Assembly: GCA_035998445.1 (NCBI GenBank) | Contig: DASYHQ010000018.1 | Coordinates: 434,001-498,000, forward strand | DNA length: 64,000 bases | DNA from: Tepidisphaeraceae bacterium | Lineage (GTDB): Bacteria > Planctomycetota > Phycisphaerae > Tepidisphaerales > Tepidisphaeraceae | Direction of reading: 5' to 3' | Shown here: positions 1 through 64,000 of the stretch, one piece after another | Numbering within the stretch: the stretch's first letter is position 1 | Layout of the letters: each line of letters begins with the position of its first letter | Notes under the pieces: model-generated | The model's database searches: none | What the model saw: only the letters and a program-made list of their open reading frames with translations | What the model was told of the DNA's origin: nothing | Translations under genes and position numbers: made by a program

Positions 1-219
1 TTCCGTCCCGCCGAGCCGCGCGGGCGGTTCGAGGTGCCGTTCGTCATTCCCCTGCTGGGCGCCGGCGTCTGCGCGACGCTGCTGATCACCCGCGTCGCCG
101 CCCGGGGTAAGGATGGCTACTTCGACTGGGCCGCCCCGCTCACCGCCGGCGTACTGATCGCGGGCATCGTGACGCTGTACTTCGTCCTGCATCCGAAAAA
201 AGTTGTGATGGACGATTGA
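1..219 (+). CDS. C-terminal end of an APC-type amino acid permease (5' truncated)
   Basis: The frame is open from base 1 and ends with TGA at 217-219, so only the last 72 residues are present. The visible part starts with a short basic loop (FRPAEPRGRFEVP) followed by two hydrophobic segments at about residues 12-30 and 40-60 and a short charged tail ending KKVVMDD. Loops of the type RPxxPRxFxVPFVP before the last two helices are usual in the amino acid-polyamine-cation superfamily, which imports amino acids through the inner membrane. The substrate cannot be read from this fragment, and another multi-pass transporter is possible. Confidence 0.5.
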   Translation, partial: FRPAEPRGRFEVPFVIPLLGAGVCATLLITRVAARGKDGYFDWAAPLTAGVLIAGIVTLYFVLHPKKVVMDD

Positions 220-239
220 GAACGGCAGGCGGGTCGGAA

Positions 240-312
240 TGGAGCCAACGAGGATCGAACTCGTAACCTCCTGCTTGCAAAGCAGGCGCTCTCCCAATTG
301 AGCTATGGCCCC
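240..312 (-). tRNA. tRNA-Ala (anticodon TGC)
   Basis: Read on the minus strand this folds as a 73-nt cloverleaf. The 7-bp acceptor stem is GGGGCCA/TGGCTCC, the anticodon loop is TTTGCAA, the T-loop is GTTCGATCC, and the discriminator is A at position 240. The G3-U70 wobble pair that marks tRNA-Ala is present. The 3' CCA is not encoded. The gene sits only 20 nt downstream of the permease end, on the opposite strand. Confidence 0.95.
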
Positions 313-571
313 GCGCGATTGCGGATAGGCAGTATATGAACGTTCGCCGTCTGGCACAAATGGGCAGAACGATCGGCACGTATCACCGCGGGCGTAACTG
401 CCTTAAGCTGCAACCTGTCCACTCGCTTTCAGAATCTCCGCGATGATCTAAGTTCCTCGTGGATCAGCACCTGAACACTTACCAAACTTTTCTACCGATT
501 TTCCTTGCGACACCCGACCGTGGCGCGGTAAACAGAAGCGCGAACGAACTCGACAATAAAGGGAGGCCAGG

Positions 572-1108
572 ATGACCGTGCAGACCAATATCGAAACGCC
601 ACTGGGAACGATGCGGGCCATCGCGGATGACGAGCGGCTGCTGTTGCTGGATTTCATCGATCGCAACAAACCCACCGACCCCGCGGCGCGGTTTGATACC
701 GCTGCGGCGAAGCTGGCGACGCAGTTCACGCAGGTGGCGGCTGCGGATCATCCGATTCTCGCCGAGGCCGCCCGCCAGCTCAGTGAATACTTCGCGGGCG
801 AGCGGACTGATTTTTCCATCCCGCTGGCCCCTCAGGGCACCGTGTTCGAACAGCAGGCATGGAACTACCTGCAGTCCATTCCCTACGGCCAAACCCGCTC
901 CTACGGCCAACAGGCGATCGGGCTGAACGCCCCGAAGTCCAGCCGGGCTGTCGGGCGCGCCAATGGGCGAAACGGCATCGCGATCGTCATTCCCTGTCAC
1001 CGTGTGATCGGCGCCAGTGGCAGCCTCACCGGCTACGGCGGTGGCCTCGATCGCAAACGCTGGCTGCTTCAACACGAACAGCGGGCGACCGTGACGAGCG
1101 TTCGCTGA
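572..1108 (+). CDS. ogt: Methylated-DNA--protein-cysteine methyltransferase (O6-alkylguanine repair)
   Basis: A suicide repair protein that moves the alkyl group from O6-alkylguanine in DNA to its own cysteine. The 178-residue product has the family signature IPCHRVIG, with the acceptor cysteine at residue 142, and the upstream DNA-binding segment (PYGQTRSYGQQA, about residues 104-115) with the helix that carries the arginine finger (SSRAVGRANGRN). Length matches single-domain Ogt/MGMT proteins. The ATG at 572 follows a good ribosome binding site, AGGGAGG, about 6 nt upstream. No partner gene is adjacent; it appears to be a single-gene unit. Confidence 0.93.
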   Translation: MTVQTNIETPLGTMRAIADDERLLLLDFIDRNKPTDPAARFDTAAAKLATQFTQVAAADHPILAEAARQLSEYFAGERTDFSIPLAPQGTVFEQQAWNYLQSIPYGQTRSYGQQAIGLNAPKSSRAVGRANGRNGIAIVIPCHRVIGASGSLTGYGGGLDRKRWLLQHEQRATVTSVR

Positions 1109-1296
1109 AAGTGTCGTTCGCGCGGAGTGGCAGGTGCGCTTGCCTAACGGTAGGAAGTGCGTTTTACGACGAAGGTTGAGCCGCAGGACGAAAAGGTGAG
1201 TACGCCATTGATGTTTGCGCGGCTCGCGTGTCGCGATACCGAGCTGTAGACACTGTCTGACGGATCATCCTCGGGTGCCCGGCCGTGGTAGTTGAA

Positions 1297-1392
1297 ATCC
1301 CGATGGGAGCCTTGGCGACCTGAGGGATCTCGAATGACGAGCGATTTACGCCAGTGGGAGATCCCTCAGGTCGCTTAAGCTCCCATCGGGAT
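1297..1392. repeat. Inverted repeat, 35-bp arms, in the gap after ogt
   Basis: The arms 1297-1331 and 1358-1392 match at 32 of 35 positions in inverted orientation, with a 26-nt loop. The arms contain the motif CCTGAGGGATCTC, related to the 54234-54317 element. The 1109-1462 gap holds no other recognisable feature. There is no T-run after either arm, so it is not a standard terminator, although a long RNA hairpin would form if it were transcribed. Confidence 0.85.
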
Positions 1393-1462
1393 GACAGACT
1401 CTTTCGTAGACGCTATGAGACGCTCTATCCGTAGAGCACGTAGAGCAGTGCCTAGCGTGCGT

Positions 1463-2407
1463 TTAACCGCGAGCGCAGACCACGCCCCGCCCGGCCCCTT
1501 TTGCTTCGTAAAGGACCCGGTCTGTCGAGTCCAGAAGTTCATCGATCGTTGTTGAGGGGGTCCAGCACTTCAGACCGATGCTCACCGTCACGCTGAGCGC
1601 CAATTGTTTGTGTTGTACCGGCGTCACCGCCAACGTGTCGGCGAATTTCGTTGCCCAGGCCTTGGCAGCGTCCAGTGACGTGTGCGACAAAATCACGAGG
1701 AACTCATCGCCGCCAATGCGGCAGCTGACGTCCGTGGCCCGTGTGGATCGACGCAGCACCTGTGCGAGGTGCTTCAACACGTAATCGCCGGTCGCATGCC
1801 CGTGAACGTCGTTGAATTCTTTGAAGTGATCGACGTCGATCAACGCGCAGGTCAGCGGGTGTCCGTGACGCCTCGCGAGCCCGATGCAACTCTCCAACTG
1901 CTCCATCGCTGCCCGGCGGTTCGTCAGGCCAGTCAGGTCGTCTCGAGATGCCAGTTGGACAAGCAGCTCGTTGGCACCGCGAAGTTCCCCGGCGAGTTGA
2001 TTGGCCTCTTTTTGCAGCGCCACCAGTCGAGTCCACGCTTGCAGGCGCGCCATGAGTTCGACTTCGTTGAACGGCTTGGACAGAAAGTCATCGACGCCCG
2101 CGTCGAACGCCTCGACCAACTGCTCCTGCCCCGTGTTGGCCGTCAGCATCACGAAATGGGGCTGGGGCGTCAGCGGTCGCTGCCGCACCCATCGCAAAAG
2201 GTCGAGGCCCGACATCTGCGGCATCAGCCAGTCGGCCACCACGATGTGAACCGGTTCCGTCTCGATCACCGCCATCGCCATCGCCGCCGATTCCACCGAG
2301 ATAACCCCATGTCCGGCGGCCAGTAAGTGGGCGTGCAACAGCGCGCGCGTCACCGCGTCGTCGTCGACGGTCAGGATGTTGAATGAAGTTGTGGCGGTGC
2401 GTCGCAT
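1463..2407 (-). CDS. Response regulator with GGDEF domain (diguanylate cyclase)
   Basis: Predicted to make the second messenger cyclic di-GMP from two GTP when its receiver domain is phosphorylated. The receiver domain covers about residues 10-125, with phospho-acceptor Asp59 (VVADW) and conserved Lys111 (LSKPF). The GGDEF domain spans about 150-310, with an intact GGDEF motif at 232-236. RATD (223-226), five residues before GGDEF, matches the RxxD inhibitory site, so product feedback is expected. It is the last gene of a minus-strand operon and starts 18 nt after the HD-GYP regulator, so synthesis and breakdown of c-di-GMP are encoded side by side. Confidence 0.95.
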   Translation of the reverse strand: MRRTATTSFNILTVDDDAVTRALLHAHLLAAGHGVISVESAAMAMAVIETEPVHIVVADWLMPQMSGLDLLRWVRQRPLTPQPHFVMLTANTGQEQLVEAFDAGVDDFLSKPFNEVELMARLQAWTRLVALQKEANQLAGELRGANELLVQLASRDDLTGLTNRRAAMEQLESCIGLARRHGHPLTCALIDVDHFKEFNDVHGHATGDYVLKHLAQVLRRSTRATDVSCRIGGDEFLVILSHTSLDAAKAWATKFADTLAVTPVQHKQLALSVTVSIGLKCWTPSTTIDELLDSTDRVLYEAKGAGRGVVCARG

Positions 2408-2425
2408 CCGACATCCCTTCGAGGT

Positions 2426-3442
2426 TTACGCGGCCACGCTCAACAGTTCCCTGAACTGATCGCGAATCGCGACGAACTCGTTCTCCGCAGCGGTGAACGC
2501 GTCCACGACACGGGGGTCGAAGTGGCTGCCCGAGTCTTTGAGGATGATCCCCTTCGCCACCTCGTGTGCGAACGCGTCCTTGTACACGCGCTTGCTGGTC
2601 AACGCGTCGTACACGTCCGCCAGCGCGACGATTCGGGCGCACAGCGGAATCTGTTCACCTACGAGGCGCTCCGGGTAGCCGGTGCCGTCGAACCGTTCGT
2701 GGTGGGCCGCCGCCACGTCGCGGGCCATGCTGAGGAACTTCGTCTTCGGAAATCGCTTCAGCGACGCCGCCAGCGTCTCGGCGCCGATGGTCGTGTGCGA
2801 CTTCATGATCTCAAATTCGCGGTCCGACAGTCGACCCGGCTTCAGCAGAACCGCGTCGGGTATGCCGACCTTGCCGATGTCGTGCAGCGGACTGGTGGAG
2901 TAGAGCAGGCGAACGTACTCGCCGTCGATCTGATCGGTGAAGTGCCCGAGCGCCAGCAGCTTGGTGGCCAGCGCACGCGAGTAGTTCATCACGCGCTCCA
3001 GGTGCGCGCCCGTCTCCGGGTCGCGCGATTCGGCCAGCTTTGCGAGCGCGAAGATCGCGACGTCGCGCGTCTCCAACGAGACGATTCGCTCGGCCGACGA
3101 GATGCGCGCCAGCAGTTCCGCCGGCTCGAAGGGCTTGGCCATGAAGTCGTCGGCACCGGCCGACAATCCCTGAACGCGCTCGGTTACGCTGTTGTGGCTG
3201 GTGAGCAGGATGAAGTAGACGTACGACTCAAGCCCGCTGCGCCGGACCTGCTGCGCCAGGCCCAGGCCGTCGAGTTCCGGCATCTCCCAGTCGGAAATGA
3301 TGACCTGCGGCGCGTCGCGCTGGATCATCTCCAACGCGGCCCGACCGTTCTCGGCACTCACAACCTCGTGTCCCCCATCCACCAGCGAGTCGCGCAGCAA
3401 CTCCAGTGCGATCACGTCGTCATCAACAATCAAAATACGCAT
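2426..3442 (-). CDS. Response regulator with HD-GYP domain (c-di-GMP phosphodiesterase)
   Basis: Predicted to hydrolyse cyclic di-GMP under control of a receiver domain. The receiver covers residues 1-115, with acceptor Asp51 (IISDWEMPELDG) and Lys103 in AKPFEP. The HD-GYP domain follows at about 125-330: HDIGKVGIPD starts at residue 187, the paired histidines are at 247-248, GTGYP is at 253-257, and the ALADVYDALT metal-site segment is intact. This is the opposite activity to the next gene (GGDEF). It starts 21 nt after the hybrid kinase, consistent with cotranscription and phosphotransfer from the kinase Hpt domain. Confidence 0.95.
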   Translation of the reverse strand: MRILIVDDDVIALELLRDSLVDGGHEVVSAENGRAALEMIQRDAPQVIISDWEMPELDGLGLAQQVRRSGLESYVYFILLTSHNSVTERVQGLSAGADDFMAKPFEPAELLARISSAERIVSLETRDVAIFALAKLAESRDPETGAHLERVMNYSRALATKLLALGHFTDQIDGEYVRLLYSTSPLHDIGKVGIPDAVLLKPGRLSDREFEIMKSHTTIGAETLAASLKRFPKTKFLSMARDVAAAHHERFDGTGYPERLVGEQIPLCARIVALADVYDALTSKRVYKDAFAHEVAKGIILKDSGSHFDPRVVDAFTAAENEFVAIRDQFRELLSVAA

Positions 3443-3463
3443 AAGACAACCCTCGGCAACACA

Positions 3464-6400
3464 TCAGGGCACGTTCGCTTGAGCATCCGTCGAACGGGAT
3501 ACGGCGTTCGGTATGAACGCGATGCACGTCTGTACTTCCCGCTCCAGCCGAACCAGCGTCTGTTCCGCGGTGGCGGCGTCCGCATCGGTGGAACGGCCAA
3601 GTTCCTCAAGTTCGGCGGCGGCCCGGCTAACCGAATTGGCAGCCAGATTCGCAGCCGTTCCCTTGATCGTGTGAGCCAGCCGGGTCACGACGTCCCACTG
3701 CGCATTGCTCAGCGCAGACCTCATGTCCTCAAGTTGTTTGTCGACCGACCCGGCGAACATCTTGAGCAGGCGCTCGGCAAGTTCGGGCTTTCCACCACAG
3801 CGACGCACCAATCCCGTCCGGTCGATCGGCAGGTCGTCACCCACCGCCGAGGGCACCGCCGACGGCTTTGGTCCGGCTGCGCCAGTGGCTCGTGCAGTCG
3901 CAGGGGTGGCCGGGGCTACGGCAGGCCCGCCCTCGCCGGGCGTAAGCAGACGCTTCATTACTTTCAGCAGGACGTCCGGATCGACCGGCTTCGACACGTA
4001 GTCGGTCATCCCCGCGCTCAGGCACCGATCGCGATCGCCCGCGATCGCGTTGGCCGTGAGGGCGATGATCGGCAAGGCATGGCCCTGCGCGGCGCGGATG
4101 CGGCGGGTCGCTTCAAACCCGTCCATCTCGGGCATCTGGCAGTCCATCAGCACGATATCGAACCGCTTGGATTGGTCGAGGCACGCGGCCAGCGCCGCTG
4201 CGCCGTTGCCGACGATTTCCACCGTGCAGCCGGCATCGATGATGATGCCGCTGGCAACCTCCTGATTGACCTCGTTGTCTTCGGCCAGCAGCACGTGGGC
4301 TCGCAACTGCACCGCCGCCTCCACCGGCACCGATCGAACCGTCGGCGATACGCCCAGTTTGCACACCACGGCATTCGCCAGCGCGTCGAACAGGGTCGAG
4401 TGACGGATCGGCTTGCTCAGGCATGGGGGCAGCCCGAGTTCTCGACTGAGCTTCTCTCCGACGCCGCTGTCCATCGAGGTCATGAGCATAAACGCGGTGC
4501 TCGACAGTTCCGGATCGGCCTTCACTGCTCGCAGGAACTCGGAGCTATCGCTCGGCGGCATGATCAGGTCGACCAGGGCCACGCTGTACGGGTGCCCACT
4601 GTGCGATGCCGCCTTCAATTTTCGCATCGCATCATCGGTAGACGTGCTCGTATCAGCCTCCACGTTCCACATCGCAAGCTGTTCACGCAGCACTTCGAGG
4701 TACGCCGGTTGGTCGTCGACCACCAGCACGCGCAGCGCGCTCAGCGACGATGCGAGGTCGGGCTTGTTCGCCGGCTCGGCACTGGGCTGCTTGACGACGC
4801 CGAGGCTCGCGGTAAACCAGAACGATGAGCCATTGCCCGGCGTGCTGTCGACGCCGACCTCGCCGCCCATCAATGCTGCCAGTTGCTTCACGATCGCCAG
4901 CCCAAGTCCGGTGCCGCCGTACTTGCGCGTCGTGGATGCGTCGACCTGGGAGAACGACTTGAACAGCCGGTCGAGGCGATCCTTCGGAATGCCCACGCCG
5001 GTATCCTTCACGGTGAACTTCACCAGCGATTGCGTGGCGTCCTGCGATTCGATGGCCGCCTTGACCATGACGTGGCCCGTCTCGGTGAACTTGATCGCGT
5101 TGTTGACGAGGTTGATCAGGTTCTGCCGCACGCGGTCCGGATCGCCGACCAGTCGGCTCGGGACGGCGCGCGAGATGTGGCACGCCAGCGTGAGCCCCTT
5201 CATTTCGGCCTTGGGCGTGAGCATCTCGACGACGTCCTCTACGGCGCTGCGCAGGTCGAAATCGACGGGGCTAAGCTCGAGCTTGCCCGCCTCGATCTTC
5301 GAGAAGTCCAGGATGTCGTTGACGAGCGCCAGCAGCGAATCGCCGGACGACTTGATGACGGTCGCGTAGCGCAACTGCTGTTCGGAGAGCCCGCCCTTGC
5401 GGATCATCAGGTCGGCAATGCCGATGACGCCGTTCAGGGGCGTGCGGATCTCGTGCGACATGTTCGCGACGAACTGGCTCTTGGCGACGCTGGCGGCCTC
5501 GGCGGCGGCGCGGGCCTGCTCGGCCTCTTCCTTTGCCTGGCGCAGCGCCGCTTGTGCGGCCTTGGCCTCGGTGATGTCCTCGACCGTGCCCTCGTAGTAC
5601 AGCGGGTTGCCCCGCTCGTCGCGCACCACGCGGGCGCGCTTGCTCACCCAACGGTGCGACCCGTCGGTCCGGCGAATCTCGGCTTCGAAGCCGACGACCG
5701 TTCCCTCGCGGTCGAGCGTGGCCACCAGTTCCGAACGGCGATCAGGGTCGATGTAGTGCTGCCGGCCGATGTCGATCTGGTCGCCCATGAGGTGTTCGGG
5801 AGAGTCGTAACCGTAAATGCCGGCCAGCGCGGGATTGGCGCTGAGGTAGTGACCGTCGCGCGTCGACTGGAAGATGCCCAGTACCGAATTCTCGAACAGG
5901 CCGCGATACTTGCCCTCCGCTGAGCGAATTGCTTCAGCGGCCTGGCGTTGTTCGGTGATGTCGGTGTGCGACCCGGCCATGCGAATCGCGCATCCGTTAG
6001 CGTCGTGCAGCACCACGCCGCGCGACAGGATCCACACGTAGTGCCCGTCGTTGTGACGGAAGCGGAACTCGATGCGGTAGATCGCCGTGCGCTGCGCGTG
6101 CGCCTCGCCGATCGCCTGCTTCACCCGCTCGGCGTCGTCCGGATGAACGCGTTGCTCGAACGCCGCGACCATCGGTTCCAGCTCGCCAGGCTTGCACCCG
6201 ATCTGCTCGTGAAACGCCGGCGAGTAGTAGACGGCGCCGGTGACGATGTTCCAGTCCCACAGGCCGTCGCTCGAACCGCGCACCGCAAGTTCGAAGCGCT
6301 CGCGGCTGGCGCGGAGGTCTTCCTCCATCGCCTTCCGATCGGTAATGTCCGACTCGATCGCCATGAAGTGGCGTAGCGACCCATCGGCGTTTCGAACCGG

Positions 6401-7696
6401 CTGGACCTCGATCGCCAGCCAGTATTTCCGACCCGATTTGCCGTAGTTGACGATCTCGGTGCGGAAGCCTTCGCCTCGGCTGAGGTGTTCACGGATGCGC
6501 AGCGTGGTGGCGGGATCCGTCTCGGGCCCTTGCAGGAACGATCCTGGCTTCTTGCCGATAACCTCGCTCAGCTCGTAGCCGGTGACGCGCGTGAACCCGT
6601 CGTTCACCCATTCGATCCGGCCTTGCGGATCGGTGATGACGACGGCGTTATCGGTGCGGCCGGCCACCAGTGCCAGCATTTCCGCGTGCTTGGCCTGCTG
6701 CTCGAACTTCTTGCGGTCGGTGATGTCGCGCAGGTACGCGATGAAGATCGGCGGCCCGTCGAGCTTTACGGCGGTGATGGCCAGCTCGACGGGGAACTCC
6801 GTCCCGTCGGCACGCACCGCGGGCACTTCGATACGCTTGTTGAGCGACTGACCTTCGCCGGTACGAAGGTAGCGTGCCAAGCCGTTGGCGTGGGCAGCGC
6901 GGAACCGGGATGGGATGATCAACGAACTGAGTTCGCGACCGATCACGTCCTTGTGCAGGTAGCCGAACGTGCGCTCGGCGGCCGAGTTGAAGTCGGTGAT
7001 CTGACCGAGGTGGTCCATGCCGATCACGCAGTCGAGCGCCGTGGCACGGATCGCCTCGAGCTCACGGTTCTTCCGAAATGCCTCGGCGGTTAGGGCGGCG
7101 GTGTTGCGCATCTCGCGCGTCATCGCGATGCACGATCCGACGAGGAAGATGTCCTCGAAGATCACCCACGCCGCGTGTTCCAGCCAGCGCCATTGAGTTT
7201 CGACGACGATGCCGAAGACCGACTGCGGGAAGTAGACGCCGCGGACGAAGTGGTCGATCGCCGTCACCAGCGTTGCGGGGATGAGGACCTTCCAATCGCG
7301 GTAGAACGCCAGAAAGGCGAGCGACCCGAAGATGTGGAAGTGCGTCTCGATCCGCCCGCCTGACAGGTGGATGAGCAGTGCGGAGCTGAGCGCCTGGCAG
7401 ACGGAAATCACGTACCGCGTGATCGCCCGCCCGGGCATGAAGCAGACCAGCAGGATCGGCGGCAGGCTGATGAGCAACCCCAGCACCGCGGCCGCCAGCA
7501 CGTGCGGATGGATGGACGCGACAGTGCCATCGTACGTTCGCGGCGACAGCCACAGCGCGGCAGCCAACCCGGCCACGAACTGAAACGCCATCAGCCCGCC
7601 GAACAGACGGTCGGTGTTGACGTTCACCTTGTGGCGATGCGCGAGGTAGAGCTGCTCGGCGGTAATCGCTTGTCCCGGCGACTGGTCTATCGTCAC
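3464..7696 (-). CDS. Membrane hybrid sensor histidine kinase with four PAS, two receiver and one Hpt domain
   Basis: A 1410-residue phosphorelay kinase. Residues 30-200 form a multi-pass membrane sensor rich in histidines (H110, H119, H121, H149, H174). Four PAS domains cover about 215-330, 340-455, 465-590 and 595-715, each ending in a DITE/DITD-type segment. The dimerisation domain has the phospho-acceptor H748 in SHEIRTPLNG. The ATPase has NLVNNAIKF, DTGVGIP and GGTGLGL boxes (865-935). Receiver 1 has D1043, receiver 2 has D1185 and the Hpt domain has H1342 (AHTIKGTAAN). It begins with GTG and overlaps the preceding gene by 4 nt. The two c-di-GMP regulators directly downstream are its likely targets. 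Confidence 0.95.
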   Translation of the reverse strand: MTIDQSPGQAITAEQLYLAHRHKVNVNTDRLFGGLMAFQFVAGLAAALWLSPRTYDGTVASIHPHVLAAAVLGLLISLPPILLVCFMPGRAITRYVISVCQALSSALLIHLSGGRIETHFHIFGSLAFLAFYRDWKVLIPATLVTAIDHFVRGVYFPQSVFGIVVETQWRWLEHAAWVIFEDIFLVGSCIAMTREMRNTAALTAEAFRKNRELEAIRATALDCVIGMDHLGQITDFNSAAERTFGYLHKDVIGRELSSLIIPSRFRAAHANGLARYLRTGEGQSLNKRIEVPAVRADGTEFPVELAITAVKLDGPPIFIAYLRDITDRKKFEQQAKHAEMLALVAGRTDNAVVITDPQGRIEWVNDGFTRVTGYELSEVIGKKPGSFLQGPETDPATTLRIREHLSRGEGFRTEIVNYGKSGRKYWLAIEVQPVRNADGSLRHFMAIESDITDRKAMEEDLRASRERFELAVRGSSDGLWDWNIVTGAVYYSPAFHEQIGCKPGELEPMVAAFEQRVHPDDAERVKQAIGEAHAQRTAIYRIEFRFRHNDGHYVWILSRGVVLHDANGCAIRMAGSHTDITEQRQAAEAIRSAEGKYRGLFENSVLGIFQSTRDGHYLSANPALAGIYGYDSPEHLMGDQIDIGRQHYIDPDRRSELVATLDREGTVVGFEAEIRRTDGSHRWVSKRARVVRDERGNPLYYEGTVEDITEAKAAQAALRQAKEEAEQARAAAEAASVAKSQFVANMSHEIRTPLNGVIGIADLMIRKGGLSEQQLRYATVIKSSGDSLLALVNDILDFSKIEAGKLELSPVDFDLRSAVEDVVEMLTPKAEMKGLTLACHISRAVPSRLVGDPDRVRQNLINLVNNAIKFTETGHVMVKAAIESQDATQSLVKFTVKDTGVGIPKDRLDRLFKSFSQVDASTTRKYGGTGLGLAIVKQLAALMGGEVGVDSTPGNGSSFWFTASLGVVKQPSAEPANKPDLASSLSALRVLVVDDQPAYLEVLREQLAMWNVEADTSTSTDDAMRKLKAASHSGHPYSVALVDLIMPPSDSSEFLRAVKADPELSSTAFMLMTSMDSGVGEKLSRELGLPPCLSKPIRHSTLFDALANAVVCKLGVSPTVRSVPVEAAVQLRAHVLLAEDNEVNQEVASGIIIDAGCTVEIVGNGAAALAACLDQSKRFDIVLMDCQMPEMDGFEATRRIRAAQGHALPIIALTANAIAGDRDRCLSAGMTDYVSKPVDPDVLLKVMKRLLTPGEGGPAVAPATPATARATGAAGPKPSAVPSAVGDDLPIDRTGLVRRCGGKPELAERLLKMFAGSVDKQLEDMRSALSNAQWDVVTRLAHTIKGTAANLAANSVSRAAAELEELGRSTDADAATAEQTLVRLEREVQTCIAFIPNAVSRSTDAQANVP

Positions 7697-8328
7697 TGTG
7701 GCACCTCGGTTCTCGGGGATTCTGCGGAAAGGACCAGCCGACAGCCGTAGACCGGCGCAGTCGGAGTCTCGACGATACGGCCGTCCAGGGCCGCGATCAG
7801 TCGCGACCTTCCGTCGTTATCACCTTCGTGGCCGCGCGATCCGGTGATGCCGCCTGCGAACGTCAGCTTGCCTTCAGTGTCATAGGCCAGCACCTGGCCG
7901 GACGTCGTCACACCGTGCCGCTTCGCTTCGGCGCCGCGCGGGTCGGCGGCAACGGTGGCATTCGGCAGTCGCGCCGCCTGTTCGCACAGCGAGGAGGTTC
8001 GCCAGGAATTGTCGGCTTCATCAGGCGTGGTGAAGTAGACGCGGACCTTGACCGGCCGCTCCACCTTGGCGGCGACCTGCCCGAGCTCGGCCAGCGTCGC
8101 GCGGCTGCACGGACATTTCGGATGAAGAAACAGCAGGACGGTGGGATGATTGGTAGAATTCGCGATGCTGCTGGGCGCCGCCGCGGCGTGACCCGGAATC
8201 GCGTCTAATAGCCAAAAATAGCCAAAAGCGACCAAAGTTACACCCGCCCAGAGGACGAGCACCGCCACCGCCGTCCCACGACTTAGGCGGCGCTGCGATG
8301 CAGTGACAACCGGTTCTCTTGTACGCAT
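7693..8328 (-). CDS. RedB-like membrane-anchored thioredoxin-fold protein
   Basis: A 211-residue protein with one N-terminal membrane helix (about residues 19-42), placing the rest outside the cytoplasm. The soluble part opens with VLLFLHPKCPCSRATLAEL, a thioredoxin-like strand and active-site loop with cysteines 72 and 74 (CPC instead of CxxC). A final conserved block, VYGCRL, is near the C-terminus. This layout fits RedB-type proteins, whose biochemistry is poorly known. The start has AAGGA upstream and the stop overlaps the kinase start (GTGA). Being first in the operon with a membrane sensor kinase suggests, as inference only, that it helps sense or maintain an extracytoplasmic redox state. 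Confidence 0.65.
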   Translation of the reverse strand: MRTREPVVTASQRRLSRGTAVAVLVLWAGVTLVAFGYFWLLDAIPGHAAAAPSSIANSTNHPTVLLFLHPKCPCSRATLAELGQVAAKVERPVKVRVYFTTPDEADNSWRTSSLCEQAARLPNATVAADPRGAEAKRHGVTTSGQVLAYDTEGKLTFAGGITGSRGHEGDNDGRSRLIAALDGRIVETPTAPVYGCRLVLSAESPRTEVPQ

Positions 8329-8670
8329 CGTCCACAGTCCTTAGCGCAAACGGGCAACGTAGGCCGGTTTGTATCGGTGTGAATCTGTGACGACTTTCGG
8401 ACTTGGACGACGAATCTGCTCTGCCGTGATCAGACGGGGCCGATAATTGCACCAGAACGGGCAGCGATCGCTAAAATCAGGTGAAAACCTGCCGCCAACT
8501 GCGCTTCGAAGCCCGATGCCTCAAGCGTACGGAACGGGAGACGAACAGAGATGGGAGCGCCGCTCAAGCGAGACCCAGAGCGGGTACCGGCCCACACTTG
8601 CGCGCGAGCAAGACCGCACCGCCGGCGGTCGGCAGGTGACGCGATGCACATGGGATGTCTGTTAAGGAAA
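8329..8670. other. Intergenic stretch with no recognised gene
   Basis: This 342-nt gap lies between the start of the RedB-like gene and the 3' end of tRNA-Thr. Open frames here are short, lack ribosome binding sites and resemble no family I recognise. The promoter of the signalling operon should lie near 8340-8420, but no convincing -35/-10 pair is visible. Confidence 0.5.
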
Positions 8671-8742
8671 AGCCGACTCCGAGGGTTGAACTCGGGACCT
8701 ACGCTTTACGAAAGCGTCGCTCTGCCACTGAGCTAAGTCGGC
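8671..8742 (-). tRNA. tRNA-Thr (anticodon CGT)
   Basis: On the minus strand a 72-nt cloverleaf forms, with acceptor stem GCCGACT/AGTCGGC, anticodon stem ACGCT/AGCGT around loop TTCGTAA, and T-arm with GTTCAACCC. The discriminator base is U. CCA is not encoded. Confidence 0.94.
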
Positions 8743-8909
8743 ACTGGATCGCGGTCGATCCACCGACGCCAAGGCCGATCCGGCCCCGCGTCGCGAGGCG
8801 GAAATTATGCCCAACCGGCGCGGCAATGCAAGGGGTCGCGATAACGTCGTGACAGATTCGTCGCCAGAGCCGGCTAAACAGTGGCCATGACTAGCTTTGT
8901 GGCACAGAC

Positions 8910-8946
8910 GGCGGTCCCGCGGGCGGGGTTCGCCCGAGGGACCGCC
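8910..8946. repeat. Perfect GC-rich hairpin downstream of the HPF-like gene
   Basis: Two arms of about 15 bp (GGCGGTCCC and CGGGCG blocks) enclose a short GGGTT loop. It begins 27 nt past the stop codon of the minus-strand gene at 8974. It could stop or stabilise that transcript, but no U-run follows on the minus strand, so it is listed as a hairpin rather than a terminator. Confidence 0.6.
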
Positions 8947-8973
8947 GATGAAGTTCGACCCGTCGTCGGCCGA

Positions 8974-9267
8974 CTACGTCGCCACCCGCGCCAGTCGAAG
9001 CTGGTCGTGGATACGGGTTGACAGCGTCCTGACCAGCTTCCGAACCGCGGTCCGGAAGTTGGAATCGCGCATGTGGACGGCAAAATCGCCGGCAGAGTCG
9101 TGGACGTCCGCCCGCACGTCGAGGTGCCGGCCGACCCGGTTCAGGCGGAGCGTCAAAACGAAATTACCCAACCGATCGCCCAGCCGCATCGTCCGGCGGA
9201 GGCAGGCCATCAGTTGTTTCCGTTGTGACGGTTTGAGCAGCACATTTCCGAGATCCAGCTTAATCAT
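8974..9267 (-). CDS. HPF/RaiA-like ribosome-associated protein
   Basis: A 97-residue basic protein. Its pattern of a helix, alternating-residue strands (NFVLTLRLNRVGRHLDVRADV) and a long C-terminal helix (RTAVRKLVRTLSTRIHDQL) matches the fold of ribosome hibernation factors of the HPF/RaiA group, which bind the 30S subunit in starved cells. The start was set at the ATG at 9267 because GAGGAT lies 8 nt upstream and the protein core begins there; the frame upstream is open but has no support. It lacks the C-terminal dimerisation domain of long HPF. Sequence similarity is weak, so the function is tentative. Confidence 0.55.
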   Translation of the reverse strand: MIKLDLGNVLLKPSQRKQLMACLRRTMRLGDRLGNFVLTLRLNRVGRHLDVRADVHDSAGDFAVHMRDSNFRTAVRKLVRTLSTRIHDQLRLARVAT

Positions 9268-9415
9268 TGGGCAGATCCTCAGCTGTTTTCGGTTCCCATC
9301 CGGTGCACAGCAACGCCTGTGCCCACCGTGAGACGCCTCACGTATTCCATGCGGACGAGGCCGGCCGAGTTGCACCCAATCGCGATCGATCAGTGACCTA
9401 ACGTGCGCGCTAAGT

Positions 9416-9498
9416 CACCAAGAGCGCCAAGTGAAGCAGCAAATGCCTGCTTTGGATAGCTATCGCTGCTCTTCTTGGCGCTCTTGGCGTGCTTGGTG
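9416..9498. repeat. Inverted repeat built of AGCGCCAAG-type units
   Basis: The left arm 9416-9431 and right arm 9474-9498 are complementary (CACCAAGAGCGCCAAG against CTTGGCGCTCTTGG...GGTG). A second element of the same type lies at 63793-63950. It occupies the middle of the 9268-9671 gap, in which I see no gene before 9672. Confidence 0.75.
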
Positions 9499-9671
9499 CC
9501 CGTGGCGCGAAACCGGGATCACGAGCGGCCCTCACGTCCAACACCAGTGTTTGGCCCCGCGGTCCTACCGAACCCAGCTTGTTTGCATCAAAAGGCGTGT
9601 TCGGCGCGTAGACGAGGCGACCTTCAGACGCTACCTTACGCGACTCACAAGATACGGAAAGGAGAAAGCGT

Positions 9672-9746
9672 ATGGCCAAGCCTCGTCGGCGCCGCAAGAT
9701 CGGCAGCAAGAAACGCAAGGCGCGTCGCGACCGGCGAAAGCGGTAA
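9672..9746 (+). CDS. 24-residue Arg/Lys-rich protein
   Basis: ATG at 9672 opens a 24-residue frame whose product is about two-thirds Arg and Lys (starts MAKPRRRRKIGSKK, ends RRDRRKR). A strong ribosome binding site, AAGGAG, sits 8 nt upstream, and a GC-rich hairpin follows the stop. That combination argues for a real gene despite the length. Its size and charge recall very short ribosomal proteins and the AURKAIP1/COX24-type basic peptides found in many bacteria, but I cannot assign it to a family with certainty. A likely role is binding RNA, the ribosome or DNA. Confidence 0.65.
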   Translation: MAKPRRRRKIGSKKRKARRDRRKR

Positions 9747-9766
9747 GGCGATCCTGTTTTCTAACC

Positions 9767-9824
9767 GGGACGGTCGGTCCGCCAGCGCGCCCCCGCGCCG
9801 CGGACCGCCGTCCCGTGTCGTTTG
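9767..9824 (+). terminator. Terminator-like hairpin after the Arg/Lys-rich gene
   Basis: The arms 9767-9782 and 9800-9814 pair over 14 bp with a small bulge. The following bases GTGTCGTTTGT hold only a weak T-run. It begins 21 nt after the stop codon. Confidence 0.5.
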
Positions 9825-9879
9825 TACCCCTATCGTGGCACGCGGTCCCTACCGCGCCGCGCGTCCGATTCGTCCTTCT

Positions 9880-9984
9880 CTTCTGTAGGACCAACATTCC
9901 TGCCTGTCTCTCCCCCCCGTCCGCCTCTCCCCCGTATTCTTTCGAAAAGATCAAGACGCGAAGAGCGCGAAGTAGGCGCGAAGG
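9880..9984. repeat. Dispersed repeat, copy 1 (inverted relative to 52621-52730)
   Basis: The tract from CTTCTGTAGGACC through a C-rich run to GAAGAGCGCGAAG is similar, as reverse complement, to 52621-52730. Shared blocks include the TTCCTGCCTGTCTCTCC segment, the CCCCCGTAT segment and the GCGAAGAGCGCGA segment. It fills most of the gap before the binding-protein gene. Confidence 0.7.
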
Positions 9985-10042
9985 AAACGGGAACCCGTTT
10001 GCACCTTCGACACCAAACGACTTCGGTTATCATCTCCCGGTG

Positions 10043-11386
10043 ATGCTCTTCCCGTCCGGCTGGATCCTGCCGCTGCTGACCGCCACCGCTATCGTCAGTG
10101 GCGTCGCGGTTCTGTTGCGACCCACCAGAGACGATCGTCCGACCGAAGTGTGGACCTTTTCGCCAGCCCATGCGCGAGAACTGTCGCAAGTCGCAGCGGA
10201 GATCGACACCGCGACCCGCCCCGCCGTCGTTACGCTCGCCGCCCGGGCGATGGACGTACGGCTGCAGTCGTTGCGAGCCAGCGAGCGCGGCTCACCCGAG
10301 TTGGTCGAACTCGAGATCGGCGCCATCGGCAAGTACTTCCGTGGCCGCGCGAGCGATGTGCCTTTCGTGCCGCTCACCGATCGCCTGCGAGCAACCGGCT
10401 GGCTCGACCGGCTGTCACCCGCCCGGCTGAAGGCGTGGACGCACGATGGCGAAGTCTTCGCGGTGCCGCTGGACGTGCACCCGGTCTCGCTCACGTATCG
10501 CAAGGACCTGTTCGACGCCGCCGACATAGATCTGGCGACGGCGACGACGTGGCCGCAACTTCACGCGCTGTGTTTGAAGTTCGAAGCGTTCGAGCGTGCC
10601 AACGGCCGCCCCACCCGCGCCCTGCAACTGCCCGGCGGTTCGTCCGACGCGCTGATGATGATGCTCCAGCAGCGCGGCATCGATCCCATCGATGCCCAGC
10701 ATCGCGTGCATCTCGCCGACCCGCGGGTTGCGGCGACGATCGCGTTCTATGCTCAGCTGATCGCTGGCGAACGAAAGATCAGTGCCGACCCCACGCCCGG
10801 CCCCGGTCGTTGGGTAGACGATCTGGCCAGTGGTCACGTCGCCGCCGCCCTCACGCCCGACTGGGCTTTGGCCGACCTCGCCCGCGCCTCCGATGCGCTC
10901 ACCGGTAAGCTCGCGATGATGCCGTTGCCTCGCTTCGATCCGACCGATGCCCCCACCGCCAGTTGGGGCGGCACCGCGGTCGCGATCCCGCGATCGGTGG
11001 CCGACCCAGATCGCGCCTGGCGGATGATCGAACAGCTTTACCTCTGCGATGCCGCCAGACAGGTCCGTGAACGCGAGTCCACGATTCTTCCGGCCATCAC
11101 TGACTGGTGGGACGACATTGGCCCGCCGAACGCCATGTATCCATCGCAATCACCGGCCGTCGTTTACGAACGGCTCGCACGGCAGTTGCCGCCGCGCACG
11201 ATCACGCCATTTAATGCGATGGCGTCGTCGGCGCTGTCGCTGGTGCTGTACCGCACGACGGCCGCCGTGCAGGCAAGCGGGGGCTCGCTGACCGATGCGC
11301 AGTTGCAGGCGCAGGTGCAGCGATGGCTGAACGACGCCGCTGCGGACTTGCAATCGCGCATCGCTTTCGCGACCCTCGGCTCATGA
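10043..11386 (+). CDS. Extracellular solute-binding protein of a carbohydrate-type ABC importer
   Basis: A 447-residue protein with an N-terminal hydrophobic segment (PLLTATAIVSGVAVLL) that should export or anchor it. The rest matches family 1 binding proteins: hinge-type motifs VPLDVHPVSLTYRKDLF (about 146-162), a WPQLHALCLKFE helix, and the late GGTAVAIPRSV segment typical of sugar binders. It would capture a sugar or oligosaccharide and pass it to the two permeases encoded next. The frame stays open upstream, but ATG 10043 (or GTG 10040) directly precedes the signal segment, so it was chosen. Its stop overlaps the next start (ATGA), showing an operon. The ligand cannot be read. Confidence 0.88.
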   Translation: MLFPSGWILPLLTATAIVSGVAVLLRPTRDDRPTEVWTFSPAHARELSQVAAEIDTATRPAVVTLAARAMDVRLQSLRASERGSPELVELEIGAIGKYFRGRASDVPFVPLTDRLRATGWLDRLSPARLKAWTHDGEVFAVPLDVHPVSLTYRKDLFDAADIDLATATTWPQLHALCLKFEAFERANGRPTRALQLPGGSSDALMMMLQQRGIDPIDAQHRVHLADPRVAATIAFYAQLIAGERKISADPTPGPGRWVDDLASGHVAAALTPDWALADLARASDALTGKLAMMPLPRFDPTDAPTASWGGTAVAIPRSVADPDRAWRMIEQLYLCDAARQVRERESTILPAITDWWDDIGPPNAMYPSQSPAVVYERLARQLPPRTITPFNAMASSALSLVLYRTTAAVQASGGSLTDAQLQAQVQRWLNDAAADLQSRIAFATLGS

Positions 11387-12261
11387 AAGGTCGGCTCGCG
11401 CGGTTCGCGCCCTACGCGATGCTCTCCCCCCTGCTGCTGCTCTTCGCGGCGTTCTTTGTGTACCCGTTGCTCCGCAGCCTGTGGCTCAGCCTTCACGTCA
11501 CGCTTGGCGATCGGTCGGCATACGTGGGCATCGCGAACTACCGATTTCTATTAACCGACCGACTGTTCTGGTGGGCGGTCGCGAACACCGTTGGATACAC
11601 GATCATCTACCTCATCGTGCAGATCCCCGCCTGCCTCGGGTTGGCGGTTTTGCTGAACAATGCGCGATTGCGCGGCCGGTCGGTCCTGCGATTCGCGTTC
11701 TTCTCGACGTACCTGGTCGGGCCGATCTTCGCCGGCACGTTGTTCGCGCAGATCCTGTCACCGCGCGATGGGCCATTGGCCGAACTGCTGACGACGCTGT
11801 TCGGTCAGCCCGTTGAAATCCCTTGGCTGACCGACCGCCGACTGGCGATGGCGTCGGTGCTGATCGCAAGTTGGTGGCTGTCGATCGGCGCGGGCATGGT
11901 TTATTGCCTCGCCGCGCTTCAGGCGATCCCGCGCATGCTTTACGATGCCGCCGCGATGGATGGCGCCGGGCCGTGGTCGCAGTTCGCCCATGTGACGCTG
12001 CCGGGCGTTCGGCCGATCCTTGGCGTGCTCGCACTGCTGGGGGCCATCGGGGCGCTGCAGCTGTTCGAGTTGCCCGTACAGCTGTTCGGCGGACCCGGGC
12101 CGGGGCTCGGGGCGCTCACGATCGTCATGTACCTGTTCAACGCCGGCTTCGAAACCGGCAACGCCGGGTTGGCGTCGGCGGTGGGTTGGGTGCTGGTTGG
12201 GCTCACGGGCGCGGTGACGGCCATTATCCTGTACTGCACGCGACGGGGGAGAAGATCGTGA
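11383..12261 (+). CDS. ABC sugar importer permease, first subunit (MalF/UgpA type)
   Basis: A 292-residue inner-membrane protein with six predicted helices, starting MKGRLARFAPYAMLS. The ATPase-contacting EAA loop is visible at about residues 185-205 as LYDAAAMDGAGPWSQF...TLP. It forms the channel with the next gene product. ATG 11383 overlaps the binding-protein stop by 4 nt, which fixes the start. No ATP-binding subunit is encoded in this operon. Confidence 0.92.
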   Translation: MKGRLARFAPYAMLSPLLLLFAAFFVYPLLRSLWLSLHVTLGDRSAYVGIANYRFLLTDRLFWWAVANTVGYTIIYLIVQIPACLGLAVLLNNARLRGRSVLRFAFFSTYLVGPIFAGTLFAQILSPRDGPLAELLTTLFGQPVEIPWLTDRRLAMASVLIASWWLSIGAGMVYCLAALQAIPRMLYDAAAMDGAGPWSQFAHVTLPGVRPILGVLALLGAIGALQLFELPVQLFGGPGPGLGALTIVMYLFNAGFETGNAGLASAVGWVLVGLTGAVTAIILYCTRRGRRS

Positions 12262-13082
12262 TGCGCCGCGCGACTGTTCCAGTTGAAGATAGACGGCTAA
12301 ACCGCAATCGGTTGATCGATGGCGGTACGGTCTCGACACAGGTCTTCACAACGCTGTTGGCACTTGCCTTCGCGTTGCCGTTCATCTGGCTGGTGCGGGG
12401 GGCAGCGCGGGACGGGTTCGCACCAATGCGACAGCTGTTCCGCGAGCGACCGATCGGCACGTGGCTGCTCAACTCGATCTTCCTGGCGTCGTCGTACACG
12501 GTGCTGGTGGTGTTGATCTGCAGCCTCGCGGGCTTCGCGCTGGCCAAGTACGACTTCCGCGGCAGGCGGGTGATGATGGGGATCATGCTGCTCACGGTCG
12601 CCATCCCACCACAGGTGTTGCTGCCGGCCGGATTCGAACTGGTGACGTGGCTTGGCTGGGTCGACACGTACCCGGCGGCGCTGGTGCCGGGGCTGGCGAA
12701 CGTGTTCGGCGTGTTGCTGTTCACGAGCGCAATGCGGTCCATTAGCGACGACCTGCTGTCGGCAGCGCGGCTCGACGGGTGCAGCGAGTTGCGCCTGTGG
12801 TGGTCAATCGCCCTGCCGCTGGCCCGGCCGATGGTCGGCGCGTTTGCGTTGATGAGCTTCCTGGCCTCGTGGAACAGCTTTCTGTGGCCGCAGGTCGTCC
12901 TGCTCGACGCCGCCCGTCACACGCTGCCCCTCGGCACCGCCAACCTCAGCGGCCTGCCGCAGGACGGACCGGGGCTGCTGTACGCGGCCGTGCTGGTGGG
13001 AATCGCTCCTGTGGCGGTGCTGTTCTTCCTGTTGCAGCGCGATCTGGTCGAAGGGCTGACGAGCGGCGCGACGAACGAGTAG
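12261..13082 (+). CDS. ABC sugar importer permease, second subunit (MalG/UgpE type)
   Basis: A 273-residue inner-membrane protein with six hydrophobic segments. The EAA-type loop reads LLSAARLDGCSELRLWWSIA, with Asp-Gly in place. It pairs with the upstream permease to make the transmembrane channel. ATG 12261 overlaps the previous stop by one base; GTG 12258 is an alternative. GGGGGAGAAG serves as ribosome binding site. The importer operon ends here without an ATPase gene, so a shared ATPase encoded elsewhere is expected. Confidence 0.92.
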   Translation: MRRATVPVEDRRLNRNRLIDGGTVSTQVFTTLLALAFALPFIWLVRGAARDGFAPMRQLFRERPIGTWLLNSIFLASSYTVLVVLICSLAGFALAKYDFRGRRVMMGIMLLTVAIPPQVLLPAGFELVTWLGWVDTYPAALVPGLANVFGVLLFTSAMRSISDDLLSAARLDGCSELRLWWSIALPLARPMVGAFALMSFLASWNSFLWPQVVLLDAARHTLPLGTANLSGLPQDGPGLLYAAVLVGIAPVAVLFFLLQRDLVEGLTSGATNE

Positions 13083-13097
13083 GCCGCAGTGGCTTTC

Positions 13098-13135
13098 TCC
13101 GGTCCCTCTCCCGGTACGCCGGGAGAGGGACCGGA
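13098..13135. repeat. Perfect 17-bp palindromic hairpin (CCCTCTCCCGG family)
   Basis: The arms 13098-13114 and 13119-13135 are exact reverse complements around a TACG loop. Relatives occur at 38577-38625 and 45036-45165. It lies between the permease stop and mgtE, 15 nt after the stop. It may cap the importer mRNA, but there is no T-run. Confidence 0.85.
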
Positions 13136-13206
13136 ACGCCTTACCGTGTGGGCCGCTCGCAAAATCAATTGCATCACGGTCCGTTCCTCGTTAGAAGGCC
13201 TTCCGT

Positions 13207-14592
13207 ATGAGCGAACGCCCCGATCCTGTCGATGAACGCGACGACCAAGCCGTCGACCGCGAGGCCGCGGCCACCACGGTGGTCGAGAGCGCCAGCGAGG
13301 CGGTTGCGCACCGCATCGAGGACATGCCCGCCGCCGACGGCGCGCACGTGCTGGCCGACCTGCCGACCGAGGAGGCGGCGGAGGTGGCCGAGATCCTCGA
13401 TCCCGAGACCGCCGGTCACATCTTGGCCGAGATGGACCCCACGCAGGCCGCCGAGGTGATCGAGGACATGGAGGAGGCCGAGGCGTCCATGGTGCTGGCC
13501 GCCATGGACCCCGACGACCGCGTCGACATCCTGGAACACCTGGCCACCCCCCTGCACGACCGCCTGGTCGACGAGATGGACGCCGCCGACGCCGCCGAGG
13601 TGCGTAACCTCGAGCAGTATGAGGGCGACACCGCAGGCGGCATTATGACCACCGAGGTCACGGCGCTGCAGGAAGTTCTGACGGTCGGCCAGGCCATCGA
13701 GGAACTGCGCCGGCTCAGTGAAGAGCTCGAGCAGATGTTCTACGTTTACGTGGTCGACGTGCGCGGCCACCTGGTCGGCGTGCTCTCGATGCGCGATCTG
13801 ATTCTGGCCAAGCCCGACCGCCGGATCGCCCAGATCATGCGGCCGAACGTTTCCAGCGTACCAGTGACGATGGACCAGGAAGAGGTCGCACGGCGCATGC
13901 GCAAGTACGGCTACCTAGCCATGCCCGTTGTCGACGACCGACACCGGCTGGTCGGGCTGATCACCGTCGACGACATGGTCGACGTCATCAGCGAAGAGGC
14001 GACCGAGGACGTGCAACGCATGTTCGGCGCCGGTGCCGAGGAGAAGCTGACCAGCCCCTGGCAGTACAGCTTCCGCATGCGCATCTGGTGGCTGATGGTG
14101 AACCTGGCAACCGCGTTCCTGGCGGCGTTCGTGGTTGGACACTTCGAGCCCACGATCGCGAAGCTGTCCATTCTCGCGGCCTACATGCCAATCGTGGCGG
14201 GCATGGGTGGCAACGCCAGCGCCCAGGCGATGGCGGTCGCGATCCGCGGTATTGCGACCGGTGAGGTCGACCGGCGGCTGCTACGCCAAATTCTGTATCG
14301 TGAGTCGGTCGTCGGGTTCCTGACGGGCGTGGTCATCGGGGTCGCCACCGGTTTGATCGCCTATGCGTTCCACCAGGACCACGGCCTTGCGCTGGGCCTG
14401 GTGATCGGCGCCGCGCTGCTCATCAATCACACGTTCGCGTGCATCACGGGCGTCGGCGTGCCGTTCATCATGAAGCGCCTTGGCTTCGACCCCGCCCAGT
14501 CGGCCACCATTTTTGCCACGACGATTACCGATGTAGTTGGATTCTTCTCGCTGCTGGGATTGGCCACCGCGTTCATGAAGTGGCTGGCGTAG
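13207..14592 (+). CDS. mgtE: Magnesium transporter MgtE
   Basis: A Mg2+ channel of the inner membrane. The 461-residue protein has the three expected parts. The N-terminal superhelical domain (about 20-130) has repeated LADLP-TEEAAEV and ILAEMDPTQAAEVIEDM units. Two CBS domains (about 140-265) follow, including VTALQEVLTVGQAIEELR and LVGLITVDDMVDVISEE. The C-terminal pore with five helices (285-460) carries the conserved GGNASAQAMAVAIRG segment. The acidic N-domain and CBS pair sense cytosolic Mg2+ in known MgtE proteins. It is a single-gene unit, and no Mg2+ riboswitch is visible upstream. Confidence 0.95.
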   Translation: MSERPDPVDERDDQAVDREAAATTVVESASEAVAHRIEDMPAADGAHVLADLPTEEAAEVAEILDPETAGHILAEMDPTQAAEVIEDMEEAEASMVLAAMDPDDRVDILEHLATPLHDRLVDEMDAADAAEVRNLEQYEGDTAGGIMTTEVTALQEVLTVGQAIEELRRLSEELEQMFYVYVVDVRGHLVGVLSMRDLILAKPDRRIAQIMRPNVSSVPVTMDQEEVARRMRKYGYLAMPVVDDRHRLVGLITVDDMVDVISEEATEDVQRMFGAGAEEKLTSPWQYSFRMRIWWLMVNLATAFLAAFVVGHFEPTIAKLSILAAYMPIVAGMGGNASAQAMAVAIRGIATGEVDRRLLRQILYRESVVGFLTGVVIGVATGLIAYAFHQDHGLALGLVIGAALLINHTFACITGVGVPFIMKRLGFDPAQSATIFATTITDVVGFFSLLGLATAFMKWLA

Positions 14593-14626
14593 GTTCGGCT
14601 AACTCGAATTCTGCACTCTCTGCATT

Positions 14627-14735
14627 CGGTAGTGGCGACGCCTGCGTCGCGGTCGGGGCGCAGCTCCGAGTTCCGGACCTGATTCGACGCTCCGCGTCGA
14701 CCGCGTCGACCGCGACGCAGGCGTCGCCACTACCG
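14627..14735. repeat. Inverted repeat with perfect 29-bp arms
   Basis: The arms 14627-14655 and 14707-14735 are exact reverse complements, with a 51-nt spacer that contains further GCGTCGAC copies. The core motif is TAGTGGCGACGCCTGCGTCG. It fills the gap between the convergent mgtE and parvulin genes, where each transcript ends. Confidence 0.9.
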
Positions 14736-14777
14736 CTTCAGCGGGGGCAACACAGAGCAGGCCATTCAAAGCGGCCG

Positions 14778-16229
14778 CTAGGGCATCGCAGGGAACGTCG
14801 TCGGCAACGATGTCGCCGGCGGCGTGGTGGCACGGGCCGGGGCCGGTTCGATGGGCTTCATTGGCGCGGGCATCGTGTCGGGCAGGACGCCGTCCACGAA
14901 CGAAGCGGGTCGCGTCGCCGGCGTGTTGGCGGGCAAAACCACGGGCGCGTCCGCCGATTGCGTGGCGGGCGCAGTGGTGACGGTGGTGGGCGCCGGTGGT
15001 AGCGCGACGGGCGCCGTGGTGGCCGGGGCAGGCTGCGTCCCTGCCTGTGTCGCCGCTTGCGTCGTCGCGGCCAGCTCGCGCGCTTGCTCGGCGGCAATCG
15101 CCTCACGTTGGCGGTTCAGTTCCTCGCGCACCTCTTCGCGGTCGCGCACCTTGGCCTGCTGTTGTTCCATGCGGTCGGCAAGCTGGCGCTTCAGGATCGG
15201 GTCGTTCACCTGAAGTTGCGCCAGCGCGTCTTGCGTGATCTGTTGCCGCAGGTTGCGCACCGCGGCCTGCAGCAAGCGGTCGTTCAGGTCGGCCCGCACG
15301 CTCTCCTTCACGTCCTCGAACTTCACGACGGTCGGGTCGATGCGCTGCTCGAGCTTGATGATGTGATACGCGCCGTCCGCCTGCACGGCCTCGGAGACCT
15401 CGCCGACCTTCAACCCGAACGCCGCGTCGCGGAACGTCTGGGGAAACGCGGTGTTGTTGCGCGTGAAGGGCACGACCTCACCGCCCAGCGGCCCGGTGAC
15501 GCGGTTGGTGCTGATCTCGGTCGCCACCTGCTCGAACGATTCACCCGCGGCAATGCGCCGGCGGGCGGTGTTCAGGTCGGCCAGGTTGTTGGCTTGAATG
15601 TGCCGCACCAACACCTTTTCGCCGTACTGAATGCGAAACGACTCGGCCAACCGTTCCTCGGTGATCGCCGCCTCCACCTGCGGCTCGGCCAGCTTGCGCA
15701 GCGTGGCGTTCGTGCGGATGACCAGTTCAAACTCCGGGCGGCTTGCGCGCTGCTGCAACAGCAACTGGTCGAGCGCCTCCTCGTTTTCCTTGCGCAGCTC
15801 GGCGAGCATGCGTTCGGCCTCGGCCGGATTGTTGGCCCGAACCGTCTCGATGCGCTCCAGTTGCTGCACGTTCGACTGCTCGAACATGCGGTCGACCGTG
15901 CGCTGCCGCTCGGCGGCGATGTCGGCATCGGTGGCGGTGATGCCGGCCCGCTCGGCCTCCCGCTGAGTCAACTCGTGCTGCACGAGGTTCAGCAGCATGT
16001 TTAAGCCATACGCCTCCACGAGCGGATCGCGTAGCGCCTGCTCGGTGATCGGCCGACCGGCAACGGTCGCCACCACGGTGTCGGTGGCCACGGAGGTGGT
16101 GGGCGGAGTGGAACTTTGGGTGAAGGGTCGGTCGACCACGGCCGCGCCCGGCTTGGCCGTGGAAGGGTCCTTGCAACCGACGAGGATGCCAACGATGCCA
16201 ACCGCGATACCGACTGCCGCTTTAGCCAT
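14778..16229 (-). CDS. Lipoprotein peptidyl-prolyl isomerase (parvulin, SurA/PrsA-like)
   Basis: A 483-residue predicted periplasmic folding helper. The N-terminus is a lipoprotein signal with lipobox LVGC (Cys19). A SurA/PrsA-type helical region (about 50-200) follows, with strong helical heptads around EAERMLAELRKENEEALDQL. The parvulin domain is at about 205-300, with LVRHIQANN, a GGEVVPFTRN loop and AYHIIKLEQR. The last 100 residues are low-complexity Ala/Pro/Thr/Gln, a spacer-like tail. ATG 16229 was preferred because AGAGGAA precedes it and the signal peptide begins there; the frame upstream is open. It is convergent with mgtE. Confidence 0.87.
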   Translation of the reverse strand: MAKAAVGIAVGIVGILVGCKDPSTAKPGAAVVDRPFTQSSTPPTTSVATDTVVATVAGRPITEQALRDPLVEAYGLNMLLNLVQHELTQREAERAGITATDADIAAERQRTVDRMFEQSNVQQLERIETVRANNPAEAERMLAELRKENEEALDQLLLQQRASRPEFELVIRTNATLRKLAEPQVEAAITEERLAESFRIQYGEKVLVRHIQANNLADLNTARRRIAAGESFEQVATEISTNRVTGPLGGEVVPFTRNNTAFPQTFRDAAFGLKVGEVSEAVQADGAYHIIKLEQRIDPTVVKFEDVKESVRADLNDRLLQAAVRNLRQQITQDALAQLQVNDPILKRQLADRMEQQQAKVRDREEVREELNRQREAIAAEQARELAATTQAATQAGTQPAPATTAPVALPPAPTTVTTAPATQSADAPVVLPANTPATRPASFVDGVLPDTMPAPMKPIEPAPARATTPPATSLPTTFPAMP

Positions 16230-16522
16230 TGGGAGTTCCTCTGTCCGTGGTGCCGACCGCAGTATCCCGGGGTCGATGGGCAAGTCAAGATGGGCAGGAT
16301 CATTCAAACAGGCTTGGCGAATCCATTATTTTTCGCACGCCGTCTCATAACCCCGTGGATGATCGCCAAGCGTAGACCCGAAGGGCTCTTGCGTGAACAG
16401 AATGGTCCCATTTGGTGACACAAGAGTGACGTACTACGGTTAATTCGCATACCAATTTTCGAACCGCCTCAGATTTGCCGCGTAACGATGGGATACTCCA
16501 CGCCGAAGGGAAACGCTTGCCG

Positions 16523-17224
16523 ATGCTGCCGGACCAAAATCAGAATCAACTCATTGCCGACCTGTTCAAGGAGCCTGCCCAGGGGGCGCGACGCGTGTCA
16601 CTGCGGAGCGGCGAAGCGCTGTTCGATCAGGACGCTGCCACCCATAAGGACATGATCTGGGTCGAGTCCGGCGAACTGCGGATCTTCCAGGTAAGTGGCA
16701 ACGGATCGGTTCGGCTGGCTGGGATCTGGGGACCGGGTGACTGGCTGGGTGCCGCAGCGGTTTCGGGAGCGCACTATTGCGGTCGGGCGGTGGCGTCGAT
16801 TCCGACGGAAGTGCTCGTGCTACCGGCCGAGCAGCTGTTGCACACGCTCGAGCAAAAGCCCCTGGTGGCGATCGCCTTCTTCAAAGAGACGGCCCGCCGA
16901 CTGATGGCCGCGTACAACGACGCCGCCCGGTTGACCTTCGACGACTGCAATTCCCGCCTGATCACGACGCTGATCTCGCTCAGCGACAGCCCCGCTGCGG
17001 TCCGCGAAGGGTCGAACGTGACGGTTCGCATCACGCACCAGCAGCTGGCACAAGCCGTCGGCGCCGCCCGCGAGACGATCAGCCTGGCCTTGACCGAACT
17101 GCGTCGAAAGCACCTGCTTGAGACGGGTCGAAATCGCCTGATCTTCAATCCGGAACAGCTGATGACGTGGAAAACGACGCCGCGAATGCCATCGGCGCTG
17201 CAGGCTGGCCACTCGCTCGCCTGA
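16523..17224 (+). CDS. Crp/Fnr-family transcription regulator
   Basis: A 233-residue regulator with a cyclic-nucleotide-binding-type beta roll (about 15-125, including GDWLGAAAVSG) and a C-terminal winged helix (about 150-215). Its recognition part reads QLAQAVGAARETISLALTEL, which fits the Crp/Fnr helix-turn-helix. No cysteine cluster of the Fnr type is seen, and the phosphate-binding RxS motif of cAMP binders is not clear, so the ligand is unknown. ATG 16523 follows AAGGGAA; a TTG at 16475 in the same frame is a weaker choice. It has its own 293-nt upstream region shared divergently with the parvulin gene. Confidence 0.88.
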   Translation: MLPDQNQNQLIADLFKEPAQGARRVSLRSGEALFDQDAATHKDMIWVESGELRIFQVSGNGSVRLAGIWGPGDWLGAAAVSGAHYCGRAVASIPTEVLVLPAEQLLHTLEQKPLVAIAFFKETARRLMAAYNDAARLTFDDCNSRLITTLISLSDSPAAVREGSNVTVRITHQQLAQAVGAARETISLALTELRRKHLLETGRNRLIFNPEQLMTWKTTPRMPSALQAGHSLA

Positions 17225-17345
17225 ACCCACCGCCCGGTCGCGCCCCTCAGGGTCACCGCCAGCGTTCATGATGGGTTGGCGGACAATTTCCTACCTCACC
17301 GGCGGGCGCGGAACTCAAATATATTGTCGAGAAATTGATGGCAGG

Positions 17346-17660
17346 CTATTGGCCGTCTTCCATGCGCGAGATGCGTTTGGCGCCACGCCCAGCCGTCATG
17401 CCATCGCCTGAGGCTCCGTCACCGTCTTCTGAGGGTTTGGACATGCGCTTCAGGAGCAGCTTGGCGAGCTCGGATTGATCCGCTTCGCTCAGGCCACACA
17501 GGATGGCGGTCTGAATCAGGTCGTTCTGCTTGGTCAACCACGTGACCGCGCGCGACAGGACGGCGATCTGTGTCATGCCGCGTTGTTCGCAGAGATGGTC
17601 GAGCGCGCGCTTGGCCTGGGTGTCTAGCTGGATACGGATGACGGCACGCTTGGAGTTCAT
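17346..17660 (-). CDS. Small ribbon-helix-helix-like DNA-binding protein
   Basis: A 104-residue protein. Residues 5-50 (RAVIRIQLDTQAKRALDHL...IAVLSRAVTWL) fit a ribbon-helix-helix pattern: one basic strand followed by two helices, as in CopG/Arc-type repressors. The C-terminal half is acidic then basic and looks disordered. ATG 17660 was chosen because GAAAGG precedes it and the strand starts there. A perfect dyad lies 51-69 nt upstream (17711-17729), a likely operator for this or another regulator. No toxin gene is adjacent, so a toxin-antitoxin pair is not supported. Confidence 0.62.
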   Translation of the reverse strand: MNSKRAVIRIQLDTQAKRALDHLCEQRGMTQIAVLSRAVTWLTKQNDLIQTAILCGLSEADQSELAKLLLKRMSKPSEDGDGASGDGMTAGRGAKRISRMEDGQ

Positions 17661-17710
17661 ATTGCTGACCTTTCCGGTCCTCAGCGTGCCCGCTGGCACG
17701 AGGTGCGGAA

Positions 17711-17729
17711 ACATCACACATTGTGATGT
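17711..17729. promoter_or_regulatory. Candidate operator dyad upstream of the RHH-like gene
   Basis: The arms ACATCACA and TGTGATGT are perfect inverted copies around a 3-nt centre. On the minus strand the dyad falls between a TTGTCA box and a weak GATGTT box spaced 17 nt, so a bound protein would block this putative promoter. Autoregulation by the RHH-like protein is an inference. The half-site order is opposite to the E. coli Crp site. Confidence 0.55.
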
Positions 17730-17784
17730 GCCTGACAATGGGGGAATCTTCTCGACTCGCCTGATTTGAAAGCACCGGAGGCGC

Positions 17785-18435
17785 TCAGACCGGCGCTTGA
17801 TGGTGGTTGGGGCGATTTGTATCGTCCAACGTGTGCGGCGCAACGACCATGCGCACCAGTTCCGCGAGGCTGTCGGCCTGCATCTTCTGCATTACGTGCC
17901 CGCGGTGCGTTTCGACGGTCTTCTCACTCAATCCAAGCCGGGCCGCGACCTGCTTGTTGGCCAGGCCGGCGACGACCAACTCCATCACTTGGCGCTCGCG
18001 CGGTGTCAGCAGTGGCAGGCGCTTTCGCACGACGGCCTGACGCGCCTCGGCCTCGCGCTGCTCAGCGTCGATCGCGACCGCTTTCTGCATTGCGGCGGCC
18101 AACGCGGCGGCGTCGAAGGGCTTTTCGATGAAGTCGATCGCCTTCAGCTTCATCGCCGTCACCGCCTCGGGCACCTTCGCGAATGCGGTGATCACGATGG
18201 TCGGCAGGTTCACGCCCCGCTCGACCAGTTTCTGCAGCAGTTCGATGCCGGTCATGCCGGTCATCTGCACGTCGACCACCAGGCAGCCCGGCCAATCGTT
18301 CCCATAGCTGGCCAGGAACGCCTCGGCCGACTCGAACGATTCGGTGGCCAGCCCCACTGACGCCGCCACGTGCGCGATCATGCTGCGCGAGATCGCGTCG
18401 TCGTCGACCACGAATACCGTTGATGCTCTTTCCAT
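17785..18435 (-). CDS. FixJ/NarL-type response regulator
   Basis: A 216-residue transcription regulator. The receiver domain (about 5-120) has acceptor Asp55 (LVVDVQM), the FixJ-family [15 protein letters not shown] segment and Lys109 in IEKPF. The LuxR-type helix-turn-helix (about 140-200) carries [20 protein letters not shown] and [14 protein letters not shown]. It should activate promoters after phosphorylation by a kinase not encoded next to it. The region just upstream (18500-18700) is AT-rich compared with its surroundings and lies between this gene and the divergent leuD. Confidence 0.93.
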
Positions 18436-18710
18436 GCTCTAGTCCACCCGTGCCACGCGGCCCCGATCGCCGCCCCGCGATCGTGAGGTCACCGCTCGCC
18501 CGCTACTTCTCCCCAATGCCCGTCACGACAACGACCAAGCTTCGCAGTATAGTACGAAAACGAACAGTCAACGGATAATAAAACCGGTTAACCCGCGGAC
18601 AGTATACACCACAAACGACCGTAAAGCGGACCGCCTCATATTTAATCGGCTGTACAGGCTTTTGGTTTGACCGTATTTTCTGCCCGACCACGAAAAAGGA
18701 AGACTTCCCC

Positions 18711-19271
18711 ATGCAGACCGTCCTGACCGGCAAGGCCTACGTCCTCGGCGACAACATCGACACCGACCAGATCATCCCCGCACAGTACCTGTCGTTTAAC
18801 CCGTCCCTCCCGGAAGAGCGCAAGTTCTTCGGCATGTACGCGATGAGCAGCGTCCCCGCTGGCCAAATGGGCCTGCCGCAGGGTGACGTGCGCTTCGTGC
18901 GCGATAACGAGTTCAGGAGCGACTTCTCGATCGTCATCGGTGGCAAGAACTTCGGTTGCGGCAGCTCACGCGAACACGCCCCCCTGGCGCTGGCCGAGGC
19001 GGGCGTCACCTGCGTGATCGCCGAGTTCTACGCACGCATCTTCTTCCGCAACAGCATCAACGGTGGCTACCTCGTCCCCATCGAGTCCGTCGAACCGCTG
19101 GCCGACAAGATCCGCACCGGTGACGAACTCGAGGTCCACCTGATCGACGGCTACGTCCTCAATAAGACCCAGGGCACCCGCCACGCGCTGAACCCGCTGG
19201 GCGACGTCCTCCCGATCATCGAGGCCGGTGGCGTCTTCAACTACGCCAAGGAAGCGGGAATGCTCAAGTAG
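18711..19271 (+). CDS. leuD: 3-isopropylmalate dehydratase small subunit
   Basis: The small subunit of the leucine-pathway isomerase, which converts 2-isopropylmalate to 3-isopropylmalate together with the Fe-S subunit LeuC. The 186-residue product has the swivel-domain hallmarks DNIDTDQIIPAQYL and GGKNFGCGSSREHAPLAL, and the IAEFYARIFFRNSINGG block. The YLSF segment follows the first motif, so a related dehydratase (such as a homoaconitase-like enzyme) is possible. AAGGAAG precedes the ATG. LeuC is not in the window; the AT-rich leader starting near 18540 suggests its own promoter. Confidence 0.85.
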   Translation: MQTVLTGKAYVLGDNIDTDQIIPAQYLSFNPSLPEERKFFGMYAMSSVPAGQMGLPQGDVRFVRDNEFRSDFSIVIGGKNFGCGSSREHAPLALAEAGVTCVIAEFYARIFFRNSINGGYLVPIESVEPLADKIRTGDELEVHLIDGYVLNKTQGTRHALNPLGDVLPIIEAGGVFNYAKEAGMLK

Positions 19272-19374
19272 CAGTTGGTGATTGATGAGTGGTGATCGAT
19301 CAGGCGATGGCAACTCCGCGTGCTGCGTCAGGCACCACACACCAATCATCACGATCTCCTGCAACACGCACCAC

Positions 19375-20001
19375 ATGACCAACAACGTCTTTCAAATTAA
19401 TCACCCGGTCATTCAGACGAAGCTGACCGAGCTGCGCGACTTCACGACCGATCATCGGGAGTTCCGCGCGCTGTTGAACGAGATTGCATCGTTGATGGTG
19501 TATGAGGTGACGCGCGACTGGCCGACGAAGGCTCGGCTCGTGCGCACGCCGATGGAGCAGTTCACCGGCGTGGAACTGGCCCGGCCGGTGACGCTGGTGC
19601 CGATCTTGCGTGCGGGCCTTGGGATGACGGACGGCGTGCTGGCGATGTTGCCGGATGCGCGCATGGGGCACTTGGGCGTGTATCGCAACGAGAGCACGCT
19701 GGAACCGGTGTCGTACTACTCGAAGTTTCCGCCGGACATTGCCGACACGGAAGTGCTGCTGATCGACCCGATGCTGGCGACCGGTGGCAGTGGGTCGGCG
19801 GCGGTGTCGTTCCTGAAGAAGGCGGGCGTCACCAGCATGAAGTTCGTCTGCCTGGTGGCCGCCCCCGAGGGCATCGCCGGGCTGCACGGCCAACACCCTG
19901 AGGTTCCGATCTACTGCGCGGCCGTTGATCGCGAGCTGAACGAGAAGGGCTACATCATGCCCGGCCTCGGCGACGCGGGTGACCGCATCTTCGGCACGTG
20001 A
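19375..20001 (+). CDS. upp: Uracil phosphoribosyltransferase
   Basis: A salvage enzyme that makes UMP from uracil and PRPP. The 208-residue product has the PRPP loop LLIDPMLATGGSG, the early VPILRAGLGMTDG segment, and the uracil-binding tail GYIMPGLGDAGDRIFGT. ATG 19375 begins the typical MTNNVFQINHPVIQTKL start; upstream codons are open but lie in a stretch with TGGTGATTGATGAGTGGTGA repeats. The length is standard for the family. It is downstream of leuD by about 100 nt and may be read with it. Confidence 0.95.
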   Translation: MTNNVFQINHPVIQTKLTELRDFTTDHREFRALLNEIASLMVYEVTRDWPTKARLVRTPMEQFTGVELARPVTLVPILRAGLGMTDGVLAMLPDARMGHLGVYRNESTLEPVSYYSKFPPDIADTEVLLIDPMLATGGSGSAAVSFLKKAGVTSMKFVCLVAAPEGIAGLHGQHPEVPIYCAAVDRELNEKGYIMPGLGDAGDRIFGT

Positions 20002-20106
20002 GCACGCCGCAAGTTCATCCCACGCGACGACGCAGTGGCAACCTTCGGATGACGCGAAGCGGCCCCACCGCTCTCGTTTCCCACGCAAGCGAGTAAACTG
20101 TTGCGT

Positions 20107-21969
20107 ATGCAGAACATCATCCGTCAGCCGATGTCCATCGATGAACTGGCAAAAGTGTTTGCCCGGTCACCACGGTTCCCGCTCGTGCCGCCGATGGAGG
20201 ACGCCGTCTGGCAGCGGGTGGCGGCCAACCCGAACCTGGCGAAGTGGGCGACGGCGCTGCGTGACGTCGCGATGACCGAAATCGACCAACCGCTGCCACC
20301 GCTAAGCGACGAGTTGTACGCCCAGTTCTACAAGACCGGCATCCGGCTGCCGTTCGAGCGCATCTACTTCTCAAGGCGGCGCAACCTGGCCCGCGCGGTC
20401 ATCTCCACCTTGATCGAGCCCGCCGGTGAAACCAAGCAGCGGCTGCTCGGTTCGGCGCTGTCGAAGATGCGGGAAGTCTTCAACGAAGAATCGTGGGCGC
20501 TGATCGCGCACACCGGTCACTCCCCCACCGGCAAAGACCCGCTCACGCTCGACCTGTTCTCCTCGGAGACGGCCAACCAGATGGGCGAGCTGCTGAGCCT
20601 CCTCGGCGACCACGTGCCGGCCGATCTGCAGCAGGCGATCCATCGACGGCTGCAAGTTGAGATCTTCGACAATTACCTGAACCGCCCGCACTACTGGATC
20701 GCCACGGCCTACAACTGGAATGCCGTCTGCCATCAAGGCGTGCTGGGCGCGGCGATGGGCCTGATCGACGATCCGGAGTTGCTCGCGCGGTTGTTTCACA
20801 AGGCCGCACCGAATCTCGCGATTTTCCTCACCGGCTTTACGCCCGATGGTGGCTGCTCGGAAGGCCCCGGTTACTGGGGTTACGGGTTCGGGTGGTTCAT
20901 GGAACTGAACCGTCAACTCGAGCTGCGCACGCGTGGCCGGCTGTCGCTCGTGGAGGGGGACGATCACGTGCGCGCCATCAGCCTGTTCGGGCCTCGCGTG
21001 ACGCTGAGCAACGGGCACGCGGTCAACTTCTCCGACAACGGCGCGCGCAGCATCCCGCGCGGCGTGCTGTTGCAGTATCTGGCCGACCGATTCAACGACG
21101 ACTTCATCCGCGTCAGCGCCCAATCCTCGTGGCGGCGCGAGGCTAACAGCCCACCAGACATGACGGCCGAGCGGCTCGACCTGTTCTACCTGTTGCGGCA
21201 TTTCCTGCGCTGCCCCGATGGCCCGCTGGACGCGCAACCGGTGCTGCCCGAGGGCGACATCGGCTTCCCCGACCTCGGCGTTCACCTGCTGCGCTTCCGC
21301 GACGCCGCCGGGCACCTTTGGGAACTGGCGGCCAAGGCGGGACACAACGCGGAGTTTCACAATCACAACGACGTCGGTTCGTACCTGTTGAACATCGACG
21401 GCCGTCGTGTGCTGACGGAGATCGGCGCGCCTGAGTACGTGCGCGAGTTCTTCAAGGAGGAAACGCGGTACACCTTCCTGGCCGCCCGGTCACTGGGCCA
21501 CCCACTGCCGCTTATCAACGGCCAGGAACAAGCCGCCGGCAAATCCTTCGCCGGCACCATTGCGGTGACTGGCAGCGGCGATCGTAGCACGATCGACATC
21601 GGCATCACCCGCGCGTACCCCGCCGAGGCCAGTTGCGAGCGGTGCCTGCGCCAAATCGCGATTGATAAGCGCTCGGGACGCATCGACATCACCGATCAAC
21701 TCACCCTCGCCCCCACCGCGACGACCGCTGAGTCGGCGGTGGTGACGGAGATGCCGGTGACGCTGATCGACGGTCACGCGTTTGTCACCAGCGGCAAGAA
21801 CACGCTGCGCGTCTCCCCGCTACCAGCGACGATTATCCGCGAGATCCAACGGCTGCCGTTCAACCACCACAACGGCTCGCCGGGCGAACTGTTCCGAATC
21901 GTGCTGGAGCCGAAGGCGTTCGATCACGAACTGACGATCGGTTGCTGGGTTGAACTGGCAGCGCCTTAG
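20107..21969 (+). CDS. Heparinase II/III family protein
   Basis: A 620-residue protein with the layout of heparinase II/III-type polysaccharide lyases: an alpha/alpha toroid (about 50-370), with HYWIATAYNWNAVCHQG and EGPGYWGYGFGWF aromatic segments, then a beta-sandwich (about 375-620). The signature GHNAEFHNHNDVGSY sits near residue 412. Such enzymes cut uronic-acid-containing chains by beta-elimination. No signal peptide is visible, so it may act on imported oligosaccharides in the cytoplasm. ATG 20107 was chosen over an in-frame TTG six bases earlier. No other sugar genes are adjacent, and the substrate is unknown. Confidence 0.85.
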   Translation: MQNIIRQPMSIDELAKVFARSPRFPLVPPMEDAVWQRVAANPNLAKWATALRDVAMTEIDQPLPPLSDELYAQFYKTGIRLPFERIYFSRRRNLARAVISTLIEPAGETKQRLLGSALSKMREVFNEESWALIAHTGHSPTGKDPLTLDLFSSETANQMGELLSLLGDHVPADLQQAIHRRLQVEIFDNYLNRPHYWIATAYNWNAVCHQGVLGAAMGLIDDPELLARLFHKAAPNLAIFLTGFTPDGGCSEGPGYWGYGFGWFMELNRQLELRTRGRLSLVEGDDHVRAISLFGPRVTLSNGHAVNFSDNGARSIPRGVLLQYLADRFNDDFIRVSAQSSWRREANSPPDMTAERLDLFYLLRHFLRCPDGPLDAQPVLPEGDIGFPDLGVHLLRFRDAAGHLWELAAKAGHNAEFHNHNDVGSYLLNIDGRRVLTEIGAPEYVREFFKEETRYTFLAARSLGHPLPLINGQEQAAGKSFAGTIAVTGSGDRSTIDIGITRAYPAEASCERCLRQIAIDKRSGRIDITDQLTLAPTATTAESAVVTEMPVTLIDGHAFVTSGKNTLRVSPLPATIIREIQRLPFNHHNGSPGELFRIVLEPKAFDHELTIGCWVELAAP

Positions 21970-21981
21970 TGGATCGCCTGC

Positions 21982-22122
21982 ACCGTGGCATGGGCGTCTC
22001 GCCCATGCATGAGGATTGGAACGGAAAGCATTATTAACTGGTTGCTGCGCCGGCCATGCGGCGGCCACAAATTCGATCTTATAACCTCATCACATGCATG
22101 GGCGAGACGCCCATGCCACGGT
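21982..22122. repeat. Family A inverted-repeat element (141 nt), copy 1
   Basis: The terminal arms 21982-22011 and 22093-22122 are perfect 30-bp inverted copies. Each arm is itself a hairpin (CATGGGCG-TCT-CGCCCATG preceded by ACCGTGG). The 81-nt centre shares GCGGCC-CACAAAT-type blocks with copies at 39768 and 55657. It lies 13 nt after the heparinase stop. The remainder of the 21970-22373 gap holds a -10-like box at 22288 and no gene. Confidence 0.92.
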
Positions 22123-22287
22123 CAGGCCACGCCAATTTTCACACTCTCACATCGACAAAACGAGATGCGACTCGCGGTAAATCCGGCCGCCGAGATATCC
22201 CGCGCTCCGCTCACCGTTGATCCCGCTATCCTGCTGATGCGATCCGCATAGAAACTGCACCGAACTCGTGTATAGGCAGCGGATCGG

Positions 22288-22293
22288 TATAAT
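22288..22293 (+). promoter_or_regulatory. Possible -10 box of the transglutaminase operon
   Basis: A perfect TATAAT lies 80 nt before the first start codon of the operon. No good -35 hexamer is present at 16-18 nt, so this is only a candidate. Confidence 0.35.
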
Positions 22294-22373
22294 CCCGCGG
22301 ACCAACCCATCGCCTTAACCGGCGACATGCAGATGTCCGCAGCGCTCAGCAGCCACGATATCGGATCCACGCC

Positions 22374-25300
22374 ATGGCCATTCGCGTTGCACTGAACCAC
22401 AAGACACGCTACCGGTACAAGAACAACGTCTGGCTGTCACCGCACGTCGTACGGCTGCACCCGGCGCCGCACACGCGCACGCCGATCGTCAGCTATTCGC
22501 TGAAAGTGACGCCCGGCGACCACTTCCTGAACTGGCTGCAGGACCCCTACAGCAACCGGCTGGCGCGACTGGTCTTCCCAAAGCAGACGCGCGAGTTCGC
22601 GATCGAGGTCGACCTGGTCGCCGAGTTGACGGTCATCAACCCGTTCGACTTCTTTCTCGAGCCGTACGCGGAGACGTTTCCCTTCACGTACGACGCGATG
22701 CTGCAGAAGGAGCTGGCGTCCTATCTACATGTCGACCCCGTGTCGCCAAAGCTCGCGTGCCTGCTCAAGCAGGCACGCCAGGCTGAGATGCGCACCGTCG
22801 ACTACCTCGTCAGCCTGAACGCGTTGGTTCAGCAGACCGTGAAGTACACGATTCGGCTTGAGCCGGGCATTCAGACGCCAGAGGAAACGCTGGCGCTGGG
22901 CACCGGTTCGTGCCGCGATAGCGCGTGGCTGCTGGTGCAGTTGCTGCGCAACCTTGGTTTGGCGGCCCGCTTCGTATCGGGCTACCTGATCCAGCTGGCG
23001 CCGGACGTGAAATCACTGGACGGCCCGAGTGGCACGGAAGTCGACTTCACCGATCTGCACGCCTGGACTGAAGTCTACCTGCCGGGCGCCGGCTGGGTCG
23101 GCCTGGACGCGACGAGCGGATTAATGACCGGCGAAGGCCACATCCCGCTCGCCTGCAGCGCCGACCCGCTCTCGGCCGCGGCCATCACAGGTTTTATTAC
23201 GGTCGATAAGGACACGACGATCGCCGAGCTTGAGCAGTTGCCCGATGCCACCTACGGCAAGTTGGAGGACGACGCGGGCGATACGTTTGAGTTCGCGATG
23301 ACCGTCACGCGCATCCACGAAGACCCGCGCGTTACCAAGCCCTACACCGACGAGCAGTGGGCCGAGATCGAATCGCTCGGCCATCAGGTGGACGCCGACC
23401 TGAAGCGCAACGACGTACGGCTGACCATGGGTGGTGAGCCGACGTTCGTGTCCATCGACGACATGGACGGCCCCGAGTGGAACAGTGACGCCCTTGGCCC
23501 CATGAAGTACAAGCGCGGCGATGAGCTCGTCCGGCGCTTGCGCGACCGCTTCGCGCCGGGTGGCTTCCTGCATCACGGGCAGGGCAAGTGGTATCCGGGT
23601 GAATCGCTGCCGAGATGGGCGTTCGGGTTGTACTGGCGCAAGGACGGCCAACCCATTTGGACCGATACGTCGCTGGTGGCGGACGAAACGAAGGACAACC
23701 GGTTGACGGAGAACGACGCCCGCGCGTTCATCATCGCGCTGGCCGAGCGGTTAAACGTCGACCCGCGGTTTGCGCTGCCGGGGTACGAGGACGTCTGGTA
23801 CTACCTGTGGAAGGAACGCCGGCTGCCGGTGAACGTCGACCCGTTCAACAGCAAGCTGGAGAACAAGCAAGACCGCGAGCGTCTGGCGAAGGTATTCGAG
23901 CAGGGGCTGGATAAGGTGATCGGCTACACCCTGCCGTTGCGACGCGACCGCTATACCGACGGCACCGGCGTCTGGACGAGCGGCGCGTGGTTCTTTCGGC
24001 CGGAGCGCATGTACCTTATTCCCGGCGACTCACCGATGGGATACCGGCTGCCGCTCGATTCGATCCCGTGGGTGTCGAAGACCGACTACCCGTACGTGCA
24101 CGAGATGGACCCATGGGCCGACCGCGCCCCGTTGCCCAGTCGCGAGGCCTTTGAAAAGCAGCAGTACCTCGTGGGCTCGCCTGAGCCGCGCCATCCGAGC
24201 GGCTACTTGGAGCAGACGCTCGAACCGGAATATACGATCGGCGACCGCGACGAGATGAACGCGGTGGACGCGTTCGGCTACAACGCCGGTGCCGACACAC
24301 GTGGTCGCAGCACGGGGCCCGGCCGAGGTCCGACGGCAACGCCACCGTTGCCGCCGTTGGACCCGTCGTTCCGCTCGCGCACCGACGAGCCGAGCCAGCG
24401 GCCAGCGCCGGGCCAGTCGGCGCCGTGGATCGTCCGCACCGCGCTCTGCACGCAGGTGCGCAACGGTGTGCTGCGCGTCTTCATGCCGCCGGTGCGACAT
24501 CTTGAAGATTACCTCGAGTTGGTGACCGCGCTCGAAGACACCGCCCGCGAGTTGAAGTTGCCGATTCTGGTCGAAGGCTATACGCCGCCGTACGACCCGC
24601 GCGTGAACGTGATCAAGGTGACGCCCGACCCGGGCGTCATCGAGGTGAACACGCATCCCGTGGAATCGTGGGACGACCTCGTGCGCAACACGACGGCGTT
24701 GTACGAGGAGGCTCGCCTGACGCGCCTTGGCACGGAAAAGTTCATGCTGGATGGCCGCCATACCGGCACGGGGGGTGGCAATCACATCGTGGTGGGCGCA
24801 TCGCGGCCGTCCGACTCCCCTTTCCTGCGCCGGCCGGACTTGCTGAAGAGCCTCGTAGGTTATTGGCACAACCACCCGTCGCTGTCGTACCTGTTCAGCG
24901 GCACGTTCGTCGGGCCGACCAGCCAGGCGCCGCGTGTCGACGAGGCGCGCAACGATCAGGTGTACGAGTTGGAGATCGCGTTCAAGGAAACCCGCCGCCG
25001 CGATGGTGACATTCCACCGTGGCTGGTCGATCGCCTCTTCCGCCACCTGTTGATCGACGCCACCGGCAACGCGCACCGGGCGGAGTTCTGCATCGATAAG
25101 CTCTACACCCCCGAAGGTGGCGCCGGCCGGCTTGGGTTGCTGGAGATGCGGGCTTTCGAGATGCCGCCGCACGCACGCATGAGCCTCACGCAGCACCTGC
25201 TGCTGCGAGCGCTCATCGCTCGCGTCTGGGCCCAGCCGTACGAGGCGCCGTTGGTGCGCTGGCGCACGGAGATCCACGACCGCTTCCTGCTGCCACATTT

Positions 25301-25934
25301 CGTCCGTCAGGATCTGGAAGACGTGATCGCCGACACGAACGCGTTCGGCTACGGCCTGAAGCCCGAGTGGTTCAACGCCCACTTCGAGTTCCGCTTCCCG
25401 CACTACGGCAACATCCAGAAGCGCGGTGTCGACGTTGAACTGCGCCAGGCGATCGAACCGTGGAACGTGCTCGGCGAAGAACCGGGCGGTGGTGGCACGG
25501 TGCGCTTCGTCGATTCGTCGCTGGAGCGTCTGCAGGTCTTCGTGAAGGGCATGACCGACCCGCGGCACGCGGTTACCGTCAATGGCGTGCGCGTCCCGCT
25601 GCACCCGACGGGCGTGAACGGGCAGTTCGTGGCCGGCGTGCGCTACCGCGCGTGGCGGCCACCGGAATGCCTGCACCCGACGATCGGCGTCCACTCGCCG
25701 CTCGTGTTTGACCTGGTGGACACCTGGGCGGGCCGGTCGATTGGTGGCGGCACGTACCACGTCTCGCATCCCGGCGGGCGCAGCTACGACACGTTCCCAG
25801 TGAACGCCTACGAGGCCGAGAGCCGCCGGATCGCGCGGTTCTTCAACTTCGGCCACACGCCGGGGCCCATGACGGTCGGTGAGCCGCGCGTCAGCAAGGA
25901 GTTCCCGTTCACGCTGGATCTGCGGACCGTTTGA
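22374..25934 (+). CDS. Transglutaminase-like protein with DUF2126 domain
   Basis: A 1186-residue protein. The N-terminal beta domain (about 5-85) and the transglutaminase-like core are followed by a very long DUF2126 region (about 300-1186). The cysteine-protease-type triad is intact: Cys180 (GTGSCRDSAW), His229 (DLHAWTE) and Asp245 (GLDATSG). The DUF2126 part has strongly conserved-looking blocks such as LTMGGEPTFVSIDD and DGRHTGTGGGNHIVVG, which resemble an amidoligase or glutamine-synthetase-like active site. No signal peptide is present. It is first in a three-gene operon with an ATP-grasp/alpha-E protein and a second transglutaminase. The chemistry is unproven; peptide bond making or cutting is expected. 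Confidence 0.9.
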   Translation: MAIRVALNHKTRYRYKNNVWLSPHVVRLHPAPHTRTPIVSYSLKVTPGDHFLNWLQDPYSNRLARLVFPKQTREFAIEVDLVAELTVINPFDFFLEPYAETFPFTYDAMLQKELASYLHVDPVSPKLACLLKQARQAEMRTVDYLVSLNALVQQTVKYTIRLEPGIQTPEETLALGTGSCRDSAWLLVQLLRNLGLAARFVSGYLIQLAPDVKSLDGPSGTEVDFTDLHAWTEVYLPGAGWVGLDATSGLMTGEGHIPLACSADPLSAAAITGFITVDKDTTIAELEQLPDATYGKLEDDAGDTFEFAMTVTRIHEDPRVTKPYTDEQWAEIESLGHQVDADLKRNDVRLTMGGEPTFVSIDDMDGPEWNSDALGPMKYKRGDELVRRLRDRFAPGGFLHHGQGKWYPGESLPRWAFGLYWRKDGQPIWTDTSLVADETKDNRLTENDARAFIIALAERLNVDPRFALPGYEDVWYYLWKERRLPVNVDPFNSKLENKQDRERLAKVFEQGLDKVIGYTLPLRRDRYTDGTGVWTSGAWFFRPERMYLIPGDSPMGYRLPLDSIPWVSKTDYPYVHEMDPWADRAPLPSREAFEKQQYLVGSPEPRHPSGYLEQTLEPEYTIGDRDEMNAVDAFGYNAGADTRGRSTGPGRGPTATPPLPPLDPSFRSRTDEPSQRPAPGQSAPWIVRTALCTQVRNGVLRVFMPPVRHLEDYLELVTALEDTARELKLPILVEGYTPPYDPRVNVIKVTPDPGVIEVNTHPVESWDDLVRNTTALYEEARLTRLGTEKFMLDGRHTGTGGGNHIVVGASRPSDSPFLRRPDLLKSLVGYWHNHPSLSYLFSGTFVGPTSQAPRVDEARNDQVYELEIAFKETRRRDGDIPPWLVDRLFRHLLIDATGNAHRAEFCIDKLYTPEGGAGRLGLLEMRAFEMPPHARMSLTQHLLLRALIARVWAQPYEAPLVRWRTEIHDRFLLPHFVRQDLEDVIADTNAFGYGLKPEWFNAHFEFRFPHYGNIQKRGVDVELRQAIEPWNVLGEEPGGGGTVRFVDSSLERLQVFVKGMTDPRHAVTVNGVRVPLHPTGVNGQFVAGVRYRAWRPPECLHPTIGVHSPLVFDLVDTWAGRSIGGGTYHVSHPGGRSYDTFPVNAYEAESRRIARFFNFGHTPGPMTVGEPRVSKEFPFTLDLRTV

Positions 25935-25988
25935 TCGGCCTAAGAGATTGCACCGGTCGCTGGGTATACTTGGCACGGCGTCCGCATT

Positions 25989-26128
25989 ACCGTGGCATGG
26001 GCGTCTCGCCCATGCGTCGGCCCGGAGCGGTTGACACGATTTGCGACGGAAGTTGAATCGACGGCGCCAGCAGAAAATCTTGCTTCGAGTCCTGCTGAAG
26101 TGCATGGGCGAGCCGCCCATGCCACGGT
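25989..26128. repeat. Family A element (140 nt), copy 2, inside the transglutaminase operon
   Basis: The terminal hairpin arms begin ACCGTGGCATGGGCG at 25989 and end with the inverse at 26128. The centre differs from the other copies. It lies between the first two genes of the operon, so it should be transcribed and fold into strong hairpins in the mRNA. It contains no stop codon in the frame of the downstream gene. Confidence 0.9.
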
Positions 26129-26165
26129 AAGAGCAGTCGCGACCACAACGAACGAGGTTGTTTTA

Positions 26166-28709
26166 TTGACGTTGTCCGAACAAGCCACCCTCGCCAAGCC
26201 CGCACCCGAGGTCGCCCACAGCTTTACCGAGGCCTACGCCGCCATCGCGGATGTGCCCGACGAGATGATGGAGCGCGACGGTTCGCTGCGCGCCCACTGG
26301 TGGCCGTTGGTCAACGGGTTGAACGATTTGGGCCCCGACGAACTCCCCCGCCGATGGGAACAGGCCCGGCGGTTGATTCGCGACAACGGTGTCACGCATA
26401 ACGTCTACGGTGACCCCGACGGCATGGAACGGCCGTGGAGCCTCGACTTCGTCCCGCTCGTCGTGTCAGCGGCCGAGTGGCAGAGCGTCGGCAAGGCGCT
26501 CGACCAACGTGCCCGCCTGCTGGACATGCTGTTGGCCGACCTGTACGGCCGCGCGCGTGTCGTCACCGAAGGCCTGCTGCCAGCCGAAGTGGTCTACGCC
26601 AACCGATCGTTCCTGCGCCCCTGCCATGGCCTCGACCTGCCGCACAGCCGCCGGCTGCACCTGTACGGGGCCGACCTCGCCCGCGGGGCCGATGGACGGT
26701 TTCAAGTGCTAAGCGATCGCACGCAGGCGCCGTCCGGCGCGGGCTATGCGTTGGAAAGCCGCATCGTGCTGTCGCGCGTGCTGCCGACCGTCTTCCGTCA
26801 ATGCAACGTGCAACGGCTGGCGCCGTTCTTCGTGGCCCTGCGTCAGACGCTCGCCTCGCTGGCGCCGGCCAACCGCGAGAACCCGCGCGTGGTCGTGCTG
26901 ACGCCCGGGCCGTACAACGAGACGTACTTCGAGCATGCCTACCTGGCCCGTTACCTCGGTTACACGCTCGTGCAGGGCAACGATCTGACCGTGCGCGACG
27001 CGAAGGTCTTCCTCAAAACGCTCGGCGGCCTGCAGCGCATCGACGTGATCCTTCGCCGGGTTGACGACGATTACTGCGACCCACTCGAACTGTTCGCCCG
27101 CAGCTACCTCGGCGTACCCGGCCTGCTGGAAGCCGTGCGCGAGGGCACCGTGGCGATCGCAAACGCGCTGGGCAGTGGCATCCTGCAGGGCCCGGCGTTC
27201 CTGCCGTTCCTGCCGGCCCTTTCGCGGCGGTTGCTGGGTGAAGACCTGGCGATGCCGTCGGTGCAAACCTGGTGGTGCGGTGACGCGGCGTCGCGGTCGC
27301 ACGTGCTGGCCAACTTGAACCGCCTGGTCATCAAGAACGCCTTCCCCGTGCGCGGCAACGACCCCCTATTCGGCCAATCGCTGACGCAGGCGGAACTGGA
27401 ACAACTGGCGACGCGCATCAACGCACGGCCGACCGACTTCGTCGCACAGGAACAGGTGACCGGTGGCACGGCGCCGGCGCTGTCGCGCGGCAAGGTCGAA
27501 CCCCGCCGGTTCGTCCTTCGCGCGTTCCTCGCTGCCACGGGTGACAACTACACGATCATGCATGGCGGGCTGACGCGCATCACTGAGTCGCCCGATTCCG
27601 TCGTTGTATCCCTTCAGAAAGGAGGCGGCAGCAAGGACACGTGGGTGCTGGCCGACGGCCCGGTCAGCGAGGTGACGCTGCTGCCGTCGACGTCGGCGCC
27701 GATCGAGCTCAGCCGCGGTGGCAGCGCGCTGCCGAGCCGCGTCGCCGACGACCTGTTCTGGCTCGGCCGATACATGCAGCGGGCGGAATCGACCGTGCGC
27801 ATCGCCCGCTGCGCGTTCAACCGCTTCGCCGACCAGAGCGGCGCCGAGAGCGCCCGCACCGCCGCCGTGCTGGCCCGCGAGGTGCTCGGCCGCGCGCCCG
27901 ACCGCCACGAGACCGGCGACCGCGACCTGCTCATCGGCGTCTTCGGGCGCAACCAGCGCTACAGCCTGCGATCGACCGTCGAAGGGGTGGACGGCCTGGC
28001 CCGCGTGCTGCGCGATCGCATCTCGATCGACGCGTGGCGCATCCTGCAGGACATCGAGCACGACGTCGAATCGTTCGATCCCGACCTCGATGCGCCCTAC
28101 GCCAGCGTGCTGGAAATGCTCAACAAGCTCGTGGTGAACATCGCTGCCTTCGGCGGGCTGGCGATGGACTCGATGACGCGCGGGCAGGCGTGGCGCTTCC
28201 TGGACCTCGGCCATCGCATCGAGCGCGCGACGCTCGTCACGCGGCTGCTGCACACGACGATGACCGACGCGCACGCCGGCAGCGCCTCGCTGCTGGACGC
28301 TGTTTTGGAAATCACCGACAGCACGCTCACCTACCGCCGGCGATACCTGACGCAGTTGGAAGTGGCGCCGGTGGTCGACCTGCTGCTGGCCGACGCCGAT
28401 AACCCCCGGGCCGTGGCGTTCCAGGTGGTGGCCATCCAGGATCACCTGAGCCACCTGCCGCGCGAGTCGACGCATCCGAACCGCGAGCCCGACCGCCAGG
28501 CGGCGGTTAAACTGCGCACGACGCTTCAGCTGGCCGACGTGCAGCAGATCTGCCAGCCCGTCGACGGCAACCGGCCGGCGCTGGCCACGCTGCTGAATGA
28601 GACGACCGACGCGCTGGCCACCATCTCGCAGCGCGTCGGGCAGATCTACTTCAGTCATGCGCAAGTGCCGCGACACCTCATGGCGCCGGCGCAGAAGGAG
28701 GGGCCGTGA
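26166..28709 (+). CDS. Circularly permuted ATP-grasp protein fused to an alpha-E domain
   Basis: An 847-residue fusion. Residues 1 to about 520 are the circularly permuted type 2 ATP-grasp module (DUF404/DUF407 type), with HWWPLVNGLNDLGPDELPRR, RRLIRDNGVTHNVYGDPDG, VVVLTPGPYNETYFEHAYLA and RVDDDYCDPLEL. Residues about 540-847 form the helical alpha-E domain (DUF403), with SRVADDLFWLGRYMQRAEST. ATP-grasp enzymes ligate a carboxylate to an amine. The start is uncertain: TTG 26166 has GAGG 8 nt upstream and the conserved part starts soon after. An ATG within the repeat at 25992 would add 58 repeat-derived residues. The stop overlaps the next start. Confidence 0.88.
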   Translation: MTLSEQATLAKPAPEVAHSFTEAYAAIADVPDEMMERDGSLRAHWWPLVNGLNDLGPDELPRRWEQARRLIRDNGVTHNVYGDPDGMERPWSLDFVPLVVSAAEWQSVGKALDQRARLLDMLLADLYGRARVVTEGLLPAEVVYANRSFLRPCHGLDLPHSRRLHLYGADLARGADGRFQVLSDRTQAPSGAGYALESRIVLSRVLPTVFRQCNVQRLAPFFVALRQTLASLAPANRENPRVVVLTPGPYNETYFEHAYLARYLGYTLVQGNDLTVRDAKVFLKTLGGLQRIDVILRRVDDDYCDPLELFARSYLGVPGLLEAVREGTVAIANALGSGILQGPAFLPFLPALSRRLLGEDLAMPSVQTWWCGDAASRSHVLANLNRLVIKNAFPVRGNDPLFGQSLTQAELEQLATRINARPTDFVAQEQVTGGTAPALSRGKVEPRRFVLRAFLAATGDNYTIMHGGLTRITESPDSVVVSLQKGGGSKDTWVLADGPVSEVTLLPSTSAPIELSRGGSALPSRVADDLFWLGRYMQRAESTVRIARCAFNRFADQSGAESARTAAVLAREVLGRAPDRHETGDRDLLIGVFGRNQRYSLRSTVEGVDGLARVLRDRISIDAWRILQDIEHDVESFDPDLDAPYASVLEMLNKLVVNIAAFGGLAMDSMTRGQAWRFLDLGHRIERATLVTRLLHTTMTDAHAGSASLLDAVLEITDSTLTYRRRYLTQLEVAPVVDLLLADADNPRAVAFQVVAIQDHLSHLPRESTHPNREPDRQAAVKLRTTLQLADVQQICQPVDGNRPALATLLNETTDALATISQRVGQIYFSHAQVPRHLMAPAQKEGP

Positions 28710-29650
28710 AGTACCGCGTCTCCCACGTCACCGAATATGGCTACGGCGAGGTCGTGCCGCTCAGCCACAACGTGCTTCACCTGAAGCCGCGCGACACGTG
28801 GCTGCAATCGACCCTGTCGAACACAATCGAGGTCGAGCCCGAACCGGCGGTGCTGCGGGAACGGCAGGACTTCTTCGGCAACCACGTGACGTGGCTGGCG
28901 ATCCAGGAACCGCACAGCCGCCTGCGCGTCGCCAGCATTAGCGAGGTGGACGTGGTGAAGTTCGGCCTGCCTGCCGGCTACGACGGTGGCGGTCCATGGG
29001 ATGCCGTGCCTGCGGCGCTAACGGACGGTCGCCGCGATGCCTACGCGCTGGACGCCGTGCAGTACACCTACGACTCGCCTTACATTCCGCGCAGCGCGGA
29101 ACTGGCCGATTACGCCAAGGCCAGCTTCCTGAACGGCCGGCCGTTGTTGGAGTGCGTTACGGAGCTGACGAATCGGATCTACAAGGAGTTCACGTTCGAC
29201 TCGAGCGCGACGTGCATCGGCACGCCGGTCGTCGACGTGCTGCGGCACCGCCATGGCGTGTGCCAGGACTTCGCGCACCTTCAGATCGGCATGCTGCGAT
29301 CGCTGGGCTTGGCGGCCCGGTACGTCAGCGGCTACATCGTGACGAACCCCTCGCCCGGGCGCGAACGAATGGTGGGATCGGACGCGTCGCACGCATGGCT
29401 GAGCGTTTTCTTCCCGCGCTTCGGCTGGATCGACTTCGACCCCACCAACGGCTGCCTGCCCAGCGACGAGCACGTCACCGTCGCCTGGGCGCGCGACTAC
29501 GACGACCTGAGCCCCGTCAAAGGCGTCATCATCGGCGGCCAGCGCCACTCGTTACGTGTGGGGGTGGATGTGATCCCGATCGTCGAGCCGACGCCGGCGA
29601 CCCACGCAGACGCCGCGGCCACCACCGATGCCGTGGCGCGGGGAGCGTGA
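28706..29650 (+). CDS. Transglutaminase family protein
   Basis: A 314-residue protein with the bacterial transglutaminase N-terminal beta domain (MKYRVSHVTEYGYGEVV onward, about 1-85) and a core with the triad Cys186 (HGVCQDFAHL), His229 (SHAWLSVF) and Asp245 (DFDPTNGC). No signal peptide. It starts with GTG overlapping the ATP-grasp/alpha-E stop (GTGA) and has AGGAGGGG upstream, so it is the third gene of the operon. Such proteins accompany ATP-grasp/alpha-E pairs in many bacteria, and a role as peptidase or amide-forming enzyme of that pathway is likely but unproven. Confidence 0.93.
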   Translation: MKYRVSHVTEYGYGEVVPLSHNVLHLKPRDTWLQSTLSNTIEVEPEPAVLRERQDFFGNHVTWLAIQEPHSRLRVASISEVDVVKFGLPAGYDGGGPWDAVPAALTDGRRDAYALDAVQYTYDSPYIPRSAELADYAKASFLNGRPLLECVTELTNRIYKEFTFDSSATCIGTPVVDVLRHRHGVCQDFAHLQIGMLRSLGLAARYVSGYIVTNPSPGRERMVGSDASHAWLSVFFPRFGWIDFDPTNGCLPSDEHVTVAWARDYDDLSPVKGVIIGGQRHSLRVGVDVIPIVEPTPATHADAAATTDAVARGA

Positions 29651-29675
29651 GCCACTACAGCGTATCACCTTCAAT

Positions 29676-29759
29676 CGTAGCGACGTTGAGCCGCGGGCTT
29701 GCCCGCGATGGATTGCTTCCGAAACAATCGCGCGCAAGCCCGCGGCTAAACGTGCTACG
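29676..29759. repeat. Inverted repeat with AGCCGCGGGCTTG arms
   Basis: An inner 21-bp arm (AGCCGCGGGCTTGCCCGCGAT) and its inverse differ by one base, and flanking GTAGC/GCTAC blocks extend the pairing. It lies between the convergent ends of the transglutaminase operon and the minus-strand gene at 29771. It belongs to a type different from family A. Confidence 0.8.
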
Positions 29760-29770
29760 CTGGGTCTCGC

Positions 29771-30175
29771 TTACGCGTAATGCGCAGACTGGAAGGGGCT
29801 GCTGATCAACTGCGTGCAATTGATCTTCACAGCGCCCTCGCTGGTGGTGCACATGCCTTGGCCGATGATCTGGTTGCGGCGCTTGGCGCTGACGATCTCG
29901 AAATCGTTCCCGAGGAACGCGCGCCAGTCCGTCTTGCCCTCGTAGGTCGTCGACCCGTTGGCACCGGCCATCAGGCGGGCGATCTCGGGTTTCTCCAGCG
30001 TGCTCTGGGGATCAAAATCGAAGACGTAGTGCCATTCCCCCTCGTGCTTCACGACCTGGGCGTTCCACAGCACGAGGTACTTCCCGCCGCTCACCCGCAG
30101 ATTATTGGCCCCAGCGGATCGCATGACACTCCACGGCTTCAACGGCGTGGCCGACTTCTTGTAAACGTGTACCAT
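29771..30175 (-). CDS. Protein of unknown function, 134 residues, paralogue of 30510-30914
   Basis: I do not recognise this family. The 134-residue product begins MVHVYKKSATPLKPWSVMR and shares with its neighbour the blocks VYK+S-PxxPWxVMR, G-NN, YLVLWNAxVV, WHYVF-FD, DWRxxLG-D and a late I-GQ/I-L segment, with about 40% identity by eye and the same length. No signal peptide, membrane helix or cysteine motif is present; the fold looks like mixed alpha/beta. ATG 30175 was chosen by alignment with the paralogue; no Shine-Dalgarno is seen. The two genes are in tandem with a family A repeat between them. Confidence 0.72.
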   Translation of the reverse strand: MVHVYKKSATPLKPWSVMRSAGANNLRVSGGKYLVLWNAQVVKHEGEWHYVFDFDPQSTLEKPEIARLMAGANGSTTYEGKTDWRAFLGNDFEIVSAKRRNQIIGQGMCTTSEGAVKINCTQLISSPFQSAHYA

Positions 30176-30351
30176 GCCCGAAACATACGACGCGTTTTTC
30201 GCTCCGGGAGCGCAGAAACCGCCCACCTGGCCTAAGAAATTTCGAATTTGATTCAAGTTGTAAGGATTGTTCGGCCGAGGCGGTTGGGTGCGGTTGGGAG
30301 GACGCCCGGCAAATTGCGGAGTTCGCTACCGGTGTCTGCAATGTAGGTCCA

Positions 30352-30492
30352 ACCGTGGCATGGGCGCCTCGCCCATGAGTGTGATGTGGCCGGAAGAGCT
30401 TCTTGTGACCAGTTGCGCAGTCGAAGTGGATAGTCACGAAAACGAGCTTCACGTCTGATTGACCGCCCTAGGCAAGGCGTCCATGCCACGGC
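30352..30492. repeat. Family A element (141 nt), copy 3, with a decayed right end
   Basis: The left arm 30352-30381 (ACCGTGGCATGGGCGCCTCG...) is intact, while the right arm near 30471-30492 keeps only AAGGCGTCCATGCCACGG. The total length equals the other copies. It lies between the two 134-residue paralogues in the 30176-30509 gap. Confidence 0.82.
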
Positions 30493-30509
30493 GAGACCGG
30501 CCGGACGTT

Positions 30510-30914
30510 CTACTGCTGGCGAAGGGGGAACTGGCTGGAACCCACGCGCAGAGTGGTAATGACCACCTTGTCGCCCGCCTCGTTGCCGGCGCTCTTCAGA
30601 ATTTCCTGTCGGCGGCTGTTGTCGATGATCGTCCAGTCGCTGCCGAGCCACTTGCGCCAGTCGGCGCCGTCGGGGTAGCGCGTGGCGGTGGTCGCCGAGC
30701 CGGTGAAGATCTGGGCCAGTTCAGTGATCTCCAGCGAGTCGCGGTTGTCGAACTCGAACACGTAGTGCCACTGGTCATCCTTGCGGACGACGTCGGCGTT
30801 CCAGAGGACGAGGTAGCGTTGCTTCACGTCCGGCGCGATGTTGTTGCGCCCGCCGTGACGCATGACGTCCCAGGGATGCATCGGGGAATCCGAACGCTTG
30901 TAGACGTACAGCAT
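30510..30914 (-). CDS. Protein of unknown function, 134 residues, paralogue of 29771-30175
   Basis: Family not recognised. The product begins MLYVYKRSDSPMHPWDVMR and aligns along its whole length with the downstream paralogue: RNN, YLVLWNADVV, QWHYVFEFD, DWRKWLGSDW and the end region. The shared parts are hydrophobic or aromatic core positions and an Asn/Trp pair, while the C-terminal tails diverge. ATG 30914 aligns with the other copy, and no ribosome binding site is visible. It is divergent from ubiX with a 131-nt space. Gene duplication is clear; the function is unknown. Confidence 0.74.
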   Translation of the reverse strand: MLYVYKRSDSPMHPWDVMRHGGRNNIAPDVKQRYLVLWNADVVRKDDQWHYVFEFDNRDSLEITELAQIFTGSATTATRYPDGADWRKWLGSDWTIIDNSRRQEILKSAGNEAGDKVVITTLRVGSSQFPLRQQ

Positions 30915-31045
30915 AGTTTCAATGTACCACGAAAGTTGACCCGAAGTCGCCCGGGATTGGTCGCTTGTAACAGGATCGGCATTCCGAGCGTTCAAAACGC
31001 ATGAAATTCACCGGCCTCAACGATGGCGTCGCCTACAATGCCGAC

Positions 31046-31657
31046 ATGGACATCGTAACCGGCATTACCGGCGCCAGCGGCGCGCTCTACGCCCAGCGAT
31101 TCATTCAAGGCTTGGTGGCGGCGGGTGTCAACGTGCACCTGGTCGTTTCCCCCTACGGCCGGCGGTTGCTGCACGATGAAATGGGCATGGAGACGCTCGA
31201 CCTGACCGAGCTGGCCGGAACGCCGAACCACGCGATCACGCTCTACAACTACAACGACGTGGGCGCCAAGCTCGCCAGTGGCAGCTTTCTGCACGATGGG
31301 ATGGTAATCGTGCCCGCCAGCAGCAACACGCTTGCCGAGGTCGCGCACGGCCTGGGCGACAACCTGATCAGCCGCGCCGCCGCCGTCACCTTGAAGGAAC
31401 GCCGCAAGCTGGTGATCGCGCACCGCGAGATGCCGCTGTCACCGATCGACATCAACAATTACAAGACGCTGAGCGACGCCGGCGCCATCGTCTGCCCCGC
31501 CAACCCCGGGTTCTATCTCAACCCCACGACGGTCGGCGAGGTGGTCGATTTCGTCGCCGGCAAGCTGCTGGATCTGATTGGCGTCAAGCACGCGTTCGAC
31601 ACGCGCTGGGACCCGAAGAACATGCGCCCGCCGGTAAAGCGTGGCGAAGTCGTGTGA
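31046..31657 (+). CDS. ubiX: Flavin prenyltransferase UbiX
   Basis: Makes prenylated FMN, the cofactor of UbiD-type decarboxylases, from FMN and dimethylallyl phosphate. The 203-residue product starts MDIVTGITGASGALYAQ, the family N-terminus with the phosphate-binding GASG loop, and has VPASSNTLAEVAHGLGDNL and RKLVIAHREMPLSPIDINN. ATG 31046 was chosen for that reason; ATG 31001 in the same frame would add 15 residues. Its partner UbiD is encoded 1.3 kb away on the opposite strand, past a pyruvyl-transferase-like gene. Confidence 0.94.
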   Translation: MDIVTGITGASGALYAQRFIQGLVAAGVNVHLVVSPYGRRLLHDEMGMETLDLTELAGTPNHAITLYNYNDVGAKLASGSFLHDGMVIVPASSNTLAEVAHGLGDNLISRAAAVTLKERRKLVIAHREMPLSPIDINNYKTLSDAGAIVCPANPGFYLNPTTVGEVVDFVAGKLLDLIGVKHAFDTRWDPKNMRPPVKRGEVV

Positions 31658-31690
31658 TCGCCTGGTTGCCTTGCCCGGCAAGCCACGACA

Positions 31691-32929
31691 TCACCGCTTC
31701 GTCATCGCCAGCGTCGTGCGGATTTCCCGTACCATCTCGGCTTCGCGCGCATTCACGAACGCCATCGCGCGGGCGACCTTGGCGCGGGACAGTTGGGGGT
31801 CGTCGTCGATGCGGCGCAGCGCATCCACCATTCGGCTGGCGGGCTCGGCGTCGATGTCGATCAGCCACTCGGGCAGGCCGATGTCGCGAAACATCCACGC
31901 CTTCAGGCCGTGCCGACGGCTAAACGTGTGAAGGATCGGCGTTCCCGCGGCCAGCGCGATGATGCACGAGTGCGGCTCGGCCGACACCACGCAGGCGGCC
32001 CGCGCGTAGACCGATGCCGCTTCCTCCACGGTCCAGAACGTGTCGCGGTGCACGACCTGCGCCTGCACGTCGGCCGGCAACCGGTCGAGCAACAGGCGCT
32101 TGGCGGCGCTGATCTCCTTATCCACCTCCGGCGCCAGCAGCACCTTGCCCCGCCCGTCGCGCACCCAAGCCTCGATGATCGTGCGCAGCTGCGCCGCCCA
32201 ATGCTCGTCCTGCTCCACGTGCGCCGCCGTCGGCACGCCGGGGTTCAGTGGGTCGCCGTTCCCTGACTTCCCGAGCTTGGGCGTGTTCGTGCGGATGGTG
32301 ACGGTGATGAACCGGCCCGTTTCGAGACCGTGATGCGCCAGAAATGCGCCGGCGGTGGCTTCGTCGCGCACGTCGATGCCGAAGCAACCGTCGGGGCCGA
32401 ACTCAAGCGCGCCCGGCTGCGCGCCGGCGCGGCGCAGGTAGGCAAGAGATTCGTTATCGCGACAGAAGATGAACCGGGCTTGCGACAGCAGCGCGATGCG
32501 TTCGGCCTCGTCGCCCGGCTGAAAGGCATCAAACGATTGTCCGAACAAGCCGAACGGCAAACCCCGGCCGACACAGGCGCGCAGCAGATCATCGGGACCT
32601 GGCCAGAAGCCGGTGAAGAGCATGCCGGAGTTCATCACGAACAGGTCGGCATCGTCGAAGGCCCGCTGTAGTTCGGGATCGGTGGCTCGGCCATTTGCAT
32701 CCATGTCACCGCTGACGATCGGCACGTTCAGAAACCGCCGCTGCAGCATCGCCGTCACCGCAGGGCTGGTCACCGCGAGCCAAAGCGTGACGCGCGCCTC
32801 GGGCAGGTTTTCAGCGAGGTATCGCAACGTGCCGGGCGTATGGCCGACGTCGCCAATGTTGGAGGTCGCCCACCCGCTCCGCAGCAGGATCGAGTTTCGT
32901 GACGAAGCGGGATCGGCAGATGCGGCCAT
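31691..32929 (-). CDS. Polysaccharide pyruvyl transferase family protein
   Basis: A 412-residue protein resembling the pyruvyl transferase family that adds ketal-linked pyruvate to sugars of surface polysaccharides. Visible features are an N-terminal GWATSNIGDVGHTPGTLRYL loop, the central LFVMNSGMLFTG and CRDNESLAYLRRAGA segments, and a C-terminal nucleotide-sugar-type block (CVVSAEPHSCIIALAAGTPILH). No signal peptide, so it is cytoplasmic. It is convergent with ubiX (33 nt between ends) and 51 nt downstream of ubiD on the same strand. The acceptor sugar is unknown. Confidence 0.75.
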   Translation of the reverse strand: MAASADPASSRNSILLRSGWATSNIGDVGHTPGTLRYLAENLPEARVTLWLAVTSPAVTAMLQRRFLNVPIVSGDMDANGRATDPELQRAFDDADLFVMNSGMLFTGFWPGPDDLLRACVGRGLPFGLFGQSFDAFQPGDEAERIALLSQARFIFCRDNESLAYLRRAGAQPGALEFGPDGCFGIDVRDEATAGAFLAHHGLETGRFITVTIRTNTPKLGKSGNGDPLNPGVPTAAHVEQDEHWAAQLRTIIEAWVRDGRGKVLLAPEVDKEISAAKRLLLDRLPADVQAQVVHRDTFWTVEEAASVYARAACVVSAEPHSCIIALAAGTPILHTFSRRHGLKAWMFRDIGLPEWLIDIDAEPASRMVDALRRIDDDPQLSRAKVARAMAFVNAREAEMVREIRTTLAMTKR

Positions 32930-32980
32930 GAAATCGAGCCCCGGTTAAAGCGAGCATGTCACATTCGCGACGCCGGCCCG

Positions 32981-34555
32981 TTATACCCCGTATTCCCCCC
33001 ACCGTCGCGACACCAGCGCTTTCGTCGTCGCGTCCATCCCCAGTTCCGCCGGCCACGGGCGCACCTTGCTGCCGTAGCCCTCGACCGGCAGTTTCACCGT
33101 CGCATCAAACCCGATCTTGCCGCCCACCCCCAGTTCGACGCTGGCGTGATCTAAAATGTCCACCGGTCCGCGTACGTTCTCAATATCTCGACTCGGGTCG
33201 ACGTTGGCGAACAGGTGGAACAGCACGGCGTCCACATCGTGCACGTCCACATGTTCATCCACCACGATGATGAACTTCGTGAAGCTCATCTGCCCCGCGC
33301 CCCAGATCGCGTGCATCACCCGGCGGGCCTGGTACGGGTATTCCTTCTTAATCTTCACGAACACGCAGTTGTGAAACGTGCCCGCCATGGGCAGCGAGTA
33401 ATCGATGATGTCCGGCACCAGCATCTTCAACAGCGGCAGGAAGACGCGCTCGGTCGCCTTGCCGAGGTAGTAGTCCTCCATCGGCGGCTTGCCGACGATG
33501 GTGGTCGGGTAGATCGGGTTCTTGCGCGTGGTGATTGCCGTGACGTGAAACGCCGGGTAGCGGTCGGCCAAACTGTAGAAACCGGTGTGGTCGCCGAACG
33601 GACCTTCGAGCAAAGTCTGGTGCGGGTCGACGTAGCCTTCGATCACGATCTCCGCGTTGGCCGGCACCTCGAGATCGATCGTCTTGCACTTCACCAGTTC
33701 GATGCCGCTGCCGTTCAGGAAGCCGGCGAAGAGCAGTTCAGACACGTTCGGGGGCAGTGGCGCCGTGGCGGCGTAGGGCAGGATGCTTTCGCCCCCGAGC
33801 ACGATCGCAAGCGGCATCTTTTCGCCGCGTGCTTTCCAGGCGCGGAAGTGTTTGGCGCCGTCGTGGTGCATGTGCCAGTGCATGGCCGCCAGGCGCGGGC
33901 CGTGCATTTGAACGCGGTACATGCCGATGTTGCGGTGCGTGCTCTCCGGGTCGCGCGTGTAGATGCCCGCCAGCGTGATGTATCGCCCCGTGCCGGTCTG
34001 CGTCTTCACCGCCTCCGCCGCCGCTGCCGGGTCGAACACCTGCCCGCTGCGCAAGTCGCCATCCAATGGCCAGCACTGGATAATCGGCAACCGCGTGAGG
34101 TCCGCCCGCTCCCCTTCGTACACCACTTGCTGGCAAATCCCGCTCTTCACCGACTTCGGCGGAATGCTTGCCAGCTTTAAGAAGTCCAGCCCCTTCTTCA
34201 TCTTCTCCATGAGCCCCGTCGGCACCTCGGGCTTAATCAGGTTCTGCACCCGATCCGCCAGCTCATCCAGCGAGTTCGTCCCCATCGCCCGGCAGACGCG
34301 CCAGTAGCTGCCGAACGTGTTGATGGCGACGGGGATGTCCGACCCCGCGACGTTCTCAAACAGCAGCGCCTTCCCACCCAGGCTGGCGGCGGCGCTCTTG
34401 TCCCGCTCGTTGTGCGGCTTGGCCGACGGCGACTTCCCGACACGATCGGTGACCTCGGCGATCTCCAGAATCGGGCTGACCTTCGTCTTCACCCGCGCCA
34501 GTTCGCCGTTGGATTCAAGGTCGGAGATGAAATCGGAGAAAGTTGCGCTCGGCAT
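32981..34555 (-). CDS. ubiD: UbiD family prenyl-FMN-dependent decarboxylase
   Basis: A 524-residue (de)carboxylase that uses prenylated FMN made by UbiX. Family blocks are clear: GSYWRVCRAMGTN near the N-terminus, TGTGRYITLAGIYTRDPE, NIGMYRVQMHG and the C-terminal-domain EGPFGDHTGFYSLADRYP. Length fits the family. ATG 34555 starts the conserved MPSATFSDFISDLE; the open frame above it has no support. The likely natural substrate is a prenylated hydroxybenzoate or futalosine-pathway intermediate in quinone synthesis, but UbiD enzymes vary and the context does not decide. The downstream pyruvyl-transferase-like gene may share the transcript. Confidence 0.9.
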   Translation of the reverse strand: MPSATFSDFISDLESNGELARVKTKVSPILEIAEVTDRVGKSPSAKPHNERDKSAAASLGGKALLFENVAGSDIPVAINTFGSYWRVCRAMGTNSLDELADRVQNLIKPEVPTGLMEKMKKGLDFLKLASIPPKSVKSGICQQVVYEGERADLTRLPIIQCWPLDGDLRSGQVFDPAAAAEAVKTQTGTGRYITLAGIYTRDPESTHRNIGMYRVQMHGPRLAAMHWHMHHDGAKHFRAWKARGEKMPLAIVLGGESILPYAATAPLPPNVSELLFAGFLNGSGIELVKCKTIDLEVPANAEIVIEGYVDPHQTLLEGPFGDHTGFYSLADRYPAFHVTAITTRKNPIYPTTIVGKPPMEDYYLGKATERVFLPLLKMLVPDIIDYSLPMAGTFHNCVFVKIKKEYPYQARRVMHAIWGAGQMSFTKFIIVVDEHVDVHDVDAVLFHLFANVDPSRDIENVRGPVDILDHASVELGVGGKIGFDATVKLPVEGYGSKVRPWPAELGMDATTKALVSRRWGEYGV

Positions 34556-34657
34556 TGACCCAATCCTAGGCGCGGGCGGTGCGGCGAACAATGGATTCGG
34601 GCAGCTGGTAACAAGCGTCACCAGCCGTGCATTGGCAACGCCCCAGGTGGAGCGCTA

Positions 34658-36667
34658 TCAGCCCCCGACCGGAAACCAGTCCTCGATGGCTGTCCGGAGC
34701 GCGTTACCCCATCGGTCGACGTGATCCGGCGACGGTGGCTCGTCGCCTGCCGGGTCCCCTGATCTGTCGATCATGCCCAGAAAAGCGACCGCCGGTCGTC
34801 GATCGTGGAAGCGCACCAAGATTCGCTCATCCCCCTCGATGAGCAACTGCGTGCTACGAGCGTCCAAGCTCGGGGGAAAGTACAGCAAGACGGATAACGG
34901 GAGCGGGTCGGTTGAGGCGAGGTTGCTACCGGTCGTGCCGGCTAACCGCTTGTGCCCATGGGTGATTAGATGAGTCACCGTCGGCGCGAGGTCCGCGTGC
35001 GTGGTTGGCGTGGTAATCCGTCGCGGCCCAAGGGTGCCACCAGTTAGGAAGCACGGTGTTGCACACTGCGCTTCCGAGGGCTTGCTCCCGTGAAACAGCG
35101 CGCCATCGTCCCAAAGGGATTCACCGTGATCACCCGTGACGATGACGATCGTCTTAGTCAGGTCGATCGAATCGATGAGGTCAGCAATCACGTCATCGAT
35201 GAATGCCACCGCATTGAGGTACCGGTTGTTCAAGAGCTCTTGATGTTCGTCCCGCCGCAGTTTCAGCAACAGCGATTGACGGTCAGAAATCACCGGCCGG
35301 TGTCGCTCGTACGCGGGCGGGTACAGGTACGGGTAGTGAGTACTTGCAATGAAGAGGTTGACGAACTGCGGCGACGTGGCCGTCCAAAGTTGCTCACGCG
35401 TTGCAGCTGCAACATCGCGATCGAGTTGCGGCCATTCCAGATCTCCCAAGTGCCACTCCTTCTTGCCTACCTGCTCAACTCGATCGAACGTTAGCCCTAC
35501 CTTGATGTACTCGTCCATCCGCGCGAACTTTTCGTGCCGCATGCCCGACCGATACGTTCGCTCGTAGCCCCACGTGCGCAAGGCATTCATCCACGGCGAG
35601 GGTGCCCCCGCATTCAACGTCGCGTCGAAGAACAGCGAAGCACGACCATAGAGAAGCGTGAACAGCCCCATGTGCGACAAGTTCGACCCGGCATAGTGAC
35701 GGTCCAATCGCCAGCCACGATCGGCGATCGCCGACAGACGGGGCATGTGCTGGGGCGTCAGCATGTCGTGACGCCAGCTCTCTACCGTGATGAGAAGCAC
35801 GTGGGGCGGCGCGACATCCCCGGGTAACGGGCCGACCGTTTCCAGAAGCGGAGGCACGCTCAGCATGGGGAACACGCGCTCCGCCTCTGCCTTTGTGGCG
35901 TTAGTGAATGCAAGGCCGAATGGACTGTACTGCATCCGTGATTGCGCGTGCTCCACGTAGACAGGAGCCAAGGAAGCCATCGCCTCATCGAAGTGGGCGG
36001 GCCGTACTGATGTCACGAAGGCGACTGCCAACCGAACCACGAATAATGCAGCCGCCAAAGTTATGATGGTGGTGACGAGTCCACGACGATAGGCCGGACG
36101 GGCGTATCGCGTGACCGCCCGCGTCATACCAAAACAGAGCAGCACTACCAAGATGGCCAAGGCGATAGCTTGGACCACCGCGATTGCGAGTTCTCGCAGC
36201 AGTTCCCGCGTGCCACCCGCCCATTCGCCGACGTCCGGCTGCGTGAGCAAGGTGGCATACGTCATCACGCTGCGGCCGGTCAGCGTTTTGATCCGCACAT
36301 CGATCCCGAACCAAAGCAGGTAAAGCGACAATCCGGCCACTAGAAATGTCAAGGCAGTACGCCGCCGATGTAACCCGAATAATATGCCGCAGAGAATCAT
36401 CAGCGGAACAAGACGCACGATCGCGTCGCAGGCGAGACTGGCGATCGCCAACAAGCTACCGCTCATCGATAAGTGGGGCAGTCTCAGGTTGTTGGCAACA
36501 TGTTCGATGTGCCAGTGCGCGCCCACCGTCGCCACCAACAGCACTACCACAACAACTGCAACAATGTCATGTTTCGCTGCCCGGATAGCGGCGAGCAGCT
36601 TGTGGAACGCAAAATAAACTTGGCCCTTGGACAGAACAGGTATCCTATTCCGCAGATCGTCGGCCAC
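34658..36667 (-). CDS. Membrane sulfatase-like phosphoglycerol/phosphoethanolamine transferase (LtaS/PbgA-like)
   Basis: A 669-residue protein with five membrane helices (about 35-52, 68-98, 103-120, 158-180, 195-218) followed by a sulfatase-fold domain (about 290-560) outside the membrane. Metal-site motifs are LLITVESWRHDML (E296) and TGDHGESLWDDGALFHG. The nucleophile position, Thr in LtaS, appears to be Ser331 in AGSNLSHMGLFTLLYG. Related proteins move polar headgroups or act in outer-membrane lipid control. It starts with GTG after a tRNA terminator. The gene is less GC-rich in places than its neighbours. Substrate unknown. Confidence 0.78.
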   Translation of the reverse strand: MADDLRNRIPVLSKGQVYFAFHKLLAAIRAAKHDIVAVVVVVLLVATVGAHWHIEHVANNLRLPHLSMSGSLLAIASLACDAIVRLVPLMILCGILFGLHRRRTALTFLVAGLSLYLLWFGIDVRIKTLTGRSVMTYATLLTQPDVGEWAGGTRELLRELAIAVVQAIALAILVVLLCFGMTRAVTRYARPAYRRGLVTTIITLAAALFVVRLAVAFVTSVRPAHFDEAMASLAPVYVEHAQSRMQYSPFGLAFTNATKAEAERVFPMLSVPPLLETVGPLPGDVAPPHVLLITVESWRHDMLTPQHMPRLSAIADRGWRLDRHYAGSNLSHMGLFTLLYGRASLFFDATLNAGAPSPWMNALRTWGYERTYRSGMRHEKFARMDEYIKVGLTFDRVEQVGKKEWHLGDLEWPQLDRDVAAATREQLWTATSPQFVNLFIASTHYPYLYPPAYERHRPVISDRQSLLLKLRRDEHQELLNNRYLNAVAFIDDVIADLIDSIDLTKTIVIVTGDHGESLWDDGALFHGSKPSEAQCATPCFLTGGTLGPRRITTPTTHADLAPTVTHLITHGHKRLAGTTGSNLASTDPLPLSVLLYFPPSLDARSTQLLIEGDERILVRFHDRRPAVAFLGMIDRSGDPAGDEPPSPDHVDRWGNALRTAIEDWFPVGG

Positions 36668-36687
36668 AACGCGTACCCCAGTAAAGC

Positions 36688-36731
36688 AAAAGACCCCGAA
36701 TCCCTCGACTAGTCGAGGTTCGGGGTCTTTC
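36688..36731 (-). terminator. Rho-independent terminator after tRNA-Leu
   Basis: The arms AAAGACCCCGAA and TTCGGGGTCTTT pair around an inner CCTCGACTAGTCGAGG hairpin. It starts 4 nt past the 3' end of tRNA-Leu and ends with a T-rich stretch on the minus strand, just before the sulfatase-like gene. Confidence 0.85.
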
Positions 36732-36734
36732 TTA

Positions 36735-36818
36735 TGCGGCTGAGAGGAGTTGAACCTCCACTCGGTTACCCGAACTAGAACCTGAATCTAGCGCGTCTGC
36801 CAATTCCGCCACAGCCGC
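36735..36818 (-). tRNA. tRNA-Leu (anticodon CAG)
   Basis: An 84-nt class II tRNA on the minus strand. The acceptor stem is GCGGCTG/CAGCCGC, the anticodon loop is TTCAGGT in stem CTAGA/TCTAG, the variable arm (TTCGGGTAACCCGA) is long, and the T-arm has GTTCAACTC. The discriminator is A. CCA is not encoded. Confidence 0.95.
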
Positions 36819-36886
36819 GGCAGTTGGAGGGACGAAGATAATCGATTCGTTAAAAGTGTCAAGGCGGCGGTAGGCAACGCCTGCGT

Positions 36887-38011
36887 CTACTTCGCCGGGG
36901 CCATCGTCTTGAACAGATCGGCGTTGCACTTGGTCTTCTGCAAAGCGTCGATCAGCGATTTCGTGGCCTGAGCGGGCGGCATGTTCATCAAATGCCGGCG
37001 GATCGTGCGGGTGGCGGCCAGGGTGCGCTCGTCGAGCAGCTTTTCCTCCTTGCGGGTGCCGCTGGAGGAGACGTCGATGGCGGGGAAGATCCGCTGGTCC
37101 GACAGCTTGCGGTCCAGCGTCAGTTCCATGTTGCCGGTGCCCTTGAACTCCTCGAAGATCACCTTGTCCATGGCGCTGCCGGTGTCGACAAGGCAGGTCG
37201 CGATGATCGTCAGGCTGCCGCCGTTCTCGATCTTGCGGGCGGCGCCGAAGAGCTTCTTGGGGATTTCCAAGGCGCGATTGTCGAGCCCGCCCGTCATGGT
37301 GCGACCGCCCTGCCGACCGCCGCTGTTGAACGCCCGGCCAAGGCGCGTCAGCGAATCCAGCAGCACGACGACGTCGTGGCCAAATTCCACCTGGCGCTTG
37401 CAGCGTTCGATGACCAGCTGGGCCAAGTCGAGGTGCTTCTCGATTGAATTGTCGTTGCTGGAAGCGTAGACGGTGCCCGGCACGTTGCGCTTCATGTCCG
37501 TCACCTCTTCCGGCCGTTCGTCGACCAGAAGCAGCATCAACTGCACGTTCGGGTAGTTGGCCGCGATGCCACGGGCGATGTTCTGCAGCAAAATCGTCTT
37601 GCCCGTGCGCGGCGGCGCGACGATCAGACCCCGCTGGCCGAAGCCGATAGGGGTCAGGATGTCGATTGCGCGCGTCGTCACCTCGTCGGCGGAGTGTTCG
37701 AGCTTCAGCTGGGGCTCGGGGTCGAGCGCGGTGGAATCGTAGATGCCGATCTTGTCGTGCCACTCGTCGACCGGGCGGTTCTCGATCGCTTCGATCTTGC
37801 TGAGCGCCCGCCCGCGCGGCGTGCCCTTCAGCAGCAGGCCCGGCTTCAGGCGTAAATCGCGAATCACGTTGCGCGGCACCACGTAGTTGCCCTTGGCGGG
37901 GCGCAATGGGAAGGCCGGGTCGCGAAGCTCGCCATCGCGGCGGTCGTCGACGACGGACAACAGGCCTTCCACGACGGATGACGAGACGGCGGACGGTTGA
38001 GTGGTCTGCAT
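36887..38011 (-). CDS. rho: Transcription termination factor Rho
   Basis: A hexameric RNA helicase that ends transcription. The 374-residue product is shorter than the 419-residue E. coli protein and lacks an extended N-terminal domain. The RNA-binding fold is at about 35-85; Walker A is VAPPRTGKT at 131-139; LVDERPEEVTDM and the Walker B region VVLLDSLTRLGRAFN follow. The R-loop/Q-loop part (GTGNMELTLDRKLSDQRIFPAIDV) is intact. The segment equivalent to ASTFDEPPERH reads ASSNDNSIEKHL. It is divergent from the yqeY-like gene. Confidence 0.96.
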   Translation of the reverse strand: MQTTQPSAVSSSVVEGLLSVVDDRRDGELRDPAFPLRPAKGNYVVPRNVIRDLRLKPGLLLKGTPRGRALSKIEAIENRPVDEWHDKIGIYDSTALDPEPQLKLEHSADEVTTRAIDILTPIGFGQRGLIVAPPRTGKTILLQNIARGIAANYPNVQLMLLLVDERPEEVTDMKRNVPGTVYASSNDNSIEKHLDLAQLVIERCKRQVEFGHDVVVLLDSLTRLGRAFNSGGRQGGRTMTGGLDNRALEIPKKLFGAARKIENGGSLTIIATCLVDTGSAMDKVIFEEFKGTGNMELTLDRKLSDQRIFPAIDVSSSGTRKEEKLLDERTLAATRTIRRHLMNMPPAQATKSLIDALQKTKCNADLFKTMAPAK

Positions 38012-38137
38012 GAAGCGGTACTCTTGCGGAAACGGGAATCTGCGGCGCGTGGTGGCGACCCCCGATGAGGACGCTACGATAGTCGCAGCACAGCGCTATC
38101 GCCAATCACCGCCATTTACATGGACGCCGGAGGACAA

Positions 38138-38572
38138 ATGGACCTGCTCGCCAAGCTAACCGAAGACATGAAGGCCGCGATGAAGTCGGGGCAGAAGGAC
38201 CGGTTGTCGGTCATTCGTATGCTTCTCGCGGACGTCAAGATCATCGACCTCTCCCCCAAGCCGATCACGCCCGAGCAGGCCGTAGAAGCATACGCCAAGA
38301 AGCTGCGCAAGAGCAAGGACGAGTACGAAAAGATCGGCCGGACCGAAGAGGCCGCCAAAATCGCTACAGAAATCACCGTAGTCGAGGAATACCTGCCCAA
38401 GCGAGCCGACGCCGCCCAAACCGAACAGCTGGTCGACACCTTCCTGGCCGCCAATAGCTTCACCGAAAAGCAGGTCGGCCAGGCGATGGGCGCGTTCATG
38501 AAGCAGCACGGCACCGCGGTTGACCCGGAAATTGTCAACCCGATCATCCGGCAGAAACTGGCCGGCAAGTGA
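38138..38572 (+). CDS. GatB/YqeY domain protein
   Basis: A 144-residue helical protein of the YqeY family, related to the C-terminal tRNA-contacting domain of the amidotransferase subunit GatB. Motifs are LTEDMKAAMKSGQKDRLSVI at the N-terminus, EEYLPKRADAAQTEQLV in the middle and GQAMGAFMKQHGTAVDPEIV near the end. ATG 38138 has GGAGGA 5 nt upstream and starts the conserved region, so it was preferred to an ATG six codons earlier. The cellular role of the family is unclear; an aid to tRNA-dependent amidation is a common guess. Confidence 0.92.
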   Translation: MDLLAKLTEDMKAAMKSGQKDRLSVIRMLLADVKIIDLSPKPITPEQAVEAYAKKLRKSKDEYEKIGRTEEAAKIATEITVVEEYLPKRADAAQTEQLVDTFLAANSFTEKQVGQAMGAFMKQHGTAVDPEIVNPIIRQKLAGK

Positions 38573-38576
38573 ATCC

Positions 38577-38625
38577 CTCCGGCCCCTCTCCCGGTACTCC
38601 GGGGGAGGCTGGGTGGGGGTGATTC
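38577..38625. repeat. CCCTCTCCCGG-type hairpin, second copy
   Basis: The hairpin CCTCTCCCGG/CCGGGGGAGG around TACT is followed by the tail GGCTGGGTGGGGGTGATT. That matches the 45036-45165 element and the palindrome at 13098-13135. It starts 5 nt after the yqeY-like stop. Confidence 0.72.
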
Positions 38626-38659
38626 GAATGGGCAAGGCCCCAAACCCGAACGACCAATC

Positions 38660-38775
38660 AATGACCAAGCCCCAATGCCAAACAAATGACCAATTCCCAA
38701 TGACCCATGAAGGCCGCGGCATCCGCTTGGTCATTGGGCATTGGAATTTTGTTGGTCATTGGGGCTTGGTCATTT
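38660..38775. repeat. Long inverted repeat of the AATGACCAA family
   Basis: The left arm 38660-38705 and right arm 38729-38775 are near-complementary over about 46 bp, built from repeated AATGACCAA/TTGGTCATT words. Short relatives occur at 44236-44340 and 52495-52602. The base composition is AT-rich against the surrounding genes. It ends 41 nt before the peroxiredoxin start and may hold or disturb its promoter. Confidence 0.85.
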
Positions 38776-38815
38776 GATCGATTACAGTCGCACCTTCAAC
38801 ACGGAGCTACCAACA

Positions 38816-39304
<489 letters not shown>

Positions 39305-39423
39305 ATCCTGCTTTTTCGTTTGCTATTGTCTCGATTTGCGGGCGAGCTTTCGTATAGTGGTGCGGTCCGGGTGTCATGCCCGTCTTAAACGCAAACGAAC
39401 AGACCGAATCAGGAGTCATCATC

Positions 39424-39702
39424 ATGGCCAAGAAAGAACCCGCAAAGAAGCCCGCCGCCGCCGCCAAGGCCGCCCCCAAGAGCACCAAGGCCAGCACGAC
39501 GACCGTGCGCAACACGGCCGTCCCCAAGGCCCCCAAGGCCAAGTCCGCCGTCGCCGTCGCCGCCAGCACCACCGCTGCCACGATCGCGCCGACGTACGAC
39601 CAGATCTGCAAGCGCGCCTACGAGCTCTACACCGCCGGCACCCCCGGCACCGAAGCCGACCACTGGTTCCAGGCCGAGCGCGAGCTGAGCCAGGGCGTGT
39701 AA
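39424..39702 (+). CDS. DUF2934 protein with Lys/Ala-rich N-terminus
   Basis: A 92-residue protein in two parts. Residues 1-55 are rich in Ala, Lys, Pro and Thr (AKKEPAKKPAAAAKAAPKS), like histone H1 tails. Residues 58-92 hold the DUF2934 motif (ICKRAYELYTAGTPGTEADH, then WFQAERELSQG). The start at 39424 follows AGGAG. DUF2934 has no known function; the basic tail suggests nucleic-acid contact. A TATAGT box lies 74 nt upstream without a clear -35 partner. Confidence 0.82.
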   Translation: MAKKEPAKKPAAAAKAAPKSTKASTTTVRNTAVPKAPKAKSAVAVAASTTAATIAPTYDQICKRAYELYTAGTPGTEADHWFQAERELSQGV

Positions 39703-39767
39703 GACGCCTCGTCCAGCGACAGTTGTAATCCTGAGAGGGTGTAAAGAAGATTGCCGCGTCCGCTCCG

Positions 39768-39908
39768 ACCGTGGCATGGGCGTCTCGCCCATGCATGTCG
39801 CGAGGCCAGAAGACTGGATTAACGTCTGCGGCCTGGTCGGCGCAGCGGCCCACAAATGTCGCATTCCGTGCCAGTCCACAAGCATGGGCGAGACGCCCAT
39901 GCCACGGT
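39768..39908. repeat. Family A element (141 nt), copy 4, nested in an older inverted repeat
   Basis: The left arm 39768-39797 is identical to the left arm of copy 1; the right arm is 39882-39908. Its centre shares GCAGCGGCCCACAAATGTCGC and CCAGTCCAC blocks with copy 6. It is flanked by the complementary arms 39723-39742 and 39935-39954 (18 of 20 matching), so it appears to have inserted into another element. Confidence 0.9.
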
Positions 39909-39956
39909 AAAGGCGAGCGAGAGTGTGCTCTCCCACACCCTTTCAGGATGACAATC

Positions 39957-40255
39957 GAGCTTGGGGCGAGCGTCCTACAAAGTTAGCAGCGCGTTCAGGG
40001 GAATCACCCATACCGCTTCCTTGTTGAACGGCGGATCGTTTCGCCGATGTCTACCGCATGGCCGGCGCAGGTGAACCTGCGGTTGTGGTCGCGATGCGCC
40101 ACCCGTGGCCGGCCATGGAGCCTTCGCGTCCACCGGGTCACCGGTGACCGTCCGCCTCACGGTTGTGCCCGCTTCCTTTGCGTTCTCGGCCGATTTCGGG
40201 AGAATGCCTCTGCCCGACCCCGACGACCGCGTCGCAGATCGGGCCAAACGCGCTG
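39957..40255. other. Rest of the 39703-40255 gap
   Basis: After the nested repeats this stretch shows no conserved frame. It contains inverted GGCCGGCC-like patches and the upstream region of the cyclotransferase-like gene. No promoter could be called. Confidence 0.4.
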
Positions 40256-40771
40256 ATGTGGTACTTCGCCTACGGGTCCAACCTCAATAGCCGAGCCGTC
40301 GCGGAGTGGTGCCGACATTTCGGGTACCGTCCGCCGTCGCTTAAGCCCGGCCGGCCGGCGGTCCTGGACAACTACCGCCTCAGCTTCCCCATCTACAGCG
40401 ACTACTACGGTGGCGGCATCGCCGACATCGTCTACGACCCCGGCAAGTACGTCGCCGGCGCCGTCTTCGAGATCACCGACGCCGACGCCAAAATCCTCGA
40501 CCAGAAGATCGACCGCCGCCTCGAAGGCGACCGCGAGGTCGGCCTCTACCAGCGCATCGAGATCAAGGTCGCCCTCCTCGGCAAGCCTGACAAGATCACC
40601 GCCATGACCTACCAGGGCGTGAGCGTCGAACGCTACCACATCCCGCCGACCAAGCATTACATGGACCTGGTCATCCAAGGGGCTTATGGGTTTGGCTTAT
40701 CGATGATGTGGATCGCGTATTTGCAGAGCTTCAGCACCCAGGTGGGACGAAAGCCCAGACCGCCTGTGTAG
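40256..40771 (+). CDS. Gamma-glutamylcyclotransferase-like protein
   Basis: A 171-residue protein beginning MWYFAYGSNLNSRAVAEWC, the phosphate-binding YGSNL loop of the GGCT fold. The expected later features are GAVFEITDADAKILDQKID and an acidic active-site position in the DRRLEGDREVGLYQRI stretch. GGCT-like enzymes release 5-oxoproline from gamma-glutamyl amines or related adducts. The frame is open upstream, but ATG 40256 begins the domain. Substrate unknown. Confidence 0.82.
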   Translation: MWYFAYGSNLNSRAVAEWCRHFGYRPPSLKPGRPAVLDNYRLSFPIYSDYYGGGIADIVYDPGKYVAGAVFEITDADAKILDQKIDRRLEGDREVGLYQRIEIKVALLGKPDKITAMTYQGVSVERYHIPPTKHYMDLVIQGAYGFGLSMMWIAYLQSFSTQVGRKPRPPV

Positions 40772-40940
40772 GCGCAAGTCAGCAAAACTGCCGTCCCGGC
40801 CATTCGTCGAAGCGAAGACGTGGGCTGAAGTTCACCTTACGGGATTGGCACGTCGGGCGCTGTCCGTGGTGAACCCATGCAAGTTCCGTATGATGCGAAC
40901 AGAGGTTCGTTTCTTCGGGTGAATCAGGATCAGGAGCCGC

Positions 40941-41150
40941 ATGAAGTACTTAGCGATCACGTTGCTTGGATTTGGTTTAGTAGCCTTGTTCGCGTTCTAC
41001 CTTGGGGCGATCAAGGGCGAGATCAAGTGGGACGCCGACAAGCCGCTCACCGGCCAGCAAGCCCGCACGGTCGGCATCATCAGCCTCATCGTGGGCCTCA
41101 TCATGATCGCGGCTGGCGGTTTCCTGGCGATGCGCGTTCTTGGCGCATAA
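40941..41150 (+). CDS. Small membrane protein, two helices
   Basis: A 69-residue protein with hydrophobic helices at about 3-23 (LAITLLGFGLVALFAFYLGA) and 45-66, joined by a polar loop (KGEIKWDADKPLTGQQAR). AGGAG 6 nt before the ATG supports it. No family recognised; it may be a helper subunit or stress membrane peptide. No conserved residues indicate chemistry. Confidence 0.72.
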   Translation: MKYLAITLLGFGLVALFAFYLGAIKGEIKWDADKPLTGQQARTVGIISLIVGLIMIAAGGFLAMRVLGA

Positions 41151-41408
41151 GTTTGTACTTTTGCACACCGCTGCCGGAGGCACCGCCCGTCAATCCGCGG
41201 GCCACCGGCGACTGTTGCACTCGATCTGACACCTCCCTCCAAAACCGCCGCGCCGCGGCGTCAAATTCCCTTACAAGCCCTTCCGGCGCCCACGGCCAAA
41301 CGTCTGCGGCATTGAAGTTATGGCCCGTCGCCTCAGGGTAGATCACCCATTAGAATCGCCTCGGCGGGACGTGCGGGACGTCCGATCCAAGTCGAAGGGA
41401 GCGACGTG

Positions 41409-42416
41409 ATGAGCGCGGGCAAGAAGGAACGCGACCGGATCAAGCGGCGGACGAAGCAGCAGCAGTTGCGCAAGGCGCGCCAGCGCAGCCCGCTGGACGG
41501 GCTGCGGCCGGGCGAGGGGACGCTGCGGATGTACATGCAGAAGGATTGGAAGCCGTACCGACAGGCCTCGATCTTCGCGGTGCGCGAGGTGAAGGGAAGA
41601 CGGATCACCGTCGGCTTCCTCGTCGACCAGGGCGTGGCCGGGCTGAAGGACGCCTGGATGATGACCGACGTGACGACGGCCGAGTTCAACGACATCCTGC
41701 GGCAGGCGGGCGAGATCACGCCCATCGGCCCGTGCGACCCCGACGCCGCCCGCGCGTTGATCGCCGGCGCGATCCGCTTCGCGACGCAGTACGGGTTTCG
41801 CCTGCCGGCCAACCTGGACAAGGCACTGAAGGTGATCGACGGCGTCGGCGACTGGCGGCAGGCGGACGTGTCCGAGTTCGTTCCCGAGTTCGCCGGATCG
41901 ATGCGCGACCTGCGGGCACGCTGCATCGGTGAGTCGCCCGAGTCGTTCCTGTCGCGCGACGACGTGACGTTCATCATCGACAACGCCGCCCCGAGCCTGA
42001 TCGACGAGGAAGCGGAGTACGCCGACGACGCCGACGAGCTGGACGCGGTGAAAGAGATGGTCAAAGCGATGCGGGCGATGAACGACGCGATGGTCGCCTC
42101 GGTCGAGCGGTGGTGCGACGAGACCGGCCAGACGCCCCACCCGCAACTGGCCGACGCGGTGAACCTGAAGTTGATGGCGGCGTTCGACCAACTTCGGCAA
42201 ATGCCCCCACCGGCGGAGGAGGAAGCGTTCGATCCCGACGCCATCCCGTTTCCCGACCCCACTCCCGCGCTCGAGCGAGAGCTAATGAACATCGCCGAAC
42301 CCGAGCGCCCGGCCCTGCGCGCGGCGCTCGAGCAAATCCGCCAATTCAACGAGGCGAACCCCGAGCCTTTCGACATGGACGGGGACGGGGAAACGGCCCC
42401 GTGGGATCGGAACTGA
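41409..42416 (+). CDS. Protein of unknown function, 335 residues
   Basis: Not recognised. The N-terminus is very basic (KKERDRIKRRTKQQQLRKAR), then a mixed alpha/beta part of about 45-190 with VREVKGRRITVGFLVDQG, TAEFNDILRQAGE and AIRFATQYGFRLP. An acidic middle (ESPESF...DDADEL, about 175-220) and helical Met/Glu-rich tail follow, ending in Asp/Gly residues. There are no membrane segments or cysteine clusters. ATG 41409 follows AAGGGAG; GTG 41406 is in frame. The basic start suggests RNA or DNA binding, but this is a guess. Confidence 0.78.
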   Translation: MSAGKKERDRIKRRTKQQQLRKARQRSPLDGLRPGEGTLRMYMQKDWKPYRQASIFAVREVKGRRITVGFLVDQGVAGLKDAWMMTDVTTAEFNDILRQAGEITPIGPCDPDAARALIAGAIRFATQYGFRLPANLDKALKVIDGVGDWRQADVSEFVPEFAGSMRDLRARCIGESPESFLSRDDVTFIIDNAAPSLIDEEAEYADDADELDAVKEMVKAMRAMNDAMVASVERWCDETGQTPHPQLADAVNLKLMAAFDQLRQMPPPAEEEAFDPDAIPFPDPTPALERELMNIAEPERPALRAALEQIRQFNEANPEPFDMDGDGETAPWDRN

Positions 42417-42539
42417 AAGTGCTTTCAAGAAACAACCGTGCCACCGGCGGCTTGCCTGCCCGTGTCCTCGTGATGCAGAGACTTGCACGGGTGGCGCACG
42501 GATGGTGGCGCCCGCCAAGGAAACAAGAGCGAGTTAACC

Positions 42540-43160
42540 ATGCGACTATCGAAGATTCTTCTTGCCGCCATCGTCGGCGCTATCTCAGTGGTTCCGCAAC
42601 AGCTGGCGGTCGCGCAGGCGCCGACGTCGCAACCAACGACGTCCGCCGTCGTGTACGAGACGCCCGAAGCGGTCGTTCTTGCCGCTCGGAATGCGAATAA
42701 GACGGGCGACCACGTGGCCGAGATCGATTGCTATAGTCCGGCAGGTCACGCGGCCATCGCCCGGGTGCTCATGTGGATGATCGCGTCGCCGCCGACGACG
42801 CAGTCGGCCACGCAACCGATCAACCCCGACCGAGCGGCGTTCGAGGCAAGGCATGGCCTTGATCGCCGGGCACAGAAGCCGGGCGAATCGCGTGACGACT
42901 TCGCCAAGCGCCTCGTGGATGAACTCCCCGACAAGCGCGCGTTCCTGCTCGACTTCATGACTAAACAGCCCCCCCGCCGCCGCCCGACCAGTCAGCCCGC
43001 CGGACCGCTGCAACTGCAGGACGTGACGATCGACCCTTCCGGCACCACCGCCACCGCAAAGCTGGTCCGCAAGGGCCGCGACGGGTCGACGATGTCGCAG
43101 GAGGTCAAGTTCGAGAAGATCGACGGCTCCTGGCGCATCGCAACGATGATGATGTACTGA
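42540..43160 (+). CDS. Exported protein of unknown function (NTF2-like C-terminal part)
   Basis: A 206-residue protein with a signal peptide (MRLSKILLAAIVGAISVV, cut after about residue 26, AVAQA). The mature part has a helix-rich region with a PTTQSATQP linker, then a C-terminal segment (TATAKLVRKGRDGSTMSQEV...DGSWRIATMMM) like the last strands of NTF2-like or DUF4878 domains. It would act in the periplasm or cell envelope. The start was set at the signal peptide. No ligand site is recognisable. Confidence 0.72.
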   Translation: MRLSKILLAAIVGAISVVPQQLAVAQAPTSQPTTSAVVYETPEAVVLAARNANKTGDHVAEIDCYSPAGHAAIARVLMWMIASPPTTQSATQPINPDRAAFEARHGLDRRAQKPGESRDDFAKRLVDELPDKRAFLLDFMTKQPPRRRPTSQPAGPLQLQDVTIDPSGTTATAKLVRKGRDGSTMSQEVKFEKIDGSWRIATMMMY

Positions 43161-43167
43161 ACCCGCT

Positions 43168-43320
43168 GGGTGCCATAGGCGGTGCGCCGCCCGTGTCCCC
43201 GTGGCACGGGTTTTCAACCCGTGTCTTCGCTGCAGAACACGGGATGCAAACCCGTGCCACTTCAAACTGACCCACTACCGGCAGCCGAGTGCCACGGGCG
43301 GTACGCCGCCCGTGTCTTCG
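43168..43320. repeat. Repeat cluster: GTGGCACGGGTT inverted repeat with flanking direct copies
   Basis: A 60-nt inverted repeat (43201-43260) has arms GTGGCACGGGTTTTCAACCC and its inverse. It is flanked by two direct copies of a GTGCCA-GGCGGT-CGCCGCCCGTGTC block at about 43168-43199 and 43288-43318. It fills the gap between the exported protein and the methyltransferase. Confidence 0.78.
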
Positions 43321-43342
43321 ATCTGAGCTCGGAACACGGCGG

Positions 43343-44149
43343 TCACCCCACCCGCTTCGCCACCACCTGCAGATGCCCCGCCCTCGCGGCGGACGCGGGA
43401 TCTTTCGCCAACGTCGCCTCCAGCTTTAACAGCCGTTCCACGGCGTTCTCGGCTTGCAGTAAAAACTTATTGGAACGCACCGGGATGATCGGCTTTCCCG
43501 CGACCGTGATCACCTCGAACCCGGCGTGCTCGAAGAGTTTGCGCAAACTCGTCGGCGTGAACATTGTCAGTTCGAAGCGTTCTTCCTTGGCGGCCGTCAG
43601 CCAGCGGGTTTTGCCGGTTTGGATGAAGTCTTCCAACGCAGTCAGGTTGCCGCGTTCGACGAAGTGGTCGACGGCGGCGAGCTTGCTGTCGGCGGTGGCG
43701 ATGACGTGGCCGCCGGGGGCGCAGATGCGGAACATCTCGCGGGCGGCGCGGACGGGGTCGGTGCAGATGGACAGGGGGTCGCCCATCGCCAGGGTCAGGC
43801 CGAAGGTGTCGCTGGGCAGCTCTGGCATGTCGACGATGTCGGCGACGGCGAGGGTGGCCTTCTTCGCCCGCGCGGGGGGCATGTCGGCCAGCTTCAGGCG
43901 CGTCTGCTCGATCATGGCGGCGGCGTGGTCGGCGAAGGTGGTGGCGTAGCCGCTCTTCAACAGCTTCAGGCCCCACTTGCCGGTGCCACAGCCTAGGTCG
44001 CAGCACTGGGTGGCGAGGTCGCGCGGCAGATAGGGTTTGACCATCCGCCAGGTCAGCTCATCGTGGAACGCCCAGTAGGGGTCGTCGTAAATCGCGTCGT
44101 ACTGCCGGGCGACGCGGTCGTGGTATTTGCGGGAGGGATCGCGGGCCAT
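43343..44149 (-). CDS. Class I SAM-dependent methyltransferase
   Basis: A 268-residue methyltransferase. The SAM-binding motif is CCDLGCGTGKWGLKLLKSG (about 47-65), followed by an acidic second-strand end (TFADHAAAMIEQ) and the ADIVDMPELPSDTFGLTLAMGDPL post-motif region. The N-terminus (YHDRVARQYDAIYDDPYWAFHDEL) fits small-molecule or ubiE-like methyltransferases. ATG 44149 was chosen; the frame above is repeat sequence. The acceptor is unknown. Confidence 0.88.
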   Translation of the reverse strand: MARDPSRKYHDRVARQYDAIYDDPYWAFHDELTWRMVKPYLPRDLATQCCDLGCGTGKWGLKLLKSGYATTFADHAAAMIEQTRLKLADMPPARAKKATLAVADIVDMPELPSDTFGLTLAMGDPLSICTDPVRAAREMFRICAPGGHVIATADSKLAAVDHFVERGNLTALEDFIQTGKTRWLTAAKEERFELTMFTPTSLRKLFEHAGFEVITVAGKPIIPVRSNKFLLQAENAVERLLKLEATLAKDPASAARAGHLQVVAKRVG

Positions 44150-44235
44150 AGTAGCTGTCGGTTGTACGGGGAAGGGATGGGAGATGACAAGGTGAGGGGG
44201 TGTCTTACGTTCTCTGGGCCATTGAATCTTAAAAT

Positions 44236-44340
44236 GAAATCCCAAGCCCCAATGACCAACAAATGACCAAGCACCAAATCCCAATCGGAAATGCGTGCTC
44301 GGTGTCTGCCTTTGTGGGCTCGGTGTCCTCTGTGGTTCAA
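44236..44340. repeat. AATGACCAA repeat fused to a CCTCTGTGGTTCAA tract, copy 1
   Basis: Over about 105 nt this tract matches 52495-52602 in the same orientation: GAAATCCCAAGCCC, AATGACCAAGCACCA, CAATCGGAA, GTGTCTGCCT and GTGTCCTCTGTGGTTCAA blocks. It lies upstream of the methyltransferase and the FUN14-like gene, which diverge from it. Confidence 0.8.
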
Positions 44341-44398
44341 TCGCTTTGATTCACTGAACCCGCCTGCATCGATAGGATACCGCCCAACAGGAGAGACC

Positions 44399-45007
44399 AT
44401 GACCGACGAGGGCAGCGTTCAACGGCACAAACTATCGCACGCGGTCGCGGAGCTGCCGTCGTGGAAGAAACGCCTGCTGGCGCTGGCGATGATGGCGGCG
44501 TTGATCGGCGGTGGCGCGCAACTGGCGACGATGTTTACGGCCACGCAGCGGTCGGTCACCGAGACGCCGCCGCCGGCGCGGGTGGAGGCGTCGGAGCGGA
44601 TGCCAGATGGGGCGTCGGGGTTTCTGAATGGGCAGCCGAGTTCGGGCTCACGAACAGAAGTTGTTCACACTGTCGACATCGACGAGGTTGAACTGTCCCA
44701 CACCGAACGCATCGCGGGCTGGATGTTCCGCGTGGGCTTAGCGGTGTTCGTGGGCGTGATCGTGGGGACGGTCTTCCGCATGTTCATCAAGACGATGGCC
44801 GCGTTGGCGGCGATCATCGTGACGGCGATCGTGGTGCTGTCGTACTTCAAGGTGATCAACGTCGACTTCACCACGATGAAGGACAACTACGACTCGGTCG
44901 CGGGGTGGGCGCAATCGCAGGCGGTGAAACTAAAGGACCTCGTGCTGGCCGCCCTGCCATCGACGACGTCGGCGGCGATTGGGTTTTTCCTGGGGTTCAA
45001 GCGGTGA
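44399..45007 (+). CDS. FUN14-like membrane protein
   Basis: A 202-residue membrane protein. An N-terminal helix (about 28-45) is followed by a polar linker. Then a C-terminal block (about 100-202) resembles the FUN14 family: a small-residue membrane part (VGLAVFVGVIVGTVFRMFIK), SYFKVINVDF and the closing PSTTSAAIGFFLGFKR. FUN14 proteins are small multi-helix membrane proteins, known in mitochondria as mitophagy receptors; the bacterial role is unknown. AGGAGAG precedes the ATG. Confidence 0.62.
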   Translation: MTDEGSVQRHKLSHAVAELPSWKKRLLALAMMAALIGGGAQLATMFTATQRSVTETPPPARVEASERMPDGASGFLNGQPSSGSRTEVVHTVDIDEVELSHTERIAGWMFRVGLAVFVGVIVGTVFRMFIKTMAALAAIIVTAIVVLSYFKVINVDFTTMKDNYDSVAGWAQSQAVKLKDLVLAALPSTTSAAIGFFLGFKR

Positions 45008-45035
45008 GGTGCACGGGATAACGGGACGGAGTTCC

Positions 45036-45165
45036 ATCCGGTCCCTCTCGCGGTACGCCGGGAGAGGCTAGGTGAGGGTGATTTCGATCTGCCGACGACA
45101 CTCGGAGGGACGAATCACCCTCACCTAACCTCTCCCATGAGTATGTGGGAGAGGGGACAGGAGGA
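45036..45165. repeat. CCCTCTCCCGG / GGTGAGGGTGATT inverted-repeat element
   Basis: The hairpin GTCCCTCTCGCGG-TACG-CCGGGAGAGG is followed by TAGGTGAGGGTGATT, whose inverse (AATCACCCTCACCTAACCTCTCCC) returns at 45113-45136, then another CTCCC/GGGAG hairpin. It starts about 30 nt after the FUN14-like stop and is the largest member of the family at 13098 and 38577. Confidence 0.78.
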
Positions 45166-45253
45166 GTCACTCCCCCTCCCTCTCCCGTCCTCCGCGTCTC
45201 CGCGGTTCATCCGCCTCCCCCTGCCCGCATTGTTCAGTTCGAATGGAATTGCA

Positions 45254-45281
45254 TTGATTCCAACCCCGCCACCTTTATAAT
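45254..45281 (+). promoter_or_regulatory. Candidate sigma-70 promoter of gltB
   Basis: TTGATT (45254-45259) and TATAAT (45276-45281) are spaced 16 nt. The start would be near 45288, giving a leader of about 285 nt before gltB. The leader contains hairpins such as TCACCC-GCCGCG-GGGTGA, and it may be regulatory. Confidence 0.55.
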
Positions 45282-45572
45282 TTGCCTCCATTCCCTCGCG
45301 GGTGAAGGTGGGTGAAGCGCCATCGTTATCCGTAAGTGAACGGCACACGAACGCGTCCCAAGAGCGCAAAATGGCCCTGAACCAGCCAGGCTCCACCGGG
45401 ACGCTATGATTCCGACAGCGATAAATCTCACCCGCCGCGGGGTGAGACCAAGCGATGTGGACCTTCCGGGCTGACTTTCGGAAGCACCGGTGGGTGCGCC
45501 ATCGCCCGGTGATCCTCGTAAGTTTTACCCCACCGCCAGCGCGTAAGTCCGCGTGTGGCGTGGAGATGCAAC

Positions 45573-48500
45573 ATGAGCAACGCAAACGAGCAGCAGTGGT
45601 TGAGCGACCTGTCGGCCTGGCAACAGCGGGTGCAGACGGGTGAACTGATGTACGACGACGCCGTCGGTCACGACGCGTGCGGCATCGGTGGCATCGCGGC
45701 CAAAGACGGCAAACCCACGCGCCTCATCATCGAACAAGCCCTCGAAGCCCTCGTCTCGCTCGAACACCGTGGCGGCATCTTTGGGGAAAGCGGCGACGGC
45801 GCGGGCATCCTGCTCCAAATCCCACGCAAGCTGTTCGATCGCGAGATAGGGAAGCTCAGCAAGGTGTCGCTAAAGGCGGACGACAAGCTCGTCGTCGGTA
45901 CGTTCTTCGTGCCGTTCGAGCCCAAGAACCTGATGACCGAGCTGAAGGCGTTCGTCGCCAGCGAGATGCGCGACGCCCCCGTCGAGCTGCTCTGCTGGCG
46001 CGAGGTGCCGACCCAGCCGGACAAGATCGGCCCTGAAAGCCGCGCCAGCATGCCGCAGATCTGGCAGCTGTTCCTGAAGGCCAACATCGCCGACAGCGAT
46101 CTGGAATACTGGACCTACCGGTTCCGCATTCGGCTGGAGAAGGGCTTCCTCGACCGCAAGTGGACGGGCGTGTACATCCCCAGCCTTAGCCATCACATGG
46201 TCTCCTACAAGGGCCTGCTGACCAACCCGCAGCTGATCGCGTTCTACGACGATCTGCGCGACCCGGAGTTGGAAACGGGCATGTGCATCTTCCATCGCCG
46301 GTTCAGCACGAACACGTTTCCGAACTGGGCGCTGGCGCAGCCGTTTCGCATGCTGGCGCACAACGGTGAGATCAACACGGTTTCCGGCAACCGGCAGGCG
46401 GTGCGGGCGTTTGCGCCGCAGATCATTCCGGACATTGATCGTGAACACGCCCTGGCCGCCGGCATGAGCGACAGCGCGTCGCTCGACCAATGGCTGGAAC
46501 ACCTGGTGCGCCACGATCATTCCGCGCTGCGCGCCTTGCGCATCAGCGTTCCGCCCAGTTGGAACAGCGAACCGGAAAAGTGGGACAAGGGCGCCCACGA
46601 CTTGTTCACTTACTACACCCGCGCCTATGGCACCCTGTGCGCCTGGGACGGCCCCGCCGGCCTGATGAGCACCGACGGCCGGTATCTGATCGCCGGCGTC
46701 GACCGCATGGGCCTGCGCCCGGTGCGCTGGTCGATCGACACGAAGGGCAATTTGTTCGTGTCGAGCGAATCGGGCACGTTCGGGCACAAGCCCAACGAGA
46801 TCGTGCTGCAGGGCCAGCTTCAGCCAGGCGAGATGATCGCGCTGGACACAAAGACCGGCGAGTTCATCGACTCCAAGGCGTTCGTCGCCAAGGTGGTCGA
46901 AGAGGCCGAGGCCGAGCTGGGCCCCATCGACGAGTTGAACGCCAGCCAGATCCTCGTCCCCACGGCCTTCGGTTACAGCGAAATCGCCAGCGCCCACTCG
47001 GGCGATCTGGAGGAAAAGAGCGGCCTGGAACTGAACCAGCTGCTGATCGCGCACGGCTGGGACCTGGACCGCGTGCAGTTCGTGAAGGACATGGCCCAGC
47101 ACGGTAAGGAGCCTCTTGGCTCCATGGGCTTCGACCGCGTGCTGTCGGTGCTGTCGAACGAACATTTGACGCTGTTCAAGTACTTCCAGCAGATCTTCGC
47201 GGAAGTCACCAACCCGCCGATCGACCCGTACCGCGAAGGCGCCGCGATGGACCTGACGGCCTACATCGGTCGTCGGCCGCGCCGTCGCAGCGAAAAGAAC
47301 ACGCTGCCCCCCCGGCAGGCGGAGCTGAGCATCCCGGTCCTAACCGATGCGCAGGTCGACGAGTTGATGCAGATGGAAGTGCTCGGCCCGGCGGTGGTGC
47401 CGGCGGTGTACGACCTGAACAAGGGCGTCGAAGGCTTCAAGGCCGCGGTGGAAGAGTTGAAGAGTCGCGTCGAGCAGGCCGTGAAGGCCGGCAACAGCGT
47501 GATCTTCCTGAGCGACCGCACCGCCTTCATCGAGAGCGCCGATGGCTCCGTTCCCGCCCCCCTGCCCGCGATCATCGCGCTGGCGGTGGCCGATGGGCAC
47601 CTGAAGAAGCTGGCGCTGCGCGACCGCTGTTCGCTGGTCGTGCAGTCGGGCGAGGTGCAGGAGGGCCACGACGTCTGCGTGCTGCTCGGCTTCGGCGCCG
47701 ATGCGGTCCATCCGTACAACATCCTGCGCCTGGCGTACGAGGGCGTGATCTACCGCGACAAGGAACTGAAGCAGGACGTCAACATCACGCCCGAAGAGGC
47801 GGTGGAGAACGTCTACCATGCCCTCGACGACATCCTGAAGAAGGTGTACTCGAAGATGGGCATCACCACGACCAACGGCTACCGCGACGCGCGGCTGTTC
47901 GAGGCCGTGGGCCTTGGCGCCGACATCGCCGAGCTGATCGGCCCGGTCGTCACCCGCATGGGTGGCATCGGCATCGCCGAGCTGATCGAGGACAACAAGG
48001 ACCGCTGGAAGCGTGCGACCGAACTGCGCGAGCTGCGCAAGAGCATGGACTATCGGATGTTCAACCCGATCGTCCGCAAGGCCATGCAGGCGGCGTACGA
48101 GACGGGCTCGCAGGACAAGTTCGAGAAGTTCGCCGACCTGGTCAACAGCCGCCCCGCCACGCTGCCGCGCGATCTGATGCGCGTGCGCTTCGACGAGGCC
48201 GCGCAGTTGATCGGCCCCGAACTGCAACCGACCGAGGTGGAAAGCGCCGCCGAGATCATCTCCAAGCGCTTCCGCGGCGCCGCGATGAGCCACGGCGCCC
48301 TCACCCGCGAGGCCGTCGAGTGCATCGCCATCGCGATGAACGAGCTGAACGCCCGCAGCAACAGCGGTGAGGGTGGCGAGGACCGCAGCCGTAACAAGGG
48401 TGGTGAGAAGGTCCACGCGCGCAGCCCCACCCGGCAGATCGCTTCGGGTCGGTTCGGTGTGGATAGCGAGTACCTCGTGAACGCCGACGAGATCCAGATC

Positions 48501-50144
48501 AAGATCGCTCAGGGCGCCAAGCCCGGTGAGGGTGGTCAGTTGATGGGCAAGAAGGTGACGGTCGAGATCGCCAAGAACCGGCACGCCAAGCCGGGAACGG
48601 ACCTCATCTCACCGCCGCCCCACCACGACATCTACTCGATCGAGGATCTGGCGCAGCTGATCTACGACGTGAAGTCGATCAAGCCGAGCCTAGAGGTGTC
48701 GGTGAAGCTGGTGGCCGTCCACAACATCGGCACGATCGCCGTGGGCGTGGCCAAGGCCGGCGCCGACATCATCGAGATCGATGGCATGTCCGGCGGCACC
48801 GGCGCGGCGCTGGCATCCTCGAAGGAACACACTGGTCTGCCCGTCGAAATGGGTCTGGTGGAAGTCCACCAGGCGCTGACGATCAACGGCATGCGGCACG
48901 CGGTGAAGCTGGCGGTGGGCGGTGGCAACAAGACCGGGTTGGACATCATTCGCATGGCCATCATGGGTGGCGAGATGTTCGTGTTCGGTCAGACGCTGAT
49001 GGTGGCCGAGGGGTGCGTGATGTGCCGCACCTGCCACATCCCACGCTGCCCGACGGGCGTCGCCGGCTATCAGGGCCCATTCAAGGGTGAGGTTGAGCAC
49101 GTTAAGAACTACCTCATTCAGGTCGCGACGGACGCCAACAAGCTGCTGGCCAAGCTGGGCGCCAAGCGGCTGGACGACATCGTCGGCCGGACCGAACTGC
49201 TGTCGAAGATCGACAAGCCCGGCCGCGCCGGGAAGCTCGACTTCAGCCGCATGCTCGTCAACATGCCCAAGAGCCAGGCTCCGAGCTGGGGCCATACGGG
49301 TGAGATCGCCCGGCGAACCGTGCAGATGAAGACCGAGAGCCTTAACGCCAAGCTGGCCGTCGCGTGCGGCGACGCGATCGAGACGGGCAAGGACCTTCAG
49401 CTGTCGTTCGCGATCACCAATTACGACCGCTCGGTCGGCGCCCGCATCGCCGGCATGATCGCAGAGCGATGGAAGCTGGAAGGCATGCCCAATGCCGGTC
49501 TAATCAGCCTGAAGTTCCGCGGTCACGCCGGGCAGAGCTTTGGCGTCTGGACGATGACCGGCATGGAACTGACGCTGATCGGCACCGCGCAGGACGGTGT
49601 CGGCAAGGGCCAGTGCGGCGGCATCATCGTCGTCCGCCCTGATCCCGATTCCGCGTTCGACCGCGAGTGGTCGAGCGTGGTCGGCAACAACGTCTGCTTC
49701 GGCGCCACGGGTGGCCGCTGCTACATCGGTGGCCGGGCCGGTCAACGATTGGGCATCCGCAACAGTGGCGCGACGATCGTCGCCGAGGGCGCGGGCAAGT
49801 ACGCCTGCGAGTACATGACCGAGGGCCGCGTGGTCATCCTGGGCCGCACCGACAACGAGATCGGTTCCGGCATGACCGGTGGCGAGGCGATCCTGTACGA
49901 CCCCGAGGACAACGCCCCCCGCCGGGTGCACAGCAAGAGCGTGTCGTTCACGTCGATGACCTACCAGGACTTCCAGTGGCTGCGCCCGCTGCTTGGCGAG
50001 TACGCGACGATGACCGACAGCGAACGAGCCAAGCAGATCCTGGCCAACTGGAGCGAGTGCCGCCGGCACTTCAAGAAGCTGATCCCGATCGCTGAAGCGC
50101 GCAAGCTGGAAAGCTTCGTGACCAGCGGGGCGAACGCGGGGTAA
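45573..50144 (+). CDS. gltB: Glutamate synthase (ferredoxin or NADPH type) large subunit
   Basis: Makes two glutamate from glutamine and 2-oxoglutarate; a key step of nitrogen assimilation. The 1523-residue product has an N-terminal glutaminase domain whose catalytic residue should be Cys36 (DACGIGG) after removal of a 35-residue propeptide. The central domain and the FMN barrel (GTGAALASSKEHTGLPVEMG) follow. The [3Fe-4S] cysteines are in GCVMCRTCHIPRCPTGVAG (about 1147-1165), and the GXGXG beta-helix domain is at the C-terminus. ATG 45573 follows GGAG. No small subunit gene (gltD) is adjacent, so either it lies elsewhere or ferredoxin is the donor. Confidence 0.96.
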   Translation: MSNANEQQWLSDLSAWQQRVQTGELMYDDAVGHDACGIGGIAAKDGKPTRLIIEQALEALVSLEHRGGIFGESGDGAGILLQIPRKLFDREIGKLSKVSLKADDKLVVGTFFVPFEPKNLMTELKAFVASEMRDAPVELLCWREVPTQPDKIGPESRASMPQIWQLFLKANIADSDLEYWTYRFRIRLEKGFLDRKWTGVYIPSLSHHMVSYKGLLTNPQLIAFYDDLRDPELETGMCIFHRRFSTNTFPNWALAQPFRMLAHNGEINTVSGNRQAVRAFAPQIIPDIDREHALAAGMSDSASLDQWLEHLVRHDHSALRALRISVPPSWNSEPEKWDKGAHDLFTYYTRAYGTLCAWDGPAGLMSTDGRYLIAGVDRMGLRPVRWSIDTKGNLFVSSESGTFGHKPNEIVLQGQLQPGEMIALDTKTGEFIDSKAFVAKVVEEAEAELGPIDELNASQILVPTAFGYSEIASAHSGDLEEKSGLELNQLLIAHGWDLDRVQFVKDMAQHGKEPLGSMGFDRVLSVLSNEHLTLFKYFQQIFAEVTNPPIDPYREGAAMDLTAYIGRRPRRRSEKNTLPPRQAELSIPVLTDAQVDELMQMEVLGPAVVPAVYDLNKGVEGFKAAVEELKSRVEQAVKAGNSVIFLSDRTAFIESADGSVPAPLPAIIALAVADGHLKKLALRDRCSLVVQSGEVQEGHDVCVLLGFGADAVHPYNILRLAYEGVIYRDKELKQDVNITPEEAVENVYHALDDILKKVYSKMGITTTNGYRDARLFEAVGLGADIAELIGPVVTRMGGIGIAELIEDNKDRWKRATELRELRKSMDYRMFNPIVRKAMQAAYETGSQDKFEKFADLVNSRPATLPRDLMRVRFDEAAQLIGPELQPTEVESAAEIISKRFRGAAMSHGALTREAVECIAIAMNELNARSNSGEGGEDRSRNKGGEKVHARSPTRQIASGRFGVDSEYLVNADEIQIKIAQGAKPGEGGQLMGKKVTVEIAKNRHAKPGTDLISPPPHHDIYSIEDLAQLIYDVKSIKPSLEVSVKLVAVHNIGTIAVGVAKAGADIIEIDGMSGGTGAALASSKEHTGLPVEMGLVEVHQALTINGMRHAVKLAVGGGNKTGLDIIRMAIMGGEMFVFGQTLMVAEGCVMCRTCHIPRCPTGVAGYQGPFKGEVEHVKNYLIQVATDANKLLAKLGAKRLDDIVGRTELLSKIDKPGRAGKLDFSRMLVNMPKSQAPSWGHTGEIARRTVQMKTESLNAKLAVACGDAIETGKDLQLSFAITNYDRSVGARIAGMIAERWKLEGMPNAGLISLKFRGHAGQSFGVWTMTGMELTLIGTAQDGVGKGQCGGIIVVRPDPDSAFDREWSSVVGNNVCFGATGGRCYIGGRAGQRLGIRNSGATIVAEGAGKYACEYMTEGRVVILGRTDNEIGSGMTGGEAILYDPEDNAPRRVHSKSVSFTSMTYQDFQWLRPLLGEYATMTDSERAKQILANWSECRRHFKKLIPIAEARKLESFVTSGANAG

Positions 50145-50164
50145 GTTTTTAGGGCTGACCGAAG

Positions 50165-50250
50165 AGAGAGAGAACCACGAAGGCACGAAGACACGAAGCG
50201 GGCCACGAAGGAGATCGATTAGTCGATTTGCCTTCGTGGCCTGCGTGTTT
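50165..50250. repeat. ACGAAGGCACGAAG-type inverted repeat
   Basis: The left part CCACGAAGGCACGAAGACACGAAG and the right part CTTCGTGGCCTGCGTGTTTT are inverse words, centred on ATCGATTAGTCGAT. It starts about 20 nt after the gltB stop, and the next family A element follows. With it, these repeats fill half of the 50145-50813 gap. The rest contains a tract rich in GCGAAG/CTTCGC words (about 50620-50690) and no gene. Confidence 0.7.
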
Positions 50251-50277
50251 TCAGCAATTCAACCTCACCATGCTCTT

Positions 50278-50417
50278 CCCGTAGCATGGGCGTCCCGCCC
50301 ATGGCCCGTCAGCAGGATGAGAATCAAGATGAGTTGCCGGGGGCTTCATCTCGTTCACTGCTCTAACACCGCCTTCCGCTTCGGCCGCACCCATGGGCGA
50401 GACGCCCATGCTACGGG
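50278..50417. repeat. Family A element (140 nt), copy 5
   Basis: The arms 50278-50303 (CCCGTAGCATGGGCGTCCCG...) and 50392-50417 are inverted copies with one mismatch in the hairpin loop. Compared with other copies the terminal bases are TAGC/GCTA rather than TGGC/GCCA. The centre is unrelated in sequence to copies 1, 4 and 6. Confidence 0.88.
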
Positions 50418-50813
50418 AAGCGCGGACGCGACGAATCGCGACGGGTGTTGCGCCAGACCGACGTTGATCGCGCAGCGCGAGCGTAGAAGTGGATAGTGTG
50501 CTCTTTGACAACCGAATAGCTGACGTGCGAGCCGTCGTGGATCGTCATCGCCATCACCCGATGGTGCACAATGGTGCATAATGGTGCACGAACTCGCGTT
50601 TTGCCTTACCCAGACCGCCGCAAGGAGAACGCCGGCCACTCTTCTTCGCGGTTTTTCGCCCTCCTTCGCGACTTCGCGTTCTCTTCCACGTCGCACATTG
50701 CGCGAGGAGAGATCCGTCCGCGTACCTCAAGCCACCAATGGTGAAACCCCCACCCGTCCCGTAGAATCCGGCCGCGCGAAACCGAAAGATCGAACAGCGA
50801 AAGGACCGACATC

Positions 50814-52391
50814 GTGACCGTACCCGCCAAGCGCCCGCTCGTGTTTATCGTTCGTGATGGCTGGGGGATGAACCCCGACCCCACGCGCAACGTGACGAAT
50901 GCCGTCCATCTGGCAAACCACCCCGTGCACGACCGCATGCTGGCCGAGTACCCGCACGCATTGGTCGCCACCAGCGGGTTCGACGTGGGCCTGCCCGAAG
51001 GCACGATGGGCAACAGCGAGGTGGGGCACCAGAACATCGGCGCGGGGCGCATCGTGGATCAGGAATCGGTGCGCATCACCAAGCAGGTCCGCAACGGCGA
51101 GTTCCTCAGCAACCCGCAGATGAACGCGGCCGTCGACAACGCGCTGGCCAGCAACAGCGATCTGCACATCTTCGGCATCGTCAGCGACGCCGGTGTCCAT
51201 GGGCTGCTGGAACACCTCTACGGCGTGCTGCGGCTCTGCAAGTCGCGCGGGCTGGAACGCGTCTACCTCCACGCCTTCACCGATGGTCGTGATACACCGC
51301 CGAACAAGGGCCTGGAGTTCATCCGGCAGACCGAAGTGGCGATGAGCGAGATCGGCGTCGGCCGGATTGCCTCGGTCAGTGGTCGCTATTACGCGATGGA
51401 CCGCGACAACCGCTGGCCACGCGTCGAGACCGCCTACCGCGCCATCGCGTTCGCCGACGCGCCGAAGTACCCGTCGGCCACCGCGGTCGTGCAGGATTAC
51501 TACGCCAACCCCACCGCCAGCAACATGACCGGCGACGAGTTCGTCACGCCGTCGGTCGTCGTCGACGCCAATGGTAAACCCCTGGCAACCGTGAAGGACG
51601 GCGACAGCGTCGTCTTCTACAACTACCGTGGCGACCGCCCGCGCGAGTTGACCAAGGCCTTCGTCCTTGAAAATTTCGACGGCTTCGACCGTGGCCCGAA
51701 ACTGCGCCTGCACTTCGTCACCATGACGGCGTACGAGACTGGCCTGCCCGTCCACGTCGCCTACGCCAAGCCGCCGAAGATGACCAACATCCTCGGCGAG
51801 TACATCAGCAACCTGGGCCTGCGGCAGTTCCGCTGCGCCGAGACCGAGAAGTTCCCGCACGTCACGTTCTTCTTCAACGACTACCGCGAGTCGCCGTTCC
51901 CGGGCGAGGACCGCCAGATCGTGCCGTCGCCCACCGTCAGCACGTACGACCAGATGCCCGAGATGAGCGCCTACGGCATTGCCGACGAAACGGTCCGGCG
52001 GATCGAGTCGGGCCTGTACGACCTGCTGGTGGTGAACTTTGCCAACTGTGACATGGTCGGCCACACGGGTGTGCTGCCGGCCGCGGTGCGGGCGGTGGAA
52101 CACACCGACCTCGTCGTCGGCCGATTGCTGGAGGCCGTGCAGCGCGTCGGTGGCGTTGCGATCGTCGGCGCCGACCACGGCAACGCCGAGCAGATGGCCG
52201 ACCCCGAGACCGGCCTGCCCCACACCGCCCACACGACCTTCCCGGTCGAATACTTCCTGATCGACGACCGCCTGAAGGGCATGCGGATGACCGAAGGCGG
52301 CCGTCTTGCCGACCTGGCCCCCACCGCGCTGGAGATGATGGGCCTGCCCATCCCCGCGGAGATGACCGGGCGGTCGCTGATCAGCCGATAG
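50814..52391 (+). CDS. gpmI: 2,3-bisphosphoglycerate-independent phosphoglycerate mutase
   Basis: Interconverts 3- and 2-phosphoglycerate in glycolysis with two Mn2+. The 525-residue product has an alkaline-phosphatase-like fold with Asp15 (RDGWG) and nucleophile Ser68 (MGNSEVGHQNIGAGR). HAFTDGRDTPP, YNYRGDRPRELT and the C-terminal NCDMVGHTG and ADHGNAEQM motifs carry the remaining metal ligands. GTG 50814 is the start, with AAAGGA upstream. Single-gene unit between two repeat-rich gaps. Confidence 0.97.
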   Translation: MTVPAKRPLVFIVRDGWGMNPDPTRNVTNAVHLANHPVHDRMLAEYPHALVATSGFDVGLPEGTMGNSEVGHQNIGAGRIVDQESVRITKQVRNGEFLSNPQMNAAVDNALASNSDLHIFGIVSDAGVHGLLEHLYGVLRLCKSRGLERVYLHAFTDGRDTPPNKGLEFIRQTEVAMSEIGVGRIASVSGRYYAMDRDNRWPRVETAYRAIAFADAPKYPSATAVVQDYYANPTASNMTGDEFVTPSVVVDANGKPLATVKDGDSVVFYNYRGDRPRELTKAFVLENFDGFDRGPKLRLHFVTMTAYETGLPVHVAYAKPPKMTNILGEYISNLGLRQFRCAETEKFPHVTFFFNDYRESPFPGEDRQIVPSPTVSTYDQMPEMSAYGIADETVRRIESGLYDLLVVNFANCDMVGHTGVLPAAVRAVEHTDLVVGRLLEAVQRVGGVAIVGADHGNAEQMADPETGLPHTAHTTFPVEYFLIDDRLKGMRMTEGGRLADLAPTALEMMGLPIPAEMTGRSLISR

Positions 52392-52494
52392 CCGCTGCTG
52401 CTGGACAACTTCGCCTACGAAACCAGCCGGCCGGCCGCGCGTTCAAGCGTGGCCGGCCGATCTCGTTCATTCGTTCTGGCATCTTCGAGAAGAC

Positions 52495-52602
52495 GAAATC
52501 CCAAGCCCAAATGACGAACCAATGACCAAGCACCAGATTGCAATCGGAAGGACTTGCCGCTCTGCGTCTGCCTCTGTGTTCTCAGTGTCCTCTGTGGTTC
52601 AA
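52495..52602. repeat. AATGACCAA repeat fused to a CCTCTGTGGTTCAA tract, copy 2
   Basis: It matches 44236-44340 over nearly its full length in the same orientation, including the AATGACCAAGCACCA block and GTGTCCTCTGTGGTTCAA end. It lies about 100 nt after gpmI. Confidence 0.8.
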
Positions 52603-52620
52603 CCTCTTCTTCGCGCCACC

Positions 52621-52730
52621 TTTCGCGACTCCATCGCGCTCTTCGCTTCTAACGCTTCTGTCTTATGCATTGGATACGGGGGGAGAACGGGGGGAGAGAC
52701 AGGCAGGAATGCCTGTCCTACAGAAGAGGA
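52621..52730. repeat. Dispersed repeat, copy 2 (inverse of 9880-9984)
   Basis: The tract from TCGCGACTCC over a G-rich run to GGCAGGAATGCCTGTCCTACAG is the reverse complement of the 9880-9984 tract with several differences. Inside is a short palindrome, ACAGGCAGGAATGCCTGT. Confidence 0.7.
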
Positions 52731-52952
52731 CCAACCGACTCGGAGCGACATCGCTCCGAAAAATCTCGCGACACCCATTGAATTCAACAGGCGCTTTGTC
52801 GTACGTTCGCATCAGGCGCGCATCGCAACGCATCGCGCGACCCCATCGAACGTCGCTCGCGAAATCAGGTGTTTTCGCTTTGGCCGCATCGCAAGTCACG
52901 CGAAACGTGTCACAGTCATTTCGAAAAACGCACTCACAACGAAAAAATTTAA

Positions 52953-52981
52953 TTGACTGTAAAATTAGCGCCACGTAGATT
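52953..52981 (+). promoter_or_regulatory. Sigma-70-like promoter of the Lys-rich gene
   Basis: TTGACT (52953-52958) and TAGATT (52976-52981) are spaced exactly 17 nt in an AT-rich patch that starts near 52930. The start would be near 52988, just before the ribosome binding site, giving a short leader of about 25 nt. Confidence 0.6.
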
Positions 52982-52993
52982 TGACGATCAGGA

Positions 52994-53003
52994 AAGGAGG
53001 TGA
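52994..53003 (+). promoter_or_regulatory. Near-perfect Shine-Dalgarno of the Lys-rich gene
   Basis: AAGGAGGTGA matches the full anti-Shine-Dalgarno end of 16S rRNA over ten bases and ends 9 nt before the ATG at 53013. This is far stronger than the sites of neighbouring genes and indicates very high translation. Confidence 0.8.
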
Positions 53004-53012
53004 CGTTTAACC

Positions 53013-53093
53013 ATGGCAATGAAGAAGACCGCTAAGAAGGCCACGAAGAAGGCGACCAAGAAGACGACGAAGAAGACTACGAAGAAGAAGTAG
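53013..53093 (+). CDS. 26-residue Lys/Thr/Ala-rich histone-tail-like protein
   Basis: A 26-residue frame starting MAMKKTAKKATKK and consisting almost entirely of Lys, Thr and Ala in KKT/KKA units. It resembles the tails of histone H1, Hc1/HctB or AlgP. A promoter with 17-nt spacing, a perfect Shine-Dalgarno and a strong terminator frame it, so it is almost certainly expressed as its own unit. Binding to DNA, RNA or acidic proteins is likely. Such a short free tail is unusual, as most similar sequences are parts of longer proteins. Confidence 0.8.
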   Translation: MAMKKTAKKATKKATKKTTKKTTKKK

Positions 53094-53233
53094 TCCTTCG
53101 CGGAGGGCCCAACCGGTCCTCCTGCTGGAGCGCGTGGCACTTAGAAGTCTCCGGCGTCTTTCAGGTTTAATCGAACCCGTCACCCTTAACCGTTTTGGAC
53201 CCGGCTCCAACTTGGGTCACGAAACAACAGAAG

Positions 53234-53269
53234 CCTTCCGCCTGCCACGGCGGAAGGTTTCTTTTTTTT
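53234..53269 (+). terminator. Rho-independent terminator after the Lys-rich gene
   Basis: A 9-bp stem, CCTTCCGCC/GGCGGAAGG, with loop TGCCAC is followed by TTTCTTTTTTTT. It is the clearest terminator in the window. It lies 140 nt past the stop codon, leaving a 3' region with no recognised feature. Confidence 0.92.
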
Positions 53270-53350
53270 GCCTACTAATTCTGCGAATCGCCCTCCCACT
53301 CGATTTCCATCCTGTGATACTGTCGCCGTACCTAATCGAAAGGAACTGCG

Positions 53351-54163
53351 ATGATCGAGAACGTACCCACCCGACGCGACGTACTGACCAAGGCCGTCCC
53401 CGCACTGGCGCTGGCCGGCATCATGGCAAATGCCTCCGGCGTGCTGGCCCAGGCCGATGGTCAGGCTGGCGGCGCTCCGGAAGTCGACGTGCCGCGCGGC
53501 GGATCACCCATCGCCAACGCCATCGGCGCCGGCTACAAGGACGGCAAGTACACCCTGCCGCCACTCCCGTACCCGTACGAGGCGCTCGAGCCGCACATCG
53601 ATCGCCAGACGATGCAGCTGCACCACGACGCGCACCACCAGGGTTACGTCGACGGCTTGAACAAGGCCCTGGCCTCGGTAGCAGAACTGCAGGCGGGTGG
53701 CGATGTGGATACGGCCAAGCTGGAAGGACTGCAGCGCAACGTCAGCTTCAACGCCGGTGGGCATATCCTGCACACCGTCTTCTGGGCGACCATGGCCCCC
53801 AACACCGGTGGCGACCCCGCCGCCGGATCGGCGATTGCCGACGCGATCAACAAGCAGTTCGGTTCGATCCAGGCCTTCAAGAGCTATTACTCCAGCGTCG
53901 CTGGTGGCGTGAAGGGCAGTGGCTGGGCGATCCTGGCCTACGAACCGGTCGGCGACACGCTCGTCGTCACCCAGTCGGGCGATCAGGACCTGCGCATGGT
54001 TCCCGGCGCCGCTCCCCTGCTGCCGTTGGACGTGTGGGAACACGCCTATTACCTGAAGTATCAGAACAAGCGTGCCGACTACATCAAGGCGTGGTGGAAC
54101 GTGGTCAACTGGCCCGCAGTGGACGCCGCGTACGTCGCGACGAGGAAGATGTACGGAAGATAG
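53351..54163 (+). CDS. sod: Exported iron/manganese superoxide dismutase
   Basis: Converts superoxide to oxygen and hydrogen peroxide. The 270-residue protein has a twin-arginine signal (TRRDVLTKAVPALALAG, residues 7-23; cut near ANASGVLAQA), so it is exported folded. The catalytic domain starts at about 65 with YTLPPLPYPYEALEPHID (first His ligand), LHHDAHHQGYVDGLNKAL, GHILHTVFW (second His) and the Asp/His ligand motif DVWEHAYYLKYQNKRADYI near the end. AAAGGA precedes the ATG. The Tat signal is less common than a cytoplasmic location for this family. Confidence 0.95.
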   Translation: MIENVPTRRDVLTKAVPALALAGIMANASGVLAQADGQAGGAPEVDVPRGGSPIANAIGAGYKDGKYTLPPLPYPYEALEPHIDRQTMQLHHDAHHQGYVDGLNKALASVAELQAGGDVDTAKLEGLQRNVSFNAGGHILHTVFWATMAPNTGGDPAAGSAIADAINKQFGSIQAFKSYYSSVAGGVKGSGWAILAYEPVGDTLVVTQSGDQDLRMVPGAAPLLPLDVWEHAYYLKYQNKRADYIKAWWNVVNWPAVDAAYVATRKMYGR

Positions 54164-54233
54164 GCAGGGTCCGAGCGGCTGAAGGCGGTGGCGAAATCGC
54201 TGACGGTCTCGGCGATAATGCCCATCATCGACC

Positions 54234-54317
54234 CTCGTCATCCTGAGGTATTGCGAAGGATCTCTGCTGTCTCCGTGGAAGACGAAGAGATCCTTCGGAG
54301 TACCTCAGGATGACGAG
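54234..54317. repeat. Inverted repeat with CTCGTCATCCTGAGG arms
   Basis: The arms 54234-54265 and 54286-54317 match at 29 of 32 positions in inverted orientation, with a 20-nt loop. It has the TCATCCTGAGG...GAAGGATCTC pattern seen also at 39723 and 55277. It lies between the dismutase and FRG genes. Confidence 0.85.
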
Positions 54318-54389
54318 TACGCTTGGGGCGCGTTCTTCGTATTGGCCCGAGTTTGGTCCTTGGCCCACACCGCGCATCGAAGGTTACCC

Positions 54390-55238
54390 ATGGACGAGAT
54401 CGTCGTTCAATCGTGGGCGGAACTGCACGATCGTCTGTTCGCCGACGCGTGGCGCGAGCCGTTGGGTCGGTTTCGATCCAGCCTTGCGTTCCGGGGTCGG
54501 CAGGACGTCAGGGAATCGCTGCGCACCGGCTTGGTGCGCCTGGGATCGCAGGCGCCAAAGCAGGAGTTGCACATCATCCGCAACTTCCGCAAGTACGCCC
54601 ACCGCGACGCCTCGGTCAACGATTTGATCTGGAACTGGCTGTCGCTCGGCCAGCATCATGGGTTGCCCACGCGATTGCTCGACTGGACGTTCTCGCCCTA
54701 CGTCGCGCTTCACTTTGCGACGGAGAACCTGGAACTGTTCGACCGTGACGGCTGCGTGTGGTGCGTGGACTACATCAAGGCCCACACGCTGCTGCCACCG
54801 GCACTAAAGGATCTGCTGTCGCACGAGGGGTCGGACGTCTTCACGACCGAGATGCTGCACCGCGCCGCCCCCACGCTCGGCGACTTCGACGGCTTGGCCG
54901 ACCCCAGCAACCCGTTCGTCTGCTTCTTCGAGCCCCCCAGCCTCGATGACCGCATCGTCAACCAGTTTGCGATGTTCAGCGTGCTGTCGAACCCCACCTA
55001 CTTGCTGCAGGACTGGCTGGCAAACCGCCCGGAACTCGGCTTTCGGCTGGTGATCCCGAAGGAATTGAAGTGGGAGGTTCGCGACAAGCTCGACCAAGCG
55101 AACATCACCGAACGTGTGCTGTTCCCGGGCCTCGATGGCCTAAGCCGGTGGCTGAAACGGTATTACACCCCACGGCATGCCGCCGAGAACCTCGATCCCG
55201 CGCTGGCCGAGAACGGCACGGCGTCACCAAAGATGTAA
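54390..55238 (+). CDS. FRG-domain protein
   Basis: A 282-residue protein with the FRG signature FRGRQDVRESLRTGL (about 34-48) and the second conserved block LGQHHGLPTRLLDWTFSPYV (about 86-105). The rest is unlike known effector domains; it has WCVDYIKAH and a helical C-terminal part (SRWLKRYYTPRHAAENL). FRG domains occur alone or next to nucleases in mobile and defence islands, and their activity is not established. ATG 54390 is chosen because AAGG precedes it and the domain starts soon after. No partner gene is adjacent; the flanks are repeats. Confidence 0.82.
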   Translation: MDEIVVQSWAELHDRLFADAWREPLGRFRSSLAFRGRQDVRESLRTGLVRLGSQAPKQELHIIRNFRKYAHRDASVNDLIWNWLSLGQHHGLPTRLLDWTFSPYVALHFATENLELFDRDGCVWCVDYIKAHTLLPPALKDLLSHEGSDVFTTEMLHRAAPTLGDFDGLADPSNPFVCFFEPPSLDDRIVNQFAMFSVLSNPTYLLQDWLANRPELGFRLVIPKELKWEVRDKLDQANITERVLFPGLDGLSRWLKRYYTPRHAAENLDPALAENGTASPKM

Positions 55239-55328
55239 TCCGGCTTTGTACCCAGCGAGAGACGAGGAAGTTAACTCGTCATCCTGAGAGAGTGTTTAGG
55301 AACACCGTCGGGCTCGCTCGTCACCGCT

Positions 55329-55520
55329 CCATGGGCGTCCCGCCCATGGAGCCGCGGTACCCCGCGATGTCGGACCGTACTCGGCCCGAGCTAACGAGCG
55401 CAAGCGATCTGCTCCTCGGGCTTTTCAGCAATTTCTTCGCTGACGCGATTGCTGATTCGGATGGCGTACCATCCGACGTGTCGGCGTACCGACACCATGG
55501 GCTCTGGCGCCCATGCTACG
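55329..55520. repeat. Family B element (about 192 nt), copy 1
   Basis: The ends carry CCATGGGCG-TCC-CGCCCATGG and CCATGGGC...GCCCATGCTACG. The centre matches 60829-61024 over most of its length: GAGCCGCGGTACCCCGCG, GAGCGCAAGCGA, and a GCTGATTCGGATGG...CCATCCGAC hairpin. It is flanked by inverted CATCCTGAGAG/CTCTGAGGTA arms (55277-55300 and 55541-55565), suggesting nested insertion. Confidence 0.82.
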
Positions 55521-55656
55521 AGAAGCGCAGGCCCTTCCGTCTTAATAAACACCCTCTGAGGTACTCCGAAGGACCTCTTCGTCTTGCGCGATGTCGTACG
55601 GCGCAATGCGCCGGATCGCTCTGAAGACTTGCTGAAGGCGGACCGCATCCGCTCGG

Positions 55657-55796
55657 CCCGTGGCATGGGCGTCTCGCCCATGATCGTGGGCGGCAGGAAG
55701 ACAAGATTTGCAACAGTGACTCGGTCGGCGCGCCAGCCCACAAATTACATTCTGCATTCCAGTCCACGCGCATGGGCGAGGCGCCCATGCCGCGGG
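55657..55796. repeat. Family A element (140 nt), copy 6
   Basis: The arms 55657-55682 and 55771-55796 are inverted copies with one base difference in the loop and GCGG for CACGG at the outer end. The centre matches copy 4 (GGTCGGCGCGCCAGCCCACAAA and TGCATTCCAGTCCAC blocks). With the family B element it fills the 55239-55864 gap, which holds no gene. Confidence 0.9.
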
Positions 55797-55864
55797 AAGG
55801 CAGTCGCGACCTTATTGCTTAACACCTTTCGAGCTGACGATCCTTCCAGACGCGCGGCACCCCT

Positions 55865-56041
55865 TCACTTCCCAGTCGAGTCCTTCGTCTTATCCCCCGC
55901 CTCCGGGGCATTGCGAACGTCGTCCTTGGCTCCGCCCCCGGTCGGCGTACCCCGGCGGGCGTTGCGATCCTCGGTTTCGCCGGCCTCCGGGGCGCGGGTG
56001 ACCGTATCCTTCTTGTCGTCCGATGCGTTGTTCTGTGCCAT
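55865..56041 (-). CDS. 58-residue hydrophilic protein with an internal repeat
   Basis: ATG 56041 with AAGGAG 8 nt upstream opens a 58-residue frame. The product is charged, has no hydrophobic core and repeats an R-APEAG-(E/D) unit twice (TRAPEAGETEDRN and RNAPEAGDKTKD). It is likely disordered. No family is recognised. Its start lies 191 nt from the divergent ferredoxin gene. Confidence 0.65.
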   Translation of the reverse strand: MAQNNASDDKKDTVTRAPEAGETEDRNARRGTPTGGGAKDDVRNAPEAGDKTKDSTGK

Positions 56042-56164
56042 TTGAAGCTCCTTTGCCTGCACTGTAGTGGCGACCGCTGGCCGGTGGGAACCCCCGATCT
56101 TGCCTGATCGTCGCGATCGTTTACCCGGTACGGACCACCCGCGTTCGGGCGAAACAATCTCCTA

Positions 56165-56192
56165 TTGCCGCCATCCCGAACCCCCCTATAAT
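56165..56192 (+). promoter_or_regulatory. Promoter of the ferredoxin gene
   Basis: TTGCCG (56165-56170) and a perfect TATAAT (56187-56192) are spaced 16 nt. The transcript would start near 56199, and AAGGAG follows at 56214. Confidence 0.6.
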
Positions 56193-56232
56193 CGTGCGCG
56201 ACAGCCGACCTGTAAGGAGAATCGTTTTCATC

Positions 56233-56493
56233 ATGGCCCACATCATTGCCCAGCCCTGCATTGGCACGAAGGACACCGCCTGCGTCGCGGTCTGCCCGGT
56301 CGATTGCATCCACCCTACGAAGGACAGCCCGAACTTCGAGGCGGCCGACATGCTTTACATCGACCCCGACGTCTGCATCGACTGCGGCCTGTGCGTCGAC
56401 GAATGCCCCGTGCAGGCGATCTTCCCCCAGGAAGACCTCCCGGCCGAGTGGGCCGAGTTCATCGAGAAGAACGCGGCGTACTTCAAGAAGTGA
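56233..56493 (+). CDS. fdxA: Seven-iron ferredoxin (FdxA type)
   Basis: A small electron carrier with one [3Fe-4S] and one [4Fe-4S] cluster. The 86-residue product starts MAHIIAQPCIGTKDTACV. It has cysteines 9, 17, 21 and 25 (CIGTKDTACVAVCPVDC) and 48, 51, 54 and 58 (CIDCGLCVDEC), the FdxA spacing. The C-terminal tail WAEFIEKNAAYFKK follows. AAGGAG lies 13 nt upstream of the ATG, slightly far. It could supply electrons to the ferredoxin-type glutamate synthase encoded 6 kb away, as a guess. Confidence 0.93.
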   Translation: MAHIIAQPCIGTKDTACVAVCPVDCIHPTKDSPNFEAADMLYIDPDVCIDCGLCVDECPVQAIFPQEDLPAEWAEFIEKNAAYFKK

Positions 56494-56533
56494 TCGCCAA
56501 CCACTCGCCTCCAGTTCAATACCCAGGAACCGT

Positions 56534-56785
56534 ATGAAAATGATGATTCCCGCGTTCGCGATGACCCTGCTGCTTTCGGTGACCGCCCTGACGTTCGCCG
56601 AGGACAAGCCCGCCACCCAACCGGCGGCTGCGCCGGTCAACAAGTTCTGCCCGATCCAGACCGAAAACCCGGTCGACCCCGACGTGACCACCGACTGGAA
56701 CGGTAAGAAGGTCGCCTTCTGCTGCGCCGGCTGCATCGACGAGTTCAAGAAAGACCCGGAAAAGTACGCCGAGAAGATGAAGTAA
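56534..56785 (+). CDS. Exported YHS/TRASH-like metal-binding protein
   Basis: An 83-residue protein with a signal peptide (MKMMIPAFAMTLLLSVTALTF, cut near residue 22). The mature part has Cys39 in NKFCPIQTENPVD and the CCAGC cluster (Cys63, 64, 67), followed by DEFKKDPEKY. That is the YHS-like pattern found in metal carriers, often for copper. It sits directly before the CsoR operon with a terminator between, so a role in extracytoplasmic copper handling is plausible. Confidence 0.82.
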   Translation: MKMMIPAFAMTLLLSVTALTFAEDKPATQPAAAPVNKFCPIQTENPVDPDVTTDWNGKKVAFCCAGCIDEFKKDPEKYAEKMK

Positions 56786-56814
56786 CCTCAGCGGTACAAC
56801 TCGAAAGCAAACGG

Positions 56815-56851
56815 AACCCGATGGCCCCACCGGCCATCGGGTTCTTCGTTT
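56815..56851 (+). terminator. Rho-independent terminator before the CsoR operon
   Basis: A 12-bp stem, AACCCGATGGCC/GGCCATCGGGTT, with loop CCACC is followed by CTTCGTTT. It separates the YHS-like gene from the copper-regulated promoter. Confidence 0.85.
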
Positions 56852-56866
56852 ATCCATGGAATCGGT

Positions 56867-56894
56867 TTGACCTTATACCCCCCGGGGGTATAAT
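56867..56894 (+). promoter_or_regulatory. Promoter of the csoR-copZ-copA operon
   Basis: TTGACC (56867-56872) and a perfect TATAAT (56889-56894) are spaced 16 nt. The whole spacer is occupied by the operator at 56874-56892, so repressor binding would exclude RNA polymerase. Confidence 0.8.
56874..56892. promoter_or_regulatory. CsoR operator
   Basis: A 19-nt perfect dyad TATACCCCC-C-GGGGGTATA, the G-tract palindrome expected for copper-sensing CsoR repressors. It overlaps the -10 box of the promoter by four bases. Confidence 0.85.
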
Positions 56895-56916
56895 GATGAT
56901 GTAGATGGAGGCCGCA

Positions 56917-57198
56917 ATGAAGACGACATCCCGATCCTCGGTTGAAAAGCGATTGAACCGTATCGCCGGCCAAGTGGCCGGGCTGCAGAAGATGGTCGCC
57001 GAGGATCGTTACTGCATGGATGTGCTCACCCAACTGGCGGCCATCCGATCGGCGTTGGATGCGATGGGCGTAGAATTGCTGGCCAACCATCTCGAGACGT
57101 GCGTGGCGGGCTGTGCCGGTGCGCATCCGGAGTCGAAGAAGCGCACCCCCGAAGAACTGTCGGCCGAGGTGCGGCAGTTGCTCATCCGCTTCTTATAA
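56917..57198 (+). CDS. csoR: Copper-sensing repressor CsoR
   Basis: A 93-residue all-helical repressor that leaves DNA when Cu(I) binds. The metal ligands Cys33, His58 and Cys62 have the CsoR spacing of 25 and 4 residues (as in M. tuberculosis Cys36/His61/Cys65). The RLNRIAGQVAGLQKMVAEDR N-terminal helix is typical. ATG 56917 has GGAGG 6 nt upstream; an ATG four codons earlier is possible. The operator lies in its own promoter, so it controls itself, copZ and copA. Confidence 0.93.
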   Translation: MKTTSRSSVEKRLNRIAGQVAGLQKMVAEDRYCMDVLTQLAAIRSALDAMGVELLANHLETCVAGCAGAHPESKKRTPEELSAEVRQLLIRFL

Positions 57199-57257
57199 GC
57201 GCTTTCGTTCAACGGCGAGATCCTCTCGCCCTTCCTTCGATTAGAAAGGACATCCCC

Positions 57258-57464
57258 ATGACCAAGACCTTCACCACCCCCGGCATGAACTGCGGCAAGT
57301 GCGCCGCTCGCATCACGACCGCCCTCACCACCAAGCCCGGCGTTGCCGAGGTGAAGACCGACGTGCCGACCAAGCAGGTCCACGTCACCTTCAGTGAGCG
57401 CGAGATCTCCACCGGTCAGATCGCTACGGCACTGGCCGAGGCAGGCTACCCAGCCAACGAGTAG
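57258..57464 (+). CDS. copZ: Copper chaperone CopZ (HMA domain)
   Basis: A 68-residue heavy-metal-associated domain with the Cu(I) site GMNCGKC (Cys12 and Cys15). It hands copper to the ATPase encoded next and may load CsoR. AAAGGA precedes the ATG. Spacing of 59 nt from csoR and 48 nt to copA supports one transcript. Confidence 0.93.
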   Translation: MTKTFTTPGMNCGKCAARITTALTTKPGVAEVKTDVPTKQVHVTFSEREISTGQIATALAEAGYPANE

Positions 57465-57512
57465 CAGCCGACGATTGAAGGCGCGACGTTTCGTTCTCGA
57501 AGGATCGTCACC

Positions 57513-59888
57513 ATGAGTTCCCAAAGCACGCTCGCCCCAACGGAACCCCAGAGCGCTGACGCCGACGTTTGCGAGATCGGCATCGCGGTTAACGGAATGG
57601 ACTGCGCCAGCTGTGTGTCGCACGTGCAGCACGCGATCGACAAGGTGCCGGGCGTGCGATCTGCGAACGTGAACCTCGCCCGTGGTCGGGCGGCGGTTTC
57701 CTACGACCCCAAGCTGACCGACGCGTCGAACATCGCCGATGCCATCACGAAGTCCGGCTATTCCGCGACGCCGGAAGACCCCGCGTCCGACGCCGCCCAG
57801 GCTGAGCACGAGCGGTTGGAACGGCAGGCCCACCACGCCAGTGGCTGGCGCCGCCGGGCAATCGTCGGCACGCTGCTCTGGCTCCCGGTCGAAGCGACGC
57901 ACATGGCAATGTACTTTTGGCCCGCGGATCCTCATGCGGCCCACCGCGGTGGCGCGCCGGCGCACCTGTGGCTGGAGTACGTCGCCGCCATCACCAGCAC
58001 GATCGCGATCACCTACGTGGGGTCCAGCTTCTTCCGCAGCGCCTGGGGCGCTCTGAAACGGCGCACGAGCAACATGGACACGCTCATCAGCATGGGCGCG
58101 TCGGTCGCGTACGTCTACAGCATGGTCAGCCTCATCGGCTACCTCAGTGGCGCGTTCGGTACGCTGCCGCACCTGTACTTCGTCGAAGCGACCGGTCTGC
58201 TGGCCCTCATCAGCCTCGGCCACTGGCTGGAGGCCCGCGCCCGGCAGTCGGCCGGCAGTTCGATTCGCGAACTGCTCGATCTGGCGCCGGCCAAGGCGCT
58301 GAAGCTTGTGGACCTTCAACCCGTGGAGGTAGCCGTCGCCGACCTGTCCATCGGCGACCACGTCCTCGTTCGCCCTGGCGACAAGGTGCCGATCGACGGC
58401 GTCGTAACCGCTGGCCGGGCGAGCGTGGACGAATCGATGCTGACGGGTGAGCCGTTACCGGTCGCCCGTGCCGTTGGCGATAAAGTCATCGGCGGCACGG
58501 TCAACCGCGACGGTCGGCTGACCGTACGCGTCACCCAGATTGGTTCGCAGACGGCGCTGGCGCAGATCGTGAAGCTCGTCGAGCACGCGCAGTCCAGCAA
58601 GCCCCCCGTGCAGCACCTGGCCGACCGCATCAGCGCGATCTTCGTGCCGAGCGTGCTGGTGATCGCGCTGATCACCGGAGTCGGCTGGTACGTTTACGGC
58701 ACGGTGCAGGGCCATGAATCGGCCGTCCTTTGGGCGAACCTTGCCAAGGCGGTCTGCAGCGTGCTGATCATTGCCTGCCCCTGTGCTCTCGGGCTCGCGG
58801 TGCCGGCGGCACTGATGGTCGGCACCGGCATGGGCGCCAAGCGCGGCATTCTCGTGCGCGACATCGACGGCCTGCAAGCCGCTGAGAAGCTCGACGTGGT
58901 CGTGCTGGACAAGACTGGCACCGTCACCGCCGGCCGCCCGGCGGTGAGCGAAATCCTAGGGGCTGGTGGCGCCTCGGCAGATGACGTTCTGCGATACGCC
59001 GCCGCCGCCGAGCAGTTCAGCGCCCATCCCGTTGCCACCGCGATCGTGGAAGCCGCCAAGGCGCGCAAGTTGACCATCGCCGAGCCCACCGATTTTGCCA
59101 GCGAGCCTGGCGCCGGTGTGACGGCGACGCTGGACGGCCAGTGTCTGTTCGTCGGGTCCGCAGCATTGCTCGAATCGCACGGCATCGCGCTCCCTCCCGC
59201 CGCCGGGAACGACCCGCGCACGATCGTGCACGTCGGCGTGCAGGATGCGCGCGCCACGACCGGCCGCCACGTCGGCACCATTTTGATCGTCGACCCCGTG
59301 AAGCCCGACAGCATCGCCGCCATTAGTGCGTTGCACGCGATGGGGCTGCGGACCGTTATGCTCACCGGCGACAACGAGGCCACCGCCCGCGCGATCGCGC
59401 AGCAGGCCGGCATCGACACCGTTCATGCCAACGTCAAACCCGCCGGCAAAGCCGCGCAGATCGCCCTGCTTCAAAATCCGAACTCCGCAATCCGCACTCC
59501 GAAATCTCAAAAGGTCGCCATGGTCGGCGACGGCATCAACGACGCCGGCGCGCTCGCCGCGGCCGACCTCGGCATCGCGATCGGCACCGGGTCGGACATC
59601 GCCAAAGAAGCCGGCGATATCGTGCTGGTCAGTGGCAGTTTGCGCGGTGTTGCGCAGGCGGTGCGACTGTCGCGCGCCACGATGCGCACGATCCGCCAGA
59701 ACCTGTTCCTGGCCTTCATCTACAACGTGCTGGCGATCCCGTTGGCGGCGTTCGGCTTCCTGAACCCGTTGATCGCTGCTGGCGCCATGGCGCTGTCGGA
59801 CGTGACGGTGATCGGCAACGCGTTATGGTTACGTAGGGCCAAGATCGACGAGGATGCAGCGCCGTCGGCTCCATCGAGTAAAGCGTGA
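57513..59888 (+). CDS. copA: Copper-exporting P1B-type ATPase
   Basis: Pumps Cu(I) out of the cytoplasm. The 791-residue protein has one N-terminal HMA domain (CASC, Cys31 and Cys34), a His-rich loop before the first helices ([11 protein letters not shown]), the membrane metal site CPC (Cys422 and Cys424), the phosphorylation motif DKTGT (Asp466), MLTGDNEAT and MVGDGIND. A stretch of about eight extra residues ([12 protein letters not shown] region, about 653-667) between the LLQ and VAMVGDG segments is encoded by a low-GC tract of repeated AATCCG words. It follows copZ in the CsoR operon. Confidence 0.96.
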
Positions 59889-60276
59889 TGACCGATAGTG
59901 GGAATCGAAGACCGTGCCGCTAAGGCGGCAAGGCCGGTGCTGGCGCGGGAGCGAGCGCGGACGACACGATCAAGGATTTAACGACCGTCCTTCTCCCGCT
60001 ATCTCCGCGTGCTCCGCGTCGCTGCGGTTGCATTTCCTTCCGTGAACGCTCGCGACCCGCGCAAAGAACCTTACGTCCACTTCACCATTTCTTCCCGTTT
60101 CGCGCTTGACGCTGCCAGACGCCCTCGCTTCAATACCGCCACTTTCACCGGCCACGGGAGAAGCGGTGAGAGGAGAACCGGCGTTGACAGCGACGCCGGG
60201 TTCGGGTTCAACTCTCCAGCCGCACGGCCTCGTTGTGCCGTGCGGTGTGACCCACGGCCCCTCAGGGAAGACGCTC
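59889..60276. other. Gap between copA and the acidic protein gene
   Basis: Contains a remnant of the CTCCGCGT-CTCCGCG-CTGCGGTT repeat near 59997-60033 and a 9-bp hairpin CCGCACGGC/GCCGTGCGG (60220-60245) shortly before the next start. No conserved frame. A TTGACG box is at about 60106, but no clear -10 follows. Confidence 0.45.
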
Positions 60277-60672
60277 ATGACAACCGCACTGCACTGTGCC
60301 GACTTCGCCGCCCTGCCCGACTACCTCCGCCAGGCAGTGGCTTCCACGCTCTCGGGCCTGATCGCCCCGGCCCGCCCCCTTGGCTTCCTCGACGACGACG
60401 CGCTTCCCTCGGCCGCCAAGCGCAAGGCCAAGGATGAGGACGCGGAAGACGAAGAAGACGAGGATGAGGACGACGAGGACGAAGAAGACGAGGATGAAGA
60501 CGACCTCGATGAGGACGAGGACGACGCCGACCTCGACGACGATGAGGACGAAGACGAGGATGAGGACGAAGACGAGGACGACGACGAGTTCGACGACGAC
60601 GAGTCCGACGACTTCGACGATGACGATGACGACGACGATGATGACGATGACGAATTCGAAGAAGAAGACTGA
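60277..60672 (+). CDS. Extremely acidic protein (Asp/Glu repeats)
   Basis: A 131-residue protein. Residues 1-45 are ordinary (MTTALHCADFAALPDYLRQA, then a short basic patch AAKRKAK). Residues 50-131 are about 90% Asp and Glu in DEDEDD-type runs with rare Phe, Leu and Ala. The second half is a disordered, strongly negative tail. No family is assigned; acidic tails of this sort bind basic proteins or cations. The hairpin at 60220-60245 and the downstream terminator suggest a single-gene unit. Low-complexity coding DNA is GAC/GAG/GAT-rich. Confidence 0.78.
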   Translation: MTTALHCADFAALPDYLRQAVASTLSGLIAPARPLGFLDDDALPSAAKRKAKDEDAEDEEDEDEDDEDEEDEDEDDLDEDEDDADLDDDEDEDEDEDEDEDDDEFDDDESDDFDDDDDDDDDDDDEFEEED

Positions 60673-60710
60673 TCGTCACGCGTAACGCGATCGATCCCAG
60701 CAGCAATCCA

Positions 60711-60745
60711 ACGAGGGACGCCGCATGGCGTCCCTCGTTTCGTTT
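60711..60745 (+). terminator. Rho-independent terminator after the acidic gene
   Basis: A 12-bp stem ACGAGGGACGCC/GGCGTCCCTCGT around GCAT is followed by TTCGTTTG. It starts 38 nt past the stop. Confidence 0.85.
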
Positions 60746-60828
60746 GACGATTTGCGGTTGAATGCGACGCCGCGTCGCGTTTGATCATCGGGAAGAATAT
60801 CCGCGAAGGAGCGTAGCGCCCGCATAGG

Positions 60829-61024
60829 CGTAGCACGGGCGGCCCGCCCGTGGAGCCGCGGTACCCCGCGGTGTCGGACGGTACGCCGTCCGAAGTAAAG
60901 AGCGCAAGCGACTCCTACTCGGTGTAATCAGAAAGTGGGTTCGCTGGCGCGATGGCTGATTCGGATGGAGTACCATCCGACGCGTCGGTGTACCGACGCA
61001 CATGGGCGGGCCGCCCATGCTACG
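60829..61024. repeat. Family B element (about 196 nt), copy 2
   Basis: The ends CGTAGCACGGGCGGCCCGCC and CATGGGCGGGCCGCCCATGC are inverse copies. The centre aligns with 55329-55520: GAGCCGCGGTACCCCGCG, GAGCGCAAGCGA and the GATTCGGATGG...CCATCCGAC hairpin. It fills the gap between the acidic gene and arfB. Confidence 0.82.
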
Positions 61025-61055
61025 GTGGCTCGTTCGACGCTTGGCCGCCCGCCGT

Positions 61056-61514
61056 TTACCCCTCCTGCACCCGCCCCTGTCGTCTGGCCTTAACGTCCCC
61101 GCGATTTCGCTTCGCTTCCACCCGCCGACGTTTGGCGGCCCGCGAGGGCTTAGTCTTCTTCCGGACCTTCGGCTCGTGCATCGCCTCGACGATCAAATCG
61201 CGCAGCCGGCCAACAACGGCCTCGCGGTTGCCCTCTTGCGAGCGGTGCTCGTCGGAGGCGATGTGAACGAAATCGTCCGCCGTCAGGCGCTTTCCCGCGA
61301 TCTGCCGCAGCCTGCCCGCAGCCCGTTCGGTCAGACCGGTGATCGCGCTGACGGCGACCCACAGTTCGGCCTTCGTGTTAACCTTGTTGACGTTCTGCCC
61401 GCCGGGCCCCGAACCGCGCGCATACTGCCACCGCACGGCCGCCGGCACCACGGTGACGCGCCCCACCGCGATCAGCGGTTCGACGCCGGGCGAGGTTGGC
61501 AGATCGGCGCTCAT
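61056..61514 (-). CDS. arfB: Alternative ribosome-rescue factor ArfB (YaeJ)
   Basis: A codon-independent peptidyl-tRNA hydrolase that frees ribosomes stalled without a stop codon. The 152-residue product has the catalytic GGQ motif at 38-40 (GSGPGGQNVNKVNTKAEL), a release-factor-like domain, and the basic C-terminal tail (about 115-152, RKKTKPSRAAKRRR) that enters the mRNA channel. It begins with ATG overlapping the stop of the upstream membrane-protein gene by 4 nt. Confidence 0.95.
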   Translation of the reverse strand: MSADLPTSPGVEPLIAVGRVTVVPAAVRWQYARGSGPGGQNVNKVNTKAELWVAVSAITGLTERAAGRLRQIAGKRLTADDFVHIASDEHRSQEGNREAVVGRLRDLIVEAMHEPKVRKKTKPSRAAKRRRVEAKRNRGDVKARRQGRVQEG

Positions 61515-62239
61515 GGGTGGGTCGTGGGCATCGTGCCGGGCAATAGTGCCGGCCCGGTGGCGCCGATGCCAGCGGCGTCGTCGGCGCCCGGACCTTCGTC
61601 GACGTCGGCGGCATCATCTTCGTGAGCTTCGGCGAGGGCCGCGGCGGCGACGGCATTGGCGGCGGCGGTGACGGCGTTGAACCGCGCGATGTTCAGGTCC
61701 GCCGCCTTGCGGTCTTCCCGGAACTGCCGCACGTGTCGCGTGACCGTCGCCAGGAAGATCACGATCAGCAGGATCATGAGGTTCACGCGCATCCACTGCA
61801 CCGGCCGCGCCGGTGGCGTGGCGCCGGTGGTCAGGCTGAACGCGATCAGCACCGCCAGCGTGCCGGTGCTGGCGTGCGCCACCCACCACCAGTCGGCCCG
61901 CATTGCCGCGCTGCCGTTGTCCACCACGGGTCGCGTGCTGGCCTCGGCCATCTGCACCGCGGTGGGCAGGGTCGTGCCCGAGGCGCGGTAGCTGCCCCAG
62001 TGGTCGACCGTGGAGGCGATGCCCGTCAGGATCAGCACGACGCCGCTCGTCCAGACGATCGACCGGAACATCCACCGGGCTCGCCCGAACACCAGTAGTT
62101 GCTGCTCGCTCTTGAGCTCGCCGATCGCCACCGGCACCACCATCTCATAAAACAGCGTTCCACCGACCAGCAGGGTGGTACAGACGATGTGCAGGTAGCG
62201 GTTGATCAGGAAGAAGAGGTTGTCCCAGAGATCGAGCAT
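61511..62239 (-). CDS. Four-helix membrane protein of unknown function
   Basis: A 242-residue protein with predicted membrane helices at about 15-38, 58-77, 115-137 and 150-170. Histidines lie in or near them (RYLHIV, TVDHWG, WVAHAST, TRHVRQ), a pattern recalling CopD/DUF2269-type heme or copper membrane proteins, without proof. The C-terminus is Ala/Asp-rich and disordered. ATG 62239 starts the first helix; upstream codons are open but unsupported. It overlaps arfB by 4 nt, so they are cotranscribed. Confidence 0.72.
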   Translation of the reverse strand: MLDLWDNLFFLINRYLHIVCTTLLVGGTLFYEMVVPVAIGELKSEQQLLVFGRARWMFRSIVWTSGVVLILTGIASTVDHWGSYRASGTTLPTAVQMAEASTRPVVDNGSAAMRADWWWVAHASTGTLAVLIAFSLTTGATPPARPVQWMRVNLMILLIVIFLATVTRHVRQFREDRKAADLNIARFNAVTAAANAVAAAALAEAHEDDAADVDEGPGADDAAGIGATGPALLPGTMPTTHP

Positions 62240-62387
62240 TAGATAATGGTGTACCACGGCAGGCGCGACGGTGGCAACCCGCGACCCTTTGCATTGAACG
62301 CAGGCATCGACTAAATTACTGGACTTTCCCAGGTTCGGACGCGAGCGCGGCCCGCCGGGTTGTACATTGAAACTTGAAGGATCTGTC

Positions 62388-63767
62388 ATGGCCGAAGAAA
62401 ACACCGCCGTCGCCGAACAGGAAACCGACGCCTACGAGTACGCGATCAAGGTCGAGGACGCCGGTCCGGCGACGAAGAAGGTCTCGGTCGAAATCCCTCG
62501 TGAGCGCATCGACACCAAGCTGGCCGAGCAATACAAGGAACTGCGCACCCAGGCCGCCATCCCCGGCTTCCGCCCCGGTCGCGCCCCCGCGAAGCTGATC
62601 GAGAAGAAGTTCGCCAGCGACGTGAAGGACCAGGTCCGCCGCACGTTGATCAGCGAGAGCTACCAGCAGGCCATCGAGAAGAACAACCTTCAGGTCCTCG
62701 GCGAGCCCGAGATCGAAGATGCCGAGAAGCTGGAGATCACCGACGGCAACGGCCTGAACTACACGTTCAGCGTCGAGGTTCAGCCAGAGATCACGCTGCC
62801 CGAACTGAAGGGCATCAAGGTCAAGAAGCCCAAGATCGAGATTAAGGACGAAAACGTCGAACAGGCCATGACCAACCTGCGCGAGCAGCAGGGCGCGCTG
62901 GTGCCGGTCGAGGATCGCGGCGTACAGGCCAAGGACTACGTCACCGCCGACGTCCACGTGAAGGTGGGCGACGAGGTGATCGACCATGGCCATGATAGCC
63001 AGATCGTCGTGCGCCCCGGCCGCATCGCGGGCATCCAGATCGCCGATCTCGATAAGCAGCTGGAAGGCACCAAGGCCGGCGAGACCAAGACGATCACCGT
63101 GACCGCCCCCGACACCCACCCGAACGAGAAGATCAAGGGCAAGGAAGTGGCGATCGAGGTGATGGTCAAGGACATCAAGAAGCTGGAGGCCGCCGAGATC
63201 AACCAGGAGTTCCTGGAAGGCCTGGGCTTCGAGAACGAGCAGGAGCTGCGCGACGCGCTGCGTGAGCAGATGGTCGAGCGCATCAACTTCGACGTTCAGC
63301 AGAGCCAGCGCGAGCAGGTCAGCAAGTACCTGAGCGAGAACGTGAACTTCGAGCTGCCCGCCAAGCTGAGCGACAAGCAGGCCGACCGCGTGGTTCAACG
63401 CCGCGCGATGGACCTGATGCAGCGTGGCGTGCCGCAGGAGAAGATCATCGAAAACATCGAACAGCTCCGCGGCGGCGCCAAGGACGAAGCTGCCCGTGAA
63501 CTGAAACTGTTCTTCATCCTCCAGAAGATCGCCACCGACCAGAACGTGGACGTGGACGAGGCCGAACTGAACGGCCGCATCGCTATGCTGGCCGCCCAGC
63601 GCGGCGAGCGCCCCGAGAAGATGAAGCAGCAGATGAGCAAGGACGGCTCGCTGTCGAACCTGTACGTCACCATGCGTGAACAGAAGGCCATCGACACGAT
63701 CCTCGCCACCGCCGAGATCGAAGAGGTCGAGGTGGGCAAGGAAGAGGAAGCGGCCAAAGCCGAGTAA
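62388..63767 (+). CDS. tig: Trigger factor
   Basis: A ribosome-bound chaperone with peptidyl-prolyl isomerase activity. The 459-residue protein has the ribosome-binding loop region in IPGFRPGRAPAKLIEKKFA (GFRxGxxP signature, about 60-78), a PPIase domain (about 165-250) and the large helical C-terminal part. The length is in the family range (E. coli 432). ATG 62388 follows GAAGGA. In many bacteria clpP and clpX follow, which would fit the gene starting at 63966. Confidence 0.95.
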   Translation: MAEENTAVAEQETDAYEYAIKVEDAGPATKKVSVEIPRERIDTKLAEQYKELRTQAAIPGFRPGRAPAKLIEKKFASDVKDQVRRTLISESYQQAIEKNNLQVLGEPEIEDAEKLEITDGNGLNYTFSVEVQPEITLPELKGIKVKKPKIEIKDENVEQAMTNLREQQGALVPVEDRGVQAKDYVTADVHVKVGDEVIDHGHDSQIVVRPGRIAGIQIADLDKQLEGTKAGETKTITVTAPDTHPNEKIKGKEVAIEVMVKDIKKLEAAEINQEFLEGLGFENEQELRDALREQMVERINFDVQQSQREQVSKYLSENVNFELPAKLSDKQADRVVQRRAMDLMQRGVPQEKIIENIEQLRGGAKDEAARELKLFFILQKIATDQNVDVDEAELNGRIAMLAAQRGERPEKMKQQMSKDGSLSNLYVTMREQKAIDTILATAEIEEVEVGKEEEAAKAE

Positions 63768-63792
63768 GCAGGCGAGCTGGCGATTGGATTTA

Positions 63793-63950
63793 GCGCCAAG
63801 ATCGCCAAGGACATCAAGAGCGCCAAGGAATACAGAGACAGAGGATAGAAGCTGGAGGATCGAGGCGCGACAGCGCCTTCTGTATCCTTCACCTTCTATC
63901 CTCTTTTCTTTCTCCCCTTGGCGTGCTTGGCAACTTGGCGGTCTTGGCGC
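63793..63950. repeat. Nested inverted repeat of AGCGCCAAG words, copy 2
   Basis: The outer words AGCGCCAAG-ATCGCCAAGG at the left and CTTGGCG-GTCTTGGCGC at the right are inverses. Inside, GAGGATAGAAG and CTTCTATCCTC pair. The element is like the one at 9416-9498. Confidence 0.75.
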
Positions 63951-63965
63951 GCAAACGGAACTACG

Positions 63966-64000
63966 ATGAGCGCGACGAAGATTCAGGCCCCCAAAGGAAC
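63966..64000 (+). CDS. Start of a protein-coding gene cut by the window end
   Basis: ATG 63966 begins MSATKIQAPKG. GGAA lies about 6 nt upstream. The position after tig suggests a ClpP-like protease, but the eleven residues cannot confirm it. Confidence 0.35.
   Translation, partial: MSATKIQAPKG

Follow-up and report, generated by a model that had tools for sequence, protein, structure and literature searches.

A REPIN lies between two diverged paralogues of an orphan protein family in a Tepidisphaeraceae genome, probably as a later insertion

When a repeat element is found exactly between two related genes, the question arises whether the repeat gave rise to the gene pair or came to rest there afterward. 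Such an arrangement is seen in the genome of a Tepidisphaeraceae bacterium, in a stretch of 64,000 nucleotides (hereafter the window), where the orphan genes A and B flank a repeat element (Table 1). The initial annotation of this DNA had left room for both a repeat-mediated duplication and a later insertion. We consider it probable that A and B descend from an old duplication within a fast-evolving family, known here from two genomes, and that the element, which is a REPIN, inserted later.

Table 1. Features of the A/B locus in window coordinates
Feature	Position	Strand	Remarks
Long near-perfect palindrome, different from the REPIN	29677..29760	.	outer bases GTAGC...GCTAC; z -9.1
Gene A (P0001), orphan 134-aa protein, paralogue of B	29771..30175	-	
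REPIN, two inverted GTGG-tagged REP hairpins with variable interior	30353..30491	.	139 nt, between B stop and A start
Left REP end	30353..30377	+	1 mismatch in 25 against consensus
Right REP end, decayed	30467..30491	-	5 mismatches in 25 against consensus
Gene B (P0002), orphan 134-aa protein	30510..30914	-	upstream member of the pair by transcription direction

The earlier description of A and B as tandem paralogues of equal length, with their positions and strand, was borne out. BLASTP aligns the two proteins at 105 bits with 53 of 130 columns identical (41%), and the alignment score of 259 compares with a maximum of 51 across 500 shuffles. Common to both are the blocks PWxVMR, YLVLWNA and WHYVF-FD, as had been pointed out; the shared blocks had also been called rich in asparagine, which is hardly fitting, as few asparagines are common to A and B. 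As in the initial annotation, no known family was found. Profile searches of Pfam, PHROGs and PADLOC gave nothing above cut-off, NCBIfam gave a single match below it (12.9 bits where 85 are required, E 0.095), and among PDB sequences B alone had no match, while the family profile reached E 0.19 at best.

The family is very rare and patchy by lineage. Genome searches, which covered the source genome's own phylum, found two copies in that genome, namely A and B. In the family-level sample of 26 genomes, which is identical to the order-level sample, the first search listed three genomes and the profile search two; those accepted are the source genome and G011, a Phycisphaerae MAG (86% complete) with a single copy, C. 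The third, G006, matched at E 0.004 over 33 residues, was missed by the profile at E 0.01 and was dropped as chance. At the class level 2 of 397 genomes were accepted from three listed, and G709 was dropped as chance as well (E 0.0099 over 55 residues of a 141-aa frame, absent at E 0.001); from its sequence, we take the ORF adjoining this frame to be nucleotidyltransferase-like. Within the phylum sample of 392 genomes the source genome was the one positive, and two further searches at E 0.001 were negative in all 350 genomes each, although it is important to bear in mind that their genome lists overlap largely and add far fewer than 700 new genomes, and that an empty result of this kind, with no positive among the genomes, is uninformative. 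A contig scan with short peptide patterns, which may miss distant relatives, matched 28 stretches, one of which held a relative (L007, on a 59,217-base Phycisphaerae MAG contig). This locus and the G011 copy are taken as one, C, which is the sole outside member found here. Zero relatives were accepted from the viral contigs, phages and plasmids searched; a Cupriavidus plasmid match at E 0.1, obtained with C but with neither A nor B, overlaps ORFs of the opposite strand and was taken as chance.

The three members were compared with one another. Identity is 45% between B and C, 41% between A and B, and 38% between A and C; over the 130 columns common to the three, the identities number 56, 52 and 47, respectively, with 36 shared by all. 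B-C was the closest pair in 70% of 2000 bootstraps, compared with 22% for A-B and 2% for A-C; ties made up the rest, and the ranking is not decisive. From these alignments, unrooted and of three members, the split between A and B looks about as old as that between B and C, or older, and A and B now differ about as much as B and its counterpart C from another genus. The UbiX proteins of the source genome and G011 are 81% identical and therefore the A/B/C family evolves fast by comparison. At the DNA level, the coding sequences of A and B are 54% identical in a codon alignment, with 70 of 131 third positions differing.

These values also bear on whether the pair arose in place at all, as A and B could have been acquired separately, one of them by horizontal transfer. 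The patchy spread of the family and the nominally closer relationship of B to C than to A would both fit separate arrival, but the genes are adjacent on the same strand, their third-position G+C is that of the host genes, which argues against recent arrival from DNA of a different composition, and the search of phages, plasmids and viral contigs yielded no accepted relative. We regard separate acquisition as unlikely, and local duplication as the better account of the pair.

The element between the genes begins 18 nt past the stop codon of B and is intergenic. The initial annotation correctly reported one element at this location, with a decayed right end. Each end carries a REP unit, composed of GTGG followed by CATGGGCG-TCT-CGCCCATG, with the GTGG tetranucleotide at the outer side of both palindromes, and 44 of the 50 sites in the two ends together agree with the consensus. 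Six such end pairs, spaced 136-137 nt, are contained within the window. Across the genome there are 116 and 121 exact half-sites, compared to 0 and 0 in the backward control, and an exact half-site is found in 5 of the 26 family-level genomes, the source genome counted. On the transcription strand, the RNA of the element folds at -63 kcal/mol (z -5.0), which none of 200 shuffles equalled. The inverted doublet, hairpin fold, GTGG tags, copy number and a RAYT-like domain flanked by the same REP identify the element as a REPIN, a term taken from the work of Bertels and Rainey (2011, PMC3116915) on the REP-RAYT system. The parallels with that system are an inverted, hairpin-forming REP doublet that is present in high copy, is extragenic at this site, and has its REP bordering the RAYT-like domain of the genome. 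In contrast, the tag here is GTGG and not GTAG, a variant that is itself in print, as GTGG is reported for the majority of GTAG-20 elements in O. terrae in PMC3733652; the interior is ~90 nt and differs among copies; and the candidate RAYT is located in frame within a helicase gene.

REPINs are non-autonomous elements whose movement is attributed to a RAYT, an HUH tyrosine transposase, and a search of the source genome for the Y1_Tnp domain returned eight places, seven of them above the cut-off. Three of these (L039, L040 and L044) score 58-75 bits against the NCBI RAYT model, under its curated cut-off of 80. At L043, a Y1_Tnp match above the Pfam cut-off (30.1 bits, partial, profile positions 40-99 of 121) is bounded by exact inverted arms of 29 nt, which hold the same REP as the element between A and B. 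Because this REP lies in its flanking arms, L043 is the strongest candidate for the RAYT cognate to the family. The candidate domain is in frame, with no stop, within a 921-aa DinG-like helicase frame (L072, 435-3200, on contig G000:C58), such that Helicase_C_2 (1e-50) and Y1_Tnp (5.8e-7) are matched in one frame. The solved DinG structure 6fwr can be aligned with this frame on either side of the RAYT-like domain, over residues 21-248 and 706-912. Within L072, the RAYT-bearing element spans approximately 1754-2448 and measures 695 nt by its REP boundaries, which is not a multiple of three. REPs within repair genes are already in print (PMC3733652), and the authors of PMC6006769 state that they left out a few Y1 proteins of excessive length, taking them for fused genes or faulty annotation. 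In the literature examined, including the available parts of these two papers, we came across no case of an entire RAYT lying in frame within a gene.

Two other Y1_Tnp loci are bounded by inverted arms. At L042 (1289-1917, contig G000:C64), 40-nt arms of a second REP-like family with a CTGTAGGACAGGCATTCCTGCCTGTC core surround another Y1_Tnp domain, which is in frame with a 553-aa ThiD2/thiamine monophosphate synthase frame; this second repeat (I4) has two copies in the window, at 9878-9917 and 52689-52728. At L045, inverted arms of 31 nt (at 195 and 1071) that carry GTAG enclose one more Y1_Tnp frame.

Having identified the element, we can return to the order of events. In their coding DNA, A and B retain 54% identity while the element ends retain 44 of 50 consensus sites, and therefore the element would be later than the divergence of the genes. 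Across its whole length, the element is 0.61 identical to the consensus, under all 17 reference copies (0.65-0.89), and it may be fairly old. However, exact 13-nt ends were the criterion by which these references were picked, and the interior differs in every copy, so that full-length identity is not a reliable guide to age. An insertion 18 nt past the stop codon of B that has since started to decay would accommodate both the divergent genes and the better-kept ends, and the later insertion that had been put forward as a possibility thus fits best.

The other early suggestion was a repeat-mediated duplication. In that event the gene would have been doubled through recombination of REPIN copies, one of which stayed behind between the products, and this would explain why a single element lies exactly between the paralogues in a genome where such repeats are abundant. 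Against it, no paired element flanks the outer sides of the pair, the nearest others being at 25991-26126 and 39770-39906, ~4 kb and ~9 kb away. Nor is the surrounding DNA duplicated: between A and B, upstream flanks score 16 against a shuffle mean of 16 and downstream flanks 14 against 18, whereas the coding DNA scores 123 against 24 in the same comparison, indicating no homology outside the coding parts. Without surrounding copies of the element or common flanks, an origin by recombination is not supported; in addition, the divergence between A and B far exceeds that of the REP ends from the consensus. Whether the repeat occurs in single-copy genomes had also been suggested as a check, and could be followed in part: G011, the sole single-copy genome found, contains zero exact copies of the 25-nt REP end, a result obtained at 86% completeness. 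Taken together, these observations make a repeat-mediated duplication very improbable, and old duplication followed by REPIN insertion is the reading that we carry forward.

We also looked at related genomes for the neighborhood of the pair. UbiX is matched in 22 of 25 relatives, but in its flanks (~1.5 kb, less at contig ends) the transglutaminase, A, B and pyruvyl-transferase genes are absent at E 1e-4. The UbiX neighborhood is thus not kept in relatives and an empty site is not demonstrable. In the list of ORFs surrounding C (L007), nothing corresponding to the neighbors of A and B was noticed; the tblastn comparison was limited to A, B and the genes named above.

What might the inserted element do to the genes beside it? 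Placed 18 nt past the B stop codon and strongly folded as RNA, the REPIN may shield the B message and separate the expression of B from that of A. A terminator scan at the element found 0 sites where 1.8 were expected, which speaks against simple termination behind B, and a promoter scan gave a single weak site, within gene A (0.2 expected). A different palindrome (Table 1) separates gene A from the transglutaminase-like gene that converges on it, and the exact 13-nt core of this palindrome is found nowhere else in the window.

All of the above presupposes that A and B are genes. G+C content by codon position is 0.53/0.44/0.85 for A and 0.59/0.41/0.89 for B, compared to 0.61-0.66/0.41-0.47/0.85-0.89 for five other genes in the window, so that the first positions are a little low. 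In all three pairwise comparisons (A, B and C, one of them from a second genome), the annotated frame gave the top score among all frame pairs. By codon-position G+C and frame conservation, then, A and B look to be coding on the minus strand. Chance or antisense frames in high-GC DNA would account for the long open frames that the opposite strand also carries, for the absence of any family match and for the lack of a clear ribosome-binding site before the three ATGs, but as the codon-position G+C agrees with the minus strand, the annotated frame is the best conserved, and the two overlapping opposite-strand frames give zero matches to Pfam and NCBIfam, we consider such an artefact extremely improbable. 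In the upstream sequences inspected, a TANNNT hexamer ends 6, 6 and 13 nt ahead of the start in A, B and C, respectively, which could reflect leaderless or short-leader messages, or else chance.

The products of the pair were approached through two AlphaFold models, with mean pLDDT of 62 and 71. The models run from a strand through a short helix and two long strands to helices and a final strand, and, weak as they are and with no significant fold match, they suggest a ferredoxin-like sheet. The structure search proposed with the initial annotation identified no relative: Foldseek returned nothing at E 0.001 for either model against the PDB, or for the second model against a viral library. The top VIA-align rows were 7vg8_A for model 1 (Z 5.5, rmsd 3.1, 80 aligned) and 6h8o_A for model 2 (Z 6.5, rmsd 3.0, 78 aligned), closely followed by MecA/YpbH (Z 5.0 and 5.2), RRM (4.6 and 4.8) and ACT (4.4 and 5.2). 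For both models the top rows are HUH endonuclease domains of CRESS-DNA virus Rep proteins, but Z is below 8, under the level of trust, so that the resemblance is possibly just a common arrangement. The H-hydrophobic-H/Q metal motif is found in none of the three proteins, and Y..K matches occur at differing places, at residue 78 in A and residue 3 in B and C. An HUH Rep identity was rejected on the missing motif. As a guess to be held loosely, A and B may be small, soluble domains of the alpha/beta (ferredoxin-like) type, whose conserved Trp, His and Tyr residues would bind a ligand or partner, and not HUH nucleases. More speculative still is that they represent an undescribed, fast-evolving ferredoxin-like family of one Phycisphaerae lineage, in which a divergent pair would serve different partners and the REPIN would uncouple their expression; we would put little weight on it.

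Elsewhere in the window, an operon-like run at 22374-29650 comprises DUF2126/transglutaminase, circularly permuted ATP-grasp/alpha-E and transglutaminase genes. A REPIN at 25985-26142 overlaps the listed start of the ATP-grasp gene (25992), and so the true start is probably further in. Low-complexity repeats at 60415-60684 and 53018-53101 read as Asp/Glu-rich and Lys-rich codons.

The A/B pair itself is of modest interest, as an orphan with a paralogue and an intergenic REPIN are to be expected in a genome with more than 100 such elements. It does provide a caution, in that a repeat sitting between paralogues need not be their cause. Study of the pair further brought to light, in a Phycisphaerae genome, a REP family with a candidate transposase inside a DinG-like helicase gene, and this in-frame arrangement of helicase and RAYT is perhaps of more interest than A and B and is worth a separate study.

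Follow-up and report, generated by a model that had tools for sequence, protein, structure and literature searches.

A lysine-rich micro-gene and its expression signals

The window analysed here is a 64-kb stretch (64,000 nt) of a planctomycete genome whose family, hereafter f1, belongs in or near Tepidisphaeraceae, in the class Phycisphaerae. In ordinary surroundings, with gpmI (TIGR01307) upstream and a superoxide dismutase (SOD) gene downstream, it contains a micro-gene for a 26-residue peptide, MAMKKTAKKATKKATKKTTKKTTKKK, with 13 lysines and a pI of 11 (Table 1). The peptide matches no Pfam or NCBIfam model, a result to be read in light of the poor scores that sequences so short obtain against profiles. 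A search of the same genome for a second copy returned two weak DNA matches (L002 and L003), neither with a lysine-rich ORF.

Table 1. Features of the micro-gene locus (positions in the window)
Feature	Position	Strand	Evidence or remark
Promoter, −35 TTGACT / 17-nt spacer / −10 TAGATT	52953..52981	+	9/12 of sigma-70 consensus; similar arrangement in relatives
Extended Shine-Dalgarno GAAAGGAGGTGA	52992..53003	+	12 contiguous nt complementary to 16S 3′ tail
ORF MAMKKTAKKATKKATKKTTKKTTKKK, 26 aa	53013..53093	+	Translation; orthologues in 16 families; coding selection
Extra hairpin GGAGGGCC-CAACC-GGTCCTCC	53102..53122	+	Directly 3′ of stop; insertion in the window's genome
Hairpin H1 (GCTGGAG / CTCCGGC), loop with CGTGGC (relatives: CGTGGCTCCAA)	53124..53155	+	7/7 pairs changed on both sides, 20 relatives
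Hairpin H2 (GTTTTGGACC / GGGTC-A-CGAAAC), loop GGCTCCAA	53192..53225	+	11/11 pairs with two-sided changes
Terminator hairpin H3, loop GCCACGGC (53244-53251), U-tract	53229..53270	+	Stability; loop kept across class; stem covaries
Inverted repeat, arms around CATCCTGAGGTA...GAAGGATCTC and GAGATCCTTC...TACCTCAGGATG	54225..54320		Between SOD gene and next ORF; resembles dispersed intergenic repeat

The preliminary description of this DNA had pointed to a sigma-70-like promoter with exact 17-nt spacing, a ten-base match to the anti-Shine-Dalgarno sequence and the strongest terminator of the window, and all three are in place. Taken alone, the promoter is weak (one sigma-70-like site in the 1-kb region versus 0.4 ± 0.7 in shuffled sequences), but TTGAC-N17/18-TAnnnT stands at the same distance in relatives, in the forms TTGAC-17-TACATT, TAGACT and TANCAT (f1, f3 and f14). 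The Shine-Dalgarno (SD) match is in fact longer than described: the 3′ end of the genome's own 16S rRNA, GGATCACCTCCTTTCT, pairs with 12 contiguous bases, which is the longest anti-SD match in the window (the runner-up has 10), and the pattern AAGGAGGTGA-N3-9-ATG occurs a single time in the 5.84-Mb genome. The terminator, with a 14-bp stem, reaches −25.2 kcal/mol, compared to −15.7 kcal/mol for the second-best T-run hairpin of the window. The placement of promoter and terminator suggests that the ORF and the RNA on its 3′ side are carried on one transcript. The extra hairpin next to the stop codon, which has GGAGG in one arm and CCTCC in the other, is absent from the aligned relatives.

Distribution of the micro-gene and composition of its product

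Among genomes taken at one per GTDB species, a terminator-derived pattern has 13 matches, every one of them in a planctomycete metagenome-assembled genome; almost all of these genomes carry the label Phycisphaerae, Phycisphaerales, Tepidisphaeraceae or Humisphaera. Looking for the same promoter, SD and terminator arrangement in related genomes had been proposed in the preliminary description, and a DNA search of 60 relatives recovered it in most of f1, in the order TTGAC-17-TACATT, AGAAAGGAGGTGA, a polybasic ORF of 18–37 residues, approximately 100–180 nt and a terminator with the loop GCCACGG. Class-wide, the super-SD pattern AAAGGAGGTGA-N2-9-ATGGC is present in 105 of 298 Phycisphaerae genomes, usually once per genome, and its reversed control had no match among the genomes listed. 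A polybasic peptide begins at 79 of the 98 super-SD starts that were fetched, as opposed to 1 of the 880 remaining ATGGC starts that these loci contain. These 79 peptides, together with the copies from f1 and f7, make up a set of 98 orthologues from 16 families.

The orthologues are 12–129 residues long, with a median of 26, and 59 of them do not exceed 30 residues. Their composition is dominated by lysine (56%) and alanine (21%), followed by threonine (8%), arginine (4%), valine (3%) and serine (3%); aromatic residues and histidine are absent from all 98, proline is almost lacking, and glutamate occurs once each in two. Nearly all (96/98) end in lysine or arginine, and 85 start with MAK. Super-SD polybasic peptides also occur outside Phycisphaerae, in further families of its phylum (f36, f85 and f96), where the GCCACGG hairpin is missing; these are 13–31 residues long, for instance MAKKKAASKKKKK (loci L240-L242, L245 and L248). 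Two f1 genomes, G012 and G017 (L014 and L025), have no match to the micro-gene and carry instead an H1-like protein of ~100–110 aa, beginning with MAKASKSTKK... and MAKKTAKK..., respectively, without a strong SD, possibly as a replacement.

Overall, the comparisons indicate that the lysine-rich micro-gene is real, protected in evolution and present across Phycisphaerae, where it usually appears to have the strongest ribosome-binding site and to be followed by a conserved RNA hairpin.

Selection acts on the encoded peptide

In 42 related pairs, all indels within the ORF (42/42) are multiples of three, compared with only 7 of 27 just downstream of the stop codon. Mismatches at codon positions 1, 2 and 3 number 96, 94 and 306, respectively, and pN/pS equals 0.15 in 16 equal-length pairs; the pairs in the selection test are phylogenetically non-independent, but the contrast is nevertheless large. 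As judged from these sequence comparisons, selection is acting on the protein of the micro-gene. The preliminary description had reasoned that an RNA conserved without the reading frame would indicate a small RNA; frame and RNA are both conserved, and its view of the locus as coding is not contradicted. A locus that makes nothing but a small RNA, its ORF being accidental, would account for the conserved RNA structure, but the indel pattern, the third-position excess, the pN/pS value and the conservation of the SD and AUG rule it out for practical purposes, and we assign it only a negligible probability. There is strong comparative support for the proposal that this is a genuine, translated gene for a polybasic micro-protein, one probably missed by standard gene finders.

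A conserved structured RNA at the 3′ end

The stop codon is separated from the terminator by 135 nt of conserved, structured and covarying RNA. This RNA, the GCCACGGC loop and the parA neighbourhood described below go unmentioned in the preliminary description. In f1, the 3′ region consists of two hairpins and the terminator, with two-sided changes in 28 of 33 pairs and pairing in 91.8% of the alignment cells. The covariation score is 0.448, compared with 0.191 ± 0.013 for shuffled controls and a maximum of 0.129 after sliding the partners by 1–3 columns; the underlying alignment of 20 f1 sequences is based on a covariance model and leans to the structure of that model, yet both kinds of control score far lower. 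With a covariance model of the 3′ region, 21 of 26 f1 genomes give a match and other families give weaker ones; all of the weaker matches inspected lie 3′ of polybasic ORFs, with the same SD in nearly all cases.

CGTGGC is found in the H1 loop at 15 of 17 f1 loci (0.7 by chance), GGCTCC in the H2 loop at all 17 (0.8 by chance), and the GCCACGG terminator loop follows the ORF at 74 of the 98 loci class-wide, where 1.9 would be expected; in this set, it is missing from f5, f20 and half of f16. Between ORF and terminator, f14 (L191-L215) and f6 (L139-L141) have a further hairpin whose loop is again CGCCACGGC, so that 14 of 20 f14 loci and 3 of 3 f6 loci have two copies of the loop per transcript.

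No Rfam family matches the 3′ RNA at the gathering level, the best being ctRNA_p42d with 21 bits against a gathering score of 50. A generic terminator motif can be dismissed, as TGCCACGGC-N8-13-T6 occurs once in the genome itself and sporadically elsewhere in the class. Pairing of the loop with rRNA was likewise rejected: the full complement, GCCGTGGC, is not found in 16S or 23S rRNA, and the short partial matches (for example CCACGG/CCGTGG in 16S rRNA) lie inside a helix and are unconvincing.

The probable role of the 3′ RNA is to stabilise the transcript or to regulate it, or else to give rise to a small RNA derived from the 3′ untranslated region; a protein may also recognise it by its GCCACGGC loop. 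A dual-function transcript with this RNA as the main actor, its loops (GCCACGGC and, in f1, the anti-SD-like TGGCTCC) pairing with targets and the peptide being secondary, would be in keeping with the strong covariation, the nearly invariant loops, and the frequency and doubling of GCCACGG. In 15 of 17 f1 loci, moreover, the H1 loop CGUGGC and the terminator loop GCCACG are complementary. This complementarity comes without two-sided changes and is absent outside f1, so a kissing interaction between the two loops stays at the level of an idea, if an attractive one for f1; the targets are only putative, the coding selection on the peptide is strong, and the peptide also occurs where the RNA motif is absent. 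We therefore regard a leading role of the RNA as improbable.

Genomic neighbourhood

In eight families, the micro-gene can be located directly upstream of a gene for a ParA-family ATPase on the same strand: f1 (11 of 18), f3 (7) and f6 (3), and also f2, f8, f10, f24 and f27. The distance is 180–550 bp in most cases, and a VanZ-like gene then follows parA (L010, L139, L178 and others). The best NCBIfam match of the ATPase is a ParA partition model, with a score below the cut-off. The window's own genome has lost the link: its parA (79% identity to the f1 query) sits on a different contig, between truA and a VanZ-like gene. The link is absent in f14, f16, f20 and f22, where the neighbours differ (read by eye, a divergent nadD-like gene and a CTP-synthase-like gene in the last three), and in the sampled genomes of f4, f13, f15, f18, f19, f21 and f23 no such peptide lies within 1.5 kb upstream of a parA homologue. 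As a matter of gene order alone, the recurrence in eight families would be suggestive of a connection to chromosome partition, and no more. A leader peptide or attenuator of the downstream gene appears unlikely, because a strong terminator intervenes and the downstream gene varies, being SOD here, parA in the eight families and others elsewhere.

Possible functions of the peptide

Translation and conservation of the micro-gene are well supported by the comparisons above, as are its structure, the fold of its RNA, its range across the class and its position next to parA in other genomes; its abundance, DNA as its main target and the role of its RNA are what we infer. The explanation that we favour, with moderate confidence, is a stand-alone minimal peptide resembling a histone H1 tail, probably nucleoid-binding and produced from a transcript with a conserved structured RNA 3′ end. 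Given the conserved initiation signals, a strong promoter of the sigma-70 type and an SD that is close to perfect, the peptide is probably made in large amounts; in the earlier suggestion of very high output, the part concerning signals holds, as these are near-perfect and apparently kept class-wide, and the part concerning abundance itself is deduced from them. To judge from its composition, the product would be an intrinsically disordered polycation, an H1-like lysine-rich tail with no other domain. It would most likely bind and neutralise nucleoid DNA by charge, acting as a protamine- or H1-like condensing or spacing factor. The ten-fold range of lengths at a constant K/R-A/T/S/V composition argues for charge-based binding with little demand on sequence, net charge rather than fold presumably carrying the function. 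DNA is suggested as the main target by the resemblance to DNA-binding H1-like tails (AlgP-type and Hc2) together with the parA neighbourhood. The mRNA would end in two lineage-specific hairpins and a terminator with the conserved GCCACGGC loop.

DNA is not the only ready ligand of lysine-rich peptides, which bind RNA and polyphosphate equally well. An RNA- or ribosome-binding peptide, which would coat RNA, aid ribosome assembly or hibernation, or chaperone its own 3′ RNA and others with a logic comparable to that of CcaF1, fits the size, charge and presumed abundance, and the conserved hairpins with shared loop motifs on the peptide's own transcript recall ccaF1-CcsR (PMC10253847). However, f36, f85 and f96 as well as f5 and f20 have the peptide without the GCCACGG hairpin, and the peptide therefore does not need this RNA; furthermore, parA is the recurrent neighbour, rather than any ribosomal or RNase gene. 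We consider RNA as the principal ligand rather unlikely. Binding of polyphosphate or another polyanion, with the peptide organising polyphosphate granules in the manner of the lysine-rich tail at the C terminus of Pseudomonas AlgP, appears more doubtful still: AlgP is associated with such granules and needed for their even spacing (PMC9239181), but its N-terminal helical domain and KPAA units are both absent from the micro-peptides, and the recurrent neighbours include no recognisable polyphosphate gene.

An extension of the favoured nucleoid-binding explanation can be offered only tentatively, namely that this is a bifunctional class-wide gene, which would combine a protamine-like chromosome-packaging peptide (down to 12 residues) with a conserved 3′ small RNA bearing the GCCACGGC recognition loop and acting in trans or exerting feedback on genes for nucleoid and partition functions, parA among them.

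Comparison with known systems

A paper on the Gemmata nucleoid reports that histone homologues had not turned up in genome surveys of planctomycetes, with HU-type proteins alone detected in Gemmata, and the mode of compaction was left open (PMC3440768). Our search for lysine-rich or histone-like small proteins of planctomycetes yielded no description of this gene in the open literature, most subscription papers being outside the search. With the micro-gene, Planctomycetota gain a candidate nucleoid peptide that is widespread and probably missing from annotations, and the combination of a super-SD, a polybasic ORF and the GCCACGGC hairpin is a simple signature for finding such genes. It is also a case for asking how charge is conserved but not sequence or length.

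Among small basic proteins, the ribosomal protein bTHX has ~26 residues and is easily missed by gene finders. It resembles the micro-peptides in length and charge, but its sequence is distinct and includes aromatic residues, which the micro-peptides lack. In layout, a close parallel is the ccaF1-CcsR locus of Rhodobacter, in which a small protein is followed by conserved hairpins and a terminator on one transcript (PMC10253847). Like the CcaF1-CcsR and CIN1 loci of alphaproteobacteria, which encode a DUF1127 protein and 'cuckoo' sRNA hairpins, the micro-gene combines a conserved ORF with a conserved RNA structure; there is, however, no homology: the micro-gene lacks DUF1127, is rich in lysine rather than arginine and has no Rfam match at the gathering level. 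C-rich, anti-SD-like loops are presumably common to the CcsR/CIN1 hairpins and the micro-gene RNA.

In bacteria, lysine-rich H1-like tails are known to form part of, or to constitute, proteins of well over 100 residues. The chlamydial H1-like protein Hc2, for instance, has 165–237 aa, its length being set by the number of repeats (PMC2848022). Lysine-rich repeats are common to the micro-peptides and the DNA-binding H1-like proteins of Chlamydia (Hc2/HctB) and Bordetella/Burkholderia (PF07382; NF038053, NF038052), and the Lys/Ala-rich repeat composition of the H1-like type characterises the set of 98 orthologues. The designation 'histone-tail-like' in the preliminary description is accordingly apt as regards composition and the longer orthologues; at the level of profiles, it finds only a weak match to the Pfam HC2 family in one long orthologue (L072, 76 aa), which scores 29.6 bits against cut-offs of 40 for PF07382 and 80 for NF038053. 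Compared with Hc2-type proteins, the micro-peptides are far shorter (12–30 aa in most), belong to a different phylum, and have other expression signals and a structured 3′ RNA. AlgP of Pseudomonas, which is associated with polyphosphate granules, shares the polycationic H1-like tail, and peptides of its KPAA repeats bind DNA in vitro (PMC9239181); it differs in having a helical domain at the N terminus and a proline in each repeat, whereas the micro-peptides are the tail alone and nearly devoid of proline. The micro-gene appears to be a variation on this type, an H1-like tail pared down to a free micro-peptide, with conserved expression signals and an RNA signature of its own: here the tail by itself would be the conserved gene, often shorter than 30 residues and in the extreme case only 12 residues long, and marked by an exceptional ribosome-binding site and a dedicated RNA structure.
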